Shown: positions 1 to 54,960 of the stretch, one piece after another
Position numbering within the stretch: the first letter of the stretch is position 1
Layout: the number at the start of each line of letters is the position of its first letter
Source of the DNA: a virus
DNA: 54,960 nt
IMG/VR virus record: IMGVR_UViG_3300030090_005625
Span: 1-54,960 of that record
Direction: 5' to 3' (one strand)
Made by a program: the position numbers and the translations under genes
Notes under the pieces: generated by a model
The model's database searches: none
What the model saw: the letters and a program-made list of their open reading frames with translations, nothing else
Told to the model about the DNA's origin: nothing

Positions 1-414
1 TATAAGGTTTTAATGGGAGATAAATCAGATAATATTGAGGGAGTTAAAGGATTAGGTCCTAAAAAACTACCAAAAATAGTTCCTGATATAATCACCGAAA
101 GGGTCTTGGATTTAGATTCCATCGTTCAAGAAGCTTTAGAAGGGGAAGAACCTATGCACGAAAGAATTGTGGCGTCGGAGCATCAATTAGAAATAAATGA
201 AAAGTTAATGGATTTAAAAAATCCACCAATTTCAGGAGAATTAAAAAAGCAAATTCGTATGTTAATGAATGAACCAATAAATTTGCTCTCCCGAAATAGT
301 TTTACTACAATGTATCATGATGATTGTATGGGAAATGCTTTACAAATTCCAGACACATGGTTAACTCAACATTTTGTAAAATTAAATAGTTACGCTGAAT
401 CAACACATGAATAA
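1..414 (+). CDS. 5'-3' exonuclease / T4 RNase H-like, C-terminal part (5' partial)
   Basis: C-terminal part of a FEN-family 5'-3' exonuclease of the T4 RNase H type, which removes RNA primers from lagging-strand fragments. The reading frame is open to the first base of the window (Y-K-V-L precede the first visible Met at 13), so the N-terminal metal-binding core lies upstream. The visible part opens with the helix-three-turn-helix DNA-binding signature GDKSDNIEGVKGLGPKK, typical of this family. It overlaps the helicase gene by 8 bases, consistent with one replication operon. The family is clear from the H3TH motif; the choice of T4 rnh over another phage exonuclease rests on the neighbouring T4-type genes. 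Confidence 0.8.
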   Translation, partial: YKVLMGDKSDNIEGVKGLGPKKLPKIVPDIITERVLDLDSIVQEALEGEEPMHERIVASEHQLEINEKLMDLKNPPISGELKKQIRMLMNEPINLLSRNSFTTMYHDDCMGNALQIPDTWLTQHFVKLNSYAESTHE

Positions 415-1765
415 ACTTACACAATATGGTCATCCGTTTCAAACAAAAGCATTAGCTGCGTTAGTAACAGATAGGGATTTTTTACAACAGTCAGCTGACA
501 TTGTATCTCCTGAATATTTTGATTCTGATGCAAGTAAATGGATTGTTCGTAAAACACTAACTTATTTTAATGAATATAGAACAACACCAACAATGGAAGT
601 TTTTAAAGTTGAGGTTGAAAAAATTCAAAATGAAGTACAAGCAGTTGCTGTAAAAGAACAACTAAAAGAAACATATAAATCATCACAAGTAAAAGATCTT
701 GAATATATTAAAGATACTTTTCTTGATTTTTGTAAAAATCAAACACTTAAAAATGCAATCGTACAATCTGTCGATTTACTTCAAAATGGTCAATATGACG
801 ACATAAAAGCAATCATAGATGAAGCTATGAAAGCTGGTGCGGCTAAAGATATTGGGCATGACTATATAGTAGGAATAGAGGAGAGATTAACTAAGTCAAG
901 CAGAAGCACGGTCAAAACTGGATGGAATGTTATTGATGAAATTATGGATGGTGGATTAGGTGGTGGTGAGTTAGGTGTTATGGTGGCGCCCGCTGGTATT
1001 GGTAAATCGTGGTGTTTACAGGCAATTGGAGCAGCTTCCGTCAAAAGAGGGTTATCTGTGGTTCACTATACATTAGAGTTGAACGAAAACTATGTTGGTC
1101 TAAGATATGATTCTATATTTAGTGGAGTTACAACTGCTAACATAAAATATTATAAAGAAGATGTACAAAAGAAAATTAGTGAATTAGATGGTAGGTTGAT
1201 AATCAAATACTATCCTACAAAATCAATCACAGTTCAAACTTTATCCGCTCATCTAAAACAATTAGAATTGCAGGATATGAAACCTGATTTGATGCTTGTT
1301 GATTATGCAGATTTATTAATCGGTACAGGTAGAGAAAAAAGACATATATTAGAATCAATATACGAAGATTTGAGGGGTTTAGCAGGTGAGTTTGATACGC
1401 CAGTATGGACTGCATCACAAGCTAATCGTTCTTCATTGGAGGAGGAAATTATAGACGCGAGTAAAGTTGCGGAGAGTTATGCAAAAGTTATGATAGCTGA
1501 TTTTGTAGTTTCTTTGAGTAGAAAAGTTGAGGACAAAATATCAAATACAGGCAGATTTCACGTGATAAAAAATAGATTCGGAATAGATGGGATTACATAT
1601 CCAGCTATGATGAATACAAACATAGGTAAAATTGAAGTGCATGAATCAACTTCAAAAAGTGGCAAGGAACAACAATCTAAAATGGATAATTCTGAAGAGT
1701 ATTTGCGTAAAACATTATCAAACAAATACAATGATATGAATAAATCTGTAGATGGTTTTGAATAA
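407..1765 (+). CDS. Replicative DNA helicase, DnaB/T4 gp41-like
   Basis: Hexameric 5'-3' replicative helicase, 452 aa (T4 gp41 is 475). An N-terminal helical region covers roughly residues 1-150. The RecA-like motor begins near 165 with the DnaB-type TGWNVIDEIMDGGLGGGEL; Walker A is APAGIGKS at 194-201, and Walker B is LMLVDY with Asp299. The first ATG overlaps the exonuclease stop by 8 bases. In T4-like phages this protein works with primase (gp61, not seen here) and the gp43/44/45/62 replisome encoded further on. Function is confident from fold motifs and context. Confidence 0.93.
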   Translation: MNKLTQYGHPFQTKALAALVTDRDFLQQSADIVSPEYFDSDASKWIVRKTLTYFNEYRTTPTMEVFKVEVEKIQNEVQAVAVKEQLKETYKSSQVKDLEYIKDTFLDFCKNQTLKNAIVQSVDLLQNGQYDDIKAIIDEAMKAGAAKDIGHDYIVGIEERLTKSSRSTVKTGWNVIDEIMDGGLGGGELGVMVAPAGIGKSWCLQAIGAASVKRGLSVVHYTLELNENYVGLRYDSIFSGVTTANIKYYKEDVQKKISELDGRLIIKYYPTKSITVQTLSAHLKQLELQDMKPDLMLVDYADLLIGTGREKRHILESIYEDLRGLAGEFDTPVWTASQANRSSLEEEIIDASKVAESYAKVMIADFVVSLSRKVEDKISNTGRFHVIKNRFGIDGITYPAMMNTNIGKIEVHESTSKSGKEQQSKMDNSEEYLRKTLSNKYNDMNKSVDGFE

Positions 1766-1770
1766 AGTAG

Positions 1771-1827
1771 AGTATATATTATATTTAGTTATGAGTTTTT
1801 TATATCGAAAACAAAACAATATATACT
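1771..1827 (+). repeat. 10-bp inverted repeat in the nrdJ leader
   Basis: AGTATATATT at 1771-1780 is perfectly complementary to AATATATACT at 1818-1827, with 37 bases between. It lies in the only gap between the helicase and nrdJ, ending 21 bases before the nrdJ ATG. The arms are AT-only apart from one base pair, so a stable RNA hairpin is uncertain; it could equally be a protein-binding site. No T-run follows, so it is not a rho-independent terminator. Confidence 0.4.
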
Positions 1828-1848
1828 TCGGTTAGGAGAAAGTTTTAA

Positions 1849-3858
1849 ATGGAAAAATTTAAGTTATCTGATAATTTTCTTAATAAATTTAAGAGAAAGA
1901 AGGCACCATTTGGTTTTAACGGATTAGGTGAATTGGTTTATATGAGAACATATTCTCGTATAAAAGAGAATGGTAAAAATGAAAGATGGTGGGAAACGGT
2001 TCAGAGGGTTGTAGAGGGAACATACTCAATGCAAAAAGAACATATTGAATCATTATCATTAGGTTGGAATGCATGGCAAGCACAAAGGTCGGCGCAAGAG
2101 ATGTATGAAAGAATTTTTAATATGAAGTTCTTACCACCAGGTCGTGGTTTATGGGCTATGGGTACACCAATCACAGAAGAAAAGAATTTATACGCGGCAC
2201 TTAATAATTGTGCATTCGTATCAACTAAAACACTCAAAGAAGATTATTCAAAACCATTTTGTTTCTTAATGGACGCATCTATGTTAGGTGTTGGAGTTGG
2301 ATTTGATACCAAAGGTGCTGGTGAGATTATAATAAAAGGTGTTAACAAAGATAGAAATGAAGAGGTATATGAAATACCCGATACTCGTGAGGGTTGGGTA
2401 GAATCACTTCGTTTACTTTTAGAAAGTTACTTTCACGGAACTGCTCACGTAGAGTTTGACTATACTAAGATACGAGATGAAGGAGAACCAATCAAAGGTT
2501 TTGGAGGAGTAAGTTCAGGTCCTGAACCACTAAAAGAAGTACACAATAGTATTAGAAAAGTATTAGAGGATAATAGCGGAGAACCAATCACAATCACAAC
2601 AATCGTAGATATTATGAATCTAATCGGTAAATGTGTTGTGGCTGGTAATGTAAGAAGAACAGCAGAGATTGTTTTTGGTGACCCACATAATGAAGAGTAT
2701 TTAGATTTAAAAAACTACAAAGTAAATCCTGATAGAGAAACTTATGGTTGGACATCCAATAATAGTATTTTCGCAGAGTTAGGAATGGATTACACAGAAG
2801 CTGCAAAAAGAATAATAGATAATGGTGAGCCAGGTTTTGCTTGGTTAGATAATATGAGACATTATTCTCGTATGAAAAATGGTGGTGATAACAAAGACCA
2901 TAGAGCTATGGGTGGTAATCCGTGTTTAGAGCAAACCTTAGAGTCATATGAATTATGTTGTTTGGTTGAGACATTTCCTAGCAATCACGATTCATTTGAG
3001 GACTATGCTAGAACATTAAAATACGCATATCTTTATGCAAAAACAGTCACATTGGGTGGAACTCATTGGGCTGACACAAATAGGGTTATGTTGAGAAACA
3101 GAAGAATTGGTTGTAGTGTGAGCGGAGTCGCACAATTTATTACAAAAAATGGTTTGGGTGAATTAAAAGATTGGTTGGAAGATGGTTATGATGTCATAAA
3201 AGAATGGGACACAAAATATTCAGATTGGTTCGCAGTCCCACGTTCAATCAAAACTACCTCAGTTAAACCAAGCGGTACGGTATCTTTATTAGCAGGTGCT
3301 ACACCAGGCTTACATTATCCTGAGAGTAGATTTTATATTAGAAGAATTAGGTTGTCAAAACATTCAGAGTTGATTGAACCTATGAAAAAAGCAGGTTATA
3401 AGATAGAACCAGCCTTTGGTTCAGAGGATACGACTTCGGTTGTTGAAGTTCCTGTTGATGTTGGTGAGGGGATAAGAACCGCATCAGAGTTATCAATATG
3501 GGAACAATTCTCTTTAGCAGCTTTTATGCAAAGACATTGGGCTGATAATCAGGTTAGTTGCACAGTTACATTTAATCCAGAAACAGAGGGGGATGAAATA
3601 TCGCATGTATTGAATTATTTTCAATACCATTTAAAAGGTATTTCACTATTACCACGACACGATTATGGTGCTTACAAACAAATGCCATATGAGTCTATAG
3701 ATGAAAATGAATATAAAAAGCAAGTTAGTAAACTTAGTAAACTATCATTTGGAGTTATCAAAAATGAAGAAGCTGAAATTGATAAGTTCTGTAATAACGA
3801 TAGTTGTGAAGTTCCCTCTTTAACTGGTGATAATGATGACCAAGAATACGCAAACTAA
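1849..3858 (+). CDS. nrdJ: Adenosylcobalamin-dependent (class II) ribonucleotide reductase
   Basis: Reduces ribonucleotides to deoxyribonucleotides with a B12-derived radical, feeding phage DNA synthesis. The 669 aa match the monomeric Lactobacillus-type enzyme (about 739 aa). Expected residues are in place: redox Cys121 in NNCAF, radical Cys359 with Glu361 in NPCLE, redox Cys370 at the canonical 11-residue spacing from Cys359, the SVKPSGTVSLLAGATPG substrate loop, and a C-terminal shuttle pair Cys648/Cys653 (CNNDSC) spaced as in the family. A strong site TTAGGAGAAAG precedes the ATG. The gene is followed after 83 bases by a TonB-dependent receptor. Oxygen-independent and cobalamin-requiring chemistry is established for the family. 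Substrate level (tri- versus diphosphate) is not decided here. Confidence 0.95.
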   Translation: MEKFKLSDNFLNKFKRKKAPFGFNGLGELVYMRTYSRIKENGKNERWWETVQRVVEGTYSMQKEHIESLSLGWNAWQAQRSAQEMYERIFNMKFLPPGRGLWAMGTPITEEKNLYAALNNCAFVSTKTLKEDYSKPFCFLMDASMLGVGVGFDTKGAGEIIIKGVNKDRNEEVYEIPDTREGWVESLRLLLESYFHGTAHVEFDYTKIRDEGEPIKGFGGVSSGPEPLKEVHNSIRKVLEDNSGEPITITTIVDIMNLIGKCVVAGNVRRTAEIVFGDPHNEEYLDLKNYKVNPDRETYGWTSNNSIFAELGMDYTEAAKRIIDNGEPGFAWLDNMRHYSRMKNGGDNKDHRAMGGNPCLEQTLESYELCCLVETFPSNHDSFEDYARTLKYAYLYAKTVTLGGTHWADTNRVMLRNRRIGCSVSGVAQFITKNGLGELKDWLEDGYDVIKEWDTKYSDWFAVPRSIKTTSVKPSGTVSLLAGATPGLHYPESRFYIRRIRLSKHSELIEPMKKAGYKIEPAFGSEDTTSVVEVPVDVGEGIRTASELSIWEQFSLAAFMQRHWADNQVSCTVTFNPETEGDEISHVLNYFQYHLKGISLLPRHDYGAYKQMPYESIDENEYKKQVSKLSKLSFGVIKNEEAEIDKFCNNDSCEVPSLTGDNDDQEYAN

Positions 3859-3879
3859 AATTTCACATACAAAAAGCGG

Positions 3880-3913
3880 ACAGGCAGTAGACACACCTGT
3901 GAAAAAATGTGTC
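3880..3913 (+). promoter_or_regulatory. Candidate H-type pseudoknot in the receptor leader
   Basis: Within the 83-base gap between nrdJ and the receptor, ACAGG (3880-3884) can pair with CCTGT (3896-3900), and GACACA (3890-3895), which lies in that loop, can pair with TGTGTC (3908-3913). Together these form a compact H-type pseudoknot with a 5-nt loop, no gap between stems and a 7-nt A-rich third loop. An alternative helix TTTCACA (3861-3867)/TGTGAAA (3898-3904) is mutually exclusive with it. The ribosome site AAGGAG sits at 3929-3934. The layout resembles small metabolite riboswitches, but I do not recognise a known consensus and the pairs are short. Confidence 0.35.
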
Positions 3914-3941
3914 GTACTAAACAATAACAAGGAGATTCGAT

Positions 3942-6716
3942 ATGAAAAGTCGTAATCTAATTGCTATGATGATGACTCTACTAACACCGATGATGTTGTT
4001 TGCACAATCGGTAACAGGAACAGTTACATCAGAAGCAGGAGACCCTTTAGCTAATGCTAATATTGTTGTAGTTGGTACTGATTTAGGTACAATTTCAGAT
4101 GAAACTGGAACATTTGTACTTGATTTAGGTGCTGGTGACTATACAATTACAGCTACAGTAATTGGGTTTAAACCACAATCACAACTTGTGAAGATTACAG
4201 AAGCTGATACAGACTTGATGATGGCTTTTGTTCTACCGCTAAACGTGATTGAATTGTCAGACGTTGAAGTTCTTGCTTCAAGAGCTGACGATAAAACACC
4301 TGTTGCTTACACAACCGTTAGTAAAGAAGAGTTAGAAGTTCGTCTTGGTTCACAAGATATTCCGATGGCTTTAAATACTACACCAAGTGTATATGCAACA
4401 CAACAAGGTGGTGGTGCGGGTGATGCTCGTATCAATGTTCGTGGATTCAACCAAAGAAACGTAGCAGTTATGATTAACGGAGTTCCCCAAAATGATATGG
4501 AGAACGGATGGGTTTATTGGAGTAACTGGGATGGAGTAGCCGATGCTGCTAACTCAATTCAGTTACAAAGAGGTCTATCAGCGGTTAATTTAGCTACACC
4601 ATCTATTGGTGGAACCATGAACATCATTACAGACCCAGCTGCAAACGAGAGAGGTGGTAAGTTTAAACAAGAGGGTGGTGCAGGTAATTTCTTGAAAACA
4701 ACTTTTAACTACAATACTGGTTTGATGATGGGTGATAAATTAGCGTTGAGTGGTACACTTGTTCGTAAGACAGGTGATGGTATCATTGATGCTACTTGGA
4801 CAGACGCATGGGCATACTACCTAGGTAGTAGTTTTCAAATGAATGAGAACAATCGATTCGAACTTTACGCGATTGGTGCTCCACAACGACATGGACAAAA
4901 TCTATATAAACAGAACATAGCTACATACTCACAAGATTTAGCTGGGGATATAGATGGATATGACGTTACTGCTTTCGCAGAGGGTAATAAGTTCGAGACA
5001 GAAGCCGGTAGAACATTCAACCAAAATTGGGGGCCTGTAAGTTCCGATTACACAGGTAAACAATACTGGTATATGTATGGTGTCGGTGGATTGTTCGGTG
5101 GTGGAAACCAACCAAGATACAACTCTAACTTTTTGAATGAAAGAGAAAACTTCTTTCACAAACCATTGGTTAACCTTAACCATTTTATGACCATTAACGA
5201 AAAGACAAGACTAAGTTCAGTATTGTATTGGAGTGGTGGTTCAGGTGGTGGAACTGGTACTTATGGTTCATCATTCAGAAAACCAGCAGTTGACGGACAG
5301 AAATGGTATAGAAGTTCACCTTGGGGTTGGGATTGGGATGCAGCTATCGCAACCAACTCTGATAGGGTAGACGCTAACTTTCACGCAACAGAGAATCGTT
5401 CAAAAGGTATTCTTCGTAACTCAATCAACAGACAAAACACTTATGGTTTGATTTCTAAACTTAACTACGATGTTAGTGATGAGTTAGAAATACAAGTCGG
5501 TCTTGATTGGAGAACAGCAGGTATTGAACACGCTCGTGAGGTACGTGACCTACTTGGTGGTGACTATTATGTAGACTACGCCGACGACAACGCACCTGAT
5601 GGTAAAGTTGTTCGTTTAGGTGATGAAATTGCTTATCACAACTCTACAACCGTAGATTGGATTGGTGGATTCTTACAAGGTAACTACACCAAGGATAAAC
5701 TAAACCTATATGGTATGGGTGGATTATCAAGTATTAAATATACTTACCAAGACCACTTTACAGTAGCTAACGAAGTAGTTGAAGCAGATGCTATTTCTAC
5801 TTTCCAAATCAAGGGTGGAGCTATGTATGACGTTGATGATAATGTTAGTGTGTTCGCTAACACAGGATACGTTCAGAAACCACCAATTATGGATAACGTA
5901 ATCTACTATGATGGTACAGTTGCGTCAGACCCATCTAACGAGAAGTTTGTCAGTTCAGAAGCTGGTGTAAATTTCAACACCGAAAATGTAGCAGTCAAAG
6001 TGAGTGCTTACAATACTGATTGGATGGATAGAAACCTAACTAAATCTGTCACAACAGGTCAAGGTGACTCAGGTGATACCGACGTTATTTTCTTGAGTGG
6101 TATCAATCAGAAACACCAAGGTCTTGAGATTGAAGCTTCTATGAAACTTAATGATATGATTCGTTTAGACGGAGCTGTTTCATTTGGTAATTGGAAGTTT
6201 GACGGAGATGCTAAAGGTAACTACCAAGAGAATGAGTATAATGCAGAGGGTCAAGTTATTGGTTTAAAGACCACACCTTACTCTTATGCACTTGATGGAT
6301 TATGGGTAGGTGACATGCCTCAGACAGCTTATGTTATGGGTGCTACACTTACACCAATCAAAGGTCTTAGACTACAAGGTATCTTGAAGATGTACGATAA
6401 GAACTACTCAGATTGGAGTCCAAATGCACGTGAGTATGATGGTAGTGATGCAGACGCTGACAGAAGTCAAGTTTGGATGGCACCAAAGTATAATCGTTTA
6501 GACCTACATGGTTCTTACAAACTACCAAAGATTGGTGGTTTAGATATGAGTGTTAACGCTCATATATTCAACGCGTTAGATGCAGTTTATGTACAAGATG
6601 CCGTTGATAATTCACAGTACAATGGTTTTGGTGATAAACTTCACCTACCACATAACGCAGAGGTATTCTTAGGAACACCACGTTATGCTAATATTGGATT
6701 AGTTGTCAATTTCTAG
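3942..6716 (+). CDS. TonB-dependent outer-membrane receptor with carboxypeptidase-regulatory-like domain
   Basis: A complete 924-aa TonB-dependent transporter, highly unusual in a phage. A signal peptide covers residues 1 to about 22 and ends LFAQ. A CarboxypepD_reg-like beta domain follows (about 24-105), then the plug (about 125-235) with INVRGFNQRNVAVMINGVPQ and the FCB-type NDMENGWVYWSNWDG. The rest is a beta-barrel ending in the outer-membrane signal LVVNF. Such proteins import siderophores, cobalamin or glycans using TonB energy. Base composition looks clearly richer in G+C than the flanking phage genes, suggesting transfer from a host. It has a good AAGGAG site and its own terminator. 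The frame is intact, arguing for recent or selected acquisition. Substrate unknown; the adjacent B12-dependent reductase makes cobalamin an attractive guess only. Confidence 0.93.
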   Translation: MKSRNLIAMMMTLLTPMMLFAQSVTGTVTSEAGDPLANANIVVVGTDLGTISDETGTFVLDLGAGDYTITATVIGFKPQSQLVKITEADTDLMMAFVLPLNVIELSDVEVLASRADDKTPVAYTTVSKEELEVRLGSQDIPMALNTTPSVYATQQGGGAGDARINVRGFNQRNVAVMINGVPQNDMENGWVYWSNWDGVADAANSIQLQRGLSAVNLATPSIGGTMNIITDPAANERGGKFKQEGGAGNFLKTTFNYNTGLMMGDKLALSGTLVRKTGDGIIDATWTDAWAYYLGSSFQMNENNRFELYAIGAPQRHGQNLYKQNIATYSQDLAGDIDGYDVTAFAEGNKFETEAGRTFNQNWGPVSSDYTGKQYWYMYGVGGLFGGGNQPRYNSNFLNERENFFHKPLVNLNHFMTINEKTRLSSVLYWSGGSGGGTGTYGSSFRKPAVDGQKWYRSSPWGWDWDAAIATNSDRVDANFHATENRSKGILRNSINRQNTYGLISKLNYDVSDELEIQVGLDWRTAGIEHAREVRDLLGGDYYVDYADDNAPDGKVVRLGDEIAYHNSTTVDWIGGFLQGNYTKDKLNLYGMGGLSSIKYTYQDHFTVANEVVEADAISTFQIKGGAMYDVDDNVSVFANTGYVQKPPIMDNVIYYDGTVASDPSNEKFVSSEAGVNFNTENVAVKVSAYNTDWMDRNLTKSVTTGQGDSGDTDVIFLSGINQKHQGLEIEASMKLNDMIRLDGAVSFGNWKFDGDAKGNYQENEYNAEGQVIGLKTTPYSYALDGLWVGDMPQTAYVMGATLTPIKGLRLQGILKMYDKNYSDWSPNAREYDGSDADADRSQVWMAPKYNRLDLHGSYKLPKIGGLDMSVNAHIFNALDAVYVQDAVDNSQYNGFGDKLHLPHNAEVFLGTPRYANIGLVVNF

Positions 6717-6727
6717 GAGTTTTAATT

Positions 6728-6748
6728 AGGGGGGATTTATTCCCCCCT
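6728..6748 (+). terminator. Rho-independent terminator after the receptor gene
   Basis: A GGGGGG (6729-6734)/CCCCCC (6742-6747) stem, extended by A-T pairs on both sides, with a 5-base loop and followed by TTCTCTTTT. It starts 12 bases after the receptor stop codon and should end the nrdJ-receptor transcript. It is the only classic terminator I recognise in the window. Confidence 0.85.
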
Positions 6749-6764
6749 TTCTCTTTTCAATATC

Positions 6765-7292
6765 ATGGAAGAAAAAAAAATATTAACAGAAGTAAAGACT
6801 TGGATAACCGAGTATTTAGAAATACCAAATGAAAATTTTGGTGGTATGCCAGTATGTCCCTTTGTAAAAGCTGAAAGGGAAAAAAACAAATTAATGTTCG
6901 AAATCTGGTACCCGAATAAAACATCATTTATCGAAGTATTAGATAAATTTAAAAATAGTGAATTTTCATCAGCCTTAGTAATATGTATGAATACAGATGG
7001 ATTACTTTGGGAAGAGGTTGATAGAAAAAAATATCAAAAAACAATTCAAATCTTAATGAAAGAAAACGGATATACGGATATCAAAGCTTTATGTTTCTCA
7101 CCGTTTGAACATCACACAGCGGCCGGGGAAGAAACAAGAAAAGGTTCACCATACTTTTTAATTAATATAGCCGGTACAGATGAATTAAATGTAGCACATC
7201 GAAAATTATTAAAAACATCTTACTTTGATAAATTTACTGATGACGAGGTAAAGACCTTAAAAGTATATCCTAAAAAGAAGAAAAAATTATAA
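6765..7292 (+). CDS. Conserved phage protein with VCPF motif, function unknown
   Basis: 175 aa, soluble. The N-terminus carries TWITEYLEIP followed by GMPVCPFVKAER (about residues 25-38), reminiscent of the W-V-E...CPFAK opening of DUF1415 proteins, though I would not assign that family firmly. A PFEHHTAAGEE segment with paired histidines lies near residue 115, and the C-terminus is lysine-rich. It sits between the terminator and the DNA polymerase promoter, so it may be transcribed by read-through or an unrecognised promoter. No catalytic function can be inferred. Confidence 0.7.
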   Translation: MEEKKILTEVKTWITEYLEIPNENFGGMPVCPFVKAEREKNKLMFEIWYPNKTSFIEVLDKFKNSEFSSALVICMNTDGLLWEEVDRKKYQKTIQILMKENGYTDIKALCFSPFEHHTAAGEETRKGSPYFLINIAGTDELNVAHRKLLKTSYFDKFTDDEVKTLKVYPKKKKKL

Positions 7293-7300
7293 AAAAACAC

Positions 7301-7330
7301 TTGACAAGTATAGGTTTTTTTTCGTATATT
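7301..7330 (+). promoter_or_regulatory. Sigma70-like promoter for DNA polymerase
   Basis: TTGACA (7301-7306), an 18-base spacer and TATATT (7325-7330), with an A-run and CAC directly before the -35 box and G before the -10 box. It is one of six sites in the window sharing this extended pattern. It points at the polymerase gene that starts at 7362. Confidence 0.8.
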
Positions 7331-7361
7331 CTAACATAAATTAAATTGGGAAATTATATAG

Positions 7362-9875
7362 TTGTATCAAAACATTTATTATGACAGACGAGTAAATAAG
7401 ATGCACGTTTGGGATGACAAAGCTGGTCATCTAACGTTTCGTTATAAAAAATACGCTTACACAAAAAATCGTAACGGCACTTATCTATCTTTATATGGTG
7501 ATAAACTCACAAGAATAAACAAGTGGGATGAAGACCAACCAGATTTATTCGAATCGGATGTAAACCCAGAAATCAGGGTATTGGTTGATAACTACACGGA
7601 TTCAGATGACGTATCAGAGGGTCATCGCGTGATGATTTTTGATATAGAGGTTGAGGTAACGGATGGTTTTCCAGACGTAGCAAAAGCTGAGAATAAAATT
7701 ACATCTATCGCTTTTAATGACCCGGTTTTAAATAAATACTATTGTTATGTGTTAGACCCAACAGATAAATTAAATTTAGGTAAAGAAAGAACAAGAGAAG
7801 ATGGTGATACAATCGTTTCTTTCTATGATGAGTATGACTTACTAAACGCCTTTTATAAAAAATACATGGAGATACAACCAACCATTTTAACAGGTTGGAA
7901 CGTTGAATTTTTCGATGTACCGTATTTATATAACAGGTCTCAACAAGTTCTTGGTCAAGAGATTGCTAATTTATTATCACCGATACAAATAGTGAGATGG
8001 AATAGTTTCAAAAAAAGATTTATTATAGCTGGTGTTAGTACACTTGATTATTTAAGTTTGTACAAAAGATTTACATTTAGTCAAAAAACTTCTTATCGAT
8101 TAGATGCTATAGGTGAGGATGAGGTTGGAGAGAAAAAGGTTTCTTATGAGGGAACGTTAAATGATTTGTATGAAAACGACTTAGAAAAATTTGTTCAATA
8201 CAATATACAAGACGTGAAACTTGTAAAAAAGTTGGATGACAAGTTAGATTTTATTGAAATAGCTCGTGGTTTGGCTCATCTTGGTCATGTGCCTTATGAG
8301 TCTATTTATATGTCATCACATTATCTTGAGGGAGCTATATTAGTTTATTTAAAGAAAAACAATATAGTTGCACCAAACAAACCACCAAGACCAGAAACAT
8401 TTAATGCTGAGGATAAATTCACTGGTGCGTATGTTCAAGACCCACAACGAGGTAAACATGATTGGGTTTATGATTTAGATATTACCTCGATGTATCCATC
8501 TTGTATCATGTCTTTAAATATATCACCAGAGACCAAACTTGGTAAAATACAAGGTTGGAATCCTGAAGAATTTTTAAATAAAAAAAATAAAAAGACGTAT
8601 TCAATCACACAAGGTAAAAATACTTTAGGTGTGTTTACTGAAACTGAGTTGAAGAACTTTTTGTCCAATAGAGACGTATCGGTTGCTACAAATGGAGTTA
8701 TGTATCGTTCTGATAAAGATGGTTTATTACCAGCACTTCTTAGAAAATGGTTTGACGAAAGAGTTGAGTATCGTAAATTATCGAAGAAGTTTCATGAAGA
8801 GGGTGATAAGGAAAAATCAGATTATTTCGAACGACGACAATATCTACAAAAGGTTGTTTTAAATAGTTTGTATGGTGTGTTGGGTTTATCTGTTTTTAGA
8901 TTTTATGATGTTGATAACGCTGAAGCTGTAACAACAACTGGTCAATCATTAATAAAATTTACAAAAAAGATTACCAACAATTACTACAATAAAGAATTAC
9001 AAGATAATTTAGATTATTGTATTTACATTGATACTGATTCGGTATTTTATTCAGCAACACCATTAGTGACAAAACGTTTTCCAAATCTAGATATCAAAAA
9101 CGAAGATAAAATGTCAAAAGCTATCCTTGAGATTGCTAGTGAAGTCCAATCGTATCTGAACAAAGGTTATGATTATTTTGCTAAAAAGTTTTGTAATCTT
9201 GATAAACATCGATTTGATATCAAACAAGAGGTTATTGCTAAAAGTGGTTTATTCGTAACAAAGAAAAGATATGGTCTAAAGATTATTAATGATAATGGTA
9301 AAAAAGTTGATAAAATGATGGTCAAGGGTTTAGATACAGTCCGTAGTAGTTTTCCTATAGCCATGAAAGAAATGTTGTCTAAATTATTAGATGATATCAT
9401 GATGGACGTACCAAAAGATAAATTAGATAAATTTATTTTGAACTTTAAAAAGAGTATGAAGTTGATGGATTTTGAAAAGATAGCCATACCAACAGGTATG
9501 AAAGGTCTTGAAAAGTATAAAGATAATACCGATGTGTTATTCACTGGTTATAAACTGGGGACGCCAGTGCATGTGAAGTCTGCCATCTTTCATAATGATT
9601 TATTAAGATATTATAAAATGGATAAACGTTATGAAAAGATAATTAACAACGAAAAGATTAAATGGGTATATTTGAAACAAAATGAATTTAATTTAAGTGT
9701 TATAGCGTTTAAAGGTTATGATGACGCACCTCAGATTATTGATTTTATCAAACGACACATAAATACTGAGAAAATTTATGAACAAGTGTTACATAAAAAA
9801 ATTATGATGTTATATGAAGCTCTTGGTTGGGATGAACCAACAGATGCAACAAAAACCATAGAAAGATTTTTTTGA
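7362..9875 (+). CDS. Family B DNA polymerase, T4 gp43-like
   Basis: Replicative DNA polymerase with proofreading, 837 aa (T4 gp43 is 898). Exonuclease motifs: DIE (94-96), GWNVEFFDVPYLYNR, and YNIQDVKLV. Polymerase motifs: A, DLDITSMYPS; B, KVVLNSLYGVLG; C, YIDTDSVF. All catalytic aspartates are present. The start is TTG at 7362: the residues after it, YQNIY, resemble the conserved N-terminus of T4-type polymerases, while the first in-frame ATG (7401) would cut this off. A sigma70-like promoter lies 32 bases upstream. The clamp gene follows directly. Confidence 0.96.
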   Translation: MYQNIYYDRRVNKMHVWDDKAGHLTFRYKKYAYTKNRNGTYLSLYGDKLTRINKWDEDQPDLFESDVNPEIRVLVDNYTDSDDVSEGHRVMIFDIEVEVTDGFPDVAKAENKITSIAFNDPVLNKYYCYVLDPTDKLNLGKERTREDGDTIVSFYDEYDLLNAFYKKYMEIQPTILTGWNVEFFDVPYLYNRSQQVLGQEIANLLSPIQIVRWNSFKKRFIIAGVSTLDYLSLYKRFTFSQKTSYRLDAIGEDEVGEKKVSYEGTLNDLYENDLEKFVQYNIQDVKLVKKLDDKLDFIEIARGLAHLGHVPYESIYMSSHYLEGAILVYLKKNNIVAPNKPPRPETFNAEDKFTGAYVQDPQRGKHDWVYDLDITSMYPSCIMSLNISPETKLGKIQGWNPEEFLNKKNKKTYSITQGKNTLGVFTETELKNFLSNRDVSVATNGVMYRSDKDGLLPALLRKWFDERVEYRKLSKKFHEEGDKEKSDYFERRQYLQKVVLNSLYGVLGLSVFRFYDVDNAEAVTTTGQSLIKFTKKITNNYYNKELQDNLDYCIYIDTDSVFYSATPLVTKRFPNLDIKNEDKMSKAILEIASEVQSYLNKGYDYFAKKFCNLDKHRFDIKQEVIAKSGLFVTKKRYGLKIINDNGKKVDKMMVKGLDTVRSSFPIAMKEMLSKLLDDIMMDVPKDKLDKFILNFKKSMKLMDFEKIAIPTGMKGLEKYKDNTDVLFTGYKLGTPVHVKSAIFHNDLLRYYKMDKRYEKIINNEKIKWVYLKQNEFNLSVIAFKGYDDAPQIIDFIKRHINTEKIYEQVLHKKIMMLYEALGWDEPTDATKTIERFF

Positions 9876-9912
9876 TTTTGAGAAAACAAACTCATATATA
9901 TGTATATATGGT

Positions 9913-9920
9913 TATAAATA
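9913..9920 (+). promoter_or_regulatory. Candidate T4-type late promoter box before the clamp gene
   Basis: An exact TATAAATA, the T4 late -10 consensus, in the 60-base gap before the sliding clamp gene and only 15 bases from its ATG. The gap is very AT-rich, so chance is possible, but a second exact copy occurs in another of the few gaps (27334). If used, the message would have almost no leader. Confidence 0.4.
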
Positions 9921-9935
9921 ATAGGAGAATACCGC

Positions 9936-10658
9936 ATGAATAGAGAAAAGTTCGTTAGTTTTATTAAAAAATATCATCTAGATGGACTAGTTAATTCTGC
10001 CATTTTAACTTTCAAAGATAGTAAATTAAGCACTCGTTTTACAAACGGTGATAAATCAATCTTAGGAATGATAGAATTAGATAATTGGGATTTTGAACCA
10101 GGTGATTTTGGTGTTTATGACGCTGGTGTATTTGTTAAATTAATAGAGGTTCTTGATAATGATATTGAAATGAAAATAAGTAGAGCAGGTGACAAAGCTA
10201 TTTCGATACAAGTATCAGATAAAAACTCTAAAATACAGTATATGTTGTCAGATACAACCCTAATAAATCAACCTCCAGTGCCAGAGAAATTACCAACTGA
10301 CTTTGATTTAAAAATAGATGTCAATAAACAATTTATTGATAAATTTAAAGCAGGGACAAACGCCTTACCAGAAACAGAGACATATAGTGTTCTAACAAAT
10401 AATGGAGAAACACAAGTGGTGATAGGGTACTCAACGGTCGGAACAAACAGGGTGACACTACCAGTTACAACAACTGAATATAGTGATTTAGATTTGATTT
10501 CTTTTAATGCAAAACATTTTAAAAGTGTTTTAAACGCCAATAGTAAATGTGAAAGTGCGTTACTTGAAATTAGTCCATCAGGATTATCAAAGATAACATT
10601 TAAATTTGATGACTTTAGGTCGGAGTATTACTTAGTAGCAGTACAAGACGTTGATTAA
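9936..10658 (+). CDS. Sliding clamp, T4 gp45-like
   Basis: 240-aa DNA polymerase processivity clamp (T4 gp45 is 228 aa, a trimeric ring). It is recognised by its position between gp43 and gp44 and by overall gp45-like sequence: an N-terminal helix-rich start, ILTFKDSKLSTRF, a mid-protein LSDTTLINQPPVP segment, and a C-terminal strand pattern ending FRSEYYLVAV. In T4 the loaded clamp also activates late transcription. AGGAG precedes the ATG. Its stop codon shares one base with the next start (TAATG), coupling it to an intruding glycosyltransferase gene. Confidence 0.85.
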   Translation: MNREKFVSFIKKYHLDGLVNSAILTFKDSKLSTRFTNGDKSILGMIELDNWDFEPGDFGVYDAGVFVKLIEVLDNDIEMKISRAGDKAISIQVSDKNSKIQYMLSDTTLINQPPVPEKLPTDFDLKIDVNKQFIDKFKAGTNALPETETYSVLTNNGETQVVIGYSTVGTNRVTLPVTTTEYSDLDLISFNAKHFKSVLNANSKCESALLEISPSGLSKITFKFDDFRSEYYLVAVQDVD

Positions 10659-12049
10659 TGATTAACGGTTTAAGAATTTTACATTATGTCTCTCCTGTAA
10701 GGTTTGATAAAACAGGATTGTTTCAACATGAATTTGACTCTAATTACAAAGTGGTAGAAAAGACAATTTCTTTTTTACCACGATGTCATCATTATGTTGT
10801 TGTGCCAAAAAAACATAACATACCAGATACAAGAGATAATGTAACTTTTATTAATTACCCGTATTCAAGAGATTTATTAGCCAATAGGTCATATTTCGAT
10901 GGTGTGACTTTTAGAAATCTATTTGATTTTCGATATATGGATTTTGATTTTGTTTTTTGTCATCAACCAGAGATGCTTTATAATATTTTAGTCTCATTTA
11001 ATGATAAACGATATGGTCAAAACATGAATAGGTTTTTGTTCTTTCATTGGGTTGATTGTAGTCAAAGTAGAGCATCGAGTGCCATACCACCCGCATACAT
11101 GAGACAATTAGAAGCAATAAATTTGTGTGACAATGTATTTTTTCATACAGACATAGCATCTGAATGGTTAGGTAAAAATTTTAAAAATGAACAAAGCACG
11201 ACATTCAATCATGATTATATAAAAGATAAAACACAAACATTTCCAATATCAGCTGATGAATTACAAGATATTGAACCATTTGATATTGAACATGAAAATG
11301 TTTTAGTTTTTAATCATAGATGGGCTAAGTCAACTGGTGTTAATCGGATGATGGAATATATTGATGGATTAGATGATTTCAAAATATGGGCCACGGATTA
11401 TCAGGCACCAAAAGAATATGTCGGTTCAAATTTGAATCGTGGTCAATATAGATATTTGTTAGAAAATTCTTTGGGAAGTATGAGTTTTGTTGATAGTTAC
11501 GCTACCTGGAATCTTTCCATACAAGATGGTTTATCAGTAAAAAAACCCGTTTTGGTTTATGACCAACCAGCTATGAGAAAAGTTGTCGGTGATGATTATC
11601 CTTTGTTTTTTAAAACTAAGGACGAATTTCACACACAAGTTAAAAATTTAAAACAGATGGGTAATTTTACTTGGGACATACCAAATCACGATGAAAAGTT
11701 TGCCTATAATATTATAAAGTCAATTTCAAATATAATGAGTAAACCTAGAAAACACATTCCAAAAGATGCTAATAATTGGTTGTATTGTATTTTAAATGGT
11801 TTGAATTACAAACATGATATTGCAAAACAAGTACAACCAAATCTGCAATTAAATTCGGTATGGCAATATATTCGTAGATACTTATTAGAGATAGGGGTCA
11901 AGGACAACATCAATAGTCCGTTTGTTAATTATTCAATACCTGATGAGATAAAAGACCAAGTCCAAAACATGGTGAAGAATGTTAACTTAGATATCGAACC
12001 TCGAACAATCAAAAGAAAAATAGTAACAAAAAAACATAACTGGTTTTAA
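10658..12049 (+). CDS. Putative GT-B fold glycosyltransferase inside the replication operon
   Basis: 463 aa. The protein has the two-lobed look of GT-B glycosyltransferases: an N-terminal Rossmann half opening with RILHYVSPVRF, a mid-protein FNHRWAKSTGVNRMM resembling the phosphate-binding start of the donor lobe, and SYATWNLSIQDGLSVKKPVLVYD where GT4 enzymes bind the sugar nucleotide. It is translationally coupled to the clamp gene (shared A of TAATG) and lies 2 bases before the clamp loader gene, separating a pair that is adjacent in T4. Donor and acceptor are unknown. DNA or virion glycosylation during replication is one possibility raised by the position. Confidence 0.65.
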   Translation: MINGLRILHYVSPVRFDKTGLFQHEFDSNYKVVEKTISFLPRCHHYVVVPKKHNIPDTRDNVTFINYPYSRDLLANRSYFDGVTFRNLFDFRYMDFDFVFCHQPEMLYNILVSFNDKRYGQNMNRFLFFHWVDCSQSRASSAIPPAYMRQLEAINLCDNVFFHTDIASEWLGKNFKNEQSTTFNHDYIKDKTQTFPISADELQDIEPFDIEHENVLVFNHRWAKSTGVNRMMEYIDGLDDFKIWATDYQAPKEYVGSNLNRGQYRYLLENSLGSMSFVDSYATWNLSIQDGLSVKKPVLVYDQPAMRKVVGDDYPLFFKTKDEFHTQVKNLKQMGNFTWDIPNHDEKFAYNIIKSISNIMSKPRKHIPKDANNWLYCILNGLNYKHDIAKQVQPNLQLNSVWQYIRRYLLEIGVKDNINSPFVNYSIPDEIKDQVQNMVKNVNLDIEPRTIKRKIVTKKHNWF

Positions 12050-12051
12050 TT

Positions 12052-12978
12052 ATGAACATTAATAAATCAAATACGCTTTGGGTAGAAAAGTATCGGCCTT
12101 CCAACCTCGACAACTACATCGGTAATGAACATCTAAAAAGTAAAGTCGAGATTTACTTAGAGAGTGGAGATTTACCACACCTTTTATTATACGGAAAGGC
12201 TGGTACAGGTAAAACCACTCTCGCTAAATTACTTGTAAAAAACATTAGTTGTGATTATCTTTACATAAATGCAAGTGATGAAAATAACGTTGAGACCGTC
12301 AGAACAAAAGTAAAAAACTTTGCTTCCACGGTTGGTTTTGAAGATATAAAGGTAATTATTTTAGATGAGTGTGATTACATTACACCAAACGCACAAGCCG
12401 CACTTCGTAATCTTATGGAGACATTTAGTAAACATTGTAGATTTATCTTAACTTGTAATTATGTTGAAAGAATTATTGACCCAATACAAAGTCGTTGTCA
12501 ATCTTTTCAAATCATACCACCATCTAAAACTGATGTAGCTAAACATCTACACAATATATTGTTACAAGAAAATATTATTGATAAACCAGAGGATATAAAG
12601 ATTTTAGTTGAAAGTGGTTATCCAGATATTCGTCGTGTAATAAATTCTGCACAGAGAAATGTGGTGAAGGGAAAACTAAAACTTGATACCTCTAGTATTA
12701 TTCAAAATGATTATAAATTAAAATTATTAAAGATTTTAGAAACACAAAATAAAAAGAACGCGTTTAAAGAAATAAGACAATTACTTGCGGACAATCAAAT
12801 TACAGATTTTGCAGAATTGTTTAGATTATTATATGACGAGGTTGATGGTTATGGTAAAGGTCATGTAGCCGAGTGTATCTTAATTATCGCAAGATATGAA
12901 CTTTCAGATAGTCAAGTGGTTGATAAAGAAATCAACGCTATGGCTATGATAATAGAATTATTAGGAGTGATTAAATGA
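12052..12978 (+). CDS. Clamp loader large subunit, T4 gp44-like AAA+ ATPase
   Basis: 308-aa RFC/gp44-type ATPase that opens the sliding clamp and places it on primed DNA. WVEKYRP at 10-16 is the RFC-box opening; Walker A is GKAGTGKTT at 48-56, Walker B is IILDECD at 102-108, and the SRC arginine-finger motif is at 147-149. T4 gp44 is 319 aa. The stop overlaps the next start as ATGA. The partner small subunit is probably encoded at 13380. Confidence 0.95.
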   Translation: MNINKSNTLWVEKYRPSNLDNYIGNEHLKSKVEIYLESGDLPHLLLYGKAGTGKTTLAKLLVKNISCDYLYINASDENNVETVRTKVKNFASTVGFEDIKVIILDECDYITPNAQAALRNLMETFSKHCRFILTCNYVERIIDPIQSRCQSFQIIPPSKTDVAKHLHNILLQENIIDKPEDIKILVESGYPDIRRVINSAQRNVVKGKLKLDTSSIIQNDYKLKLLKILETQNKKNAFKEIRQLLADNQITDFAELFRLLYDEVDGYGKGHVAECILIIARYELSDSQVVDKEINAMAMIIELLGVIK

Positions 12979-13250
12979 CAATGAGACCGATGAAAAAACC
13001 AAAACAACAGACACAAGTAAAAGTTGATTTAAAACAAGCCGACACAATCAAGTGTAAAGATTGTAATAATTACTTATGGATACAATCTTTTATTTTAAAA
13101 AAATTATCAGCCTTGGTATCCCCAACTGGTCAAGAAGCTTTGATACCAGTGCAAGTCTATTCTTGTGGTAATTGTGGTAAAGTTGCTGAGGGTATGTTAG
13201 AGGGAAGCGGTGTTGATGATACAAGTTCATTTCCAACTCTAGATATATGA
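12975..13250 (+). CDS. Small zinc-ribbon protein
   Basis: 91 aa with two CxxC knuckles, CKDC near residue 27 and CGNC near residue 64, as expected for a single zinc ribbon. The N-terminus is basic (MRPMKKPKQQTQVKV) and the C-terminus acidic. Coupled to the clamp loader by ATGA, with AGGAG upstream. Its position between gp44 and a probable gp62 suggests a replication-associated or DNA-binding role. No named family assigned. Confidence 0.7.
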   Translation: MTMRPMKKPKQQTQVKVDLKQADTIKCKDCNNYLWIQSFILKKLSALVSPTGQEALIPVQVYSCGNCGKVAEGMLEGSGVDDTSSFPTLDI

Positions 13251-13390
13251 GATTAACACTTTGGGAAAGGTTACATATGCTAATAATATGGTATATATTT
13301 TTACCACTATTTTGCATATGGATGGGTAGATACTTTCACAAGATAAGAACACAAGGTGAGTTTGGAAGAAAGAGTTGTTATGAGTGTTAA
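13247..13390 (+). CDS. Small single-pass membrane protein (47 aa)
   Basis: Starts with an ATGA overlap on the zinc-ribbon gene and ends inside the following gene. One hydrophobic stretch, about residues 10-27 (MLIIWYIFLPLFCIWMG), is followed by a basic tail FHKIRTQ and a C-terminal CYEC. The exact coupling to both neighbours supports translation. Function unknown; a membrane anchor or small effector is possible. Confidence 0.5.
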   Translation: MRLTLWERLHMLIIWYIFLPLFCIWMGRYFHKIRTQGEFGRKSCYEC

Positions 13391-13880
13391 AAAGAAAAGT
13401 CTGTTTGACCATATCAAACAAATAACCTCGGTTCAAAATCCAAATTATTGGGAGGAGATTTCGGACGAGGATAAAAAGTCTTGGTCAAACTATATGACTC
13501 ACAGATTTTTATCTATGAAAATGGATTGGGTTGAACTTGTAAATGAACTACAAAAGTACAATTTAAAACCAAAAGAATTATATAAACTTTACACCAATGT
13601 ACTACCAAAGGGTAGACAATGGTTAAAATACACGAAAGGAAAAAATCAAATGGAATATCCAAATTGGTTAATCAATATAGTTGCGAATGATATGCAAGTT
13701 AGTAAAAAAGAAGCCAAAGATGCTGTTGATATGTATTATCTTACCGAGGGTGGTATGGCCGAACTAGGTCAACTAGCTAGAAAATGGGGTATCGAACCTA
13801 AAAAGATTGCTAAGGCTGGTTTAGACGTGTTAGGTAGTGTCGGAGGATATACAGCTGGTAATGGTCAAAAAAGCACTTGA
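13380..13880 (+). CDS. Probable clamp loader small subunit, T4 gp62-like
   Basis: 166 aa from ATG 13380 (a GTG at 13356 in frame would add 8 residues but has a worse ribosome site). The pattern LPKGRQWLKYTKGKNQMEYPNWL resembles the region of gp62 proteins that in T4 reads VPRGKRYGKWAKL, followed by a C-terminal helix-rich tail with a KEAKDAVDMY segment comparable to the T4 end. It has no ATPase motifs, as expected for gp62. T4 gp62 is 187 aa and lies next to gp44. The assignment depends on position and a weak sequence pattern. A promoter for the next gene lies at its 3' end. Confidence 0.6.
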   Translation: MSVKKKSLFDHIKQITSVQNPNYWEEISDEDKKSWSNYMTHRFLSMKMDWVELVNELQKYNLKPKELYKLYTNVLPKGRQWLKYTKGKNQMEYPNWLINIVANDMQVSKKEAKDAVDMYYLTEGGMAELGQLARKWGIEPKKIAKAGLDVLGSVGGYTAGNGQKST

Positions 13881-13906
13881 CACGTATAGTAATTTATTCG
13901 TATATT
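13877..13906 (+). promoter_or_regulatory. Sigma70-like promoter for the DUF1599-like gene
   Basis: TTGACA (13877-13882), 18-base spacer, TATATT (13901-13906); preceded by AAAAAAGCAC and with G before the -10 box. It overlaps the last codons of the gp62-like gene and is followed by AGGAG and the ATG at 13932. Confidence 0.8.
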
Positions 13907-13931
13907 CAGTTACATAAATTAGGAGAAATAC

Positions 13932-14327
13932 ATGAGAGGTATTATAGAAGATATTATAAAAGATAGTCCTCGTTCAGAATCCAGGGATTATGACGTTATA
14001 GAGCAGATGGAAAAGGAGTGGCCTGAGATGACCAAAGAGTTCAAGGATATTCAACGACAACAGTATGAATTATTCTTACACAAACAGCATGATTATGGGC
14101 CAGGTAATATATCAGTTGGTACACAATTACAAACACCAGAAGAGATAAAATTGTCACTTACAGGTTTGTGGTTTAGGATGAATGATAAGTTACAAAGAAT
14201 GAAAACACTATTAATGAATAATAGAGAATCTGCTGTTAAAGATGAACCACTAGAAGATGCGTATCTTGATGTATCAAATTATGGTATCATGGCTACAATC
14301 GTAAATCGTGGAAAGTGGGGTAAGTAA
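13932..14327 (+). CDS. DUF1599 / nucleotide-modification-associated domain 1-like protein
   Basis: 131 aa. The HDYGPGNIS segment (about 54-62), an FRMNDKLQRMKTL helix (about 77-89) and the late EPLEDAYLDVSNYGIMA are the signature pieces of DUF1599 (Nmad1), a helical family repeatedly found beside phage nucleotide-modification and sugar genes. Its biochemical role is not established to my knowledge. It has its own strong promoter and AGGAG site, and its stop overlaps the next start by one base. In a genome with so many glycosyltransferases it is a possible pointer to modified DNA. Confidence 0.75.
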   Translation: MRGIIEDIIKDSPRSESRDYDVIEQMEKEWPEMTKEFKDIQRQQYELFLHKQHDYGPGNISVGTQLQTPEEIKLSLTGLWFRMNDKLQRMKTLLMNNRESAVKDEPLEDAYLDVSNYGIMATIVNRGKWGK

Positions 14328-14413
14328 TGAACGTAGTAATAGCAGTTGTCTTATCGCTTGTGATATCAAGTGTGGTTGTTATGGTCTTAGAATATTATAA
14401 ATCATTAAGATGA
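14327..14413 (+). CDS. Tiny membrane peptide (28 aa)
   Basis: ATG shares a base with the upstream TAA, and the TGA overlaps the next ATG as ATGA, so it exactly fills the gap between two genes. Almost the whole peptide is one hydrophobic helix (NVVIAVVLSLVISSVVVMV) with a short charged end EYYKSLR. The seamless couplings argue for a real product; function unknown. Confidence 0.5.
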   Translation: MNVVIAVVLSLVISSVVVMVLEYYKSLR

Positions 14414-15273
14414 AAAAAATAAGTTATAGTCAGTATAGTCAATGGGTTACCTGTCCATGGAAATGGAAACTTAATTACATAGATAAGTTAAGTGAGTTTA
14501 CAGATAGTATTCACACCTTGTTTGGTACTTCAATGCATGAGGTTCTACAAACTTATCTAACCGTGATGTATAATGACACTATCAAGATGGCAGACGCATT
14601 ACCTCTAGACAAAATGTTACTTCATCGAATGAAAACAAATTACACCAACATCATGAAAAAAAATGGTGGGGAGGTTTTTTGTGAACAACGTGACATGGAG
14701 GAGTTTTATAATCATGGTCTAGCCATTTTAGATTGGTTCAAGAAAAAACGTAGTATGTATTTCAGTAAAAAAGGTTATGAGTTGGTTGGTATCGAGGTAC
14801 CAGTAAATTTTGAATTACCAAATGAGATAAAATTCATAGGTTACATCGATGTTATAATATATGATAGTATCAGAGACCGTTATAAAATAATTGATATTAA
14901 AACATCTACTATGGGTTGGAATAAGTATCAGAAAGCAGATAAGAATAAGACAGACCAATTATTACTTTATAAACATTTTTATGGTGCACAACATGACATT
15001 CCTGTAGATAAAATTGATGTTGAATATTTTATTGTTAAGCGTAAACTTTATGAAAAATTAGATTTTCCTCAAAGAAGGGTTCAAACGTTCTCACCAGCTA
15101 GTGGTAAACCAAGTATAAATAAATTAATGAATAAATTGAATCAATTCTTAGATGAGTCTTTTATTGATGGTGATTATAATTTAAAACATAATTATATAAA
15201 ACTACCATCGAAAAAAAATTGTCGGTACTGTGAATTCAATCAAACGGAGCATTGTGACTCAGGAGTAAAATAG
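14410..15273 (+). CDS. RecB/Cas4-like PD-(D/E)XK nuclease with Fe-S cysteines
   Basis: 287 aa. The N-terminus SYSQYSQWVTCPWKWKLNYID is typical of the PDDEXK_1/RecB-like exonuclease family. The active-site core is IGYIDVIIYD followed by KIIDIKTS and QLLLYKHFYG. Cysteines at CPW near the start and CRYCEFNQTEHC at the end (one plus three) match the iron-sulfur cluster arrangement of Cas4/AddB-type nucleases. In T4-like marine phages such proteins occur near replication genes and may act in recombination or degrade host DNA. No cas genes or CRISPR repeats are in this window. Confidence 0.85.
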   Translation: MKKISYSQYSQWVTCPWKWKLNYIDKLSEFTDSIHTLFGTSMHEVLQTYLTVMYNDTIKMADALPLDKMLLHRMKTNYTNIMKKNGGEVFCEQRDMEEFYNHGLAILDWFKKKRSMYFSKKGYELVGIEVPVNFELPNEIKFIGYIDVIIYDSIRDRYKIIDIKTSTMGWNKYQKADKNKTDQLLLYKHFYGAQHDIPVDKIDVEYFIVKRKLYEKLDFPQRRVQTFSPASGKPSINKLMNKLNQFLDESFIDGDYNLKHNYIKLPSKKNCRYCEFNQTEHCDSGVK

Positions 15274-15687
15274 ATGTTATCAAAAATTACGGTAAGGTTA
15301 AAATTATCGGATTTTATCAATACCGAGTTAGAAAATACCATAATGGATATGATAAACCAAGCACACATAGAATTGAACGCTAGCGTTATATTATATTTAT
15401 GGTTTGATGAAGAGGTTGAGGGTTTGAGAGATTTTCTTTTAAGGTGGGAACCAAAACTAGCTTTTAAAACAATAGTGAAAAATAATAGTAAAGCTAACTT
15501 TGATGAATTTATTTTTTACGATATCGTACCACTAAACACACCTAGTAATTCAACTTATAGATTTAAATACTCATACCTAGAACCAAAACAAATAGTTGAC
15601 GGTTTAAAAGAATTTTACAAAATTACTAAATTTATTACATCAGACAAACCAATTAAAAAACAAAAAAGAAATGACTATGAAGACTAA
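15274..15687 (+). CDS. Hypothetical protein (137 aa)
   Basis: Begins directly after the nuclease stop and overlaps the next gene by 17 bases. Mixed alpha/beta composition, no signal peptide or membrane segment, and a very basic tail (KPIKKQKRND). No motif recognised. Co-transcription with the nuclease and the SLOG gene suggests a nucleic-acid-related role, but this is only context. Confidence 0.6.
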   Translation: MLSKITVRLKLSDFINTELENTIMDMINQAHIELNASVILYLWFDEEVEGLRDFLLRWEPKLAFKTIVKNNSKANFDEFIFYDIVPLNTPSNSTYRFKYSYLEPKQIVDGLKEFYKITKFITSDKPIKKQKRNDYED

Positions 15688-16084
15688 GATTGGAATTGTT
15701 GGTAGTAGAGCATATACTAATAAAACAAAAGTAAAAGATTTAATATTTGAAATTAAGCAGAAATATGGGAATTCAGTAGAGATTGTAAGTGGTGGCCAAT
15801 CACAAGGTGCTGACGGATTTGCTAAAAAGTTTGCGTTAATGTTTGGTTTACATTACGTTGAGTTTCCACCATCACATTATAGTTGGAACATGCACTGCGT
15901 TTTACCAGCATCAAAATATAGAAAACCATATTACGTGTCAAATTATTTTCAACGAAATAAACAAATAGCAGAGTATAGTGATATAATAGTTGCATTTATT
16001 CAACCAGGTGTAGAGTCTCGTGGAACTCAAGATACAATAAAACACGCCAAAAAGAAAAAAAAATTAGTAAAAATAATAAATTAA
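15671..16084 (+). CDS. SLOG-superfamily protein (DUF2493/YspA-like)
   Basis: 137 aa. GIVGSRAYTNK at the start, IVSGGQSQGADGFAKKFA near residues 37-54, and FQRNKQIAEYSDIIVAFI near 95-112 are the ligand-binding landmarks of the DUF2493/SLOG Rossmann-like family (relatives of DprA and LOG). These bind nucleotides or nucleotide-derived ligands and occur widely in phages and conflict systems; the ligand here is unknown. Start could be either of two close ATGs (15671 or 15677). The C-terminus is a lysine run. Confidence 0.8.
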   Translation: MTMKTKIGIVGSRAYTNKTKVKDLIFEIKQKYGNSVEIVSGGQSQGADGFAKKFALMFGLHYVEFPPSHYSWNMHCVLPASKYRKPYYVSNYFQRNKQIAEYSDIIVAFIQPGVESRGTQDTIKHAKKKKKLVKIIN

Positions 16085-16120
16085 TATATATTTATATATG
16101 TATATATAAAAGAGGTTTTT

Positions 16121-16312
16121 ATGGACTATAAATTAACTTCGGTAAAACTACTGAAAGAGTTATATAAAAAATTCAAAAGTACAACATTAGACGATGAGTT
16201 TACGTTACAAAAACTAGTAAATCGTTCAATGGATTTATACGTTTTGGATGAACAATTCAAAGATAAAATACAATCATACAATAACTTAATAGCAAGTGGG
16301 AGTAGACTATGA
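16121..16312 (+). CDS. Small ribbon-helix-helix-like protein
   Basis: 63 aa. The short strand-like start YKLTSVKLLKELY, then FTLQKLVNRSMDLYVLDEQFK, matches a family of small phage proteins with a ribbon-helix-helix look, probably DNA-binding. It follows an AT-rich gap (16085-16120) containing TATATATAAAAG, which could hold a promoter. It is coupled to the next gene by an ATGA overlap. Likely an operon regulator, unproven. Confidence 0.6.
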   Translation: MDYKLTSVKLLKELYKKFKSTTLDDEFTLQKLVNRSMDLYVLDEQFKDKIQSYNNLIASGSRL

Positions 16313-16551
16313 GTAATTTGAGAGAAGACTTTATTAACGCTTCAAGATTACATTTTAAAGCTGGTATTGAAAAACATAGAGTCAACGCGGAGAACCTAAT
16401 GTGTAACGCTGTAGGTATCGGTGAACACGGTGATGTTATGGAAGAGATAGAAAAAGAGCTTGGAGAGATGGCTGATTATGCAGATAAATTAGAAATGTTA
16501 GATTATTTTGAAGCCGAGATTGGCCCTAATAAAACTGTTTTAAAAGGTTAA
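16309..16551 (+). CDS. Conserved small phage protein (80 aa)
   Basis: Helical acidic protein with the recurrent phage pattern HFKAGIEKHRVNAENLMCNAVGIGEH followed by an EIEKELGEMADYADKLEMLDYF helix. I recognise similar proteins from T4-like marine phages, none with a known function. Coupled to the RHH-like gene upstream and 2 bases before the first glycosyltransferase of the large cluster. Confidence 0.7.
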   Translation: MSNLREDFINASRLHFKAGIEKHRVNAENLMCNAVGIGEHGDVMEEIEKELGEMADYADKLEMLDYFEAEIGPNKTVLKG

Positions 16552-16553
16552 TC

Positions 16554-17942
16554 ATGTCTAAAAAGAAAATATTACTATTATCGGATGATTTAAGAATGTC
16601 ATCTGGTATAGGAACCATGTCGAAAGAGTTTGTGTTGGGTACTATCCATCATTACGATTGGGTTCAAATTGGTGGTGCCATTAAACACCCTGAAAATGGT
16701 AAAGTGGTAGATATGAATGAATCCGTTAGAAAAGAAACAGGTGTGGAGGATGCTAATCTTAAGATTTATCCTGTTAATGGTTATGGTAGTCCTGATTTAC
16801 TAAGGAATCTTATTTCTATCGAAAAACCTGACGCTGTCATGCACTATACAGACCCAAGATTTTGGGGTTGGTTATATGATATGGAGCATGAAATTAGACA
16901 AATTATGCCAATATTTTATTATAATATTTGGGATGATTGGCCAGCTCCAAATTACAATGAAAACTTTTACGAGTGTTCTGATTTGATAATGAACATATCA
17001 AAACAAACAGTTGCAATCGTCAATGACGTAGCAAAGAACAAACCTAGAACAGATTGGGATTGCACATATATCCCACACGGTATTAGTGAAAAATATTTCT
17101 ATCCAATTTCAGTTTTTGATAAAGAGTATCAAGAGGTGGAAAATATGAAAAAACAACTAACTGACGATGATATTGAATTTATTGTATTTTATAATAATAG
17201 AAATATACGTAGAAAAATGACTGGTGATGTTGTGTTAGCGTTTAAGACTTTTTGTGATATGTTAACAGAGGAACAAAAGAATAAATGTGCCTTATTGATG
17301 CATACTCAACCAATTGATGAAAATGGAACCCACTTACCAAACTTGATTAATGATTTATGTCCAGAAGTTAAAGTTTATTTTAGTGATAAAAAACTTGAAC
17401 CTAAACATTTGAATCATTTATATAATTTAGCAGATGTTACAATCAACATTGCTAGTAACGAGGGATTTGGATTAGGAACTTGTGAATCATTGATGTGTGG
17501 AACACCAATCATTGTTAATGTTACAGGTGGATTACAAGACCAATGTGGGTTTGAACTTAACGGTAAACACTTAACTGTAAAGGATTATGAAGAGATTAAG
17601 TCATTACATGATGATAGAAAATGGGCTAATAATCCTGATTTAACTTGGGGTGAGTGGGTAAAACCTGTATGGCCTGCTACACGTTCATTACAAGGTTCAG
17701 TACCAACACCGTACATATTTGATGATAGATGTAGGTTTGATGACGCGGCTCAACGTATAAAAGAGTGGTATGATATGACTGCTGATGAAAGAAGAGATTG
17801 TGGTATGAAAGGTCATGAATTTGTAAAAAGAGAGGATGTCATGATGACGAGTGATATGATGTGTCAGAATTTTATAAACCACATGGATATGGGATTTGAG
17901 AAGTTTGAACCAAGAAAACGTTATAGTATCTTTAAAGCTTAG
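16554..17942 (+). CDS. GT4-type glycosyltransferase
   Basis: 462 aa, GT-B fold. LLLSDDLRMSSGIGTMSKEF is the acceptor-lobe opening with its glycine-rich loop. The linker YIPHGI leads into the donor lobe beginning YNNRNIRRKMTGD. NEGFGLGTCESLMCGTPIIV provides the E-x7-E motif of retaining GT4 enzymes that bind a nucleotide sugar. No membrane segment, so cytosolic. It starts the glycan block and is followed after 5 bases by a second GT4. The donor and acceptor cannot be read from the sequence. Confidence 0.85.
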   Translation: MSKKKILLLSDDLRMSSGIGTMSKEFVLGTIHHYDWVQIGGAIKHPENGKVVDMNESVRKETGVEDANLKIYPVNGYGSPDLLRNLISIEKPDAVMHYTDPRFWGWLYDMEHEIRQIMPIFYYNIWDDWPAPNYNENFYECSDLIMNISKQTVAIVNDVAKNKPRTDWDCTYIPHGISEKYFYPISVFDKEYQEVENMKKQLTDDDIEFIVFYNNRNIRRKMTGDVVLAFKTFCDMLTEEQKNKCALLMHTQPIDENGTHLPNLINDLCPEVKVYFSDKKLEPKHLNHLYNLADVTINIASNEGFGLGTCESLMCGTPIIVNVTGGLQDQCGFELNGKHLTVKDYEEIKSLHDDRKWANNPDLTWGEWVKPVWPATRSLQGSVPTPYIFDDRCRFDDAAQRIKEWYDMTADERRDCGMKGHEFVKREDVMMTSDMMCQNFINHMDMGFEKFEPRKRYSIFKA

Positions 17943-17947
17943 GAGTA

Positions 17948-19279
17948 ATGATGAGTAAACCTTTATGTTTAGTAACTGCACCTGTCGCCACTAGAAGTGG
18001 ATATGGTGCACACGCAAGAGATATTTGCAGAGCATTAATTAAATTAGATAAATATGATGTAAAAATTTGGAGTGTGCGTTGGGGTAACACACCGATGAAC
18101 GCATTGAATCAACAAGACCCAAATGATAAAATGATAATAGATAGACTTTTACAGAATCCCCAATTACCAAAGCAACCTGAAATACATTTTCATATCGTGA
18201 TACCAAATGAATTCAATCCATTAGCTAAATTCAACATCGGTATCACAGCTGGACTAGAGATGACAGCATGTCCGCCTGTTTGGTTAGAGGGTATGAACAG
18301 AATGGATATGAATATTGTTCCATCTAATTTTGTAAAAGACACAATGAATCGTATAGTTTTTGATATTAACGATGAACAAACAAAACAAAAAAAAGGTGAG
18401 TTAAAAAATACAAAACCAATCGAAGTTTTGTTTGAGGGGACAGACACAAATATTTTTAAAAAGACTAATGAGTTCAGTGCACCATTTCTTAAAGAAATGA
18501 AAAAAGTTAAAGAGTCTTTTAATTTTTTATATGTGGGACATTGGTTACAAGGTGATTTAGGTAAAGACAGAAAAGATACTGGTATGATGTTAAAAGTGTT
18601 TTTAGAGACCTTTAAAAACATGAAAAATAGTCCAGGTTTAATCATGAAAACGAGTGGTGCTGGGTTTTCAGTATTGGATAGAGAGCAAATGTTAGCAAAG
18701 ATAAAATCAATAAAATCCATGATAAAAGGTGACCTACCAAACGTATATTTATTACATGGTGATTTTACCGACAATGAAATGAATGAATTGTATAATCATC
18801 CAAAAGTAAAGGCACACGTCAATCTAACACACGGTGAGGGATTTGGTCGTCCACTTCTTGAGGCTAGTATTTCACAAAAACCTGTGATTGCACCTAATTG
18901 GAGTGGTCATGTTGATTTTTTGAATAAAGACCAGGCAATATTATTAAACGGAGACTTAACTAGTGTCGAGAAAGGTTCGGTACCTGATGAATTTTTAGTT
19001 GATGGTTCACAATGGTTTACCGTTAACTATCAAGAGGCTTCAGCGTATATGAGTGATGTATATAAAAACTACAGAAAATATTCTTTAAATGCAAAGAAAT
19101 TAGGTACGATAAACAAATCCAAATTTTCCTTAAATGCTATGACAAGACAACTTGATAAAATTCTGAATCAGTATGTACCTGAATTTCCAAAAGAGGTAAA
19201 ATTAAATCTACCAAAATTAAAAAAAGTAGGTGGTGATAATCTTCCAAAAATAAAACTACCAAAATTAAAGAAAGTATAA
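17948..19279 (+). CDS. GT4-type glycosyltransferase with repetitive basic tail
   Basis: 443 aa, GT-B fold. Opens with TAPVATRSGYGAHARDICRAL and has the E-x7-E motif in GEGFGRPLLEASISQKPVIAP near residue 298. After the enzyme domain the last 30 residues repeat LPKLKKV twice, with LPKIK between, a lysine-rich tail probably added by a short tandem duplication and perhaps binding nucleic acid or acidic surfaces. AGGAG precedes two adjacent ATGs (17948, 17951). Paired with the preceding GT4. Confidence 0.83.
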   Translation: MMSKPLCLVTAPVATRSGYGAHARDICRALIKLDKYDVKIWSVRWGNTPMNALNQQDPNDKMIIDRLLQNPQLPKQPEIHFHIVIPNEFNPLAKFNIGITAGLEMTACPPVWLEGMNRMDMNIVPSNFVKDTMNRIVFDINDEQTKQKKGELKNTKPIEVLFEGTDTNIFKKTNEFSAPFLKEMKKVKESFNFLYVGHWLQGDLGKDRKDTGMMLKVFLETFKNMKNSPGLIMKTSGAGFSVLDREQMLAKIKSIKSMIKGDLPNVYLLHGDFTDNEMNELYNHPKVKAHVNLTHGEGFGRPLLEASISQKPVIAPNWSGHVDFLNKDQAILLNGDLTSVEKGSVPDEFLVDGSQWFTVNYQEASAYMSDVYKNYRKYSLNAKKLGTINKSKFSLNAMTRQLDKILNQYVPEFPKEVKLNLPKLKKVGGDNLPKIKLPKLKKV

Positions 19280-19280
19280 T

Positions 19281-19727
19281 ATGGAAAAAGTAATAGATTG
19301 TCCAGTTTGTTTTGATAATGATAAATGTTTTGAGGATGAACAAGATGGTTTTAGTTCTTACCTTTGCTTTAATTGTGGTTACATGAGTGATTCTAGATAT
19401 GAATTAGGTAGTCTTAAGTTAGATGATAATTTAAAAAAATCACCACGATTAATACAAGACAATAAATTTCACGATAAAAAAAGAAATATAATTTGGTTTC
19501 CGGCTGTATTGAATATGGGTGAGTTAGGTATGATTTTTCCTGAGGGAACAAAAGATGAAGACGATTATGTTTGGAAATACGCTAAAATCGTAGAGATACC
19601 TGAGGGTCAACGTGAGATTTATGATAATTATGATAGAAGACTTGATGTTGAAAATGCAAAGACATTTAAGAAAACTGAATTTTTAGCGGCCTGTAAAGAG
19701 ATGGGTATCACAAAGGATTTAAGTTAG
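19281..19727 (+). CDS. Zinc-ribbon protein (148 aa), conserved in phages
   Basis: N-terminal zinc ribbon CPVC (8-11) and CFNC (30-33), then a beta-rich domain with NIIWFPAVLNMGELGMIFPEG and a charged C-terminal helix. It lies between glycosyltransferase genes but looks like a general phage protein rather than a sugar enzyme. Function unknown. Confidence 0.65.
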   Translation: MEKVIDCPVCFDNDKCFEDEQDGFSSYLCFNCGYMSDSRYELGSLKLDDNLKKSPRLIQDNKFHDKKRNIIWFPAVLNMGELGMIFPEGTKDEDDYVWKYAKIVEIPEGQREIYDNYDRRLDVENAKTFKKTEFLAACKEMGITKDLS

Positions 19728-19728
19728 T

Positions 19729-20196
19729 ATGCCAAAAAAACCATATACTTGGGGAAAAGTCAAAGCTGGTGACATAATATCTTTTCGATATAAAAGTAAA
19801 AAAGATAATGTGGCAACACTAGATACATTACTTGTTTTGAACACCAATCTACCATTCAAAAAAAAAGATGGTACAACAAATTTTCACCTAGTTGGTTTAA
19901 AATTAGAAAGTCAAGGTACTATCCCATTGGTGAAAAACAAACCAGCGTTGGTACGTATAATAGAAAAAATTGGTGACGTTAAAATCGTTGAGGGTACGGA
20001 TGATATATTTAGAGTTGTACCTTTTAATGTAGGCCCGAGAGGTGTATCCAAAAAGTTGTATGCAAGAATAAAGGAAGTAATAGAAAAGTATTCAATGTAT
20101 CGAACTTATGATTTTATAGAGGCAAAAAAATCAGCTGTTTTTTTAGAGCCAGTTGAACTTCCAAACAATGTTATGGAGTTATTACGTGAAACTTAG
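19729..20196 (+). CDS. Hypothetical protein (155 aa)
   Basis: Beta-rich start KVKAGDIISFRYKSKKDN followed by LDTLLVLNTNLPFKK, giving the appearance of a small barrel, then a helical C-terminal half. No signal or membrane segment. Starts 1 base after the zinc-ribbon gene and overlaps the next gene by 11 bases. No known family recognised. Confidence 0.6.
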   Translation: MPKKPYTWGKVKAGDIISFRYKSKKDNVATLDTLLVLNTNLPFKKKDGTTNFHLVGLKLESQGTIPLVKNKPALVRIIEKIGDVKIVEGTDDIFRVVPFNVGPRGVSKKLYARIKEVIEKYSMYRTYDFIEAKKSAVFLEPVELPNNVMELLRET

Positions 20197-20800
20197 TTAT
20201 GGAATAACAGTCCACGATGAGGCTGAAGAACTAAAAAGGTTATTAAATATTCTAACAGATAATATAGATAAAGAAGATGAGATAGTCATTTGTATCGATG
20301 GGGATGATGTAAAAGTAGAGTCAGTCGTAGGTGAATATTTATCTGAAAATGAAGCCATAGTTTATAAAAGAAAACTTGATGGTGATTTTGCTGCACAAAA
20401 AAATTCTGTCATAGAGAACTCTAGTGGTGATTATATTTTTCATATCGACGCTGATGAGTACCCAAGTGATGGTTTATTAGAATATGTCAAGCCTGTTTTA
20501 GAAATAAATAAAGTAGATTTGATTTGGGTTCCACGAGTAAATACTGTTGATGGATTGACCGATGAATATTGTAACAAGTGGGGTTGGAGAATTACGCAAA
20601 ATGGTTGGGTGAATTATCCTGATTATCAGAGTCGTATTTTTAGAAATGATAAATCTATAAGATGGCAAAATAAAGTACATGAAAGAATTTTTGGAGCTAA
20701 AGAATACTCCCATTTACCACCAAATGAAACGTTGAGTTTATATCATCCCAAAACAATTAACAAACAAATAAAACAAAATGAGTTTTACAGTCAAATATGA
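20186..20800 (+). CDS. GT2-family glycosyltransferase
   Basis: 204 aa from GTG 20186, chosen because GGAG lies 7 bases upstream and the protein then begins KLSYGITVHDEAEEL as GT2 enzymes do; upstream TTG/ATG starts would add unrelated residues. GT-A landmarks: an ICIDGDD strand, KRKLDGDFAAQKNSVIENSSGDYI, the metal-binding HIDADE (DxD), and a late NKVHERIFG typical of WaaE/KdtX-like GT2 proteins. Probably inverting and cytosolic. Overlaps its neighbours by 11 and 4 bases. Confidence 0.85.
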   Translation: MKLSYGITVHDEAEELKRLLNILTDNIDKEDEIVICIDGDDVKVESVVGEYLSENEAIVYKRKLDGDFAAQKNSVIENSSGDYIFHIDADEYPSDGLLEYVKPVLEINKVDLIWVPRVNTVDGLTDEYCNKWGWRITQNGWVNYPDYQSRIFRNDKSIRWQNKVHERIFGAKEYSHLPPNETLSLYHPKTINKQIKQNEFYSQI

Positions 20801-22452
20801 TAAAAATTAAATTATTAGAACATGAAATTCACAGGAATGAAACAACGTTTCGTCCGTTTTTATTCGCACAAAATACACTACGTGAAGTTGGTATTGAATT
20901 TACAACTTCAGATGATTACGATTATGCTTGGGTTGGACAAGCTAGTATCATTGACAAAAAGAAATCACTAAGAGAATCAATAGATAAGGGACTTGAGTTT
21001 TTATCTGGTCTTAATGGTGATTACATGATAATAGATGGTCAAGACGCCACATCATTGATTGGGACTATTGATGTTTTTAGAGAATCAAACGCACTATTGT
21101 TTTTAAAAAACTCTTATCTAAAAGATTTTGACTTATATAAACAAGGTTGGATGAATGGTAGAATATATTGGGGTGAAGGAGATTATACAGTTCCTGATAT
21201 TGATGAATTAAAACCAAAAATGAAACTAACAGGTTGTAATTGGTTAGGAACAATCAACCCACAAATGATGAATTATAACGCTGATAAAAAATATGATGTA
21301 TCATGCATGTTTAGTTGGGGTGACATTGAGAATTTTGAGCATGATATTCAAACTAATATTCCCTATGATGACCATCGTAGAATACTATTAGAAAAATTAG
21401 AAAAAACTAATTATAACGTGGTTAGAAGAGAATCAGGAGTTCGTATTCCACAACAAGAATTCTATCAAAATATGTATGACTCTAAAATAGTTATGGCTCC
21501 AATAGGATATGGAGAGATGGCAGTTAGAGATATAGAAGCGGCCGGATTCGGTTCTGTTCTGATTAAGCCAGATATGGATTATATTTATTCTAAGCCGTTT
21601 GTTTATGAGGATGGTGAGACTTATATTGCTTGTAAATACGATTGGTCAGACGTTGAAGATAAAATAGATTATGTCTTGTCAAATTATAAAGAATTACAAC
21701 CTTATTTAGTTGAGAATATGAGAAAGAGATTTAAGGAACAATACTCACATGAAAATCTAGCCTTACATTTGTATGATATGTTTAGAAATCTACCGTCAAT
21801 GTCAGTAGAGAATGCAGAAAATACAACCACGGACATTACATTAAATGAAATTGAAAAAATTCAATCGGTGGTCGATATTTGTGATGGTATGTGTTTCGAC
21901 CAATACAAATCTATTTACAATTGTATAAAAGAAAAAAAAGGTTCTAATGTTTTGGTTTTTGGTGTAGGTAGTGATTCAGATTTGTGGCATGAGACGAATC
22001 AAAATGGTAAAACAGTTTTTTTAGAAAATCATGATGAATGGTTAAAAAAAGTCAATCAAGAATCACCTCATTTAAACGTATACGAAATTCAATACACCAA
22101 TAATGGATATGAAGCTGACAAGTTAATGAATGAGTATATTTCAGGAAATCACGATTGTCTTTCTGTGGATTTACCAGATGAAGTTAGGGAGACTAAATGG
22201 GATGTTATTATAGTTGACGCCCCAGCTGCGTGGGATTACAAATACCCTTGTAGAATGAAAAGTATTTATGAAGCTTATAATTTAGCAAAAAATTCAGACC
22301 ACATAGATATTTTTGTACACGATACACATAGAGAAATAGAAATCAAATACTGTGATTATTTTTTAAGACCTAATTTTGATTTTGTTCAAGAGGTTACAGA
22401 CCCACCTGGTTCGCGTTGGGAAGGTCGAAAGTTATTTCATTTTAGAAAGTAG
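20797..22452 (+). CDS. Two-domain protein: CgeB-like glycosyltransferase fused to DUF579 (GXM-like) methyltransferase
   Basis: 551 aa. Residues about 1-330 look like a CgeB/YkvP-type GT-B glycosyltransferase, with FYQNMYDSKIVMAPIGYGEMAVRDIEAAGFGSVL as the donor site. Residues about 355-551 match the plant DUF579 family (IRX15 and glucuronoxylan 4-O-methyltransferases) motif by motif: NVLVFGVGSDSDLWHE, a TVFLENHDEWL strand, ETKWDVIIVDAPAAW, CRMKSIYEAYNLAKN, DIFVHDTHREIE and a terminal LFHF. Such enzymes methylate glucuronic acid on xylan. The fusion suggests sugar addition followed by capping methylation. UDP-glucose dehydrogenase in the same cluster could make the glucuronate. The DUF579 call is by recalled motif order and needs a profile search. 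Confidence 0.75.
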   Translation: MIKIKLLEHEIHRNETTFRPFLFAQNTLREVGIEFTTSDDYDYAWVGQASIIDKKKSLRESIDKGLEFLSGLNGDYMIIDGQDATSLIGTIDVFRESNALLFLKNSYLKDFDLYKQGWMNGRIYWGEGDYTVPDIDELKPKMKLTGCNWLGTINPQMMNYNADKKYDVSCMFSWGDIENFEHDIQTNIPYDDHRRILLEKLEKTNYNVVRRESGVRIPQQEFYQNMYDSKIVMAPIGYGEMAVRDIEAAGFGSVLIKPDMDYIYSKPFVYEDGETYIACKYDWSDVEDKIDYVLSNYKELQPYLVENMRKRFKEQYSHENLALHLYDMFRNLPSMSVENAENTTTDITLNEIEKIQSVVDICDGMCFDQYKSIYNCIKEKKGSNVLVFGVGSDSDLWHETNQNGKTVFLENHDEWLKKVNQESPHLNVYEIQYTNNGYEADKLMNEYISGNHDCLSVDLPDEVRETKWDVIIVDAPAAWDYKYPCRMKSIYEAYNLAKNSDHIDIFVHDTHREIEIKYCDYFLRPNFDFVQEVTDPPGSRWEGRKLFHFRK

Positions 22453-22458
22453 GTGAAA

Positions 22459-23193
22459 ATGTTTAGTTATAATGAATTTAAAAATCTAATAAATATGGTG
22501 CAACAAAACTTACCAATTGTTGACTATAAAGACGTTAAAGATAACACAAAGAAGTTTTGCGTGTTGAGACACGATATAGAGTTTTCAATTGATAGAGCAT
22601 ATAAATTAGCTAAAATAGAAAATGAATTAGGCGTTGAATCAACATATACTGTCCAAGTCCGAAACAACACTTACAACGCGTTATCTGAGAAAAATATCAA
22701 CTTGATTTCAAAGATTAGAGACTTGGGTCATCACATAGGTCTACACCAGAATCCACCATCCTCGATGAAATTAGAGACCTTAAAAGACTATATTATGAGA
22801 GATATAAACATATTAGAGGATTCTTATGGATTTGAGATAGATAGATTTGCGTTTCATAGACCAAAAAAAGAGTATTTAAATTGTTATGTTGAATTAGAAA
22901 ATAAAATTAATTGTTATGATAAAAAGTTTTTTCATTTTTTTGAGGACAAACCAGAGACTTTAGAAATATTATATTTAGCAGATTCCAATCATAAATGGAA
23001 GTATGGGTATCCCTTAGATTTTGATTTTTCTAAAATAGACAAGTTACAATTACTAACACATCCGTTTTCTTGGTCAGAAAAAGGAGCTGATAATTACGCT
23101 AATTTCGTATCCTTGATACGAGAGAGAAATGATGAATTAGTTAATTCAATGAACACCGAAACAAATACCTTTCCACAGGAGTTATTGTCTTGA
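22459..23193 (+). CDS. Polysaccharide deacetylase-like (NodB-fold) protein
   Basis: 244 aa from ATG 22459 (GTG 22453 in frame is an alternative). CVLRHDIEFSIDRAYKLAKIENELG carries the family metal-binding RHD motif, STYTVQVRNNTYNALSEKN follows, and GHHIGLHQ gives the second histidine motif. These are the landmarks of the divergent NodB-like group common in sugar clusters, which remove N-acetyl or similar groups. Overlaps the next gene by 4 bases; the formyltransferase there could use an amine freed by this enzyme. Confidence 0.8.
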   Translation: MFSYNEFKNLINMVQQNLPIVDYKDVKDNTKKFCVLRHDIEFSIDRAYKLAKIENELGVESTYTVQVRNNTYNALSEKNINLISKIRDLGHHIGLHQNPPSSMKLETLKDYIMRDINILEDSYGFEIDRFAFHRPKKEYLNCYVELENKINCYDKKFFHFFEDKPETLEILYLADSNHKWKYGYPLDFDFSKIDKLQLLTHPFSWSEKGADNYANFVSLIRERNDELVNSMNTETNTFPQELLS

Positions 23194-24092
23194 AATATAA
23201 AGTTGTCGTCTTTGGAACAAAAGAATCAACCGCTCACATAATAAAAAAGTTTAAAAAAGATATTGATTTAGTCGTTACTATTAACAATAAAAATTCCTAC
23301 AATATTTCAGGTAAGGGGGATGTCGAGGGAACGGCTAAATCGAATAATATTGAGTGTTTTACAACGGATGATTACACGTTGAAATCTTGTACAGAATTTT
23401 TTCAAAACAATGAGTTCGAAATCGGTATTAGTTATGGATGGCAAAGATTGATACCCCAATCAATTTTAGATGAATTTAAGCAAGGTGTCTTTGGAACTCA
23501 CGCTAGTCCACTTGGTTTACCTTATGGTAAAGGTAGGTCACCACTTAATTGGTCAATAATTAGAGACTTTAAACAAGTTTACTTTAATGTTTTTAAGTAC
23601 GTAGCAAAAGCAGATAGTGGTGAAATTTTTTCAACAACAAAGTTTGAAATTAATGATTGGGATACAATTGAGTCGATAAAAATTAAGGACTTGATTGTTA
23701 CTGAACGAGAAATAAGTAGATTGATTCAAGATTTTAAAGAAAATAGAATAACTTTATTTTCACAAAAAAATAATATTGAAGAGACTTTTTTTCCAAAACG
23801 AGCACCGAAAGATGGTAAAATAGATTTATGGTCAACACCAAGAGAAATCTATAATTTAGTACGTGGTGTCACTAGACCATTTCCAGGTGCTTTTCTCATG
23901 TTCGGTGATTATAAAGTAACAATTTGGGATGCTGTTCCGTTTGATAATCAACTTAATTTTAATTATTATGGTTTAGGACAAGTCATAAGAAAAGTTAAAA
24001 ATAAATTGATAATCAAGTTAGATGGTGGTAGTTTATTAATTAACGACTATGAATGTGATGTTGAAATAAAAGAGGGTGATGAATTAGAATGA
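23190..24092 (+). CDS. Formyltransferase acting on an amino sugar (Fmt/ArnA-like)
   Basis: 300 aa with both parts of the methionyl-tRNA/sugar formyltransferase fold: the N-terminal catalytic domain with GTHASPLGLPYGKGRSPLNW and DSGEI, and a C-terminal OB-like domain introduced by KIDLWSTPREIYNLVRGVTRPFPGAF. Catalytic His104 and Asp142 are present, but the Asn of the usual N-x-H motif is Gly102. The start is TTG at 23190 in a TTGA overlap. Expected to move a formyl group from N10-formyl-tetrahydrofolate to an amino-sugar nucleotide such as a perosamine- or quinovosamine-type sugar. Flanked by deacetylase and transferase genes. Confidence 0.82.
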   Translation: MKYKVVVFGTKESTAHIIKKFKKDIDLVVTINNKNSYNISGKGDVEGTAKSNNIECFTTDDYTLKSCTEFFQNNEFEIGISYGWQRLIPQSILDEFKQGVFGTHASPLGLPYGKGRSPLNWSIIRDFKQVYFNVFKYVAKADSGEIFSTTKFEINDWDTIESIKIKDLIVTEREISRLIQDFKENRITLFSQKNNIEETFFPKRAPKDGKIDLWSTPREIYNLVRGVTRPFPGAFLMFGDYKVTIWDAVPFDNQLNFNYYGLGQVIRKVKNKLIIKLDGGSLLINDYECDVEIKEGDELE

Positions 24093-25447
24093 AAAAAAAT
24101 GTAATCTGGTGGCCAGCTGTAAAGAATAAAGACCACAATGATAAATACGGTAACTTTGATTATTTTGAATATTCGAGGAAGACTTGGGAGTTTTGGTGTA
24201 AGAAAAATGATGTTTTATTCGTGCCTTTTGAAGAACCAGTGGAGCAAAACTTACATGACTATCGTATTAATTGGCAGAAAGCAATATTTGTATTTGATGA
24301 ATTAGAGCGTAGGGGTATTGATTATGACCAAATTGCTTTAGTGGATAGCACGGTCATGGTTAAATGGAGTTGTCCAAATTTTTTTGAATTGACAGATAGA
24401 AAATTTACCGTGACAAGAGACATTGATAATATGAGTTGGACTCATGATAGTATTCAAGGTTATAAAAATATCTTTAATGATTTTGATTTAGATTCAACAA
24501 AATATTTTAGGTCTGGCTTCATGGTATTCAATGAAACACATAAAAATTTATTTCAAGATTTAAAAAATTTTTACATAAAAAACAAAAGAGATTTTATAAA
24601 ATTACAAGATGAGGTCGTACGAAAAGGTAATGACCAAACACCGATTAATTATTGGGTACAAAAAAATAATATAGAGTTGAAATTTTTACCACAAGCCTTA
24701 TGGATGTGTTCTCACATGCACAGAAAAGAAATGTTATCACATAACTGGCAACTTGATGAGGATAAAACACCGTTTTTCATTAAATATGCTAATAATTGGA
24801 TGTTCAATGGTATACCAAAAGACCAAAGAACATCTTTGATGAGTCAAACTTGGGAATTAGTCAAGAACAATTATACATTTGATGAAACAGAGTTATTACT
24901 AAACTCAGTAAACCACAAGGACACTTTTAAAAACGCCACATCGAGAAAATTTAAACAAGACTTACTAGAATTTTTTTCTGAGGATAAATATAAAAATATG
25001 ACCATGGTCGAATTTGGAGCATGTCACGGAGATACGACAAAAGTTTTTAGTAAATTATTTAAAAAAGTATATGCTTATGATTGGTCTGAAGAAAATGTTG
25101 AAAGAATAAATATCAAATGTAAAGGTTGTGATAACGTGGAGACAAAAGTAATGGACGTTGTAAAAGACGAGTGGAAACTACCACAAGCGCAAATTGTGTT
25201 TGTTGATGCTAGTCATGATTATCCACAAGTTGCAATAGATATACAAAAGACGTTAGATTACTTTGATAATCCAATTATAATAATGGATGATTACGGTAAT
25301 CCGAACAACCGAAATATTAGAGTGTCGATAGATGAAAAAATAAAAGAGGGACAGATAAAGATTCGTAAATTTATTGGTGAGGACAAAGGTTTTAAAACTA
25401 AAGCTGGTTGGGAGATGATTGATAAAGAGGGAGTGATTTTATGGTAA
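24089..25447 (+). CDS. GT-A-like domain fused to class I SAM methyltransferase
   Basis: 452 aa. Residues 1 to about 270 are homologous to the transferase at 36787: both share CPNFFE(L/M)TD and G(N/T)DQTP(I/V)N plus NIELK(F/L)LP at matching positions. Where that paralogue has the metal-binding D-A-D, this copy has D86-S87-T88, so the DxD motif is lost. From about 290 a SAM methyltransferase follows: MVEFGACHGDTTKVF (SAM-binding glycine loop), VYAYDWSEEN, VFVDASHDYPQ and MDDYG. Likely a sugar-transfer or binding module plus O-methylation. Whether the first domain is still catalytic is open. Confidence 0.75.
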   Translation: MKKNVIWWPAVKNKDHNDKYGNFDYFEYSRKTWEFWCKKNDVLFVPFEEPVEQNLHDYRINWQKAIFVFDELERRGIDYDQIALVDSTVMVKWSCPNFFELTDRKFTVTRDIDNMSWTHDSIQGYKNIFNDFDLDSTKYFRSGFMVFNETHKNLFQDLKNFYIKNKRDFIKLQDEVVRKGNDQTPINYWVQKNNIELKFLPQALWMCSHMHRKEMLSHNWQLDEDKTPFFIKYANNWMFNGIPKDQRTSLMSQTWELVKNNYTFDETELLLNSVNHKDTFKNATSRKFKQDLLEFFSEDKYKNMTMVEFGACHGDTTKVFSKLFKKVYAYDWSEENVERINIKCKGCDNVETKVMDVVKDEWKLPQAQIVFVDASHDYPQVAIDIQKTLDYFDNPIIIMDDYGNPNNRNIRVSIDEKIKEGQIKIRKFIGEDKGFKTKAGWEMIDKEGVILW

Positions 25448-26160
25448 AAGCTATTTTTATATCAGTCAGAACAGGTTCATCTCGTTTACCAAATAAATCA
25501 ATGCTTAAAATAAAAAATAAACATACAATTGAATACGTGATTGATGCTGTAAAAAAATCACAACACGCTGATGAGATTGTTCTTTGTACGACTGAGAATG
25601 CAGAGGATGTGATACTCGGTGCAGTTGCCGAGGTTAATCGAATAAAGTTTTGTTATGGTAATGAAAATAATAAATTGAAGAGGTGGTACGAAGCAGCTCG
25701 AAAATTTAATATTGATTACTTCGTAACGGTTGATGGTGATGATTTATTTTATGATGCAAGATTAGCCGATTTATGTTTTCAACAAATTGGTGATTCGGAT
25801 ATGATAAATGGACAAGGATTATATAATGACACTTATGGTATAAAAACCAAAACACTTGAATCTATGTTACATATCCTTGAAGATAAAGTTATTGAACCAC
25901 ACGAGATGGTAAAACTATTTCAAAATAAATTTAATATCAAAACTCCGACCAACATACCTGAGATTTTACAAAAACAAAATATTCGAATGACATTAGATTA
26001 CGAAGAGGACTTTAATTTTTTTGAAAATGTAATAAATAATGTCAAAGATAATTTTGTATTAGATGATATACTTTTATATTTAAAAGAAAATAAATCTGTA
26101 GTTGACATTAATTATTTTAGAGAAGACGATTGGAAAAAAAATCAGGAGGTGCTTAATTGA
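25441..26160 (+). CDS. SpsF-like cytidylyltransferase
   Basis: 239 aa. Nucleotidyltransferase opening FISVRTGSSRLPNKSMLKI with the R-x-G-S-x-R-L-P-x-K pattern of the SpsF/CMP-nonulosonate synthetase group, then DEIVLCTTENAED and FVTVDGDDLFYD with metal-binding aspartates. It activates an acidic or related sugar with CTP. In spore-coat (sps) and nonulosonate operons it stands beside a DegT aminotransferase and NeuB, exactly as here. Sugar identity not readable. Confidence 0.85.
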   Translation: MVKAIFISVRTGSSRLPNKSMLKIKNKHTIEYVIDAVKKSQHADEIVLCTTENAEDVILGAVAEVNRIKFCYGNENNKLKRWYEAARKFNIDYFVTVDGDDLFYDARLADLCFQQIGDSDMINGQGLYNDTYGIKTKTLESMLHILEDKVIEPHEMVKLFQNKFNIKTPTNIPEILQKQNIRMTLDYEEDFNFFENVINNVKDNFVLDDILLYLKENKSVVDINYFREDDWKKNQEVLN

Positions 26161-27320
26161 GAGATATACTAACTAATCCAAAAGGTAAATATAACGGTAA
26201 CGAATTGGAATACGTTCTTGATGTTTTGGATTCTGAGAATCAAGAAAGAAAAGCAAATCCTTTTGTGAATAGATTTGAAAATCAATTCAGTAAAAAGTTT
26301 CGTAGTAAATATGCTATAGCTCATAACTCAGGCACATCAACATTACATAGTTGTTTAGTTGCAGCAGGTGTCAAATGTGGAGATGAGGTTATATCACCAG
26401 CTCACACCGTAATAATGAATTCTTTCGTGACACTACAAATTGGTGCAACTCCAGTATACGTTGACATAGACCCCGATACTTTTAATATGTGTCCGAAAGA
26501 TTTAGAAAACAAGATAACTGAAAAGACTAAAGCAATACAAGTTGTTCATATGCATGGTAATCCATCAGATATGATTGAGATAATGAGAATATCAGAAAAA
26601 TATGATATACCAGTAATCGAGGATTCTGCACAATGTGTTCTTGGTTTTATCGACGGAAAACTAGTTGGTACTTTTGGAGATATGGCTAGTTGGAGTTTTG
26701 AAAATAAAAAACATATTTCAACTGGTGAAGGCGGTATGGTAACAACAGATAATAAGGATTATGCCACCATTGTTAGAAAACATGGGGGACTCGGTTACAA
26801 GACTTTAGAAGCTGGACAAAGTTTACGACAATTACTACCAAAAGATTTTCAAAACCCTTATTACAAAAGACACGATACTTTAGGTTATAATTATCGCATG
26901 AATGAATTGACAGCGGCGGTTGGATTAGGGCAATTAGAAAGAGTAGATTTTTTAGTAGAGAGAAGACAAGAGATTGCAAAGATGTACGACGATATCTTTA
27001 AAGATATTTGGTATATAAAACCCCAGAAAGTTTTAGATGGTCATACAAATACTTATTGGACTTATACCGTTACTTATGAGGGTAAAGATTGGTTTAAAGT
27101 ATATGATAATGTTAAGAACGCTGGGGGAGATGGTTTTTATGGTGGGTTGTCAATCCCCTATGAAGAGCCAGTGATGAAAAAATATCACTACATCAAGGGA
27201 GAATGTCCAAACGCTGAGAAGATACAGCCAAAAATGATGCAGTTTAAATGTAATTACAGAGATTTATCTGAAGCCGAGAGAAAAATACAAATACTGAAAA
27301 AAAGTTTAACTTCTCGATAA
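26157..27320 (+). CDS. DegT/DnrJ/EryC1/StrS-family PLP aminotransferase
   Basis: 387 aa. Transfers an amino group to a keto-sugar nucleotide. HNSGTSTLHSCL (56-67) binds PLP phosphate, EDSAQCVLG contains the PLP-ring aspartate, and SFENKKHISTGEGGM places the Schiff-base lysine at 185. The start is TTG at 26157 in a TTGA overlap, supported by a perfect AGGAGG 8 bases upstream. Contrast with the ColD-type paralogue at 34634, where the same position is histidine. Neighbours SpsF and NeuB suggest a LegC/SpsC-like role. A 42-base gap follows. Confidence 0.92.
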   Translation: MRDILTNPKGKYNGNELEYVLDVLDSENQERKANPFVNRFENQFSKKFRSKYAIAHNSGTSTLHSCLVAAGVKCGDEVISPAHTVIMNSFVTLQIGATPVYVDIDPDTFNMCPKDLENKITEKTKAIQVVHMHGNPSDMIEIMRISEKYDIPVIEDSAQCVLGFIDGKLVGTFGDMASWSFENKKHISTGEGGMVTTDNKDYATIVRKHGGLGYKTLEAGQSLRQLLPKDFQNPYYKRHDTLGYNYRMNELTAAVGLGQLERVDFLVERRQEIAKMYDDIFKDIWYIKPQKVLDGHTNTYWTYTVTYEGKDWFKVYDNVKNAGGDGFYGGLSIPYEEPVMKKYHYIKGECPNAEKIQPKMMQFKCNYRDLSEAERKIQILKKSLTSR

Positions 27321-27333
27321 CTTAATTAATATA

Positions 27334-27341
27334 TATAAATA
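27334..27341 (+). promoter_or_regulatory. Candidate T4-type late promoter box before neuB-like gene
   Basis: Exact TATAAATA in the 42-base gap upstream of the NeuB-like gene, followed by AAAGGAG and the ATG at 27363. Second exact copy of the late consensus found in an intergenic gap of this window. The surrounding bases are AT-rich, so chance cannot be excluded. Confidence 0.4.
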
Positions 27342-27362
27342 TAAAAACTAAAGGAGTTATAT

Positions 27363-28193
27363 ATGAGCACATATGTGATAGCTGAGATTGGTATCAATCA
27401 TAATGGTGATATGGATTTAGCTAAGGAATTGATACTAAAAGCAAAAGTTAGTGGATGTGACGCAGTCAAATTTCAAAAAAGAGATATAGATTCGGTATAT
27501 ACACAAGAGGAATTGGATACACCGAGGGAATCACCTTTTGGTACAACAACAAGAGAGCAAAAAGAGGGGATTGAATTTAGTATAGCACAATATAAAGAAT
27601 TACAAGAATATGCAAAACAACACTCATTAGATTTTATTATCTCTTGTTGGGATGAATTGAGTTTAGATTTAGTAGAGAGACATTTGGATGTGAAGTATCA
27701 CAAAGTAGCATCTGCAATGGCCACTGACAGAGAATTTCTTGAAAAATTAAATAAGACAAATAAACCTGTTATTTTATCTATTGGAATGTGCACCGATGAT
27801 GAAGTTACCGCCGCTATGAATATATTAAATAATGTCGAATATGTATTAGCTTGTACCAGCACATATCCGACTGCGGCTGAAGAGATTAATTTAAGATACA
27901 TTGAGACACTAAAGAAAAGTTATCCAACTATGAGGGTTGGTTTTTCAAATCATTATAATGGTCTTGACGCGTGTGTTGGTGCTATTGCTTTTGGTGCTGA
28001 GTGTATTGAATTTCACATCACCAAAGACAGAACAATGTATGGTTCAGACCAACCAGCTTCGATTCAACATTCGGATGATTTAGTGGACTCAATTAGGAAA
28101 ATGGAAGTGATGATGGGTGATGGTATCAAAAAAGTTTATGATTCCGAGGTTCCTATTGCTAAAAAATTAAGGAAAAAGTCGACGACATTATAG
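27363..28193 (+). CDS. NeuB-family nonulosonate (sialic-acid type) synthase lacking the SAF domain
   Basis: 276 aa. Condenses phosphoenolpyruvate with a six-carbon sugar to a nine-carbon acidic sugar. IAEIGINHNGDMDLAKELI, AVKFQKRD, HKVASAM, the ILSIGM strand, CTSTYPT and a late IEFHIT cover the TIM-barrel active site. Typical NeuB/LegI/PseI enzymes are about 340-350 aa with a C-terminal antifreeze-like (SAF) domain; that domain is missing here and the next gene begins at once. In known NeuB dimers the SAF domain reaches over the partner's active site, so activity or specificity may be altered. Product (sialic, legionaminic or other) cannot be decided. Confidence 0.88.
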   Translation: MSTYVIAEIGINHNGDMDLAKELILKAKVSGCDAVKFQKRDIDSVYTQEELDTPRESPFGTTTREQKEGIEFSIAQYKELQEYAKQHSLDFIISCWDELSLDLVERHLDVKYHKVASAMATDREFLEKLNKTNKPVILSIGMCTDDEVTAAMNILNNVEYVLACTSTYPTAAEEINLRYIETLKKSYPTMRVGFSNHYNGLDACVGAIAFGAECIEFHITKDRTMYGSDQPASIQHSDDLVDSIRKMEVMMGDGIKKVYDSEVPIAKKLRKKSTTL

Positions 28194-28997
28194 ATGTTTA
28201 ATTTAAATAACAAAACTGTTTTAATAACGGGTGGTTGTGGTTTACTTGGTATTCAACACGCAGAAGCTATCCTAGAGTTTGGTGGAGAGGTAATTTTAGC
28301 TGATATTGTTTCTGATGAAAAAAGACAACGAGTCGTTGATGGGTTAGTAATGAAATATGATGGTGCACAAATATCATCATTTTACATGGATGTCACTAAT
28401 AAAGACTCGATACAAAGTGTTGTTGATAAAATAAATAAAATAGATGTTTTGATAAATAACGCCGCGTTAGACCCTAAAGTAGAAAGTGGTTTGGAGTGGA
28501 AAAATAAATTTGAGGTTTTAGAATTAGAATCATGGAACAAAACTTTAGATGTTACTTTAACAGGAACCTTTTTATGCTCTCAAGTAGTCGTAAATAAAAT
28601 GTTATCTACGGGACTAGAGAGTGAATATTGTAGAGATGGTGGTGTTATCTTGAACATAGCATCAGATTTATCAATTATTTCACCAGACCAACGTATTTAT
28701 GGTGAATCTGTAAAACCAGCTAGTTACGGTGTTGCAAAAGCAGGTGTAGTGAACATGACGAAATATCTCTCAACATATTTAGCTAAAAAGAATATTCGTG
28801 TCAACTCATTGAGTCCAGCTGGTGTGTACAACAATCAATCTGATGATTTTGTGGATAAGTTGAAAAATTTAATTCCAATGGACAGAATGGCTGAACCTAA
28901 TGAACTCAAAGGTGCCATAGTATTCATGTGTTCTGATGCCAGTTCTTTCATGACAGGTCATAACTTAGTCATTGATGGTGGTAGAACAATATGGTAA
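28194..28997 (+). CDS. Short-chain dehydrogenase/reductase (PtmA-like)
   Basis: 267-aa classical SDR: the TGGCGLLG cofactor loop near residues 12-19, INNAALDP, the NIASDLSI serine region, SYGVAKAG with the catalytic Tyr-x3-Lys, and a C-terminal GHNLVIDGGRTIW. Directly follows the NeuB-like gene (next base) and overlaps the Gfo/Idh gene by 7 bases. In flagellin-glycan loci the oxidoreductase PtmA lies with NeuB and cytidylyltransferase genes; the same grouping here suggests action on a nonulosonate or its precursor. Substrate unproven. Confidence 0.85.
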   Translation: MFNLNNKTVLITGGCGLLGIQHAEAILEFGGEVILADIVSDEKRQRVVDGLVMKYDGAQISSFYMDVTNKDSIQSVVDKINKIDVLINNAALDPKVESGLEWKNKFEVLELESWNKTLDVTLTGTFLCSQVVVNKMLSTGLESEYCRDGGVILNIASDLSIISPDQRIYGESVKPASYGVAKAGVVNMTKYLSTYLAKKNIRVNSLSPAGVYNNQSDDFVDKLKNLIPMDRMAEPNELKGAIVFMCSDASSFMTGHNLVIDGGRTIW

Positions 28998-29914
28998 ACG
29001 TTTGTCTAGTCGGATGTGGTGGGGTTGGAAGAAGACATTTAGAAGCCATGATTAAGGTAAAACAAGAATTAAATATCGAGGTTGTTGAACCATATCTGAA
29101 AAATAAAATTGAAAATAATAACATAAGTTACTTTAATGATATAAAGGATGTTTCAGATAACATTGATATCTGTTTGATTGCCACTAAAGCTGATATTAGA
29201 AAAAAAGTTATATTAGATTTAGTTCATAGTAAAAATGTAAAATTTATGATATTAGAAAAAGTCGTTTTTCAAAACGAACGTGATTTTGATGAGATAATTA
29301 AACTACTCAAATCTAAAAATATTAAATGTTGGGTGAATTGTCATTTGAGAGCACAACCAATTTACAAAGAGTTGAAAAAACAATCAATGGTTGAGCACGA
29401 TACTTATTTTACCTATGATTATTCAGATGATTTTACTTTGTCAACCAGTGCTATTCACATTTTAGATTTATTTGCTTATTTGTGTAACGACTATAATTTA
29501 AGGATAATAAGATTAAAAACTGACGAGACCTTGACAAAAAGTAAACATGAAGGTTGTTTTGATTTTAATGGAAATATGGAAGTGGTTTCAACTAATAACC
29601 ATAAATTATCTGTTCAAAAAGTGAATAGGGTTTTTGGAGAACATTTAACCATTCAATCACCGAGTGTTCAAGTGAAAGCCGGAGAGGGAACAGACCCCGA
29701 CAATAGGGTTGGATTTGTTAATGACAAAAAAATACCCTATCTTTATCAAAGCTCATTAACTAATTTATACATTGAGGATATAATAAATAAATCAGATTGT
29801 GATTTGTCAACTTTAGAGAACTCAGCCATATTACATAAAATGATGTTATCAACTTTTAGGGATTTGTTTAGTAAAAAATATAATCGAGAGGTAATGGATT
29901 GTCCAATAACTTAA
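28991..29914 (+). CDS. Gfo/Idh/MocA-like oxidoreductase (divergent)
   Basis: 307 aa with an N-terminal Rossmann loop CLVGCGGVGRRHLEAM. The family EKP motif is changed to EKV in ILEKVVFQ. The AIHILDLFAYLC helix holds the expected substrate-site histidine region. Members oxidise or reduce sugar hydroxyls with NAD(P). It overlaps a second member of the family by 16 bases. The altered EKP lysine-proline context could mean modified cofactor use. Confidence 0.72.
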   Translation: MVNVCLVGCGGVGRRHLEAMIKVKQELNIEVVEPYLKNKIENNNISYFNDIKDVSDNIDICLIATKADIRKKVILDLVHSKNVKFMILEKVVFQNERDFDEIIKLLKSKNIKCWVNCHLRAQPIYKELKKQSMVEHDTYFTYDYSDDFTLSTSAIHILDLFAYLCNDYNLRIIRLKTDETLTKSKHEGCFDFNGNMEVVSTNNHKLSVQKVNRVFGEHLTIQSPSVQVKAGEGTDPDNRVGFVNDKKIPYLYQSSLTNLYIEDIINKSDCDLSTLENSAILHKMMLSTFRDLFSKKYNREVMDCPIT

Positions 29915-30864
29915 ATAAAGTATTGTTAATAGGGCCAGGAAACATCGGTCTAGACTATTTTAAGGTTTTGGAAAATTTTAATTTCGAAGTCGATGTTATT
30001 GGTAGGTCAAAAAAATCAAGTGATAATTTTAGTAGAGAGGCCGAGTGTTTTGTCCATAGTGGTGGTTTAGATTCATACATAAATGATAATGAACAACCAC
30101 CAAGATATGCTATTGTAGCTGTAAACGAAAACCAATTGTGTGAAGTTGCTTTATCATTAATGGATTATGGGGTAAGAAATATTTTACTTGAAAAACCTGG
30201 TGCTATAAGTTATAATGAATTACTAGCAATTAGAAATAAAAGTATAATAAACGCATCCCATGTTTACATCGCTTATAATAGACGATTTTATCAATCGGTT
30301 GAAAAGTGTAGACAACTAATAAAAAATCAAAAACCAATAAACGTACACTTTGAATTTACAGAGTGGTCACACGACATCGATTTTGAGCACTACACTAATG
30401 AAGAGTTAAAAAGATTTTTTTTATGTAATTCATCTCATGTTGTAGATTTAGTGTTTCATTTATTTGGTAAACCCACGATATTAAACACACAAACGTTGGG
30501 TAGTTTAGATTGGCATCCATCAGCATCAGTATTCAATGGTAGTGGTAAAACCGAGAACGATACATTATTCACATATCACGCTAATTGGTCTTCAGCTGGT
30601 AGATGGGGTGTAGAGATAATGTTAGATGATTTTAAATTAATTTTAAGACCTTTGGAAAAATTATTCATACAACACAAGGGTTCGTTAGATACAACAGAGG
30701 TTCAGTTAAGTAATACTTTAGATACAATTTATAAACCTGGACTTTTTAATGAGGTCAATTCATTTCTACAACATTCCGTAAAAAATTTATGTACAATTGA
30801 TGAACAACTAAGAAACTTCGATTATTACTATGAAATAGCTAACTATACAAGGGAAAAGATATGA
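29899..30864 (+). CDS. Gfo/Idh/MocA-like oxidoreductase
   Basis: 321 aa. Rossmann loop LIGPGNIGLDYFKVL, canonical EKP in LLEKPGAIS, and CNSSHVVDLVFHLFG as the substrate helix. The start is TTG at 29899 with GAGG 7 bases upstream, inside the 3' end of the previous gene. It is only loosely similar to the preceding family member, so the pair probably handles consecutive steps or different sugars rather than being a recent duplicate. Confidence 0.8.
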   Translation: MSNNLNKVLLIGPGNIGLDYFKVLENFNFEVDVIGRSKKSSDNFSREAECFVHSGGLDSYINDNEQPPRYAIVAVNENQLCEVALSLMDYGVRNILLEKPGAISYNELLAIRNKSIINASHVYIAYNRRFYQSVEKCRQLIKNQKPINVHFEFTEWSHDIDFEHYTNEELKRFFLCNSSHVVDLVFHLFGKPTILNTQTLGSLDWHPSASVFNGSGKTENDTLFTYHANWSSAGRWGVEIMLDDFKLILRPLEKLFIQHKGSLDTTEVQLSNTLDTIYKPGLFNEVNSFLQHSVKNLCTIDEQLRNFDYYYEIANYTREKI

Positions 30865-31148
30865 TAATTTACGTCGACATTGATGGAACAATCTGTGATA
30901 GCACAGCTCACTATGATGATGCTAAACCAATTCAAAAAAATATTGATAAAATAAATAAATTGTATGATGATGGTCACACTATTATCTATTGGACAGCACG
31001 AGGGACGGTCACAAACATTGATTGGTTAGAAACCACGCAACAACAATTATTCGATTGGGGTTGTAAAAGCCATGATGTTAGAGTTGGTAAACCAGAATAT
31101 GATATGTGGATTGATGATAAATCTTTTAAAATAGAGGACGTGAAATGA
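30861..31148 (+). CDS. Small HAD-superfamily phosphatase
   Basis: 95 aa. VDIDGTICDS carries the nucleophile motif DxDGT, IIYWTARG the second motif, and KPEYDMWIDDKS the acidic metal-binding motif. Such minimal HAD proteins are common in capsule and LPS loci and dephosphorylate sugar phosphates; a nonulosonate-9-phosphate or a hexose phosphate would suit the cluster. Overlaps both neighbours by 4 bases. Confidence 0.85.
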   Translation: MIIYVDIDGTICDSTAHYDDAKPIQKNIDKINKLYDDGHTIIYWTARGTVTNIDWLETTQQQLFDWGCKSHDVRVGKPEYDMWIDDKSFKIEDVK

Positions 31149-31807
31149 AAGTTGTAAATTTATTAGGAAGAGGGCCAAGTTTACGTAATTTAAGTAAATT
31201 ACCTCAGTCAGATTTAGTTGTTTTAGCAAATGATTTTGATACAGAAATATCACAAATTCAAGAATTAAGTGATTACTTAAAACAACAAACAATACATTTA
31301 GTTTTGAACATGGTAGTTCATAACGCTAATGGTTATAATGCAATAAACTTTTTTACAGAATATAATGTGACGAAATTAGTACGACCTTATCTTAATGGTA
31401 TACGGATACCAGGGAGTTCTGGACAAGACATACCTTTGGTCGAAAATTTCTTAGGTGACCATCATAAAGAGTTTATGTTCCACGGTGGATTAAAATATCC
31501 ATATGATTATGCCGGTACAGGTATTGCGGCTTTTGCCTACACGATGTTAGATACACAAGCTGATGAGGTGAACGTGATGGGTATCGATTTTTATGATAAT
31601 TTAAATTATGGACAACCCAACTATCTTGTCAATGATAAAGATGGTAGAGATTTTATCAGGGATTTTTGGAAACCAGAAGATATGCAAGAAAATGTTTGTA
31701 AACTAGTGAAAGGTAGACCAAATATTAAAGTTAATCTTCACACGATATGTAAAAATTTTATTGACGGTATGGATAAAATTGAAAATTTAAATATTATACA
31801 TTATTGA
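31145..31807 (+). CDS. GT42-like sialyltransferase-fold protein
   Basis: 220 aa. The order of landmarks resembles GT42 bacterial sialyltransferases (Cst-I/Cst-II): an N-terminal LLGRGPSLRNLSKLP comparable to the GNGPSL nucleotide loop, VVLANDF comparable to their RCNQF strand, then GTGIAAFAYTMLDTQADEVNV and MGIDFYDN comparable to SGVYMCAVAI...LSGIDFY. A late LHTIC histidine follows. Those enzymes use CMP-nonulosonates, and the SpsF- and NeuB-type genes here could supply such a donor. Call made from motif order only; a DUF115-like relative is the main alternative. Confidence 0.55.
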   Translation: MKVVNLLGRGPSLRNLSKLPQSDLVVLANDFDTEISQIQELSDYLKQQTIHLVLNMVVHNANGYNAINFFTEYNVTKLVRPYLNGIRIPGSSGQDIPLVENFLGDHHKEFMFHGGLKYPYDYAGTGIAAFAYTMLDTQADEVNVMGIDFYDNLNYGQPNYLVNDKDGRDFIRDFWKPEDMQENVCKLVKGRPNIKVNLHTICKNFIDGMDKIENLNIIHY

Positions 31808-31823
31808 GCAGTTTGTTGATATT

Positions 31824-31831
31824 TATAAATG
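31824..31831 (+). promoter_or_regulatory. Near-match to T4-type late promoter box
   Basis: TATAAATG, one base off the late consensus, in the 45-base gap before the gene at 31853. The gap is one of few in the glycan cluster, and a TTAGAGG ribosome site follows. Weak on its own. Confidence 0.25.
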
Positions 31832-31852
31832 ATTACTAATTAGAGGTTATTC

Positions 31853-32722
31853 ATGTCCAAGAAAAAATTAGCAGTTATACTAGGTGGATGGCACTACCCT
31901 TACGCATATTATCGACAAGTAGTAGACCAACAAATACCAGATGGATGGGACTGTGATTATTTTGTGGTTTCACATCGAGACCCAGAATTACCAATTGTCT
32001 ACGAGGAAAAACAAGCTTTGATAAAAACTCGAGGTGAGGGTTTATTACAAAGATTTGATAGAGAAATGTATGACCATATAATCACCAAAAAGGAATTGGT
32101 TGATTTGGGTTACACCTATGATGTCGAGGACAATCCAATCGGTGATTTATATCAACTCAATCAATGGGTACAAAGACATTATAATGGTCAATATGATAAA
32201 ATTTTATTTAGTCACGACGATAATTATATGCTTAACGATACTTTATTTGTTGACATTCTCGAGGGTAATGTTGATTTATTTTTAAATTTAGAACGTAATA
32301 AAATAACAAAAGTAGAACCTAGTTTTGATTGGAAACATTTATCCTCAGGTGTTTTAGAAAATACAATAACTCCCAGGACATCATTCACTTTTCTTGATAA
32401 AGAATTATTAGATGATTTAGCACCAGTAATTGATGAGATAACGACAAGGAACGTTGATTTGAATAGAAGTGGGGAAACCAACACGATTTATTACACCAAT
32501 GATAAACAAGTTGATAGACAACCACTCGGTTCTTGGAACTGGCCATCTCGAAACTTTACCAATTGGATGGTTGACAAAGGTTATACAGCTAAATCAGTAA
32601 GACTCTCTCCAGTTTATAGAGCTAATAAATACTTGATAGAGGGTGAACGAGGATTTATTTGGACACAAGAAGATGAAGCTAGAATTATACATAATCTATC
32701 ACAATATTACACTTTGAATTAA
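31853..32722 (+). CDS. Probable GT-A-like glycan enzyme, family not recognised
   Basis: 289 aa, soluble. VILGGWHYPYAYYRQV opens the protein and KILFSHDDNYMLNDTL (about 124-139) looks like a GT-A metal site (DDN in place of DxD). The C-terminal half includes RQPLGSWNWPSRNFTNWM. No signature strong enough for a named family, but the layout and the position between glycosyltransferase-like genes point to sugar transfer. Followed with no gap by the next gene. Confidence 0.5.
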   Translation: MSKKKLAVILGGWHYPYAYYRQVVDQQIPDGWDCDYFVVSHRDPELPIVYEEKQALIKTRGEGLLQRFDREMYDHIITKKELVDLGYTYDVEDNPIGDLYQLNQWVQRHYNGQYDKILFSHDDNYMLNDTLFVDILEGNVDLFLNLERNKITKVEPSFDWKHLSSGVLENTITPRTSFTFLDKELLDDLAPVIDEITTRNVDLNRSGETNTIYYTNDKQVDRQPLGSWNWPSRNFTNWMVDKGYTAKSVRLSPVYRANKYLIEGERGFIWTQEDEARIIHNLSQYYTLN

Positions 32723-33769
32723 ATGGAAAAGATTAATAAAAAATTTGCGTGGATTGTTGATGGTAGTGGTGCCAACTCTTGGGGAGTTCAAGATAATCAG
32801 GCCATACATTTAAAAGACGGAAAACCATTTATTAATCCAACTTTTAGTTTCGATAGTAAAAATGGTGGTTCTTTTTTGTTCAATTGGCAATATCCATTCA
32901 TGTTTGAAGAGGGTTATTTTTTAAATTGGAATGATTATCTAAAAGATGGAACAGAATTACCTGATGTTGATTTTGATATTATTTTCTTCACCGTTATGAA
33001 AAACTATGATGAATGTACAATAGAAAAATTAAGAAAAAAATATCCAAACGCTAAGATAGCTGGATATATTAAAGAATTATGGCAACCAGGACAAAATTCA
33101 TTCATGTTTGATTACCCAGGATATTTAAAACATATAGAATTTTTAAAGAAATGTGACGCTGTTGTATTGTATAACATGGAGATGGGTGTATTTAGGGATA
33201 TGGAGGAAAAAGTCGGACAACCTTTTAGTATCGTAACTATGCCAATGGACGTTGATTATTTTTATAAAAAGTTTTATAAAAACACTAGAGAACGTTCTTT
33301 GTTTTGTTATTTACCACCGATTCATAATCGGAGAAGTAATACTGAAGAATTTTCTAAATATATAGCACAAAAATATAATCTTAAATTTGTTGATAGAGAT
33401 GTGGAAGCTTACAGAACAAAGTCATTAGATAATCCACGTGATTTTCAATTAGGTGACTTTATAGACAAATGGTCGAGTTGTATATTTCATATCAACTTAG
33501 ACCCGGATTGTAATATGCCAGGTAGTCAAGCAATGCAATGTGCGGCGTTAGGTGTGATTAATATAGGTGGATTGAATTGTTCTCATAGATTATTATGGCC
33601 GGAGACAGCTACTTTAGACCCAAATATATTGGAGAGTAGGATTAGAGATTATTTGGATAATCCTGAGAAAATAATGAACGCTGTTGATTATGCATACAGA
33701 ACAGTAAAAAAGTTTCATGATACTAAATCTGTTATGGAACAAATAAAAAATATAAGATGGAGAAATTGA
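32723..33769 (+). CDS. Putative GT-B glycosyltransferase
   Basis: 348 aa. Two Rossmann-like halves: KIAGYIKELWQPGQNS and DAVVLYNMEM in the first, then LPPIHNRRSNTEEFSKYIA and NMPGSQAMQCAALGVINIGG in the second, the latter placed like the donor-binding segment of GT4-type enzymes. No membrane segment. Its TGA shares a base with the next ATG. Family not assigned. Confidence 0.6.
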   Translation: MEKINKKFAWIVDGSGANSWGVQDNQAIHLKDGKPFINPTFSFDSKNGGSFLFNWQYPFMFEEGYFLNWNDYLKDGTELPDVDFDIIFFTVMKNYDECTIEKLRKKYPNAKIAGYIKELWQPGQNSFMFDYPGYLKHIEFLKKCDAVVLYNMEMGVFRDMEEKVGQPFSIVTMPMDVDYFYKKFYKNTRERSLFCYLPPIHNRRSNTEEFSKYIAQKYNLKFVDRDVEAYRTKSLDNPRDFQLGDFIDKWSSCIFHINLDPDCNMPGSQAMQCAALGVINIGGLNCSHRLLWPETATLDPNILESRIRDYLDNPEKIMNAVDYAYRTVKKFHDTKSVMEQIKNIRWRN

Positions 33770-34662
33770 TGAAAATTTTAGTAACTGGTGGGAGTGGTTT
33801 AGTCGGTAAACATTTACAAGAAATATTACCAGATGCAACTTACATATCGTCAAAGGATTATGATTTGACCGACTCACTCCACGTGCACAAAATGTTTTAC
33901 CAAAATAAACCCGATATGGTTATTCATTTAGCTTCAAGAGTGGGTGGGATATTAGACAACATTAAATATCCAGTTGATTACCTTGAGCAAAATATTTTAA
34001 TCAACACGAATGTTTTAAAACATTGTCATATGTTTAATGTTCCAAAAGTGATATCTGTGCTTAGCACTTGTATTTATCCTGATGTGGTGGATGTTTACCC
34101 TATGAAAGAAGAAATGTTATTTCAAGGGCCACCACCTAGTGATAATTTTGCGTATGCTATGTCTAAACGATGCATGGCCACACAAATAGATTCTTATGTG
34201 AAACAATATAATAAGGAGTGGTCTTATCTAATCCCTTGTAATTTATACGGAGAACATGATAAATTTGAAGAACATAATAGTCATTTTGTATCTGCTCTGA
34301 TTAAAAAAATAAATGAGTCCAAAGACAATATTGAGGTGTGGGGAACAGGTAAACCACTAAGGCAGTTCATGTACGCCGGAGATTTAGCTAGAGTCATTAA
34401 ATACATGATTGATAATAATGTGGTTGATAACTTTAATGTTGCACCTGATTATGTGCATTCGATTGAAGAAATAACTAAGATTGGAATTAAAGCTTGTGAT
34501 AAAGAGTTGACAATAAATTATGATAAAACAAAACCCGATGGTCAATATAGAAAAGATGTTGACTCATCAAAACTTATCTCGGTGATGAAAGATTTTAAAT
34601 TTACTTCACTCGAGGATGGTATAAGGAGAGTTTATGATAACTTTAGTAAAAGACACAATTGA
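33769..34662 (+). CDS. GDP-L-colitose synthase / GDP-L-fucose synthase-like epimerase-reductase
   Basis: 297 aa from ATG 33769, chosen because GGAG lies 6 bases upstream and its A overlaps the previous TGA; an in-frame ATG 12 bases earlier adds four residues. LVTGGSGLVGKHL binds NADP(H). SVLSTCIYP, NFAYAMSKR (Tyr-x3-Lys) and NLYGEHDKFEEHNSHFVSALIKK are WcaG/Fcl signatures. Fcl and ColC share this fold, catalysing C3/C5- or C5-epimerisation and C4 reduction. Because the next gene is a ColD-type dehydratase, the ColC role (making GDP-L-colitose) is favoured over GDP-fucose. Confidence 0.85.
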   Translation: MKILVTGGSGLVGKHLQEILPDATYISSKDYDLTDSLHVHKMFYQNKPDMVIHLASRVGGILDNIKYPVDYLEQNILINTNVLKHCHMFNVPKVISVLSTCIYPDVVDVYPMKEEMLFQGPPPSDNFAYAMSKRCMATQIDSYVKQYNKEWSYLIPCNLYGEHDKFEEHNSHFVSALIKKINESKDNIEVWGTGKPLRQFMYAGDLARVIKYMIDNNVVDNFNVAPDYVHSIEEITKIGIKACDKELTINYDKTKPDGQYRKDVDSSKLISVMKDFKFTSLEDGIRRVYDNFSKRHN

Positions 34663-35788
34663 TAATAATGATATAGATAGATTAATTGATTGGTTAAAAA
34701 CATATCCACGGTTAACCAAGGGAAAAGTAACCTTGGATTTTGAACAAAAATTTACGAAATGGTTAGGTAGAAAATACTCAGTATATTGTAATTCAGGTTC
34801 ATCAGCTAATTTATTGATGTTATCTGCATTACAACAAGGTGAGTATTTGAAAAACAATAAAATAGTAGTCCCATCTGTAGCATGGGCTACTGATTTAGCA
34901 CCAGTTATACAACTAGGATTAGAACCGATATTGTGTGATTCTAATTTTGATGATTTATCAGCCGATTTAGATTATTTGGAGAAACTTTTCATTGAAGAAA
35001 AACCATCGGTATTAATGTTTGTCTCGGTGCTAGGTTTAGTACCAAACATGGAAAAGGTTGTCAACTTATGTAAAAAACATGACGTAATTTTACTCGAGGA
35101 CACCTGTGAGTCAATGGGTTGTGAATATTTAGGAAAAAAACTAGGGACTTTCGGAACGATGTCTAGTTTTTCAACTTTTTTTGGTCATCACATTTCAACT
35201 ATCGAGGGTGGAATAATTTCAACAGACGACAAAAAACTTTATGAAATTTTATTATCCATAAGAAGTCATGGTTGGGATAGAGATTTAAGCAAAGAAACAC
35301 AAGATGAATTACAAAAAAAATGGAAGGTAAGTGAGTTCAATTCATTGTATACATTTTACTATTCAGGATTTAATCTTAGGTCTACAGATTTACAGGCCTA
35401 CATAGGTTTATCCCAAATTGATAAATTAGAAGATTGGGGTAGGAGTAGAGAGTATAATTATAATATGTATCAAGATTTGATTGAAAATGATTATTGGAAA
35501 CCTAAATCACAAGAGGATTCGTTTACATCTAATTTCGCGTATCCTGTAATTCATCCAAACAGAGATACAATAGTTCAAAAGTTGAGAGATAATAAAGTTG
35601 AAGTTAGACCGATGATTTGCGGTTCAATGGGTACGCAACCTTTTTACGTTAAAAAATATGGTGTTTTAAAATTACCAAATGTCACAACGATTGATGAGTT
35701 TGGTTTTTATGTTCCTAATCATCCTAAACTTACTGTTGAGCAAATAAAGTTTATTTGTGGTTTAATCAATGAGGGTATAAGAGAATGA
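34634..35788 (+). CDS. colD: GDP-4-keto-6-deoxy-mannose 3-dehydratase (ColD-like)
   Basis: 384-aa member of the DegT PLP fold in which the Schiff-base lysine is replaced by histidine: FFGHHISTIEGG has His185 where the true aminotransferase at 26157 has Lys185. This substitution and the surrounding FGHHxSTIEGG are the hallmark of ColD, which removes the C3 hydroxyl of GDP-4-keto-6-deoxymannose using PLP and glutamate. CNSGSSANLLML and EDTCESMG are the PLP phosphate and aspartate sites. AAGGAGAG precedes the ATG, which lies 29 bases inside the ColC-like gene. With Gmd (38551) and the ColC-like enzyme it completes a colitose route. Confidence 0.9.
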   Translation: MITLVKDTIDNNDIDRLIDWLKTYPRLTKGKVTLDFEQKFTKWLGRKYSVYCNSGSSANLLMLSALQQGEYLKNNKIVVPSVAWATDLAPVIQLGLEPILCDSNFDDLSADLDYLEKLFIEEKPSVLMFVSVLGLVPNMEKVVNLCKKHDVILLEDTCESMGCEYLGKKLGTFGTMSSFSTFFGHHISTIEGGIISTDDKKLYEILLSIRSHGWDRDLSKETQDELQKKWKVSEFNSLYTFYYSGFNLRSTDLQAYIGLSQIDKLEDWGRSREYNYNMYQDLIENDYWKPKSQEDSFTSNFAYPVIHPNRDTIVQKLRDNKVEVRPMICGSMGTQPFYVKKYGVLKLPNVTTIDEFGFYVPNHPKLTVEQIKFICGLINEGIRE

Positions 35789-36786
35789 AATATTTAATCA
35801 CAGGCGTTGCTGGATTACTTGGTTCTAGATTAGCGGAGTGGATTGTAAATAATACTGAGCATGAAGTAGTGGGTATTGACGACCTAAGTGGGGGTTACAT
35901 TGAGAATGTTGATAAAAATGTAAAATTTTATAAATTCGATTTAGTAGATTTGGATAAAGTAAACGGTGTATTTAAAAAAGAAAAACCAGATGTGGTTTAT
36001 CATTTTGCAGCTTACGCCGCAGAGGGTTTGAGTCCATTTATTAGAAAGTACAATTATGAAAACAATTTAATATCTTCAACAAATTTAATCACAAATAGTA
36101 TACAATACGATGTAAAAAGATTTGTTTTTGCTAGTTCAATGTCAGTATACGGTGATGCATATGAGCCACCATTTGATGAGAGTCTACAACAACGTCCAAT
36201 TGACCCTTATGGTATAGCTAAATTCGCAGTAGAACAAGATTTAAAAATAGCATATGACCAACACGGTTTAGATTATACAATTATTAGACCACATAATTTT
36301 TATGGAAAAAATCAAAACATATGGGATAAATATCGAAATGTCTTAGGTATTTGGATGTATCAATTAATAAATGATATGAGACCAACAATATTCGGTGATG
36401 GGGAGCAAAAAAGAGCTTTTAGTTACGTTGATGATTCTATTCAACCTTTATGGGAAGCTTCTCAGAACCCAGATTGTATTAATCACATTATCAATCTAGG
36501 AGGAATAAAAGAGTACACGATAAATGAGGCTTGTAACACGTTATTGGAAGTTACAGAGTCAAAAATAAAACCACAGTATCTTGAAGCTAGACATGAAGTT
36601 AAATACGCCTGGTCTACTTGGGAAAAATCAGTTGATATGTTAGGGTTCGAACATAAAATAGATTTACACGACGGTTTGAAAAAAATGTGGGATTGGGCTT
36701 TAAAACAACCAAGAAGAAAAAGATTTTTTTGGTCTAATTATGAGTTAAAAAAGGGTATTTATGATTTTTGGAAAAGAGAAGAATAA
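35785..36786 (+). CDS. NAD-dependent sugar-nucleotide epimerase/dehydratase (GalE-like)
   Basis: 333-aa extended SDR. LITGVAGLLGSRLAEW is the NAD loop, FASSMSVYGDA the Ser/Thr site, and PYGIAKFAVEQD the Tyr-x3-Lys; RPHNFYG and FSYVDD follow as usual. Most like UDP-glucose/UDP-GlcNAc 4-epimerases. The last 40 residues (RRKRFFWSNYELKKGIYDFW) are an unusual aromatic-basic tail. Coupled by 4 bases to colD. Confidence 0.85.
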   Translation: MKYLITGVAGLLGSRLAEWIVNNTEHEVVGIDDLSGGYIENVDKNVKFYKFDLVDLDKVNGVFKKEKPDVVYHFAAYAAEGLSPFIRKYNYENNLISSTNLITNSIQYDVKRFVFASSMSVYGDAYEPPFDESLQQRPIDPYGIAKFAVEQDLKIAYDQHGLDYTIIRPHNFYGKNQNIWDKYRNVLGIWMYQLINDMRPTIFGDGEQKRAFSYVDDSIQPLWEASQNPDCINHIINLGGIKEYTINEACNTLLEVTESKIKPQYLEARHEVKYAWSTWEKSVDMLGFEHKIDLHDGLKKMWDWALKQPRRKRFFWSNYELKKGIYDFWKREE

Positions 36787-37560
36787 ATGAAAAACTTAGT
36801 GTTTATGCTAGATGTAGATATTAAAGGGGACGGGAGATACGCTAGTAACAGAAGAGAGTCTTACAAATACTCAATAGATAGTTGGAAAAAATGGTGTGAC
36901 AAAAACAATTGTGAATTATTTGTTTTAAATGATTTAGTCTTAGAAAATGACAAAATGGGTATTTGTTGGCAGAGATATTATATGTTTGATATATTAGATG
37001 CAAATAACGTTGAATATAATCAAGTTTTAATGGTTGACGCTGACACGATTGTTCACCCTGATTGTCCAAACTTTTTTGAAATGACAGATAATAAAATGTG
37101 TGCTGTGGAATTTGATGGTAGTTGGGATTGGGTTTTACGTGGTATCGAAAATTATTCAAAATATATATTTGATGGTTTTATGATGCCTTGGGAGAAGTAT
37201 TTTGACGCTGGTTTTATTATTGTGAATAAAAAACACAAACAATTTTATCAAGATATTGTTAGTTTTTATTTTACAAATCAAGATAATTTAATAAAATTAC
37301 AAGAAACTTTTTTCAATGGTACTGACCAAACACCTGTTAATATGTTAGCACATTTACATAATATTGAATTAAAATTATTACCGTATGAATACAACATGAA
37401 TGACATGGCTAGGAAAGAGGTTTTAACAGATGATTTATTATTTACCAAAGTGGGTTGGATATATCAGTACAACGCTATTCCAAACAACAAGGAAAACAAA
37501 ATTACTAATCATTTGATGAAGAAAACTTATGAACATTTTTATGGAGAATTAAATGATTAA
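36787..37560 (+). CDS. GT-A glycosyltransferase, paralogue of the domain at 24089
   Basis: 257 aa. MVDADTIV at residues 82-89 provides a DxD metal motif (D84, D86), preceded by the CWQRYYMFDIL helix. CPNFFEMTD, YFDAGFIIVNKK and GTDQTPVN are shared with the fused protein at 24089, whose DxD is degenerate. The overall pattern (VDADT, FDAGF, DQ..N) resembles GT34/GT8/GT77-type retaining transferases. Overlaps the next gene by 8 bases. Donor sugar unknown. Confidence 0.75.
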   Translation: MKNLVFMLDVDIKGDGRYASNRRESYKYSIDSWKKWCDKNNCELFVLNDLVLENDKMGICWQRYYMFDILDANNVEYNQVLMVDADTIVHPDCPNFFEMTDNKMCAVEFDGSWDWVLRGIENYSKYIFDGFMMPWEKYFDAGFIIVNKKHKQFYQDIVSFYFTNQDNLIKLQETFFNGTDQTPVNMLAHLHNIELKLLPYEYNMNDMARKEVLTDDLLFTKVGWIYQYNAIPNNKENKITNHLMKKTYEHFYGELND

Positions 37561-38554
37561 ATTAAATAACAAATATGTCATAGGGACACACGTCATGTTC
37601 TTTGAAATTGAAATGTATAAGGATTTCATTGATGGTTTGGTAAATTTATTACAAGATGTGAGTAATAAAAATAATGTAACAATTGATTTATGCTTTAATC
37701 TAACAGAGAACGTGGAAAAAATAGACTTTGAAAAAACATCAAGAGATGAATTACTGAATAAATTTCATAATGGTGTGGACGTGATTAGAAACATGGGTTA
37801 TACCGTTAAAGCAAAAATAGTAGAGGACGAGTTTTATTTCCATACAGATTACAGAAGAGATTTGAATTATAACTATTGTAAAAAAGTTGATTATGTTATG
37901 TGGGGTGAGACCGATAGTTTTTTTCCAAAAGAAGCGTTCCAAGTCATAGAAACATTATCCGAGTACACTAATGAGCAAAATATACATAGATATTTATTAA
38001 GTTTCGCTGATAGAAAAATGTGGGATTCTTCCTGGGACCCGTTAGTTCATGTTGACTATAAAGATGTAGTCTTTGAAGATGAGGAAGATTCTTATTTGAA
38101 TCCAAATCAAGCAAAATCACCCATGTCGATTAAAAAGATGAACGAGATAAATGCAAAATCAAAAGAATTTAATTTTACTTATATTACTAAACCAAAAATA
38201 AGTGGTGCTTGTTTAGTTTTATCGTCTGATTTGATAAAATGTGGTGTGAATGTACCACCGTGTCTACTTTACAATGATGACGAGGGTTTATCAATTATGG
38301 CTGAAAAAGTGATGTCCCAAGGGTTTATTCAGTTCATTTGTGATAATATATTACACGTTCACGCTAGGAGACATCCAAATAAAAGATTATATGTTAAGAG
38401 TGAGGATAATCCTCATTCATTTATAAGTGAAAAGAATGAAAAATTTCAAAAGTTATTAGAACTATCAAGACAAAATATTCAAAGTTTAATAACAGGTAAA
38501 AATAAATTTTTTGAATATAAAGACTTGAAAAACATATTGGAGACAATGAAATGA
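37553..38554 (+). CDS. Putative GT-A glycosyltransferase
   Basis: 333 aa. A VDYVMWGETDSFFP strand (about 119-132) looks like the GT-A metal site with acidic E-T-D, and a LYNDDEGLSIMAEKVMSQGF segment near residue 241 matches the acceptor/base side of GT2-like folds. Ends in a charged helical tail and overlaps gmd by 4 bases. Family not certain. Confidence 0.6.
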   Translation: MIKLNNKYVIGTHVMFFEIEMYKDFIDGLVNLLQDVSNKNNVTIDLCFNLTENVEKIDFEKTSRDELLNKFHNGVDVIRNMGYTVKAKIVEDEFYFHTDYRRDLNYNYCKKVDYVMWGETDSFFPKEAFQVIETLSEYTNEQNIHRYLLSFADRKMWDSSWDPLVHVDYKDVVFEDEEDSYLNPNQAKSPMSIKKMNEINAKSKEFNFTYITKPKISGACLVLSSDLIKCGVNVPPCLLYNDDEGLSIMAEKVMSQGFIQFICDNILHVHARRHPNKRLYVKSEDNPHSFISEKNEKFQKLLELSRQNIQSLITGKNKFFEYKDLKNILETMK

Positions 38555-39516
38555 AAAAAAGAGCATTAATTACTGGTATTACCGGTATGGATGGTAGTTA
38601 TCTTGCCGATTTACTTCTCGAAAAAAATTATGAAGTATTTGGTTTAGAAAGAAGATGTTCTACTAAAAATAGAGTTAACACAACTCATCTTGAGGGTAAG
38701 ATTACTTTTATAATGGGTGATTTAACAGACCAAAACTCATTATTAAGGGCATTAGAAATATCAAATCCAGATGAGGTGTATAATCTAGCTGCACAATCAT
38801 TCGTAAAGGAGAGTTGGAACACACCTGAACAATCATCTAAAGTTACAGCCTCTGGTGTTTTAAGAATGTTAGAAGCTATAAGACAATATAATAAAAATAT
38901 AAAATTTTATCAAGCATCAACATCTGAAATGTTCGGAAAAATGGAAAATTTCGCTAATGAGGACACTCCTTTTTACCCAAGGTCACCTTATGGTGTAGCT
39001 AAATTGTATGGTCATTGGATAACAATAAACTATCGTGAGTCTTATGATATGTTTAATGTTTGTGGTATACTTTTTAATCACGAAAGTGAGAGAAGAGGTA
39101 AGGAATTTGTAACTAGAAAAATTACTGACGGGGTTGCTAGGATTCATTTAGGGTTACAAGATTATATTACTCTTGGTAATTTAGATGTTAAACGTGATTG
39201 GGGTTACGCACCTGATTATGTCGAAGCTATGTGGATGATGCTACAACAAGAAGAACCAAATAATTATATTATTGCTACTGGTCAATATCACACACTTGAA
39301 GATTTTTTGAATGTGTCATTTAAAGAGATTGGAATTGATAATTGGTCTAATTATGTTAAGCAAGATGAACGATATATGAGACCAGCTGATGTATTTTATT
39401 TAAGAGGTGACTCATCAAGGGCTCAACAAGAGTTAGGTTGGAAACCAAGAACATCATTTGAACAAATGGTTAGTAGAATGGTTCAAAATGATATTAGGTT
39501 GTCAAATGATAAGTAA
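38551..39516 (+). CDS. gmd: GDP-mannose 4,6-dehydratase
   Basis: 321 aa, somewhat shorter than E. coli Gmd (373). ALITGITGMDGSYLADLLL is the NADP loop, NLAAQSFVKESW and STSEMFGKM the catalytic Thr/Ser-Glu region, SPYGVAKLYGHW the Tyr-x3-Lys, and NHESERRGKEFVTRKI the GDP-sugar signature. It makes GDP-4-keto-6-deoxy-D-mannose, the substrate of ColD (34634) or of fucose synthase. GDP-mannose must come from the host, since no manB/manC is visible. Confidence 0.96.
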   Translation: MKKRALITGITGMDGSYLADLLLEKNYEVFGLERRCSTKNRVNTTHLEGKITFIMGDLTDQNSLLRALEISNPDEVYNLAAQSFVKESWNTPEQSSKVTASGVLRMLEAIRQYNKNIKFYQASTSEMFGKMENFANEDTPFYPRSPYGVAKLYGHWITINYRESYDMFNVCGILFNHESERRGKEFVTRKITDGVARIHLGLQDYITLGNLDVKRDWGYAPDYVEAMWMMLQQEEPNNYIIATGQYHTLEDFLNVSFKEIGIDNWSNYVKQDERYMRPADVFYLRGDSSRAQQELGWKPRTSFEQMVSRMVQNDIRLSNDK

Positions 39517-40348
39517 AAATGCCATAATAGAATCAAAAGAAATTACTATTGGTAAGAATGTTACAATTGGTGATAATGTTGAAATAAAGTGTCCTGAATA
39601 CATTCGAATAGGGGATAATTCTGTAATAAGTGATAACGTTAAAATAAATTGTACATCTTTCGAGGTCGGTGACTATTTGTTTATGTGTGAACGTGTTGAG
39701 GTTGGTCGAGGTGGTTGTTACGGCCCTAATTCTAGAGTTAAGATTGGAAAACACGTTGGTATTTTTGAAGGGACTGTAATCAATCCATCAGAGATGGTTG
39801 AAATTGGTGACGACGTTGGTATCGGTGGTGATGTGATGATTTGGACACATGGTGCTTGGTTAGACGCTCTTCAAGGATTTCCAGCTGATTTCGGACCTGT
39901 AAAAATTGGTAATAGTGTTTGGTTACCCGCAAGAAGTATAGTTTTACCTAACGTAACTATTGGTGATAATGTAGTTATAGGAATTAATTCAATAATTAAT
40001 AGAAGTCTTCCAAATGGTTGTTTCGCAGCTGGTTCACCATGTAAAGTTATAAAAGAAGACGTATATCCGAAACCGTTGTCAACGGAGGCTATAGAAAAAT
40101 TAGTGGTCGATATTTTGGATAATTGGAAAAAATTAATTGAATTCAAAGGAGTTACGCGACCAGTGGATGTTAACTACGAAAACGGAAAAATATTTTTGAA
40201 TCAGAGTCATTACAAAACTATTTATGATATACAAGACAAAACTATAAATGGTTATATTAATGACGTTGCAGAAGATTTAAGAGATTATATGCGTAGAAGA
40301 GGAATCAAAATTTATAATGGAGAACCATTTAAATCAATAAAGTTATAA
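39506..40348 (+). CDS. Left-handed beta-helix (hexapeptide) acyltransferase
   Basis: 281 aa from ATG 39506, preferred because AGG lies 7 bases upstream and the protein then starts at the first beta-helix turns. Repeated I-G-(D/K)-(N/H)-V hexapeptides run from residue 10 to about 180 (IGKNVTIGDNVEI, IGDDVGIGGDVMIWTHG, IGNSVWLPARSIV, IGDNVVIGINSII), followed by the GCFAAGSPCKVI closing motif of WbbJ/CysE-type O- or N-acetyltransferases. A C-terminal helical domain of about 90 residues is extra. Probably acetylates a sugar; overlaps gmd by 11 bases. Confidence 0.9.
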   Translation: MISKNAIIESKEITIGKNVTIGDNVEIKCPEYIRIGDNSVISDNVKINCTSFEVGDYLFMCERVEVGRGGCYGPNSRVKIGKHVGIFEGTVINPSEMVEIGDDVGIGGDVMIWTHGAWLDALQGFPADFGPVKIGNSVWLPARSIVLPNVTIGDNVVIGINSIINRSLPNGCFAAGSPCKVIKEDVYPKPLSTEAIEKLVVDILDNWKKLIEFKGVTRPVDVNYENGKIFLNQSHYKTIYDIQDKTINGYINDVAEDLRDYMRRRGIKIYNGEPFKSIKL

Positions 40349-40358
40349 GGAAAAAAAT

Positions 40359-41006
40359 ATGAGGTTTTTAAATTGTAATAAGGTTTTATGTTTAGCGGCT
40401 CATCCAGATGACGTTGAGTATGGTATGTTGGGAAGTATAATGAAATTCAGCGACACTAAGTTTGATATCGTGGTATTGTCCGAGGGTGGTAATTTTGATG
40501 AGTCAACATCAGTAGATAGACATGAAGAGTGTAAAAACATATGGGAGGGTGTAGACAATCTCAATGGTAGTTTTTTACCGATTAAGCACGTAGCTGATGT
40601 TAGTGAAGATGAACTAATAAATACAATTGAATCCAATTTTGATATAAACACTTATGATTCTATTTGTACACCACCGATACAAGATGCTCATTTTGAACAT
40701 AGAAAAGTAAATAGAGCTTCATATGGTTTAGTAAGAAGAATAAAATGTGGACTAATTACCTTTAGAACTCCAAGTGTCATGGAAACATGGACTCCAAACT
40801 TTTATGTCGATTTGAGTGACCACATTACAGATAGTGGAGCTGTCGTATCATTTGCGAAGAAAAAGGCGTTACAAAAATTTGAATCACAACAAGAGAAATC
40901 CTATTTTAAAGATAGTTCCATCAACAGTTTTCACTCCGATTATCAATGTTCACAAAGAGACATGAGTTTTGTTGAGAGTTTTAAGATAGAAAGATGTTAT
41001 AATTAA
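40359..41006 (+). CDS. PIG-L/LmbE-family deacetylase
   Basis: 215 aa. VLCLAAHPDDVEYG gives the zinc motif AHPDD (His15, Asp17, Asp18) and IQDAHFEHRKV the second H-x-x-H motif of N-acetylglucosaminyl deacetylases of the PIG-L family. The last third is helical. Together with the NodB-like protein at 22459 this gives two distinct deacetylase families in one cluster. Its TAA shares a base with the following ATG. Confidence 0.88.
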   Translation: MRFLNCNKVLCLAAHPDDVEYGMLGSIMKFSDTKFDIVVLSEGGNFDESTSVDRHEECKNIWEGVDNLNGSFLPIKHVADVSEDELINTIESNFDINTYDSICTPPIQDAHFEHRKVNRASYGLVRRIKCGLITFRTPSVMETWTPNFYVDLSDHITDSGAVVSFAKKKALQKFESQQEKSYFKDSSINSFHSDYQCSQRDMSFVESFKIERCYN

Positions 41007-41926
41007 TGAGGATTGGATTTTTTTCAGAGGGTGGTTACGTTGGAAAAATACCTAGAAATCATCCTAACATGCGAACCGATGTCGCCTGGGTTTGTGCATT
41101 GAACGCTACTCACCATCCAATACCACATTTAATTGATTTACCTGATAACTCATATGACGTAGGTGTTTTAATTGTTCCGAAAAAGAGACGACCATTATTG
41201 GAGTTTCCATTGTTAGAGCAGTACAAGAGGGTTTGTAAGAAAGTCACCGTCATGCAAGAAAGTTATTATAATTACTGGCAAGATAGTGAAATAGATGAAC
41301 AAATATGGTATTTTAATTTTTTAGTTGAGATGGATTTAATCTTCTGCCATAACGACATAGATTTAAAATATTATAACGGAATAACAAATGTGAGAACCGA
41401 GTTATTACCCACGGTTATGATTACAGATAACATCAAACCAAGGGATGAGTGGGGTGATGGTGTTATCATAGGTGGTAATTGGGTTCGAGATTATGGTGGA
41501 TTTGATTCCTATCAAGTAGCGTTAGAAATAACGGACGACATAACCTCAATAACCACTGGTAGAATGAAACCACAAGAGAAAGATTTATTTAAACATTTAG
41601 ATTGGATGTATTGGAGTGAGTGGATAAATGTTCTTAGTCAATATCACGTTGGTGTCCAATTAGGGACTGCAGCCGCTGGGACATTTAATTTGAATTGTAG
41701 TTTTCACGGAATACCTTGCATAGCATACTCCAATTCAAACACCCAAAAGATATTGCATCCAAAAACCACGGTGGAGTTAGGTGACGTAGTTGGAGCAAAA
41801 AAAATAGCTCGTAAACTTAAAGATAAAACATTTTATGATGAGTGCATGGTAGATACACAAAAAAATTACGAAAAATATTATTCAGAGAAAAGATTTTTAG
41901 AACATTGGAAGAGGATATGGTCTTAA
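41006..41926 (+). CDS. Putative GT-B glycosyltransferase
   Basis: 306 aa. Begins RIGFFSEGGYVGKIP and has VTVMQESYYNYWQDSEID in the first half; GVIIGGNWVRDYGGFDSYQVA and GTAAAGTFNLNCSFHGIPCIAYSN in the second fit a donor-binding lobe. No DxD, no membrane segment. One-base overlap with the deacetylase upstream. Family not assigned. Confidence 0.55.
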   Translation: MRIGFFSEGGYVGKIPRNHPNMRTDVAWVCALNATHHPIPHLIDLPDNSYDVGVLIVPKKRRPLLEFPLLEQYKRVCKKVTVMQESYYNYWQDSEIDEQIWYFNFLVEMDLIFCHNDIDLKYYNGITNVRTELLPTVMITDNIKPRDEWGDGVIIGGNWVRDYGGFDSYQVALEITDDITSITTGRMKPQEKDLFKHLDWMYWSEWINVLSQYHVGVQLGTAAAGTFNLNCSFHGIPCIAYSNSNTQKILHPKTTVELGDVVGAKKIARKLKDKTFYDECMVDTQKNYEKYYSEKRFLEHWKRIWS

Positions 41927-41927
41927 T

Positions 41928-42839
41928 ATGAAATACTTAGTAACAGGTGGTGCCGGTTTTGTCGGTACAAATTTAATTAAAAGGTTAGTTAAAGACGGAC
42001 ACGACGTGACATCGGTGGATAACTACTCAACTGGTAAAGAAGAAAATCATGTTGATGGTTGTAAATATCACAAAAATGATTTATCTAGTGAACATATTCT
42101 TGGTATTTATGTTGATGCTCATACTTACCCACGTTGGAGAGATGATAATTTTGATTTAATATTTCATCTTGCAGCGTTACCGAGAATAGTACCATCATTC
42201 AAAGACCCCGTAGCAACATATAAATCTGGTCCAGTTGCAACAATTAATGTATTAGATTTAGCTAAGAGGAACAAAACTCCTGTCATATACTCAGGTTCAT
42301 CATCTTGTAGTGGTGACGTTTATGCTAATCCATATACATTTAGTAAATGGCAGAACGAAGAATTAATGGTTCTTTATAATAAATTATTTGATGTTCCTAT
42401 GTCGATATGTAGATTCTATAATGTGTATGGGGAACACCAAGCCACTGAAGGTAGTTATTGTAATGTGTTAGGTACATTCGAAAAACAACATAGGGAGGGT
42501 AAACCATTAACCATTACAGGTGATGGTGAACAGAGAAGAGATTTTACCTACGTTGGAGATATAGTCGATGGTTTAGTTAGATGCGCTGATGGTTTATTAG
42601 ATGTTGGTAATGGTTCGATTGATGGAGAGTCTTTTGAATTGGGTAATGGAAAAAATTATTCCATAAATGAATTGGTTGAAGCGTTTGGAGATTATCCAAG
42701 GGAGCACATTTTAGCTAGACCAGGTGAGATGAGAGAGACATTGAACACCGATACAAAAGCTCAAGAAATCTTAGGTTGGGAACCAAAAGGTGATATTATT
42801 GATTATATTAAAAAAACTTGGAGTCAAAATGAAGAGTAA
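41928..42839 (+). CDS. NAD-dependent UDP-sugar epimerase (GalE/WbpP-like)
   Basis: 303-aa extended SDR: LVTGGAGFVGTNLIKRL, FHLAALPRIVPSFKDP, YSGSSSCSGD, PYTFSKWQNEE (Tyr-x3-Lys), RFYNVYGEHQ and RRDFTYVGDI. Resembles UDP-GlcNAc/UDP-glucose 4-epimerases; the substrate is not fixed by what I can see. Its 3' end is overlapped 11 bases by the next gene. Confidence 0.87.
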   Translation: MKYLVTGGAGFVGTNLIKRLVKDGHDVTSVDNYSTGKEENHVDGCKYHKNDLSSEHILGIYVDAHTYPRWRDDNFDLIFHLAALPRIVPSFKDPVATYKSGPVATINVLDLAKRNKTPVIYSGSSSCSGDVYANPYTFSKWQNEELMVLYNKLFDVPMSICRFYNVYGEHQATEGSYCNVLGTFEKQHREGKPLTITGDGEQRRDFTYVGDIVDGLVRCADGLLDVGNGSIDGESFELGNGKNYSINELVEAFGDYPREHILARPGEMRETLNTDTKAQEILGWEPKGDIIDYIKKTWSQNEE

Positions 42840-43818
42840 AAAAATAATAATAATAGGTGGTACAGGTGCTTTAGGTAAAACACTTATTAAAAAATATTAC
42901 GAACAAAATACAATTATGATATTTTCAAGGGATGAGCACAAACACGTTGATTTATTAAAACAATATCCAAAAATTAAATCTTATCTAGGTGACATCAGAG
43001 ATAAACAATCTATCAAAAATTCCTTTCAGAAATTTGAACCAGACGTGGTTATTAACACAGCGGCTTTAAAGCATGTGCCAATTTGTGAGGATAACGCAAT
43101 AGAGAGTGTAAAAACAAATATATTAGGTCACCAAAATTTAATAGAGGTGACTAACGACTACAAAAAATTAGAGACTTTAATTTTTGTCTCAACAGATAAG
43201 GCATGTAAACCAATAAATATTTACGGAATGTGTAAAGCGATAAGTGAAAAATTATACTATAATTATTCTGAGTCATCTGGCAATACAAAAGTCGTCATGG
43301 TGAGGTACGGAAATGTGTTAGAGTCAACTGGTTCCGTAATTCCGTATTTTAAAAAACTAATCGAGGACGGAGAAAAATATCTACCAATAACTCATCCTGA
43401 AATGACACGATTTTTATTAACACTAGACGACGCCACAGACTTAATAGACTGGGCATATAATTATAAAAAATCCCATGGTAAAATAGCAGTTCCAAAAATT
43501 AAAGCGATGAAAATAGTTGATATGGCGAATTGTCTCATTCAAAAACAAGATTTACTCAAACAGATGTCTTTTGATTTTATAGAGGATGGTGTTCCCGATA
43601 GTGGTATTAAGTTAAAAATAGTCGGTATTAGACCAGGTGAGAAACTACATGAGGAATTAATCTCTGAGGAGGAATGGCTGAGAACAGAGGAACATGATAA
43701 CTTTTTGATTGGAACAAAAACCACCAATGATGAATTATGGTCATATAATTCTAGGGATTCTTTGATGGACGATTCAGAGACTTATCAGTTTTTAAAAGAC
43801 TCTGGTGTAATAAAATGA
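42829..43818 (+). CDS. UDP-GlcNAc 4,6-dehydratase-like (PseB/CapD/FlaA1 family)
   Basis: 329 aa from ATG 42829, which has GGAG 5 bases upstream and begins KSKKIIIIGGTGALGKTL, the NAD loop. NTAALKHVPICEDN, FVSTDKACKPINIYGMCKAISE (catalytic Asp-Lys and Tyr-x3-Lys), VRYGNVLESTGSVIPYF and MTRFLLT are the soluble CapD/PseB signatures. It lacks the membrane domain of long CapD proteins. It would open a 6-deoxy-4-keto amino-sugar route, for example toward Leg/Pse-type nonulosonates or QuiNAc. Confidence 0.88.
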   Translation: MKSKKIIIIGGTGALGKTLIKKYYEQNTIMIFSRDEHKHVDLLKQYPKIKSYLGDIRDKQSIKNSFQKFEPDVVINTAALKHVPICEDNAIESVKTNILGHQNLIEVTNDYKKLETLIFVSTDKACKPINIYGMCKAISEKLYYNYSESSGNTKVVMVRYGNVLESTGSVIPYFKKLIEDGEKYLPITHPEMTRFLLTLDDATDLIDWAYNYKKSHGKIAVPKIKAMKIVDMANCLIQKQDLLKQMSFDFIEDGVPDSGIKLKIVGIRPGEKLHEELISEEEWLRTEEHDNFLIGTKTTNDELWSYNSRDSLMDDSETYQFLKDSGVIK

Positions 43819-45062
43819 TTGGTTATAAATTAAGAGATTGTTGTGCTGGTTGTGACAATAATGATTTCTTGACAATCCTTGAATTAGGTGAGGTTCCATT
43901 AGCAGGTGTTTTTCCATTATATGAGGAACTTGAATCTACTGAGAACATATATCCTTTGAATTTATTGTTTTGTAAGAAATGTGGTCTTGTACAAACCGAT
44001 TCATTTATTGAACCTCAAATATTATTTGAAGATTATAGATATGTATCGTCTGTCGGTCTATCAAATCATTTTAAAGATTTAGCCAATATACTGAATGATA
44101 AATATGATGTCAAAGGTTTAAATATATTGGAAATAGGTTGTAACGATGGAGTTTTATTAGAGCCATTATCTAAATTAGGAGCAAAAGTAGAGGGTGTAGA
44201 CCCAGCTAAAAATATAGTTAAGTTAGCCATTGATAAGGGTTTGAAAGTTCATGACGGATATTTTAATGATGAAACCTTTGGAAATGATAAATTTAAAAAC
44301 AAATATGATTTAGTCTTATCTAATAATACGTTTGCACACATACCCGATATCCAATCTGTAGTTAGGGGTATAAAACACGTTTTAAAACCAGATGGTGATT
44401 TTATATTCGAGGTGCACTATCTTGATAGTTTAATTCATGGTAAACAATGGGATAATATTTATCATGAGCATATTTTCTATCATTCAATTACAGGATTAAA
44501 TAACTTGTTTAGTAAATATGACATGACTATAATTGACTTTGAGGAGATACCAATTCACTCTGGTTCAATCAGAGTCACGGTTACTAATAGTAAATTAATA
44601 AATACACCACAAAAAGTCTTAGATAAGATAGGTGATGAATCTAAAACAATCGCTAATCTAGAATACTTGAAAAGTTATGGTGAAAATGTGAAAAGTCATA
44701 TCAATGATTTTAATGACACAATACAAGAATTACAAAAAAATCATGTCATAGCTGGTTATGGAGCTTCAGGTAGAGCTAATATGTTTTGTAATTTAACAAG
44801 TCTGAATTCAGACGTTGTGAAATTTATAGTTGATGAATCACCTGAAAGATGTGGTAGATATATAGCTAATACGGATATACCTATCGTTGATGTCGAAACA
44901 CTAAAAAATAGTGATGTTGATTTATTAATTATATTTGCTTGGAATTACTCAAAAATGATAATAGAAAAAACACAATTTAAAAAGTTTAAGTACCTTGTAG
45001 CGTTTCCAACTATTCAAGTTGTGGACACAGTTGATGAATTGAAAGGTTTTGATTCAATATGA
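43815..45062 (+). CDS. Sugar C-methyltransferase (TylC3/NovU/YerE-like)
   Basis: 415 aa with the three-part layout of deoxysugar C-methyltransferases: an N-terminal zinc domain (CCAGC, then FCKKCGLVQ), a SAM-binding core with ILEIGCNDGVLLEPL and the catalytic-region NIYHEHIFYHS, and a C-terminal nucleotide-sugar Rossmann domain with GYGASGRANMFCN. Such enzymes add a methyl to C3 or C5 of a 4-keto sugar nucleotide, giving branched sugars such as those related to yersiniose, mycarose or virenose. A GDP- or CDP-linked keto sugar from this cluster is the probable substrate. Confidence 0.9.
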   Translation: MIGYKLRDCCAGCDNNDFLTILELGEVPLAGVFPLYEELESTENIYPLNLLFCKKCGLVQTDSFIEPQILFEDYRYVSSVGLSNHFKDLANILNDKYDVKGLNILEIGCNDGVLLEPLSKLGAKVEGVDPAKNIVKLAIDKGLKVHDGYFNDETFGNDKFKNKYDLVLSNNTFAHIPDIQSVVRGIKHVLKPDGDFIFEVHYLDSLIHGKQWDNIYHEHIFYHSITGLNNLFSKYDMTIIDFEEIPIHSGSIRVTVTNSKLINTPQKVLDKIGDESKTIANLEYLKSYGENVKSHINDFNDTIQELQKNHVIAGYGASGRANMFCNLTSLNSDVVKFIVDESPERCGRYIANTDIPIVDVETLKNSDVDLLIIFAWNYSKMIIEKTQFKKFKYLVAFPTIQVVDTVDELKGFDSI

Positions 45063-45901
45063 TAATAAAAGATGAAAAGTATTTAGTGACTGGTGGAACT
45101 GGTGTCGTAGGTCACGAGTTATGTAAACGGATAGTTGAGATGGGTGGGAAAGTATTAGTTCTATCTCGCACAGAGGAAAAATTAAAAAAATTACAAGAAA
45201 AGTATGGTGTAGAAATACTAATTAGCGATATACTTAACAAAGAAAATGTTAAAAGAGCTGTTAGAGATGTTAAAGGTGTGTTCCATCTTACAGCATTGGC
45301 ACAAGGTATGCAATCAGGCAAATGCATTGAGTCAATAAATACAAATATTCTTGGTTCTTTAAATGTTTTAGTCGAATCTTTAGATAAAGATTTTGTGTTG
45401 GGGATTAGTTCTGATAAGGTAACACAAGTTTCAGGTAACTATGGAGCCACAAAGTTTCTGATGGAAAGATTATTTAGTGAGTTTGAAGAAATCAATCCAA
45501 ATACAAAATATAGAGTTGTAAGATTGGGAAATGTAATTTATTCTGTTGACTCGGTTTTAGAAAAGTGGAAAAGTAGAATTAAAAATAATGAGGAGATTAT
45601 TATCACGGAACCAACCGCAACAAGATTTTTTATGACGAAAGAACAATCTGTCGATATGATTTTTAATTGTTTGGATAACTCAACTGATTCAACGCCATAT
45701 TTCGAAGATATAAAATCAACATCTATGGGAAACCTATTGAAGGCTATGTCTAACAAGTATTTACCAAAAGATGGTGAATTAACAGTAAAAGAGATAGGGT
45801 TACAACCGAATGAAAATTTACACGAGAGAATTGTTGAGGATGGCCCGTATACGAACGAGATAGAACAATACACTATTGAAGAATTAGAGGAGATAATATG
45901 A
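45059..45901 (+). CDS. NAD-dependent sugar dehydratase/epimerase, short CapD-like
   Basis: 280 aa. YLVTGGTGVVGHEL, FHLTALAQGMQSGK, GISSDKVTQVSGNYGATKFLMERLF (Asp-Lys then Tyr-x3-Lys) and VVRLGNVIYS, TATRFFMT place it with the PseB/CapD-type dehydratases, distinct from and shorter than the family member at 42829. The C-terminal QPNENLHERI corresponds to the family's G-E-K-L-H-E. Probably a different sugar nucleotide. Coupled by 4 bases on both sides. Confidence 0.82.
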   Translation: MIIKDEKYLVTGGTGVVGHELCKRIVEMGGKVLVLSRTEEKLKKLQEKYGVEILISDILNKENVKRAVRDVKGVFHLTALAQGMQSGKCIESINTNILGSLNVLVESLDKDFVLGISSDKVTQVSGNYGATKFLMERLFSEFEEINPNTKYRVVRLGNVIYSVDSVLEKWKSRIKNNEEIIITEPTATRFFMTKEQSVDMIFNCLDNSTDSTPYFEDIKSTSMGNLLKAMSNKYLPKDGELTVKEIGLQPNENLHERIVEDGPYTNEIEQYTIEELEEII

Positions 45902-46866
45902 TTGTAGATTGTAATCCAGAATTTGGTTGTGAGTTAGCATTAGCTTTACCTTATGCTTATTGGTTGCATGAAAGAGGTGAGTTGGATAAGGTTATAACCA
46001 CGCAAGGAATGAAACCTTTTTATTATTTTTGTGATGATGTAGAGGAAAAATACGACCATCGGACTATTGATAACAACGCGGCTAATATGCAATCATTACC
46101 GAATCCATGGATTTATGGAACACAACTAGACGCTAAACTATATCAAAATGAATGGGAACATTGGGAATCATTTTATAACGCTCCGAACGGAGTTGGTATA
46201 TTAAATTATGAAAAATGGAAGATGCCTAATTTTTCAGAACGATATAAAAATGACAAGTTTTTATTTGATAAACCATTTATAGTTATCGCAAATAGATATA
46301 ATTGGGAGCATGGTCAACCACCAGTGGGTTATTTTAGTTTACCCTGCTTATACGAAATGTTTTCATATTTGACAAGTCAAGGTTACAAAGTAGTTTACAA
46401 AAGACCAAGAAATAATGAATTTCCATTAGACCAAAATGAAATGAATACCGTATTTAACAAAGAAAACCTTGTTAATAAAGTTGAAGGTGGTGGGTTTATA
46501 TCAGATTATGATTTGACAACTCATTTCAAAGATGTAATTTTATTAGATGAGATTGTAATTAATAACCCAGACTTTACTTACAACGAGGTACAGTTAAATT
46601 TATTTGCTAACGCTGATAAGTTCATTGGTATAAGTGGTGGTTCGACATTAATATTAAATTTATTTCAAAAACCAACCATTACGTATTTGTACAATAAATC
46701 AGACCTACGTGAAAAGTTTTGGGAGGACGAAAAAGGAAACAAAAATATTAAAAACTATTATTACATGATGAATCCAAATGTAATCCCGTATATTGATGTT
46801 GAGTGTGGGGACATGAGACAAAATAAATTCGATAACTTTTTAAATCTAATTAAGGAAACAATTTAA
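45898..46866 (+). CDS. Putative glycosyltransferase-like protein
   Basis: 322 aa. MIVDCNPEFGCELALALPYAYWLHERGELDK opens a Rossmann-like lobe; FIVIANRYNWEHG and FIGISGGSTLILNLFQKPTITY are placed like the donor lobe of GT-B proteins with serine/glycine phosphate binding, as in GT9- or fucosyltransferase-type enzymes. No membrane segment. Named family not assigned. Ends 0 bases before the UDP-glucose dehydrogenase gene. Confidence 0.5.
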   Translation: MIVDCNPEFGCELALALPYAYWLHERGELDKVITTQGMKPFYYFCDDVEEKYDHRTIDNNAANMQSLPNPWIYGTQLDAKLYQNEWEHWESFYNAPNGVGILNYEKWKMPNFSERYKNDKFLFDKPFIVIANRYNWEHGQPPVGYFSLPCLYEMFSYLTSQGYKVVYKRPRNNEFPLDQNEMNTVFNKENLVNKVEGGGFISDYDLTTHFKDVILLDEIVINNPDFTYNEVQLNLFANADKFIGISGGSTLILNLFQKPTITYLYNKSDLREKFWEDEKGNKNIKNYYYMMNPNVIPYIDVECGDMRQNKFDNFLNLIKETI

Positions 46867-47757
46867 ATGAAACTAAAACAAAAAATAGGAATAATAGGTA
46901 GAGGTTTTGTTGGTTCAGCAGTTGAGTTTGGTTTTTCTCCTAACACAGGATGTGATGCTGAAATTAGAGTTTATGATAAAGACCCATCAAAATCATTACA
47001 CTCATTAAGAGAGGTGGTTGAAAAAAGTGACATAATATTTTTATCAGTGCCAACACCATCAAACCCTGATGGTTCCATGAATTTAGATATTGTTAGTGGT
47101 GTTTTGAGTGAAATAAATGATATGTATTCTAATTTTGGAGTCGACAACATAATATTATTAAGGTCAACCGTCACACCTGGAACAACAAGAAAATTACAAT
47201 CAAAGTATCCTAAATTAAAAATAGTATTTAATCCTGAGTTTTTGACTGAAAGGTCAGCGAAATTTGATTTCATCAATCAAAGCAGATTCATACTCGGTGA
47301 TGGGGGTAATGAGATTGATTCTCATTATACAGAACGTGTAGCACGTTTATTTAAAGATAGATTTGGTGAGAGCACATCCATAATTAAAACCAATTATGAA
47401 ACAGCGGAATTAATCAAATATATGAATAATTGTTTTTTCGCAACGAAGATATCATTTTTGAATGAGATGTATCAAATATCAGAAAAAAGTGGGGTTGATT
47501 GGGAAACTGCGTTGGACGGATTTGTTCGAGATGGTAGGATTGGACACTCTCATTTAAACATACCTGGTCCTGATGGTAAACTTGGTTTTGGTGGAAGTTG
47601 TTTTCCAAAAGATGTCCAGGCCATAGTCAATTACGGAAAATCATTAAACCTAAACATGAACACTTTAGAGGGAGTTTGGAACACGAATCTAGAGGTTAGA
47701 CCAGAAAGAGATTGGGAAAATTTGAAAGGAAGAGCTGTAGTAGATGAAACCGATTAG
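46867..47757 (+). CDS. Compact UDP-glucose/GDP-mannose dehydrogenase-family protein
   Basis: 296 aa. IIGRGFVGSAV binds NAD; SVPTPSNPDGSMNL, FNPEFLTERSA and LIKYMNNCFFATKISFLNE (Lys184, Asn188) form the core; GFGGSCFPKD supplies the catalytic Cys245. The usual third domain that covers the UDP group (typical length 390-450 aa) is missing, so the enzyme ends shortly after the catalytic cysteine. Active-site residues are intact, so oxidation of a 6-hydroxymethyl to a carboxylate is plausible, giving a uronic acid donor. The next gene overlaps by 14 bases. Confidence 0.85.
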   Translation: MKLKQKIGIIGRGFVGSAVEFGFSPNTGCDAEIRVYDKDPSKSLHSLREVVEKSDIIFLSVPTPSNPDGSMNLDIVSGVLSEINDMYSNFGVDNIILLRSTVTPGTTRKLQSKYPKLKIVFNPEFLTERSAKFDFINQSRFILGDGGNEIDSHYTERVARLFKDRFGESTSIIKTNYETAELIKYMNNCFFATKISFLNEMYQISEKSGVDWETALDGFVRDGRIGHSHLNIPGPDGKLGFGGSCFPKDVQAIVNYGKSLNLNMNTLEGVWNTNLEVRPERDWENLKGRAVVDETD

Positions 47758-48955
47758 TTTTATACAACCAAGTAGAAATAATTTAAAATATTTAAAGTGG
47801 TCATATGAAAGTATAAGAAAGAATCTTGACCCGATGCATGAAATATGTTGGGCTGATGATTTTTCAGATGACGGAACATGGGAATGGATGCAAGAGATAG
47901 TAAAAAAAGACCCAAATGTAAAAATACATAGAAATGAAGGCCCTAACAGATTAGGTCACACCATACTTTATGATACTTTAGTTAATGATTACGCTACAAA
48001 TGATATTGTAATGATTTATCACGCTGATATGTATGCTTGTCCTGGATTAGATGAATATGTTTTGAATCATATGAAACCAGCCACAGTAGTTTCAGCTACA
48101 AGAATAGAACCACCACTACATCCAGACGGACCTGAAAAAATCCTCAAAGATTTCGGTATCGAGCCAGAAGAATTTGATGAACGTGGATTATTAGAATTTG
48201 TGATGGATTATAATTCTAAGAAACATGATAGACCGACAAAAGGAATATTCGCTCCATGGGCTATCCATAAAAAAGATTTTCAAGCGATTAACGGACATGA
48301 CCCATTATACGCACCACAATCAAAAGAAGATAGTGATATTTTCAATAGGTTCGTATTGGCCGGTTATGATTTGGTTCAAACTTGGAGAGGATTCGTCTAT
48401 CACATGACAAGTCGTGGTAGTAGATTCAAAAATGGTGCCATGAGGAATCCAGCCGGTCAAGTATTCATGAAAGGTAGAGAATCATCAGAGTGGTTAGAAC
48501 AAAATCTTAGAAGTACAAGAAACTTCATCCGCAAATGGGGTCATATGGTAAAACACGATGAAATGATGTATCCTATTATACCGCACAAATATGATATCGG
48601 ATTTATAGCTAGAAATTGTGATTTTAATTTACTCAAGGAATTAGAGCCTTGGTGTTCAACTATTTACATCGAGTATACAGGCGTGATTGACGCATACATA
48701 AAAGAGGAACAAAAAAATACAGAGTTTAACTTAAAAGATAGAATAAAACACTTTCAAAACAGAAATAAACTAAATAATGATATTATTATTGAGTTTGATT
48801 GTAAAAAACTGAACGCTAATAATTTTCAAGTGATAGTGGATTTATCTCAGATGTTAGAAGATTCTGCCATGATTGGTGAGATGGAATATGATATATATAA
48901 TTTTAAAATAAAATCACTTGAAACTTATGAGAAAGAGTTAATTTTGAGAAAATGA
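47744..48955 (+). CDS. GT2-like glycosyltransferase with C-terminal extension
   Basis: 403 aa. ISFIQPSRNNLKYLKWSYESI, CWADDFSDDGTWEWM and NDIVMIYHADMYACPGL (DxD as HADM) define a GT2 GT-A domain of about 250 residues, with KEDSDIFNRFVLAGYDLVQTWRGF as the catalytic-base region. The last 150 residues include a second alpha/beta region of unknown role. Similar proteins occur in T4-like marine phages. Last enzyme of the glycan block. Confidence 0.82.
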   Translation: MKPISFIQPSRNNLKYLKWSYESIRKNLDPMHEICWADDFSDDGTWEWMQEIVKKDPNVKIHRNEGPNRLGHTILYDTLVNDYATNDIVMIYHADMYACPGLDEYVLNHMKPATVVSATRIEPPLHPDGPEKILKDFGIEPEEFDERGLLEFVMDYNSKKHDRPTKGIFAPWAIHKKDFQAINGHDPLYAPQSKEDSDIFNRFVLAGYDLVQTWRGFVYHMTSRGSRFKNGAMRNPAGQVFMKGRESSEWLEQNLRSTRNFIRKWGHMVKHDEMMYPIIPHKYDIGFIARNCDFNLLKELEPWCSTIYIEYTGVIDAYIKEEQKNTEFNLKDRIKHFQNRNKLNNDIIIEFDCKKLNANNFQVIVDLSQMLEDSAMIGEMEYDIYNFKIKSLETYEKELILRK

Positions 48956-49203
48956 CATACTATTTATTATTGAGTGGGGATTCTGAAAAAGATACCCTTT
49001 ACGAGACAAATGTTTTAGGAGAGGAAAGTTTTGATACGTTTTATCCGTCAGTTGGTTTTATGATGTTACATAGAATAATAAATCAACAACCAGAGCTACT
49101 TGAATCAATTCAGATTCTAGATGAACAAAAGAAATCATACAGCATAACAGATTTTTTAGATAAACTAGGAGAGTGGAAAATAAAAAAAGCACTTGACTCG
49201 TAA
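48952..49203 (+). CDS. Conserved small phage protein (83 aa)
   Basis: Starts MTYYLLLSGDSEKDTLYETNVLGEESF, a pattern I recognise from other marine phage proteins without known function. Acidic and soluble, ending in a helix. ATGA overlap with the preceding glycosyltransferase. A promoter for the next gene lies over its last codons. Confidence 0.65.
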   Translation: MTYYLLLSGDSEKDTLYETNVLGEESFDTFYPSVGFMMLHRIINQQPELLESIQILDEQKKSYSITDFLDKLGEWKIKKALDS

Positions 49204-49221
49204 TAGTTTTTTTTGTATATT
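49193..49221 (+). promoter_or_regulatory. Sigma70-like promoter for the lipoprotein group
   Basis: TTGACT (49193-49198), 17-base spacer, TATATT (49216-49221), preceded by AAAAAAAGCAC and with G before the -10 box: the same extended pattern as five other sites. TTAGGAGAAAG and an ATG at 49237 follow. Confidence 0.78.
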
Positions 49222-49236
49222 TAACTTAGGAGAAAG

Positions 49237-49407
49237 ATGATGCCAACAGTTCAAAATTGGGAAGAGTGGGATGAAGTTGAGGAACAATTTCAAGATGAAC
49301 AAGTTCGTGAAAAGATAAATTTCAAAAATAAAACAAAAAAAAGGAGAGATAAAAAACAAAATGAAAAAATATCTCAAAAGTTACAAGAAAATATTAAATC
49401 GACTTAG
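49237..49407 (+). CDS. Small charged protein (56 aa)
   Basis: First ORF behind the promoter at 49193, with a near-perfect ribosome site (TTAGGAG, 6-7 bases) before two adjacent ATGs. Acidic tryptophan-containing N-terminus (NWEEWDEVEEQFQDEQ) and a strongly basic second half (KNKTKKRRDKK), all helical and without a signal. It overlaps the start of the lipoprotein gene by 47 bases in another frame. Function unknown. Confidence 0.6.
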   Translation: MMPTVQNWEEWDEVEEQFQDEQVREKINFKNKTKKRRDKKQNEKISQKLQENIKST

Positions 49408-49888
49408 CTTAACTTTCATAAGCATATTATTAGTATCGTGTGAGGATACTAATAATTATAATTACAATATTGAGTTTGATTTAAGATTAAATCAAGATGA
49501 GAATGGTTACTATCACCTCACCTTGAATAGATATGATTGGCAAACACTTCATCGAGTAACGGCCACTGTAAAGGGTGAAAATCAAAAAGGATTAGAAAAT
49601 TTTTGGATAGAGTGGGACGCCAATCTTTATTGGTATATTGGTGATACTCTCGGATACGTGGTTAGTAGAGGTTTGAATAGTGAGTTACAATATGTAAATT
49701 ATGATACTAATTATGTTACTTGGTTTAATGGTTTTGAAGTGCCGACAACAAATCAAGTTAGTTATTCTGGTGAAGACGGTATCTTGAACAATATGATAGC
49801 ACCAGTTAGGAGCATGATAGGTGATACTTTAATGTTAACGGCGTTTTGGTTTGATGGTAGTGCAACCTTTGGAATAGTATTGGATTAA
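49361..49888 (+). CDS. Phage-encoded lipoprotein
   Basis: 175 aa. Basic start KKYLKSYKKILNRL, hydrophobic LTFISILL and the lipobox LVSC at about residues 24-27, then CEDTNNYN: a type II signal, so the mature protein is anchored by lipid with residue +2 Glu rather than Asp. The mature part is beta-rich with many tryptophans and tyrosines. AAGGAGAG lies upstream. Phage lipoproteins that coat or block outer-membrane receptors (superinfection exclusion, such as T5 Llp) have this architecture, but no sequence family is recognised. A second lipoprotein starting CEDT is encoded at 52038. Confidence 0.78.
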   Translation: MKKYLKSYKKILNRLSLTFISILLVSCEDTNNYNYNIEFDLRLNQDENGYYHLTLNRYDWQTLHRVTATVKGENQKGLENFWIEWDANLYWYIGDTLGYVVSRGLNSELQYVNYDTNYVTWFNGFEVPTTNQVSYSGEDGILNNMIAPVRSMIGDTLMLTAFWFDGSATFGIVLD

Positions 49889-49890
49889 AT

Positions 49891-50145
49891 ATGATATATG
49901 AATTAAAAAATAAGAACACTAATGATGTTATAACCAAAATAGACACGGACAAATTTGACATCAATGATGCAAAGTTTTACTTCATGGGTACAAAGAGATT
50001 AGAGGAAGAAGATTTTGATAGTTTGTTCGTGGTTAGTGAAGCACCCGTGATTAAAAAAAATATTAGTTATGATTGGTGGGAAGAAGAGAGAACGAATCTT
50101 GATATTGAAAAAGACGAAGAATACAAAGGTGGTCATCTAGGGTAA
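49891..50145 (+). CDS. Hypothetical acidic protein (84 aa)
   Basis: Two bases after the lipoprotein stop. Soluble and acidic; a beta-rich start (MIYELKNKNTNDVITKIDTD) then DWWEEERTNLDIEKDEEYKGG. One-base overlap with the next gene. No family recognised. Confidence 0.6.
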   Translation: MIYELKNKNTNDVITKIDTDKFDINDAKFYFMGTKRLEEEDFDSLFVVSEAPVIKKNISYDWWEEERTNLDIEKDEEYKGGHLG

Positions 50146-50723
50146 TGTCTGATTTAAGCGATTTACACGATTACGAAAGTAAACCCAAGAAAAAGAATCC
50201 TTTTCGTAGTAAACCAATACCGAAGAGCAGGATAGAATGGGCCATTAGGTCAACATTATCTATTAGAGCGGCTGCTAAGCATCTCGGTGTTAGTTATAAT
50301 ACATTTAAGAAATACGCCAAAATGTATGATTTATTCGAGAGTAATAAAAATCAAAGTGGTAAGGGAATAACGACAAAAGGTAATACTGGGTGGGGTGTTA
50401 AAATACAAGATTTGTTTGACGGAAAACATCCTAAATATCCACATTGGAAGTTGCAAGAAAGAGTGGTGCGAGACGGTTATTTGAAACAAGAGTGCAGTAA
50501 TTGTGGTTATGATGATTATAGAGAAACAGATATGAGAGGCCCGTTCTTGATATGTTTTCTTGATGGTGATTCAAGTAATTATGCGTTAGATAATCTTTAT
50601 TTATTATGTTACAATTGTTTCTTCATAGTTAAACCAACTGGTCGTATGTTATCAACGCCAAAAAATGTCACGTTATTACGTAAGAAATTAGAAGAAGTAT
50701 GGGTGGAAAAGGATGAGGAATAA
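50145..50723 (+). CDS. HTH plus degenerate HNH-like zinc protein
   Basis: 192 aa. Residues about 29-60 (RIEWAIRSTLSIRAAAKHLGVSYNTFKKYAKMY) form a helix-turn-helix. The C-terminal part has CSNC and LCYNC zinc knuckles in an HNH-like frame, ICFLDGDSSNYALDNLYLLCYNCFF. The catalytic histidines expected before LDGD and at the end of the motif are Leu and Phe, so nuclease activity is doubtful. This looks like a common marine phage DNA-binding family derived from HNH proteins. Confidence 0.72.
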   Translation: MSDLSDLHDYESKPKKKNPFRSKPIPKSRIEWAIRSTLSIRAAAKHLGVSYNTFKKYAKMYDLFESNKNQSGKGITTKGNTGWGVKIQDLFDGKHPKYPHWKLQERVVRDGYLKQECSNCGYDDYRETDMRGPFLICFLDGDSSNYALDNLYLLCYNCFFIVKPTGRMLSTPKNVTLLRKKLEEVWVEKDEE

Positions 50724-50749
50724 TATTTATATACAAATGGAGACCAACC

Positions 50750-50980
50750 TTGAATCAAGCCGATAAAAAAGAATTTGAAATCATTCACAACAAGATAGAT
50801 ATCTTAACCAAGGATATCAAGTTCATCAAAGAAAATTTATTCAATCCACATGAAGGGTTATGGGCGGAGACAAAACTCAATACTCAGTTTCGTCAATCAA
50901 CATCCAAGTGGAGAGGCGTAATAGGTACAGGTTTCGTAGGGTTATTTATCAAACACGTCTGGGATATGTTCAATCCATAA
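50750..50980 (+). CDS. XhlA-like small membrane-associated protein
   Basis: 76 aa from TTG 50750, which has GGAG 7 bases upstream. An N-terminal coiled coil (DKKEFEIIHNKIDILTKDIKFIKENLF) is followed by a PHEGLWAETKLN linker and a C-terminal hydrophobic helix (GVIGTGFVGLFIKHVWDMF). This is the layout of XhlA-type proteins that help holins in lysis cassettes. Base composition rises in G+C from here on. Confidence 0.55.
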   Translation: MNQADKKEFEIIHNKIDILTKDIKFIKENLFNPHEGLWAETKLNTQFRQSTSKWRGVIGTGFVGLFIKHVWDMFNP

Positions 50981-50981
50981 A

Positions 50982-51299
50982 ATGTACGACCATTATAAAT
51001 CAGTACCAGACCCAGCCACAAAAGTAAATCACAAGAAGAAAAAACCAAAGTTAGTAGCGGTAGTAGACGAGGATAACTGCACAGGATGTCAAGTGTGCGT
51101 TCCGTTCTGTCCCGTGGATTGTATAGAGCCAGTTCCAAAGGACAAATACGATATACCGATACCGCCTGTTCAGATTAGATTCGATGAGTGTATCGGGTGT
51201 CAGATATGTGCAAAGGTTTGTACAGCGTTAACGTGGGACGCCATCAGAATGATGAAGACCGAGGAGTTCGAGGAAGTTTACGACTATGAAATTTCGTGA
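50982..51299 (+). CDS. Bacterial-type 2[4Fe-4S] ferredoxin
   Basis: 105 aa with two complete CxxCxxCxxxC motifs: CTGCQVCVPFCPVDCIEP near residues 33-50 and CIGCQICAKVCTALTWDAI near 70-88, the second with Thr in place of the usual Pro after the last Cys. It would carry low-potential electrons. Richer in G+C than the phage average, with two-base spacing from the upstream gene. Possible partners are host oxidoreductases or a radical-dependent step; the class II reductase in this phage is not known to need ferredoxin directly. Probably acquired from a bacterium. Confidence 0.88.
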   Translation: MYDHYKSVPDPATKVNHKKKKPKLVAVVDEDNCTGCQVCVPFCPVDCIEPVPKDKYDIPIPPVQIRFDECIGCQICAKVCTALTWDAIRMMKTEEFEEVYDYEIS

Positions 51300-51352
51300 C
51301 ATGAGAGGATGGTAAAAAAATTTTTTTAATAAAACAAAGTTACGTTATATAT

Positions 51353-51427
51353 ATGAGTATAGAGAGGGAACACCCGAAGTTAAGACCCTCATTACCCGAC
51401 ACCTTGTTAGTTAGGAAACCGAAATGA
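51353..51427 (+). CDS. Possible leader peptide (24 aa)
   Basis: MSIEREHPKLRPSLPDTLLV and four more residues; no ribosome site visible, but its TGA forms an ATGA overlap with the next gene. It may be a coupling leader or chance. Upstream, 51300-51352 is AT-rich without a recognisable promoter of the common type. Confidence 0.28.
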   Translation: MSIEREHPKLRPSLPDTLLVRKPK

Positions 51428-51735
51428 AAGGAATACACAAATTAATAGTTACACTGCTCTTACTTATCACATTTGTTGATACATCACCAACAAAAACCAA
51501 ACCAACATTGATTACATTGAAACTCAATTCCTCCGAAATCGTAAACGATTCCGAAGGTAGAAAATCATTTGAAAGGCTCAAACCATCAAATCTATTTTTT
51601 ATATTTCCCAAGACCAAGTTCAAGCAAGACTACGTGGAGCACCTCAAGTTCGAGATACGTCAGCTCAACGATAACAGCTTTGAAATATTGGGTAGCCCAA
51701 TAGACTGGCCACAATATGAAGGGAGCGTGAAATGA
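51424..51735 (+). CDS. Secreted or inner-membrane anchored small protein (103 aa)
   Basis: The N-terminal hydrophobic segment LIVTLLLLITFV (about 7-18) after a basic start looks like a signal peptide or N-terminal anchor. The exported remainder is charged and short. Ribosome site AGGAA 7 bases upstream. Coupled by ATGA to a chain of tiny ORFs ending in a lipoprotein, so a spanin-like (inner plus outer membrane) pair is one possible reading, without sequence proof. Confidence 0.5.
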   Translation: MKGIHKLIVTLLLLITFVDTSPTKTKPTLITLKLNSSEIVNDSEGRKSFERLKPSNLFFIFPKTKFKQDYVEHLKFEIRQLNDNSFEILGSPIDWPQYEGSVK

Positions 51736-51845
51736 GCGAACGCGAGGAGGCAATCAATAGGGATTTGCTAATATTGATGATGCATAGACAACCCAATTTA
51801 ATCACGCGTCTTTGGTCAAGATGGATGAGGTGCGTGTCATGTTAA
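51732..51845 (+). CDS. Tiny basic ORF (37 aa)
   Basis: MSEREEAINRDLLILMMHRQ then PNLITRLWSRWMRCVSC. Coupled by ATGA at its start and by ATGTTAA at its end to neighbours. Amphipathic, with cysteines in the tail. Function unknown; included because the chain of exact overlaps is unlikely in non-coding DNA. Confidence 0.4.
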   Translation: MSEREEAINRDLLILMMHRQPNLITRLWSRWMRCVSC

Positions 51846-52051
51846 CGCATAACATCGCTACAATCCTGAAGAACCTAATGGAGTACGCCGTCAACTCCAT
51901 GAAATCATTCTTGTTGTTCTTTAGTGTGGAGCACAACAAAATGGATTATAGCGATGACGATGACATTCATGAACCAGATGATGACTTCATGGAAGATGAT
52001 GGCGAGGATGACTTCGTGCAATACAAGGGGCCATACTGTGAGACTCCGTAA
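51839..52051 (+). CDS. Small protein with acidic tail (70 aa)
   Basis: From ATG 51839 with GAGG about 8 bases upstream; in-frame TTG 51812 and ATG 51821 are alternatives. An N-terminal hydrophobic amphipathic part (LKNLMEYAVNSMKSFLLFF) precedes an aspartate/glutamate-rich tail (DYSDDDDIHEPDDDFMEDD). Such tails occur in DNA mimics and inhibitors, but nothing specific supports that. Overlapped by the lipoprotein gene. Confidence 0.42.
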   Translation: MLTHNIATILKNLMEYAVNSMKSFLLFFSVEHNKMDYSDDDDIHEPDDDFMEDDGEDDFVQYKGPYCETP

Positions 52052-52190
52052 TCAGATTAGAATCGTTAAGGTGATTTGGTTGGTGTGGATATGCTATATG
52101 GTATCGCTGATGGGTTGCGAGGATACATACGTGATGGGGTATAATAGCAATCTAGAGACGCTCGATACCGATAGTCTGTATGTGCAATGA
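52038..52190 (+). CDS. Small lipoprotein (50 aa)
   Basis: GTG start at 52038 with AAGGGG 7 bases upstream. Basic start RLRNQIRIVK, hydrophobic VIWLVWICYMV, lipobox SLMGC with the lipid cysteine at residue 27, then mature CEDTYVMGYNSNLETLDTDS. A mature part of only 24 residues is like outer-membrane spanins (Rz1 type) or entry-exclusion peptides. The CEDT start matches that of the larger lipoprotein at 49361. Confidence 0.55.
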   Translation: MRLRNQIRIVKVIWLVWICYMVSLMGCEDTYVMGYNSNLETLDTDSLYVQ

Positions 52191-52249
52191 TTTGGTTATT
52201 CAAACGCGTGATGGATTGGATAGAGCAATTCAATACATGGGATGAGTAA
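52187..52249 (+). CDS. Tiny ORF (20 aa) coupled to the lipoprotein
   Basis: MIWLFKRVMDWIEQFNTWDE, starting with an ATGA overlap. An amphipathic aromatic helix. Marginal; kept because it continues the chain of coupled ORFs. Confidence 0.28.
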   Translation: MIWLFKRVMDWIEQFNTWDE

Positions 52250-52358
52250 AAAAGTTTTTTGCTCGAGCTCTGTTGGCCGATTCAAAACAAAGTTTTATTT
52301 CAATGCGTTCTATTTATAATTAATCCGAACGATTTCCAATCATGTGGTTTTGAACTGC

Positions 52359-52433
52359 ATGGAATTAATAATCATCATTATCGTGACCTTGCTCTATTGG
52401 ACTTGGTTGATACGATACCTCAAGAAACACTAA
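52359..52433 (+). CDS. Possible 24-aa transmembrane peptide
   Basis: MELIIIIIVTLLYWTWLIRY followed by LKKH, an almost ideal single membrane helix with a positive end. No clear ribosome site and no coupling, so support is weak. Confidence 0.22.
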   Translation: MELIIIIIVTLLYWTWLIRYLKKH

Positions 52434-52790
52434 CCCACATTAAAAAGCAATACGTCGTTTTTGACACATTTATGGAGTTTTCATAGGTATGCCTACCACC
52501 TTTTCACAATCCCATTCCACAAACACTCCATAACACACCACTCCACTTCTACCCCCCATTCCCCATCTTTCCCCACCTTTTGATATAGTTTATTACTGGA
52601 GGCCATCCAGAATATCCTGTTATAATATGGTGAAAACTAATACACGTCCGTGACGCCCGGAATTTTTTGCCCTATATGACGATTTGACATACTTGGATTA
52701 CCTACCCAGTTGATGACAAAATGACAAGCCTGTTATTTTTTTTGCTAATTTTCATGTATGTCATATTGTCATGTTGAGCAAAATAGAAAA
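52434..52790 (+). other. Gene-free stretch with a 90-base G-free tract and inverted repeats
   Basis: No credible gene. From 52492 to 52581 the + strand has no G at all and is rich in C-runs; the - strand therefore carries G-runs of four, four and six close together (complement of about 52550-52575), a possible G-quadruplex. Also present: a CTGGA/TCCAG hairpin (52596-52610) and an 8-bp inverted repeat TGACATAC (52685-52692)/GTATGTCA (52756-52763). A 17-base element at 52756-52772 recurs with two changes at 53986. The block ends in a promoter at 52797. Confidence 0.6.
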
Positions 52791-52796
52791 AAGCTC

Positions 52797-52825
52797 TTGA
52801 CTTTTACTGGCTAATGTCGTATATT
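52797..52825 (+). promoter_or_regulatory. Sigma70-like promoter with downstream palindrome
   Basis: TTGACT (52797-52802), 17-base spacer, TATATT (52820-52825), preceded by AAAAAAGCTC. A perfect palindrome GTAGGCCTAC at 52839-52848 sits just after the expected start point, where an operator might lie. No gene starts before the next promoter, so it may add to transcription of the acidic gene or make a short RNA. Confidence 0.7.
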
Positions 52826-52901
52826 TGTATGTTGTGGGGTAGGCCTACTACCAGGCCAGTCCAAAAAAACGAAAAAAGCCGTGATTTTTTTAAAAAAGCT
52901 C

Positions 52902-52931
52902 TTGACTTGTATTGTGTGCATACCGTATATT
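52902..52931 (+). promoter_or_regulatory. Sigma70-like promoter for the small acidic gene
   Basis: TTGACT (52902-52907), 18-base spacer, TATATT (52926-52931), preceded by AAAAAAGCTC. About 40 bases before the ATG at 52970. Confidence 0.75.
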
Positions 52932-52969
52932 TAGGTATGAAAAATGATAATAAAACAAAAGGAAACGAA

Positions 52970-53113
52970 ATGAACTACGAAGATTACATGGAATTACTTT
53001 CTGAAGAGATAGGCCAGTCACTTGAAATAGAAGCTATGGAAGAAGCGTTGTCTGATATGGAAGAGGAATATGGTAGTGAGACCGTCAACGATTATATGAA
53101 TTATGGTGTGTAA
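52970..53113 (+). CDS. Small acidic protein (47 aa)
   Basis: From ATG 52970 with AAAGGAAA about 6 bases upstream; an in-frame ATG at 52937 lies at the probable transcription start and is less likely. Nearly all helical and strongly acidic (EDYMELLSEEIGQSLEIEAM, then EEALSDMEEEYG). Its own strong promoter suggests early, high expression, as for small phage proteins that bind host targets. No family recognised. Confidence 0.6.
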   Translation: MNYEDYMELLSEEIGQSLEIEAMEEALSDMEEEYGSETVNDYMNYGV

Positions 53114-53135
53114 TAAAAAAAAGTGAAAAAAGCTC

Positions 53136-53165
53136 TTGACACGTATACTGGTTATGTTGTATATT
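53136..53165 (+). promoter_or_regulatory. Sigma70-like promoter for the structured RNA
   Basis: TTGACA (53136-53141), 18-base spacer, TATATT (53160-53165), preceded by AAAAAAGCTC and with G before the -10 box. No ORF follows for 600 bases; instead the predicted start near 53171 coincides with the 5' strand of the closing helix of the RNA. Confidence 0.8.
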
Positions 53166-53169
53166 TAGG

Positions 53170-53747
53170 TATAAGATTTAGATGAGTGGAGAAGGTTTTG
53201 GGTTTCTCATTTCACCCGTTCTTTCCCTTCTCCACAAAAGATTCGAAAGACAAGAAGGGCGTTGATAGGAGATTAATCACCTCCTGAGTCTAATGGAGTT
53301 CTGAGAAACGAAGAGCTGATTACTTGAGTTTTGTTTGAGGGGCTGTAGGGTTCAAATCCCTACCTTGTCTACAAGATTTAAAATTAGAGAGCCGAAATAA
53401 TCCGTAAAGACATCGGCGGTGTGGTGAGACACTTGAAGTGGTATTCGTGATAGGGTTGAATTACGTACTAGAGACCCGAGACAGCCTCTCTTCTAAGTTT
53501 AAAGAGTAGTGGATAAACACCACAAACCCTAGAGCGATAATATCAAACGACGGAGCGTGAGGACTTCCCCACTACTCAAAGAATTAAACAACAAGTGGTG
53601 GGTAAATGGGATACCGACGCGTAGAGACATAGATACTGACGTGTTCCACCACGAAAATTTAGAGTAGTGGAGATATAACGGCTTGGTTCGAATCCAAGAG
53701 ACTTGCAATTTTAATAGGTGATTTCGGTCATCTATAAAATACTTATA
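53170..53747 (+). ncRNA. Large structured non-coding RNA with two T-arm modules
   Basis: No plausible gene lies here on the + strand. Ends pair: TATAAG (53170-53175)/CTTATA (53742-53747) and TAGATGA (53179-53185)/TCATCTA (53728-53734). Inside: GTGGAGAAGG (53186-53195)/CCTTCTCCAC (53226-53235); AGACAAG (53248-53254)/CTTGTCT (53364-53370); AGGAG (53267-53271)/CTCCT (53281-53285); GCCGA (53391-53395)/TCGGC (53413-53417); GAGTAGTGG (53504-53512)/CCACTACTC (53569-53577); GTGGTGG (53595-53601)/CCACCAC (53646-53652); and a UUCG-loop hairpin at 53714-53735 that competes with the closing helix. Two canonical tRNA T-arms: TAGGG-TTCAAAT-CCCTA (53346-53362) and CTTGG-TTCGAAT-CCAAG (53682-53698). No complete tRNA fits. 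Length and phage setting recall ornate large RNAs such as ROOL and GOLLD, but the class is not identified. Confidence 0.6.
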
Positions 53748-53782
53748 ATAAACAATCAAGCCTGTGAGGTAAAAAGCATTTT

Positions 53783-53953
53783 ATGACATCAGAACGAATA
53801 GACAACATGATAATGAAAGAAATAGTATACGATATAACGGCGGGTAACCTTTTGACCGACGCTGATGACGCAACACTCAGCATGATGTTGCAACACATGC
53901 AACACGTCAAGGAATACTTTCGAGAGAACGGGGTGATAATTGGAGAGGCATGA
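53783..53953 (+). CDS. Small helical protein (56 aa)
   Basis: ATG 53783 to TGA 53953: MTSERIDNMIMKEIVYDITA then GNLLTDADDATLSMMLQHMQ and a charged end. A coherent helical protein with G+C like the neighbouring small genes. The nearest purine-rich site (GTGAGG) is about 13 bases upstream, rather far. Lies just behind the structured RNA and may share its transcript. Confidence 0.45.
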   Translation: MTSERIDNMIMKEIVYDITAGNLLTDADDATLSMMLQHMQHVKEYFRENGVIIGEA

Positions 53954-54074
53954 CCCACCTGTACTAATTTGTCGTGAATCCAGAAGTATGTCATGCTGTC
54001 ATACGGCTCGGACTCGTCCGCATGTCGAGGTAAGCTTTTTCACCTATAGGAATTAATAAACATCGGTATCACAA
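53954..54074 (+). other. Short intergenic region with hairpin potential
   Basis: Contains GTATG (53986-53990)/CATAC hairpin potential, a CTCGGAC...GTCCG...CGAG nested stem soon after it, and the second copy of a 17-base element also found at 52756. No T-run follows, so a rho-independent terminator is not supported. Confidence 0.35.
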
Positions 54075-54281
54075 GTGATAAACACTATTACTAAAACCAA
54101 GAAACTTAAACAATTAAATCTTGCTCAGTTCTATATCCAACTGGTGACAGCTGGTCTTTTTGCGTATTTATCCATACGTGACGCCGACATGGTCAAGATG
54201 TTGATTGCTTTCCTCTTGTTGCTTAGCTGGACATTGGGTTATTGGAGACATAGAATCGTTAGAAGAAGATTAATGAAATAG
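54075..54281 (+). CDS. Small two-helix membrane protein (68 aa)
   Basis: GTG start at 54075, without a good ribosome site. Two hydrophobic segments, about residues 19-33 (FYIQLVTAGLFAYLS) and 39-56 (MVKMLIAFLLLLSWTLGY), with basic ends, the last being RHRIVRRRLMK. Could be holin-like or another small membrane effector. Followed after 9 bases by a gene with a strong AGGAG site. Confidence 0.5.
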   Translation: MINTITKTKKLKQLNLAQFYIQLVTAGLFAYLSIRDADMVKMLIAFLLLLSWTLGYWRHRIVRRRLMK

Positions 54282-54290
54282 GAGTTATGA

Positions 54291-54473
54291 ATGAGTAAAA
54301 AGAAATTAAAGGTTGGTGATTTCGTCTATCCAACATTACCAGGCGTCATGGAACCAGGTGACCCATGTTATGTTGTGGAAAAGATAGATGGTGATATGCA
54401 TACAATCGTTCAAACAATCAAGCACTACAAGAGCACGTTGGTCGTTCCCTCTAGTAAGCTCAGGAGGTTGTGA
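54291..54473 (+). CDS. Small beta-rich protein (60 aa)
   Basis: Strong AGGAG site upstream. LKVGDFVYPTLPGVMEPGDPCYVVEKIDGD looks like a small SH3/KOW-type barrel. The stop overlaps the next start as TGATG. Function unknown. Confidence 0.6.
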   Translation: MSKKKLKVGDFVYPTLPGVMEPGDPCYVVEKIDGDMHTIVQTIKHYKSTLVVPSSKLRRL

Positions 54474-54718
54474 TGAGCATAATGGACGCGTTAAGGATTA
54501 TGTGCGAGTATTTCGATGATGATAGGGCACTAGGGGAGTACGTGCGTATGCTGACCGAGATACCGCAAGGGAGTTTGGATTTAAAGGAATTCAAAATGGA
54601 TTTATCGGACTTCAGAACTAAACATTTTGCGGATGATTTCCACGAGGGGAAGCAAACCCAGTCATTCACGCTGGATGAATTATTGAAAAACACAGGGATT
54701 ACCAAAAATGAACAATGA
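54473..54718 (+). CDS. Hypothetical protein (81 aa)
   Basis: ATG 54473 with GGAGG 5 bases upstream, overlapping the preceding TGA by one base. Acidic and helical (DALRIMCEYFDDDRALGEYV, then LKEFKMDLSDFRTKHFADDF). Overlapped 11 bases by the next gene. No family recognised. Confidence 0.6.
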   Translation: MSIMDALRIMCEYFDDDRALGEYVRMLTEIPQGSLDLKEFKMDLSDFRTKHFADDFHEGKQTQSFTLDELLKNTGITKNEQ

Positions 54719-54908
54719 TAATTATGACCCTCTTCTCTGGTATAAACAAACTATAGAGCGTATGTCTTGGGATGAGATACAGGATTTGATGACTGAACGA
54801 ATACAAAATGGTTCTTGGGATAATTTCGTCAAGACTCTGGGTAAACCACCACACGTTATAAAGCATGATTACTTCATAAAGCAGATGAACAAGGATAAAC
54901 ATGAATAA
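54708..54908 (+). CDS. Hypothetical protein (66 aa)
   Basis: ATG 54708 inside the end of the previous gene. Helical and tryptophan-containing (YDPLLWYKQTIERMSWDEIQ, NGSWDNFVKTLG). No family recognised. Its stop overlaps the last gene start by 8 bases. Confidence 0.55.
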   Translation: MNNDNYDPLLWYKQTIERMSWDEIQDLMTERIQNGSWDNFVKTLGKPPHVIKHDYFIKQMNKDKHE

Positions 54909-54960
54909 AAAAAAATTAACCTCACCGATTGACTCAATAGTTATAGACATGATACTTGAC
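54901..54960 (+). CDS. Start of a gene running off the window (3' partial)
   Basis: ATG 54901 with AAGGA 5 bases upstream, open to the window end: MNKKKLTSPIDSIVIDMILD. Only 20 residues are visible, not enough for a call. Confidence 0.45.
   Translation, partial: MNKKKLTSPIDSIVIDMILD

What the first reader, a model, noticed from the sequence alone, without database searches (positions are those of the whole stretch)
53136..53747. Promoter-driven ~578-nt structured RNA with paired ends and two tRNA T-arm modules
A strong sigma70-like promoter points into 600 bases without a + strand gene. The sequence contains at least nine long-range or local perfect helices of 5-10 bp, and the predicted 5' end pairs with the 3' end (TATAAG/CTTATA and TAGATGA/TCATCTA), which is expected of an independent folded RNA. 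Two perfect tRNA-like T-arms sit about 335 bases apart, each preceded by GGCT, yet neither belongs to a normal tRNA; the first is followed by CTTGTCT, which pairs with AGACAAG 110 bases upstream of it. GAGTAGTGG occurs twice (53504 and 53662) and both copies can pair with the one CCACTACTC, a possible switch. Size and phage context recall ROOL/GOLLD-type RNAs, but T-arm duplication may mark a new class.
Basis: partly seen in the sequence, partly recalled or inferred. Interest (0 to 1): 0.85.

Follow-up and report, generated by a model that had tools for sequence, protein, structure and literature searches.

The report
Marine phage RNA with tRNA-like end

Summary
A structured RNA is really there, but it is smaller than claimed. 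The promoter (53136-53165, 11/12) and both perfect T-arms exist. The window has no other T-arm; shuffled windows average 0.27.

Two relatives in IMG/VR (L102, L144) define a conserved core, window 53504-53706. It has three parts: a 9-bp stem around a nearly invariant loop, an optional hairpin, and a 3' T-arm closed by a short acceptor-like stem. In the three sequences 84 of 84 pair cells are kept. Eight pairs change on both sides (0/500 shuffles), and RNAalifold finds the same helices.

The first 330 bases, including T-arm 1, have no homologue in either relative or in my searches. The paired ends and the "GAGTAGTGG switch" are not conserved.

Rfam has no hit (not ROOL, GOLLD, tmRNA or tRNA). 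A model of T4 species 1 RNA hits only the T-arm. Relatives of this phage carry true tmRNAs and other RNAs in the same place.

Best reading: a new, rare phage RNA family with a tRNA-like 3' module, perhaps cut from an early transcript by host tRNA enzymes. The main rival is a cis-acting leader, since a small gene always follows. Function is not shown.

The parts
53136..53165 (+). sigma-70-like promoter TTGACA-N18-TATATT, expected start about 53172; third of three similar promoters (52797, 52902, 53136)
   Evidence: same promoter type directly before the RNA in L102 (13209-13241) and L144 (about 14855-14825, minus strand)
53186..53235 (+). 5' extension: 10-bp hairpin GTGGAGAAGG/CCTTCTCCAC
   Evidence: (z -3.4); no homologue, so no covariation test
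53248..53370 (+). 5' extension, module 1: T-arm 1 (53346-53362) with acceptor-like AGACAAG 53248-53254 / CTTGTCT 53364-53370; a competing 11-bp helix 53324-53334/53371-53381 is in the MFE
   Evidence: unique to the window
53384..53493 (+). 5' extension, domain M: AGAGAG/CTCTCT-closed stretch
   Evidence: sequence and MFE only; a 16-mer of its loop finds only unrelated sites in IMG/VR
53504..53577 (+). core: stem A (53504-53512/53569-53577) around a 56-nt loop with 47 invariant positions and inner pairs 53527-53528/53552-53553
   Evidence: four pairs changed on both sides in L102 or L144
53595..53652 (+). core: hairpin B (53595-53601/53646-53652 and 53617-53622/53639-53644), absent in L102
   Evidence: two pairs changed on both sides between window and L144
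53662..53706 (+). core: T-module, acceptor-like GAGT/ACTT (53662-53665/53701-53704), invariant AGTGGAGATATAA linker, T-arm 2 (53682-53698)
   Evidence: two T-stem pairs changed on both sides, two acceptor-like pairs changed on one side; 18-nt 5' part invariant in three phages
53715..53734 (+).
   Evidence: no terminator-like site found
53783..53953 (+). small ORF (56 aa) that follows the RNA in all three phages, 69 nt (L102) and 32 nt (L144) after the T-module

Best explanation
It is a phage-encoded structured RNA with a tRNA-like 3' module. Shown: its own strong promoter, a conserved fold of the core (53504-53706), and a 3' T-arm closed by an acceptor-like stem. Inferred: it is made early as part of a transcript that runs on into a small gene. 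Host tRNA-maturation enzymes (RNase P, RNase Z or 3' exonucleases, T-loop modification enzymes) recognise the acceptor-plus-T-arm module and free or protect the RNA, much as T4's RNA C and D are cut from its tRNA transcript. The invariant loop of stem A is then the working part, held out on a helix whose sequence is free to vary, and binds a conserved partner (protein, ribosome part or another RNA). The 5' extension with T-arm 1 is a later addition found only in this phage, perhaps a second RNA of the same kind on the same transcript.
For: Core covariation: 84/84 cells paired, 8 pairs changed on both sides, 0/500 shuffles reach this, sliding the partner destroys it; RNAalifold independently gives the same helices and the same 8. 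Loops are nearly invariant while helices change. T-arms are far above chance. A promoter sits directly before the RNA in all three phages. In about 1.3 Mb of relatives' DNA, the only perfect T-arms outside normal tRNAs, tmRNAs and coding frames are in these RNAs, one tmRNA-related RNA (L173) and one odd tRNA-like site (L229) (coding frames judged by eye).
Against: Only three members, so the fold rests on few sequences. The acceptor-like stem is 4 bp plus two non-pairs, not the 7 bp of a tRNA, and there is no CCA, so recognition by tRNA enzymes is unproven. The RNA always lies in the leader of the same small gene, which fits a cis-acting role equally well. No transcript data.
Confidence: 0.42

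Rival explanations
1. A cis-acting leader: the structured RNA sits in the 5' untranslated region of the small conserved gene (53783-53953) and controls its translation or the life of its mRNA; the T-module is a structural fold or a cleavage site.
For: The same small gene follows in window, L102, L144 (32-77 nt downstream) and also after different RNAs in L104 and L110; no terminator lies between.
Against: No conserved alternative pairing over the ribosome-binding site was found; a switch between the two GAGTAGTGG copies is not conserved; L108 keeps the gene without this RNA.
Confidence: 0.33
2. A shrunken relative of tmRNA: the T-module is what remains of the tRNA-like domain and the stem A loop of the message-like part.
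For: True tmRNAs exist in related phages (G002 82.3, G054 81.0, G049 77.5 bits); another RNA in the L102 phage shares a tmRNA pseudoknot (z about 8) and ends in a T-arm; a short frame GCG ATA RTA TCA AAC RAY RGR GCG TGA is open in all three cores (sequences).
Against: RF00023 does not hit window, L102 or L144; core against tmRNA sequence is within or near chance (best z 2.2); no 5' half of the tRNA-like domain at the RNA's 5' end, no G3-U70, no CCA; the frame lies in an invariant loop, so its conservation says little.
Confidence: 0.1
3. A tRNA decoy or mimic against host defences that act on tRNAs.
For: T-arm and acceptor-like stem; early-type promoter; fast turnover of RNAs at this place among relatives.
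Against: No anticodon arm, which most tRNA-cutting defences need (own knowledge); nothing tested here.
Confidence: 0.07
4. A ROOL- or GOLLD-type giant RNA.
For: Phage context and length of the window version.
Against: No Rfam match at gathering or at E up to 5; homologues run only about 135-240 nt from promoter to T-module; no tRNA array in the window.
Confidence: 0.01

Closest known systems
Bacteriophage T4 species 1 RNA (rnaC, RNA C)
   Same: Phage-encoded small stable RNA of unknown role (PMC3014915) with a covarying T-arm near its 3' end.
   Different: Outside the T-arm no similarity either way: the core model finds only the T-arm of T4 rnaC (15.7 bits) and an rnaC model finds only the T-arm here (9.3 bits). 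rnaC lies in a tRNA cluster and has a TTGACG/CGTCAA loop-loop pairing; neither was seen for the core.
tmRNA (Rfam RF00023)
   Same: tRNA-like domain with T-arm; present in related phages.
   Different: No Rfam score, no 7-bp acceptor with G-U, no pseudoknots shown, no tag frame with support.
manA RNA (RF01745) and other structured RNAs of T4-like marine phages
   Same: Structured RNA in a T4-like marine phage; manA occurs in the L102 phage itself and is usually placed in potential 5' untranslated regions (PMC9964418).
   Different: No sequence or model match of the core to manA or to any other of 4227 Rfam families.
ROOL and GOLLD RNAs
   Same: Phage RNAs of unknown function, hundreds of nucleotides long (PMC12286853).
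   Different: No model match; the conserved unit here is about 200 nt or less, with a T-arm.

Membership tests
tRNA / tmRNA (Rfam clan CL00001) | score above the family cut-off, ARAGORN call | tested here: not met
tRNA / tmRNA (Rfam clan CL00001) | T-arm with GTTCRANNC loop and 5-bp stem | tested here: met
   perfect and covarying for T-arm 2
tRNA / tmRNA (Rfam clan CL00001) | 7-bp acceptor stem next to the T-stem, ending in CCA | tested here: not met
   module 2: 4 bp plus two non-pairs, no CCA; module 1: AGACAAG/CTTGTCT 7 bp, one base off the T-stem, no CCA, no homologue
tmRNA | tag reading frame ending in a stop, preceded by pseudoknot PK1 | tested here: inconclusive
   short open frame kept in three sequences but within an invariant loop; no PK1 identified; no sequence homology to relatives' tmRNAs
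T4 species 1 RNA (rnaC) | covariance model match beyond the T-arm | tested here: not met
   positive control: the Salmonella phage Melville rnaC locus (L140) scores 91.6 bits
ROOL / GOLLD | Rfam model match | tested here: not met
ROOL / GOLLD | large multimeric RNA cage | not testable with these tools
   needs cryo-EM or mass photometry
new family proposed here | homologues with compensatory changes in the same helices | tested here: met
new family proposed here | transcript of the predicted size | not testable with these tools
   no RNA-seq available

The most novel reading that the evidence does not exclude
A miniature trans-translation RNA: a tRNA-like 3' module is charged and the loop of stem A supplies a very short tag (A-I-I/V-S-N-D/N-G/R-A-stop in the three phages), giving phages a tmRNA roughly half the usual size or less, with the tRNA-like domain in one piece at the 3' end.
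Probability: 0.05. Interest if true: 0.9.

Novelty: new variant of a known kind. Interest (0 to 1): 0.52.

Why it matters
T4's two small stable RNAs have been known for decades and their roles are still described as unknown (PMC3014915). This is an unrelated phage RNA that also ends in a T-arm, which suggests that phages have attached tRNA-like modules to other folded RNAs more than once. It gives a compact core with a nearly invariant loop that can be synthesised and tested for processing, charging and partners. It also shows that one genome slot in these marine phages swaps entire structured RNAs.

Tried and rejected
ROOL/GOLLD, tRNA and tmRNA by Rfam and ARAGORN: no match. blastn in phage records for window and L144 RNA: none. 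IMG/VR patterns from T-arm 1 and domain M: none or chance. Wider IMG/VR pattern for the core: only L102 and L144 real, 16 unrelated. GTDB genomes with AGAGTAGTGGAGATATAA: three chance hits. Core model R1 over relatives: no further member; the second search had no positive control in its set, so its emptiness is weak evidence. Switch between GAGTAGTGG copies: rejected, not conserved. 5'-3' end pairing: rejected, not conserved, and the 3' partner also forms a local UUCG hairpin. tmRNA descent: a first loose alignment looked significant for the window only; stricter scoring with T-arms removed did not hold (one search had a masking fault and is not used for that). Apparent resume-codon likeness to a relative's tmRNA: the relatives' tmRNAs show that stretch is a hairpin (GCGA/TCGC), so dropped. 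Minus-strand ORF 53529-53759: not coding, since L102 lacks about 80 bases inside it.

Full report
What is there. The window is a 54,960-base virus record of IMG/VR with T4-type replication genes (DnaB-like helicase, ribonucleotide reductase, DNA polymerase, clamp, clamp loader). Its polymerase is 45% identical to that of a Microcystis phage and about 33% to marine Synechococcus phages. At 53136 a TTGACA-18-TATATT promoter, the best in the region, points into 610 bases without a + strand gene. Two perfect T-arms lie there (loops 53351-53357 and 53687-53693) and nowhere else in the window; shuffled windows hold 0.27 on average over both strands. ARAGORN and all 4227 Rfam families give nothing, and a permissive Rfam search gives only chance scores.

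Homologues. The nearest relative at this place, found through the HNH-type protein 50145-50723, is L102 (95% identical protein). It has the same arrangement (promoter, RNA, same small gene), but its RNA is short: window 53494-53576 (90% identity) is followed directly by 53658-53794 (78%); 53172-53493 and 53577-53657 are missing. A pattern scan of IMG/VR gave a third copy, L144, which has 53577-53657 but again lacks 53172-53493. A wider scan found no fourth, the phage records hold none, and neither the whole contigs of relatives nor GTDB genomes gave another. So the conserved unit is window 53504-53706, and the first 330 bases, including T-arm 1, occur only in this phage as far as searched.

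The fold is real. On the three-sequence alignment, stem A, its inner two pairs, hairpin B and the T-module keep a standard pair in 84 of 84 cells. Eight pairs change on both sides; none of 500 shuffles reaches this, and sliding the partners by one base drops pairing to about 41% with no double change. RNAalifold, given only the alignment, predicts the same helices with the same eight compensated pairs. Loops behave the opposite way: 47 of 56 bases in the stem A loop and the 18-nt AGAGTAGTGGAGATATAA are invariant. This is the mark of an RNA whose helices carry conserved loops. L102 shows that hairpin B is optional.

The two GAGTAGTGG copies cannot form a conserved switch: the second is invariant, while the CCACTACTC strand becomes CCTCTACTA in L102 and CCATCACT in L144. 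The TATAAG/CTTATA and TAGATGA/TCATCTA end pairing is absent in L144 and only partly A/T-paired in L102, and TCATCTA also forms a local UUCG hairpin. GGCT before the T-arm is missing in L144. Counts of 6-bp inverted repeats are near chance, although those of 8 bp or more are in excess.

The T-module. T-arm 2 is closed by GAGT/ACTY, with invariant AG steps on both strands between that stem and the T-stem, and AGTGG follows the 5' strand. That resembles a tRNA elbow without an anticodon arm, but the acceptor-like stem is only 4 bp plus two non-pairs and has no CCA. The D-loop likeness of AGTGG is inference. Module 1 has a 7-bp AGACAAG/CTTGTCT next to T-arm 1, but an 11-bp competing helix exists and there is no homologue to decide.

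Surroundings. The slot between the promoter and the small gene differs among relatives. L104 and L110 hold another conserved RNA (CAAAGGGCGTAAAG hairpin loop with a changed stem), and L108 has none directly before the gene. True tmRNAs occur in G002, G049 and G054. The L102 phage has, elsewhere, an RNA that shares a tmRNA pseudoknot (z about 8) and a T-arm, followed by a manA RNA. The core itself shows no significant similarity to these tmRNAs once T-arms are removed (best z 2.2), and models of the core and of T4 species 1 RNA recognise only each other's T-arm.

Mechanism. I favour a stable RNA cut out of an early transcript with help from its tRNA-like end, its invariant loop being the working part (0.42). 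Promoter, fold and T-arm are shown; processing, stability and partner are inferred, and the comparison with excision of T4's RNA C and D rests on my own knowledge. A cis-acting leader for the small gene is nearly as likely (0.33), since the RNA has been seen only in that position. Tag-carrying mini-tmRNA is the boldest reading (0.05).

Limits. Three sequences only, no transcript data, 5' extension untestable, host unknown, and assembly of the 5' extension not verified by reads.

Noticed in passing
window 53968-54085; L102 13640-13760; L108 13340-13450; L104 13630-13750; L110 13704; L144 (minus) about 14362-14245: Second conserved noncoding element right after the small ORF: TCGTGAATCC...TCGAGGTC...ATAGGAATTAATAAACAT.GGTATCACAAGTGATA, kept even where the RNA slot differs; ends in a TATCACAAGTGATA palindrome.
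   Followed up: partly
L104 13160-13240 and L110 13125-13200 (also L111): A different structured RNA in the same slot: AAGCCCG ... ATAGTACTGAAAAG[stem]CAAAGGGCGTAAAG[stem]CATGA, with the stem changed from GTCAC/GTGAC to GCGGC/GCCGC and a possible AGCCC/GGGCG pseudoknot; no Rfam match.
   Followed up: partly
L173 minus strand about 4240-4070 (contig IMGVR_UViG_3300030085_003915): RNA with a T-arm (TGAGG-TTCGAAT-CCTTA) and a tmRNA-type pseudoknot segment GGTGGGTT..GACTACCTATTTGGAA (z about 8 against relatives' tmRNAs), with no 5' tmRNA half seen next to it: a tmRNA remnant or a split tmRNA; a manA RNA follows about 350 bases on.
   Followed up: partly
L253, L252, L271 (G049, G054, G002): Full tmRNA genes in related T4-like marine phages, the G049 one missed by ARAGORN in L211; apparent tags end in QPTYAYA*, QPSYSYAA*, QPSYAYAA*.
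   Followed up: partly
L136 1909-2047 (T4 rnaC) and L137-L139: T4 species 1 RNA: loop-loop pairing TTGACG/CGTCAA and T-stem both with compensatory changes across four phages, all pair cells kept; the Enterobacter phage Q7622 copy has lost the T-loop sequence.
   Followed up: yes
L229 minus strand 14192: T-arm with GGGTGT/ACACCC around 50 nt that is not an ordinary tRNA by eye: a possible further tRNA-like RNA.
   Followed up: no
window 52797-52825, 52902-52931, 53136-53165: Three near-identical promoter cassettes (AAAAAAGCTCTTGAC...TATATT) in 350 bases, as in L108: a hypervariable region of small promoter-driven units.
   Followed up: no
window 53233-53246 and 53371-53383; L144 minus about 14797-14784: Module 1 is flanked by ACAAAAGATTCGAA and ACAAGATTTAAAA, both like the single ACAAAAGATTTAA of L144, as if the module had been inserted there.
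   Followed up: no
window 50982-51299: Phage-encoded ferredoxin-like protein with two 4Fe-4S motifs.
   Followed up: no
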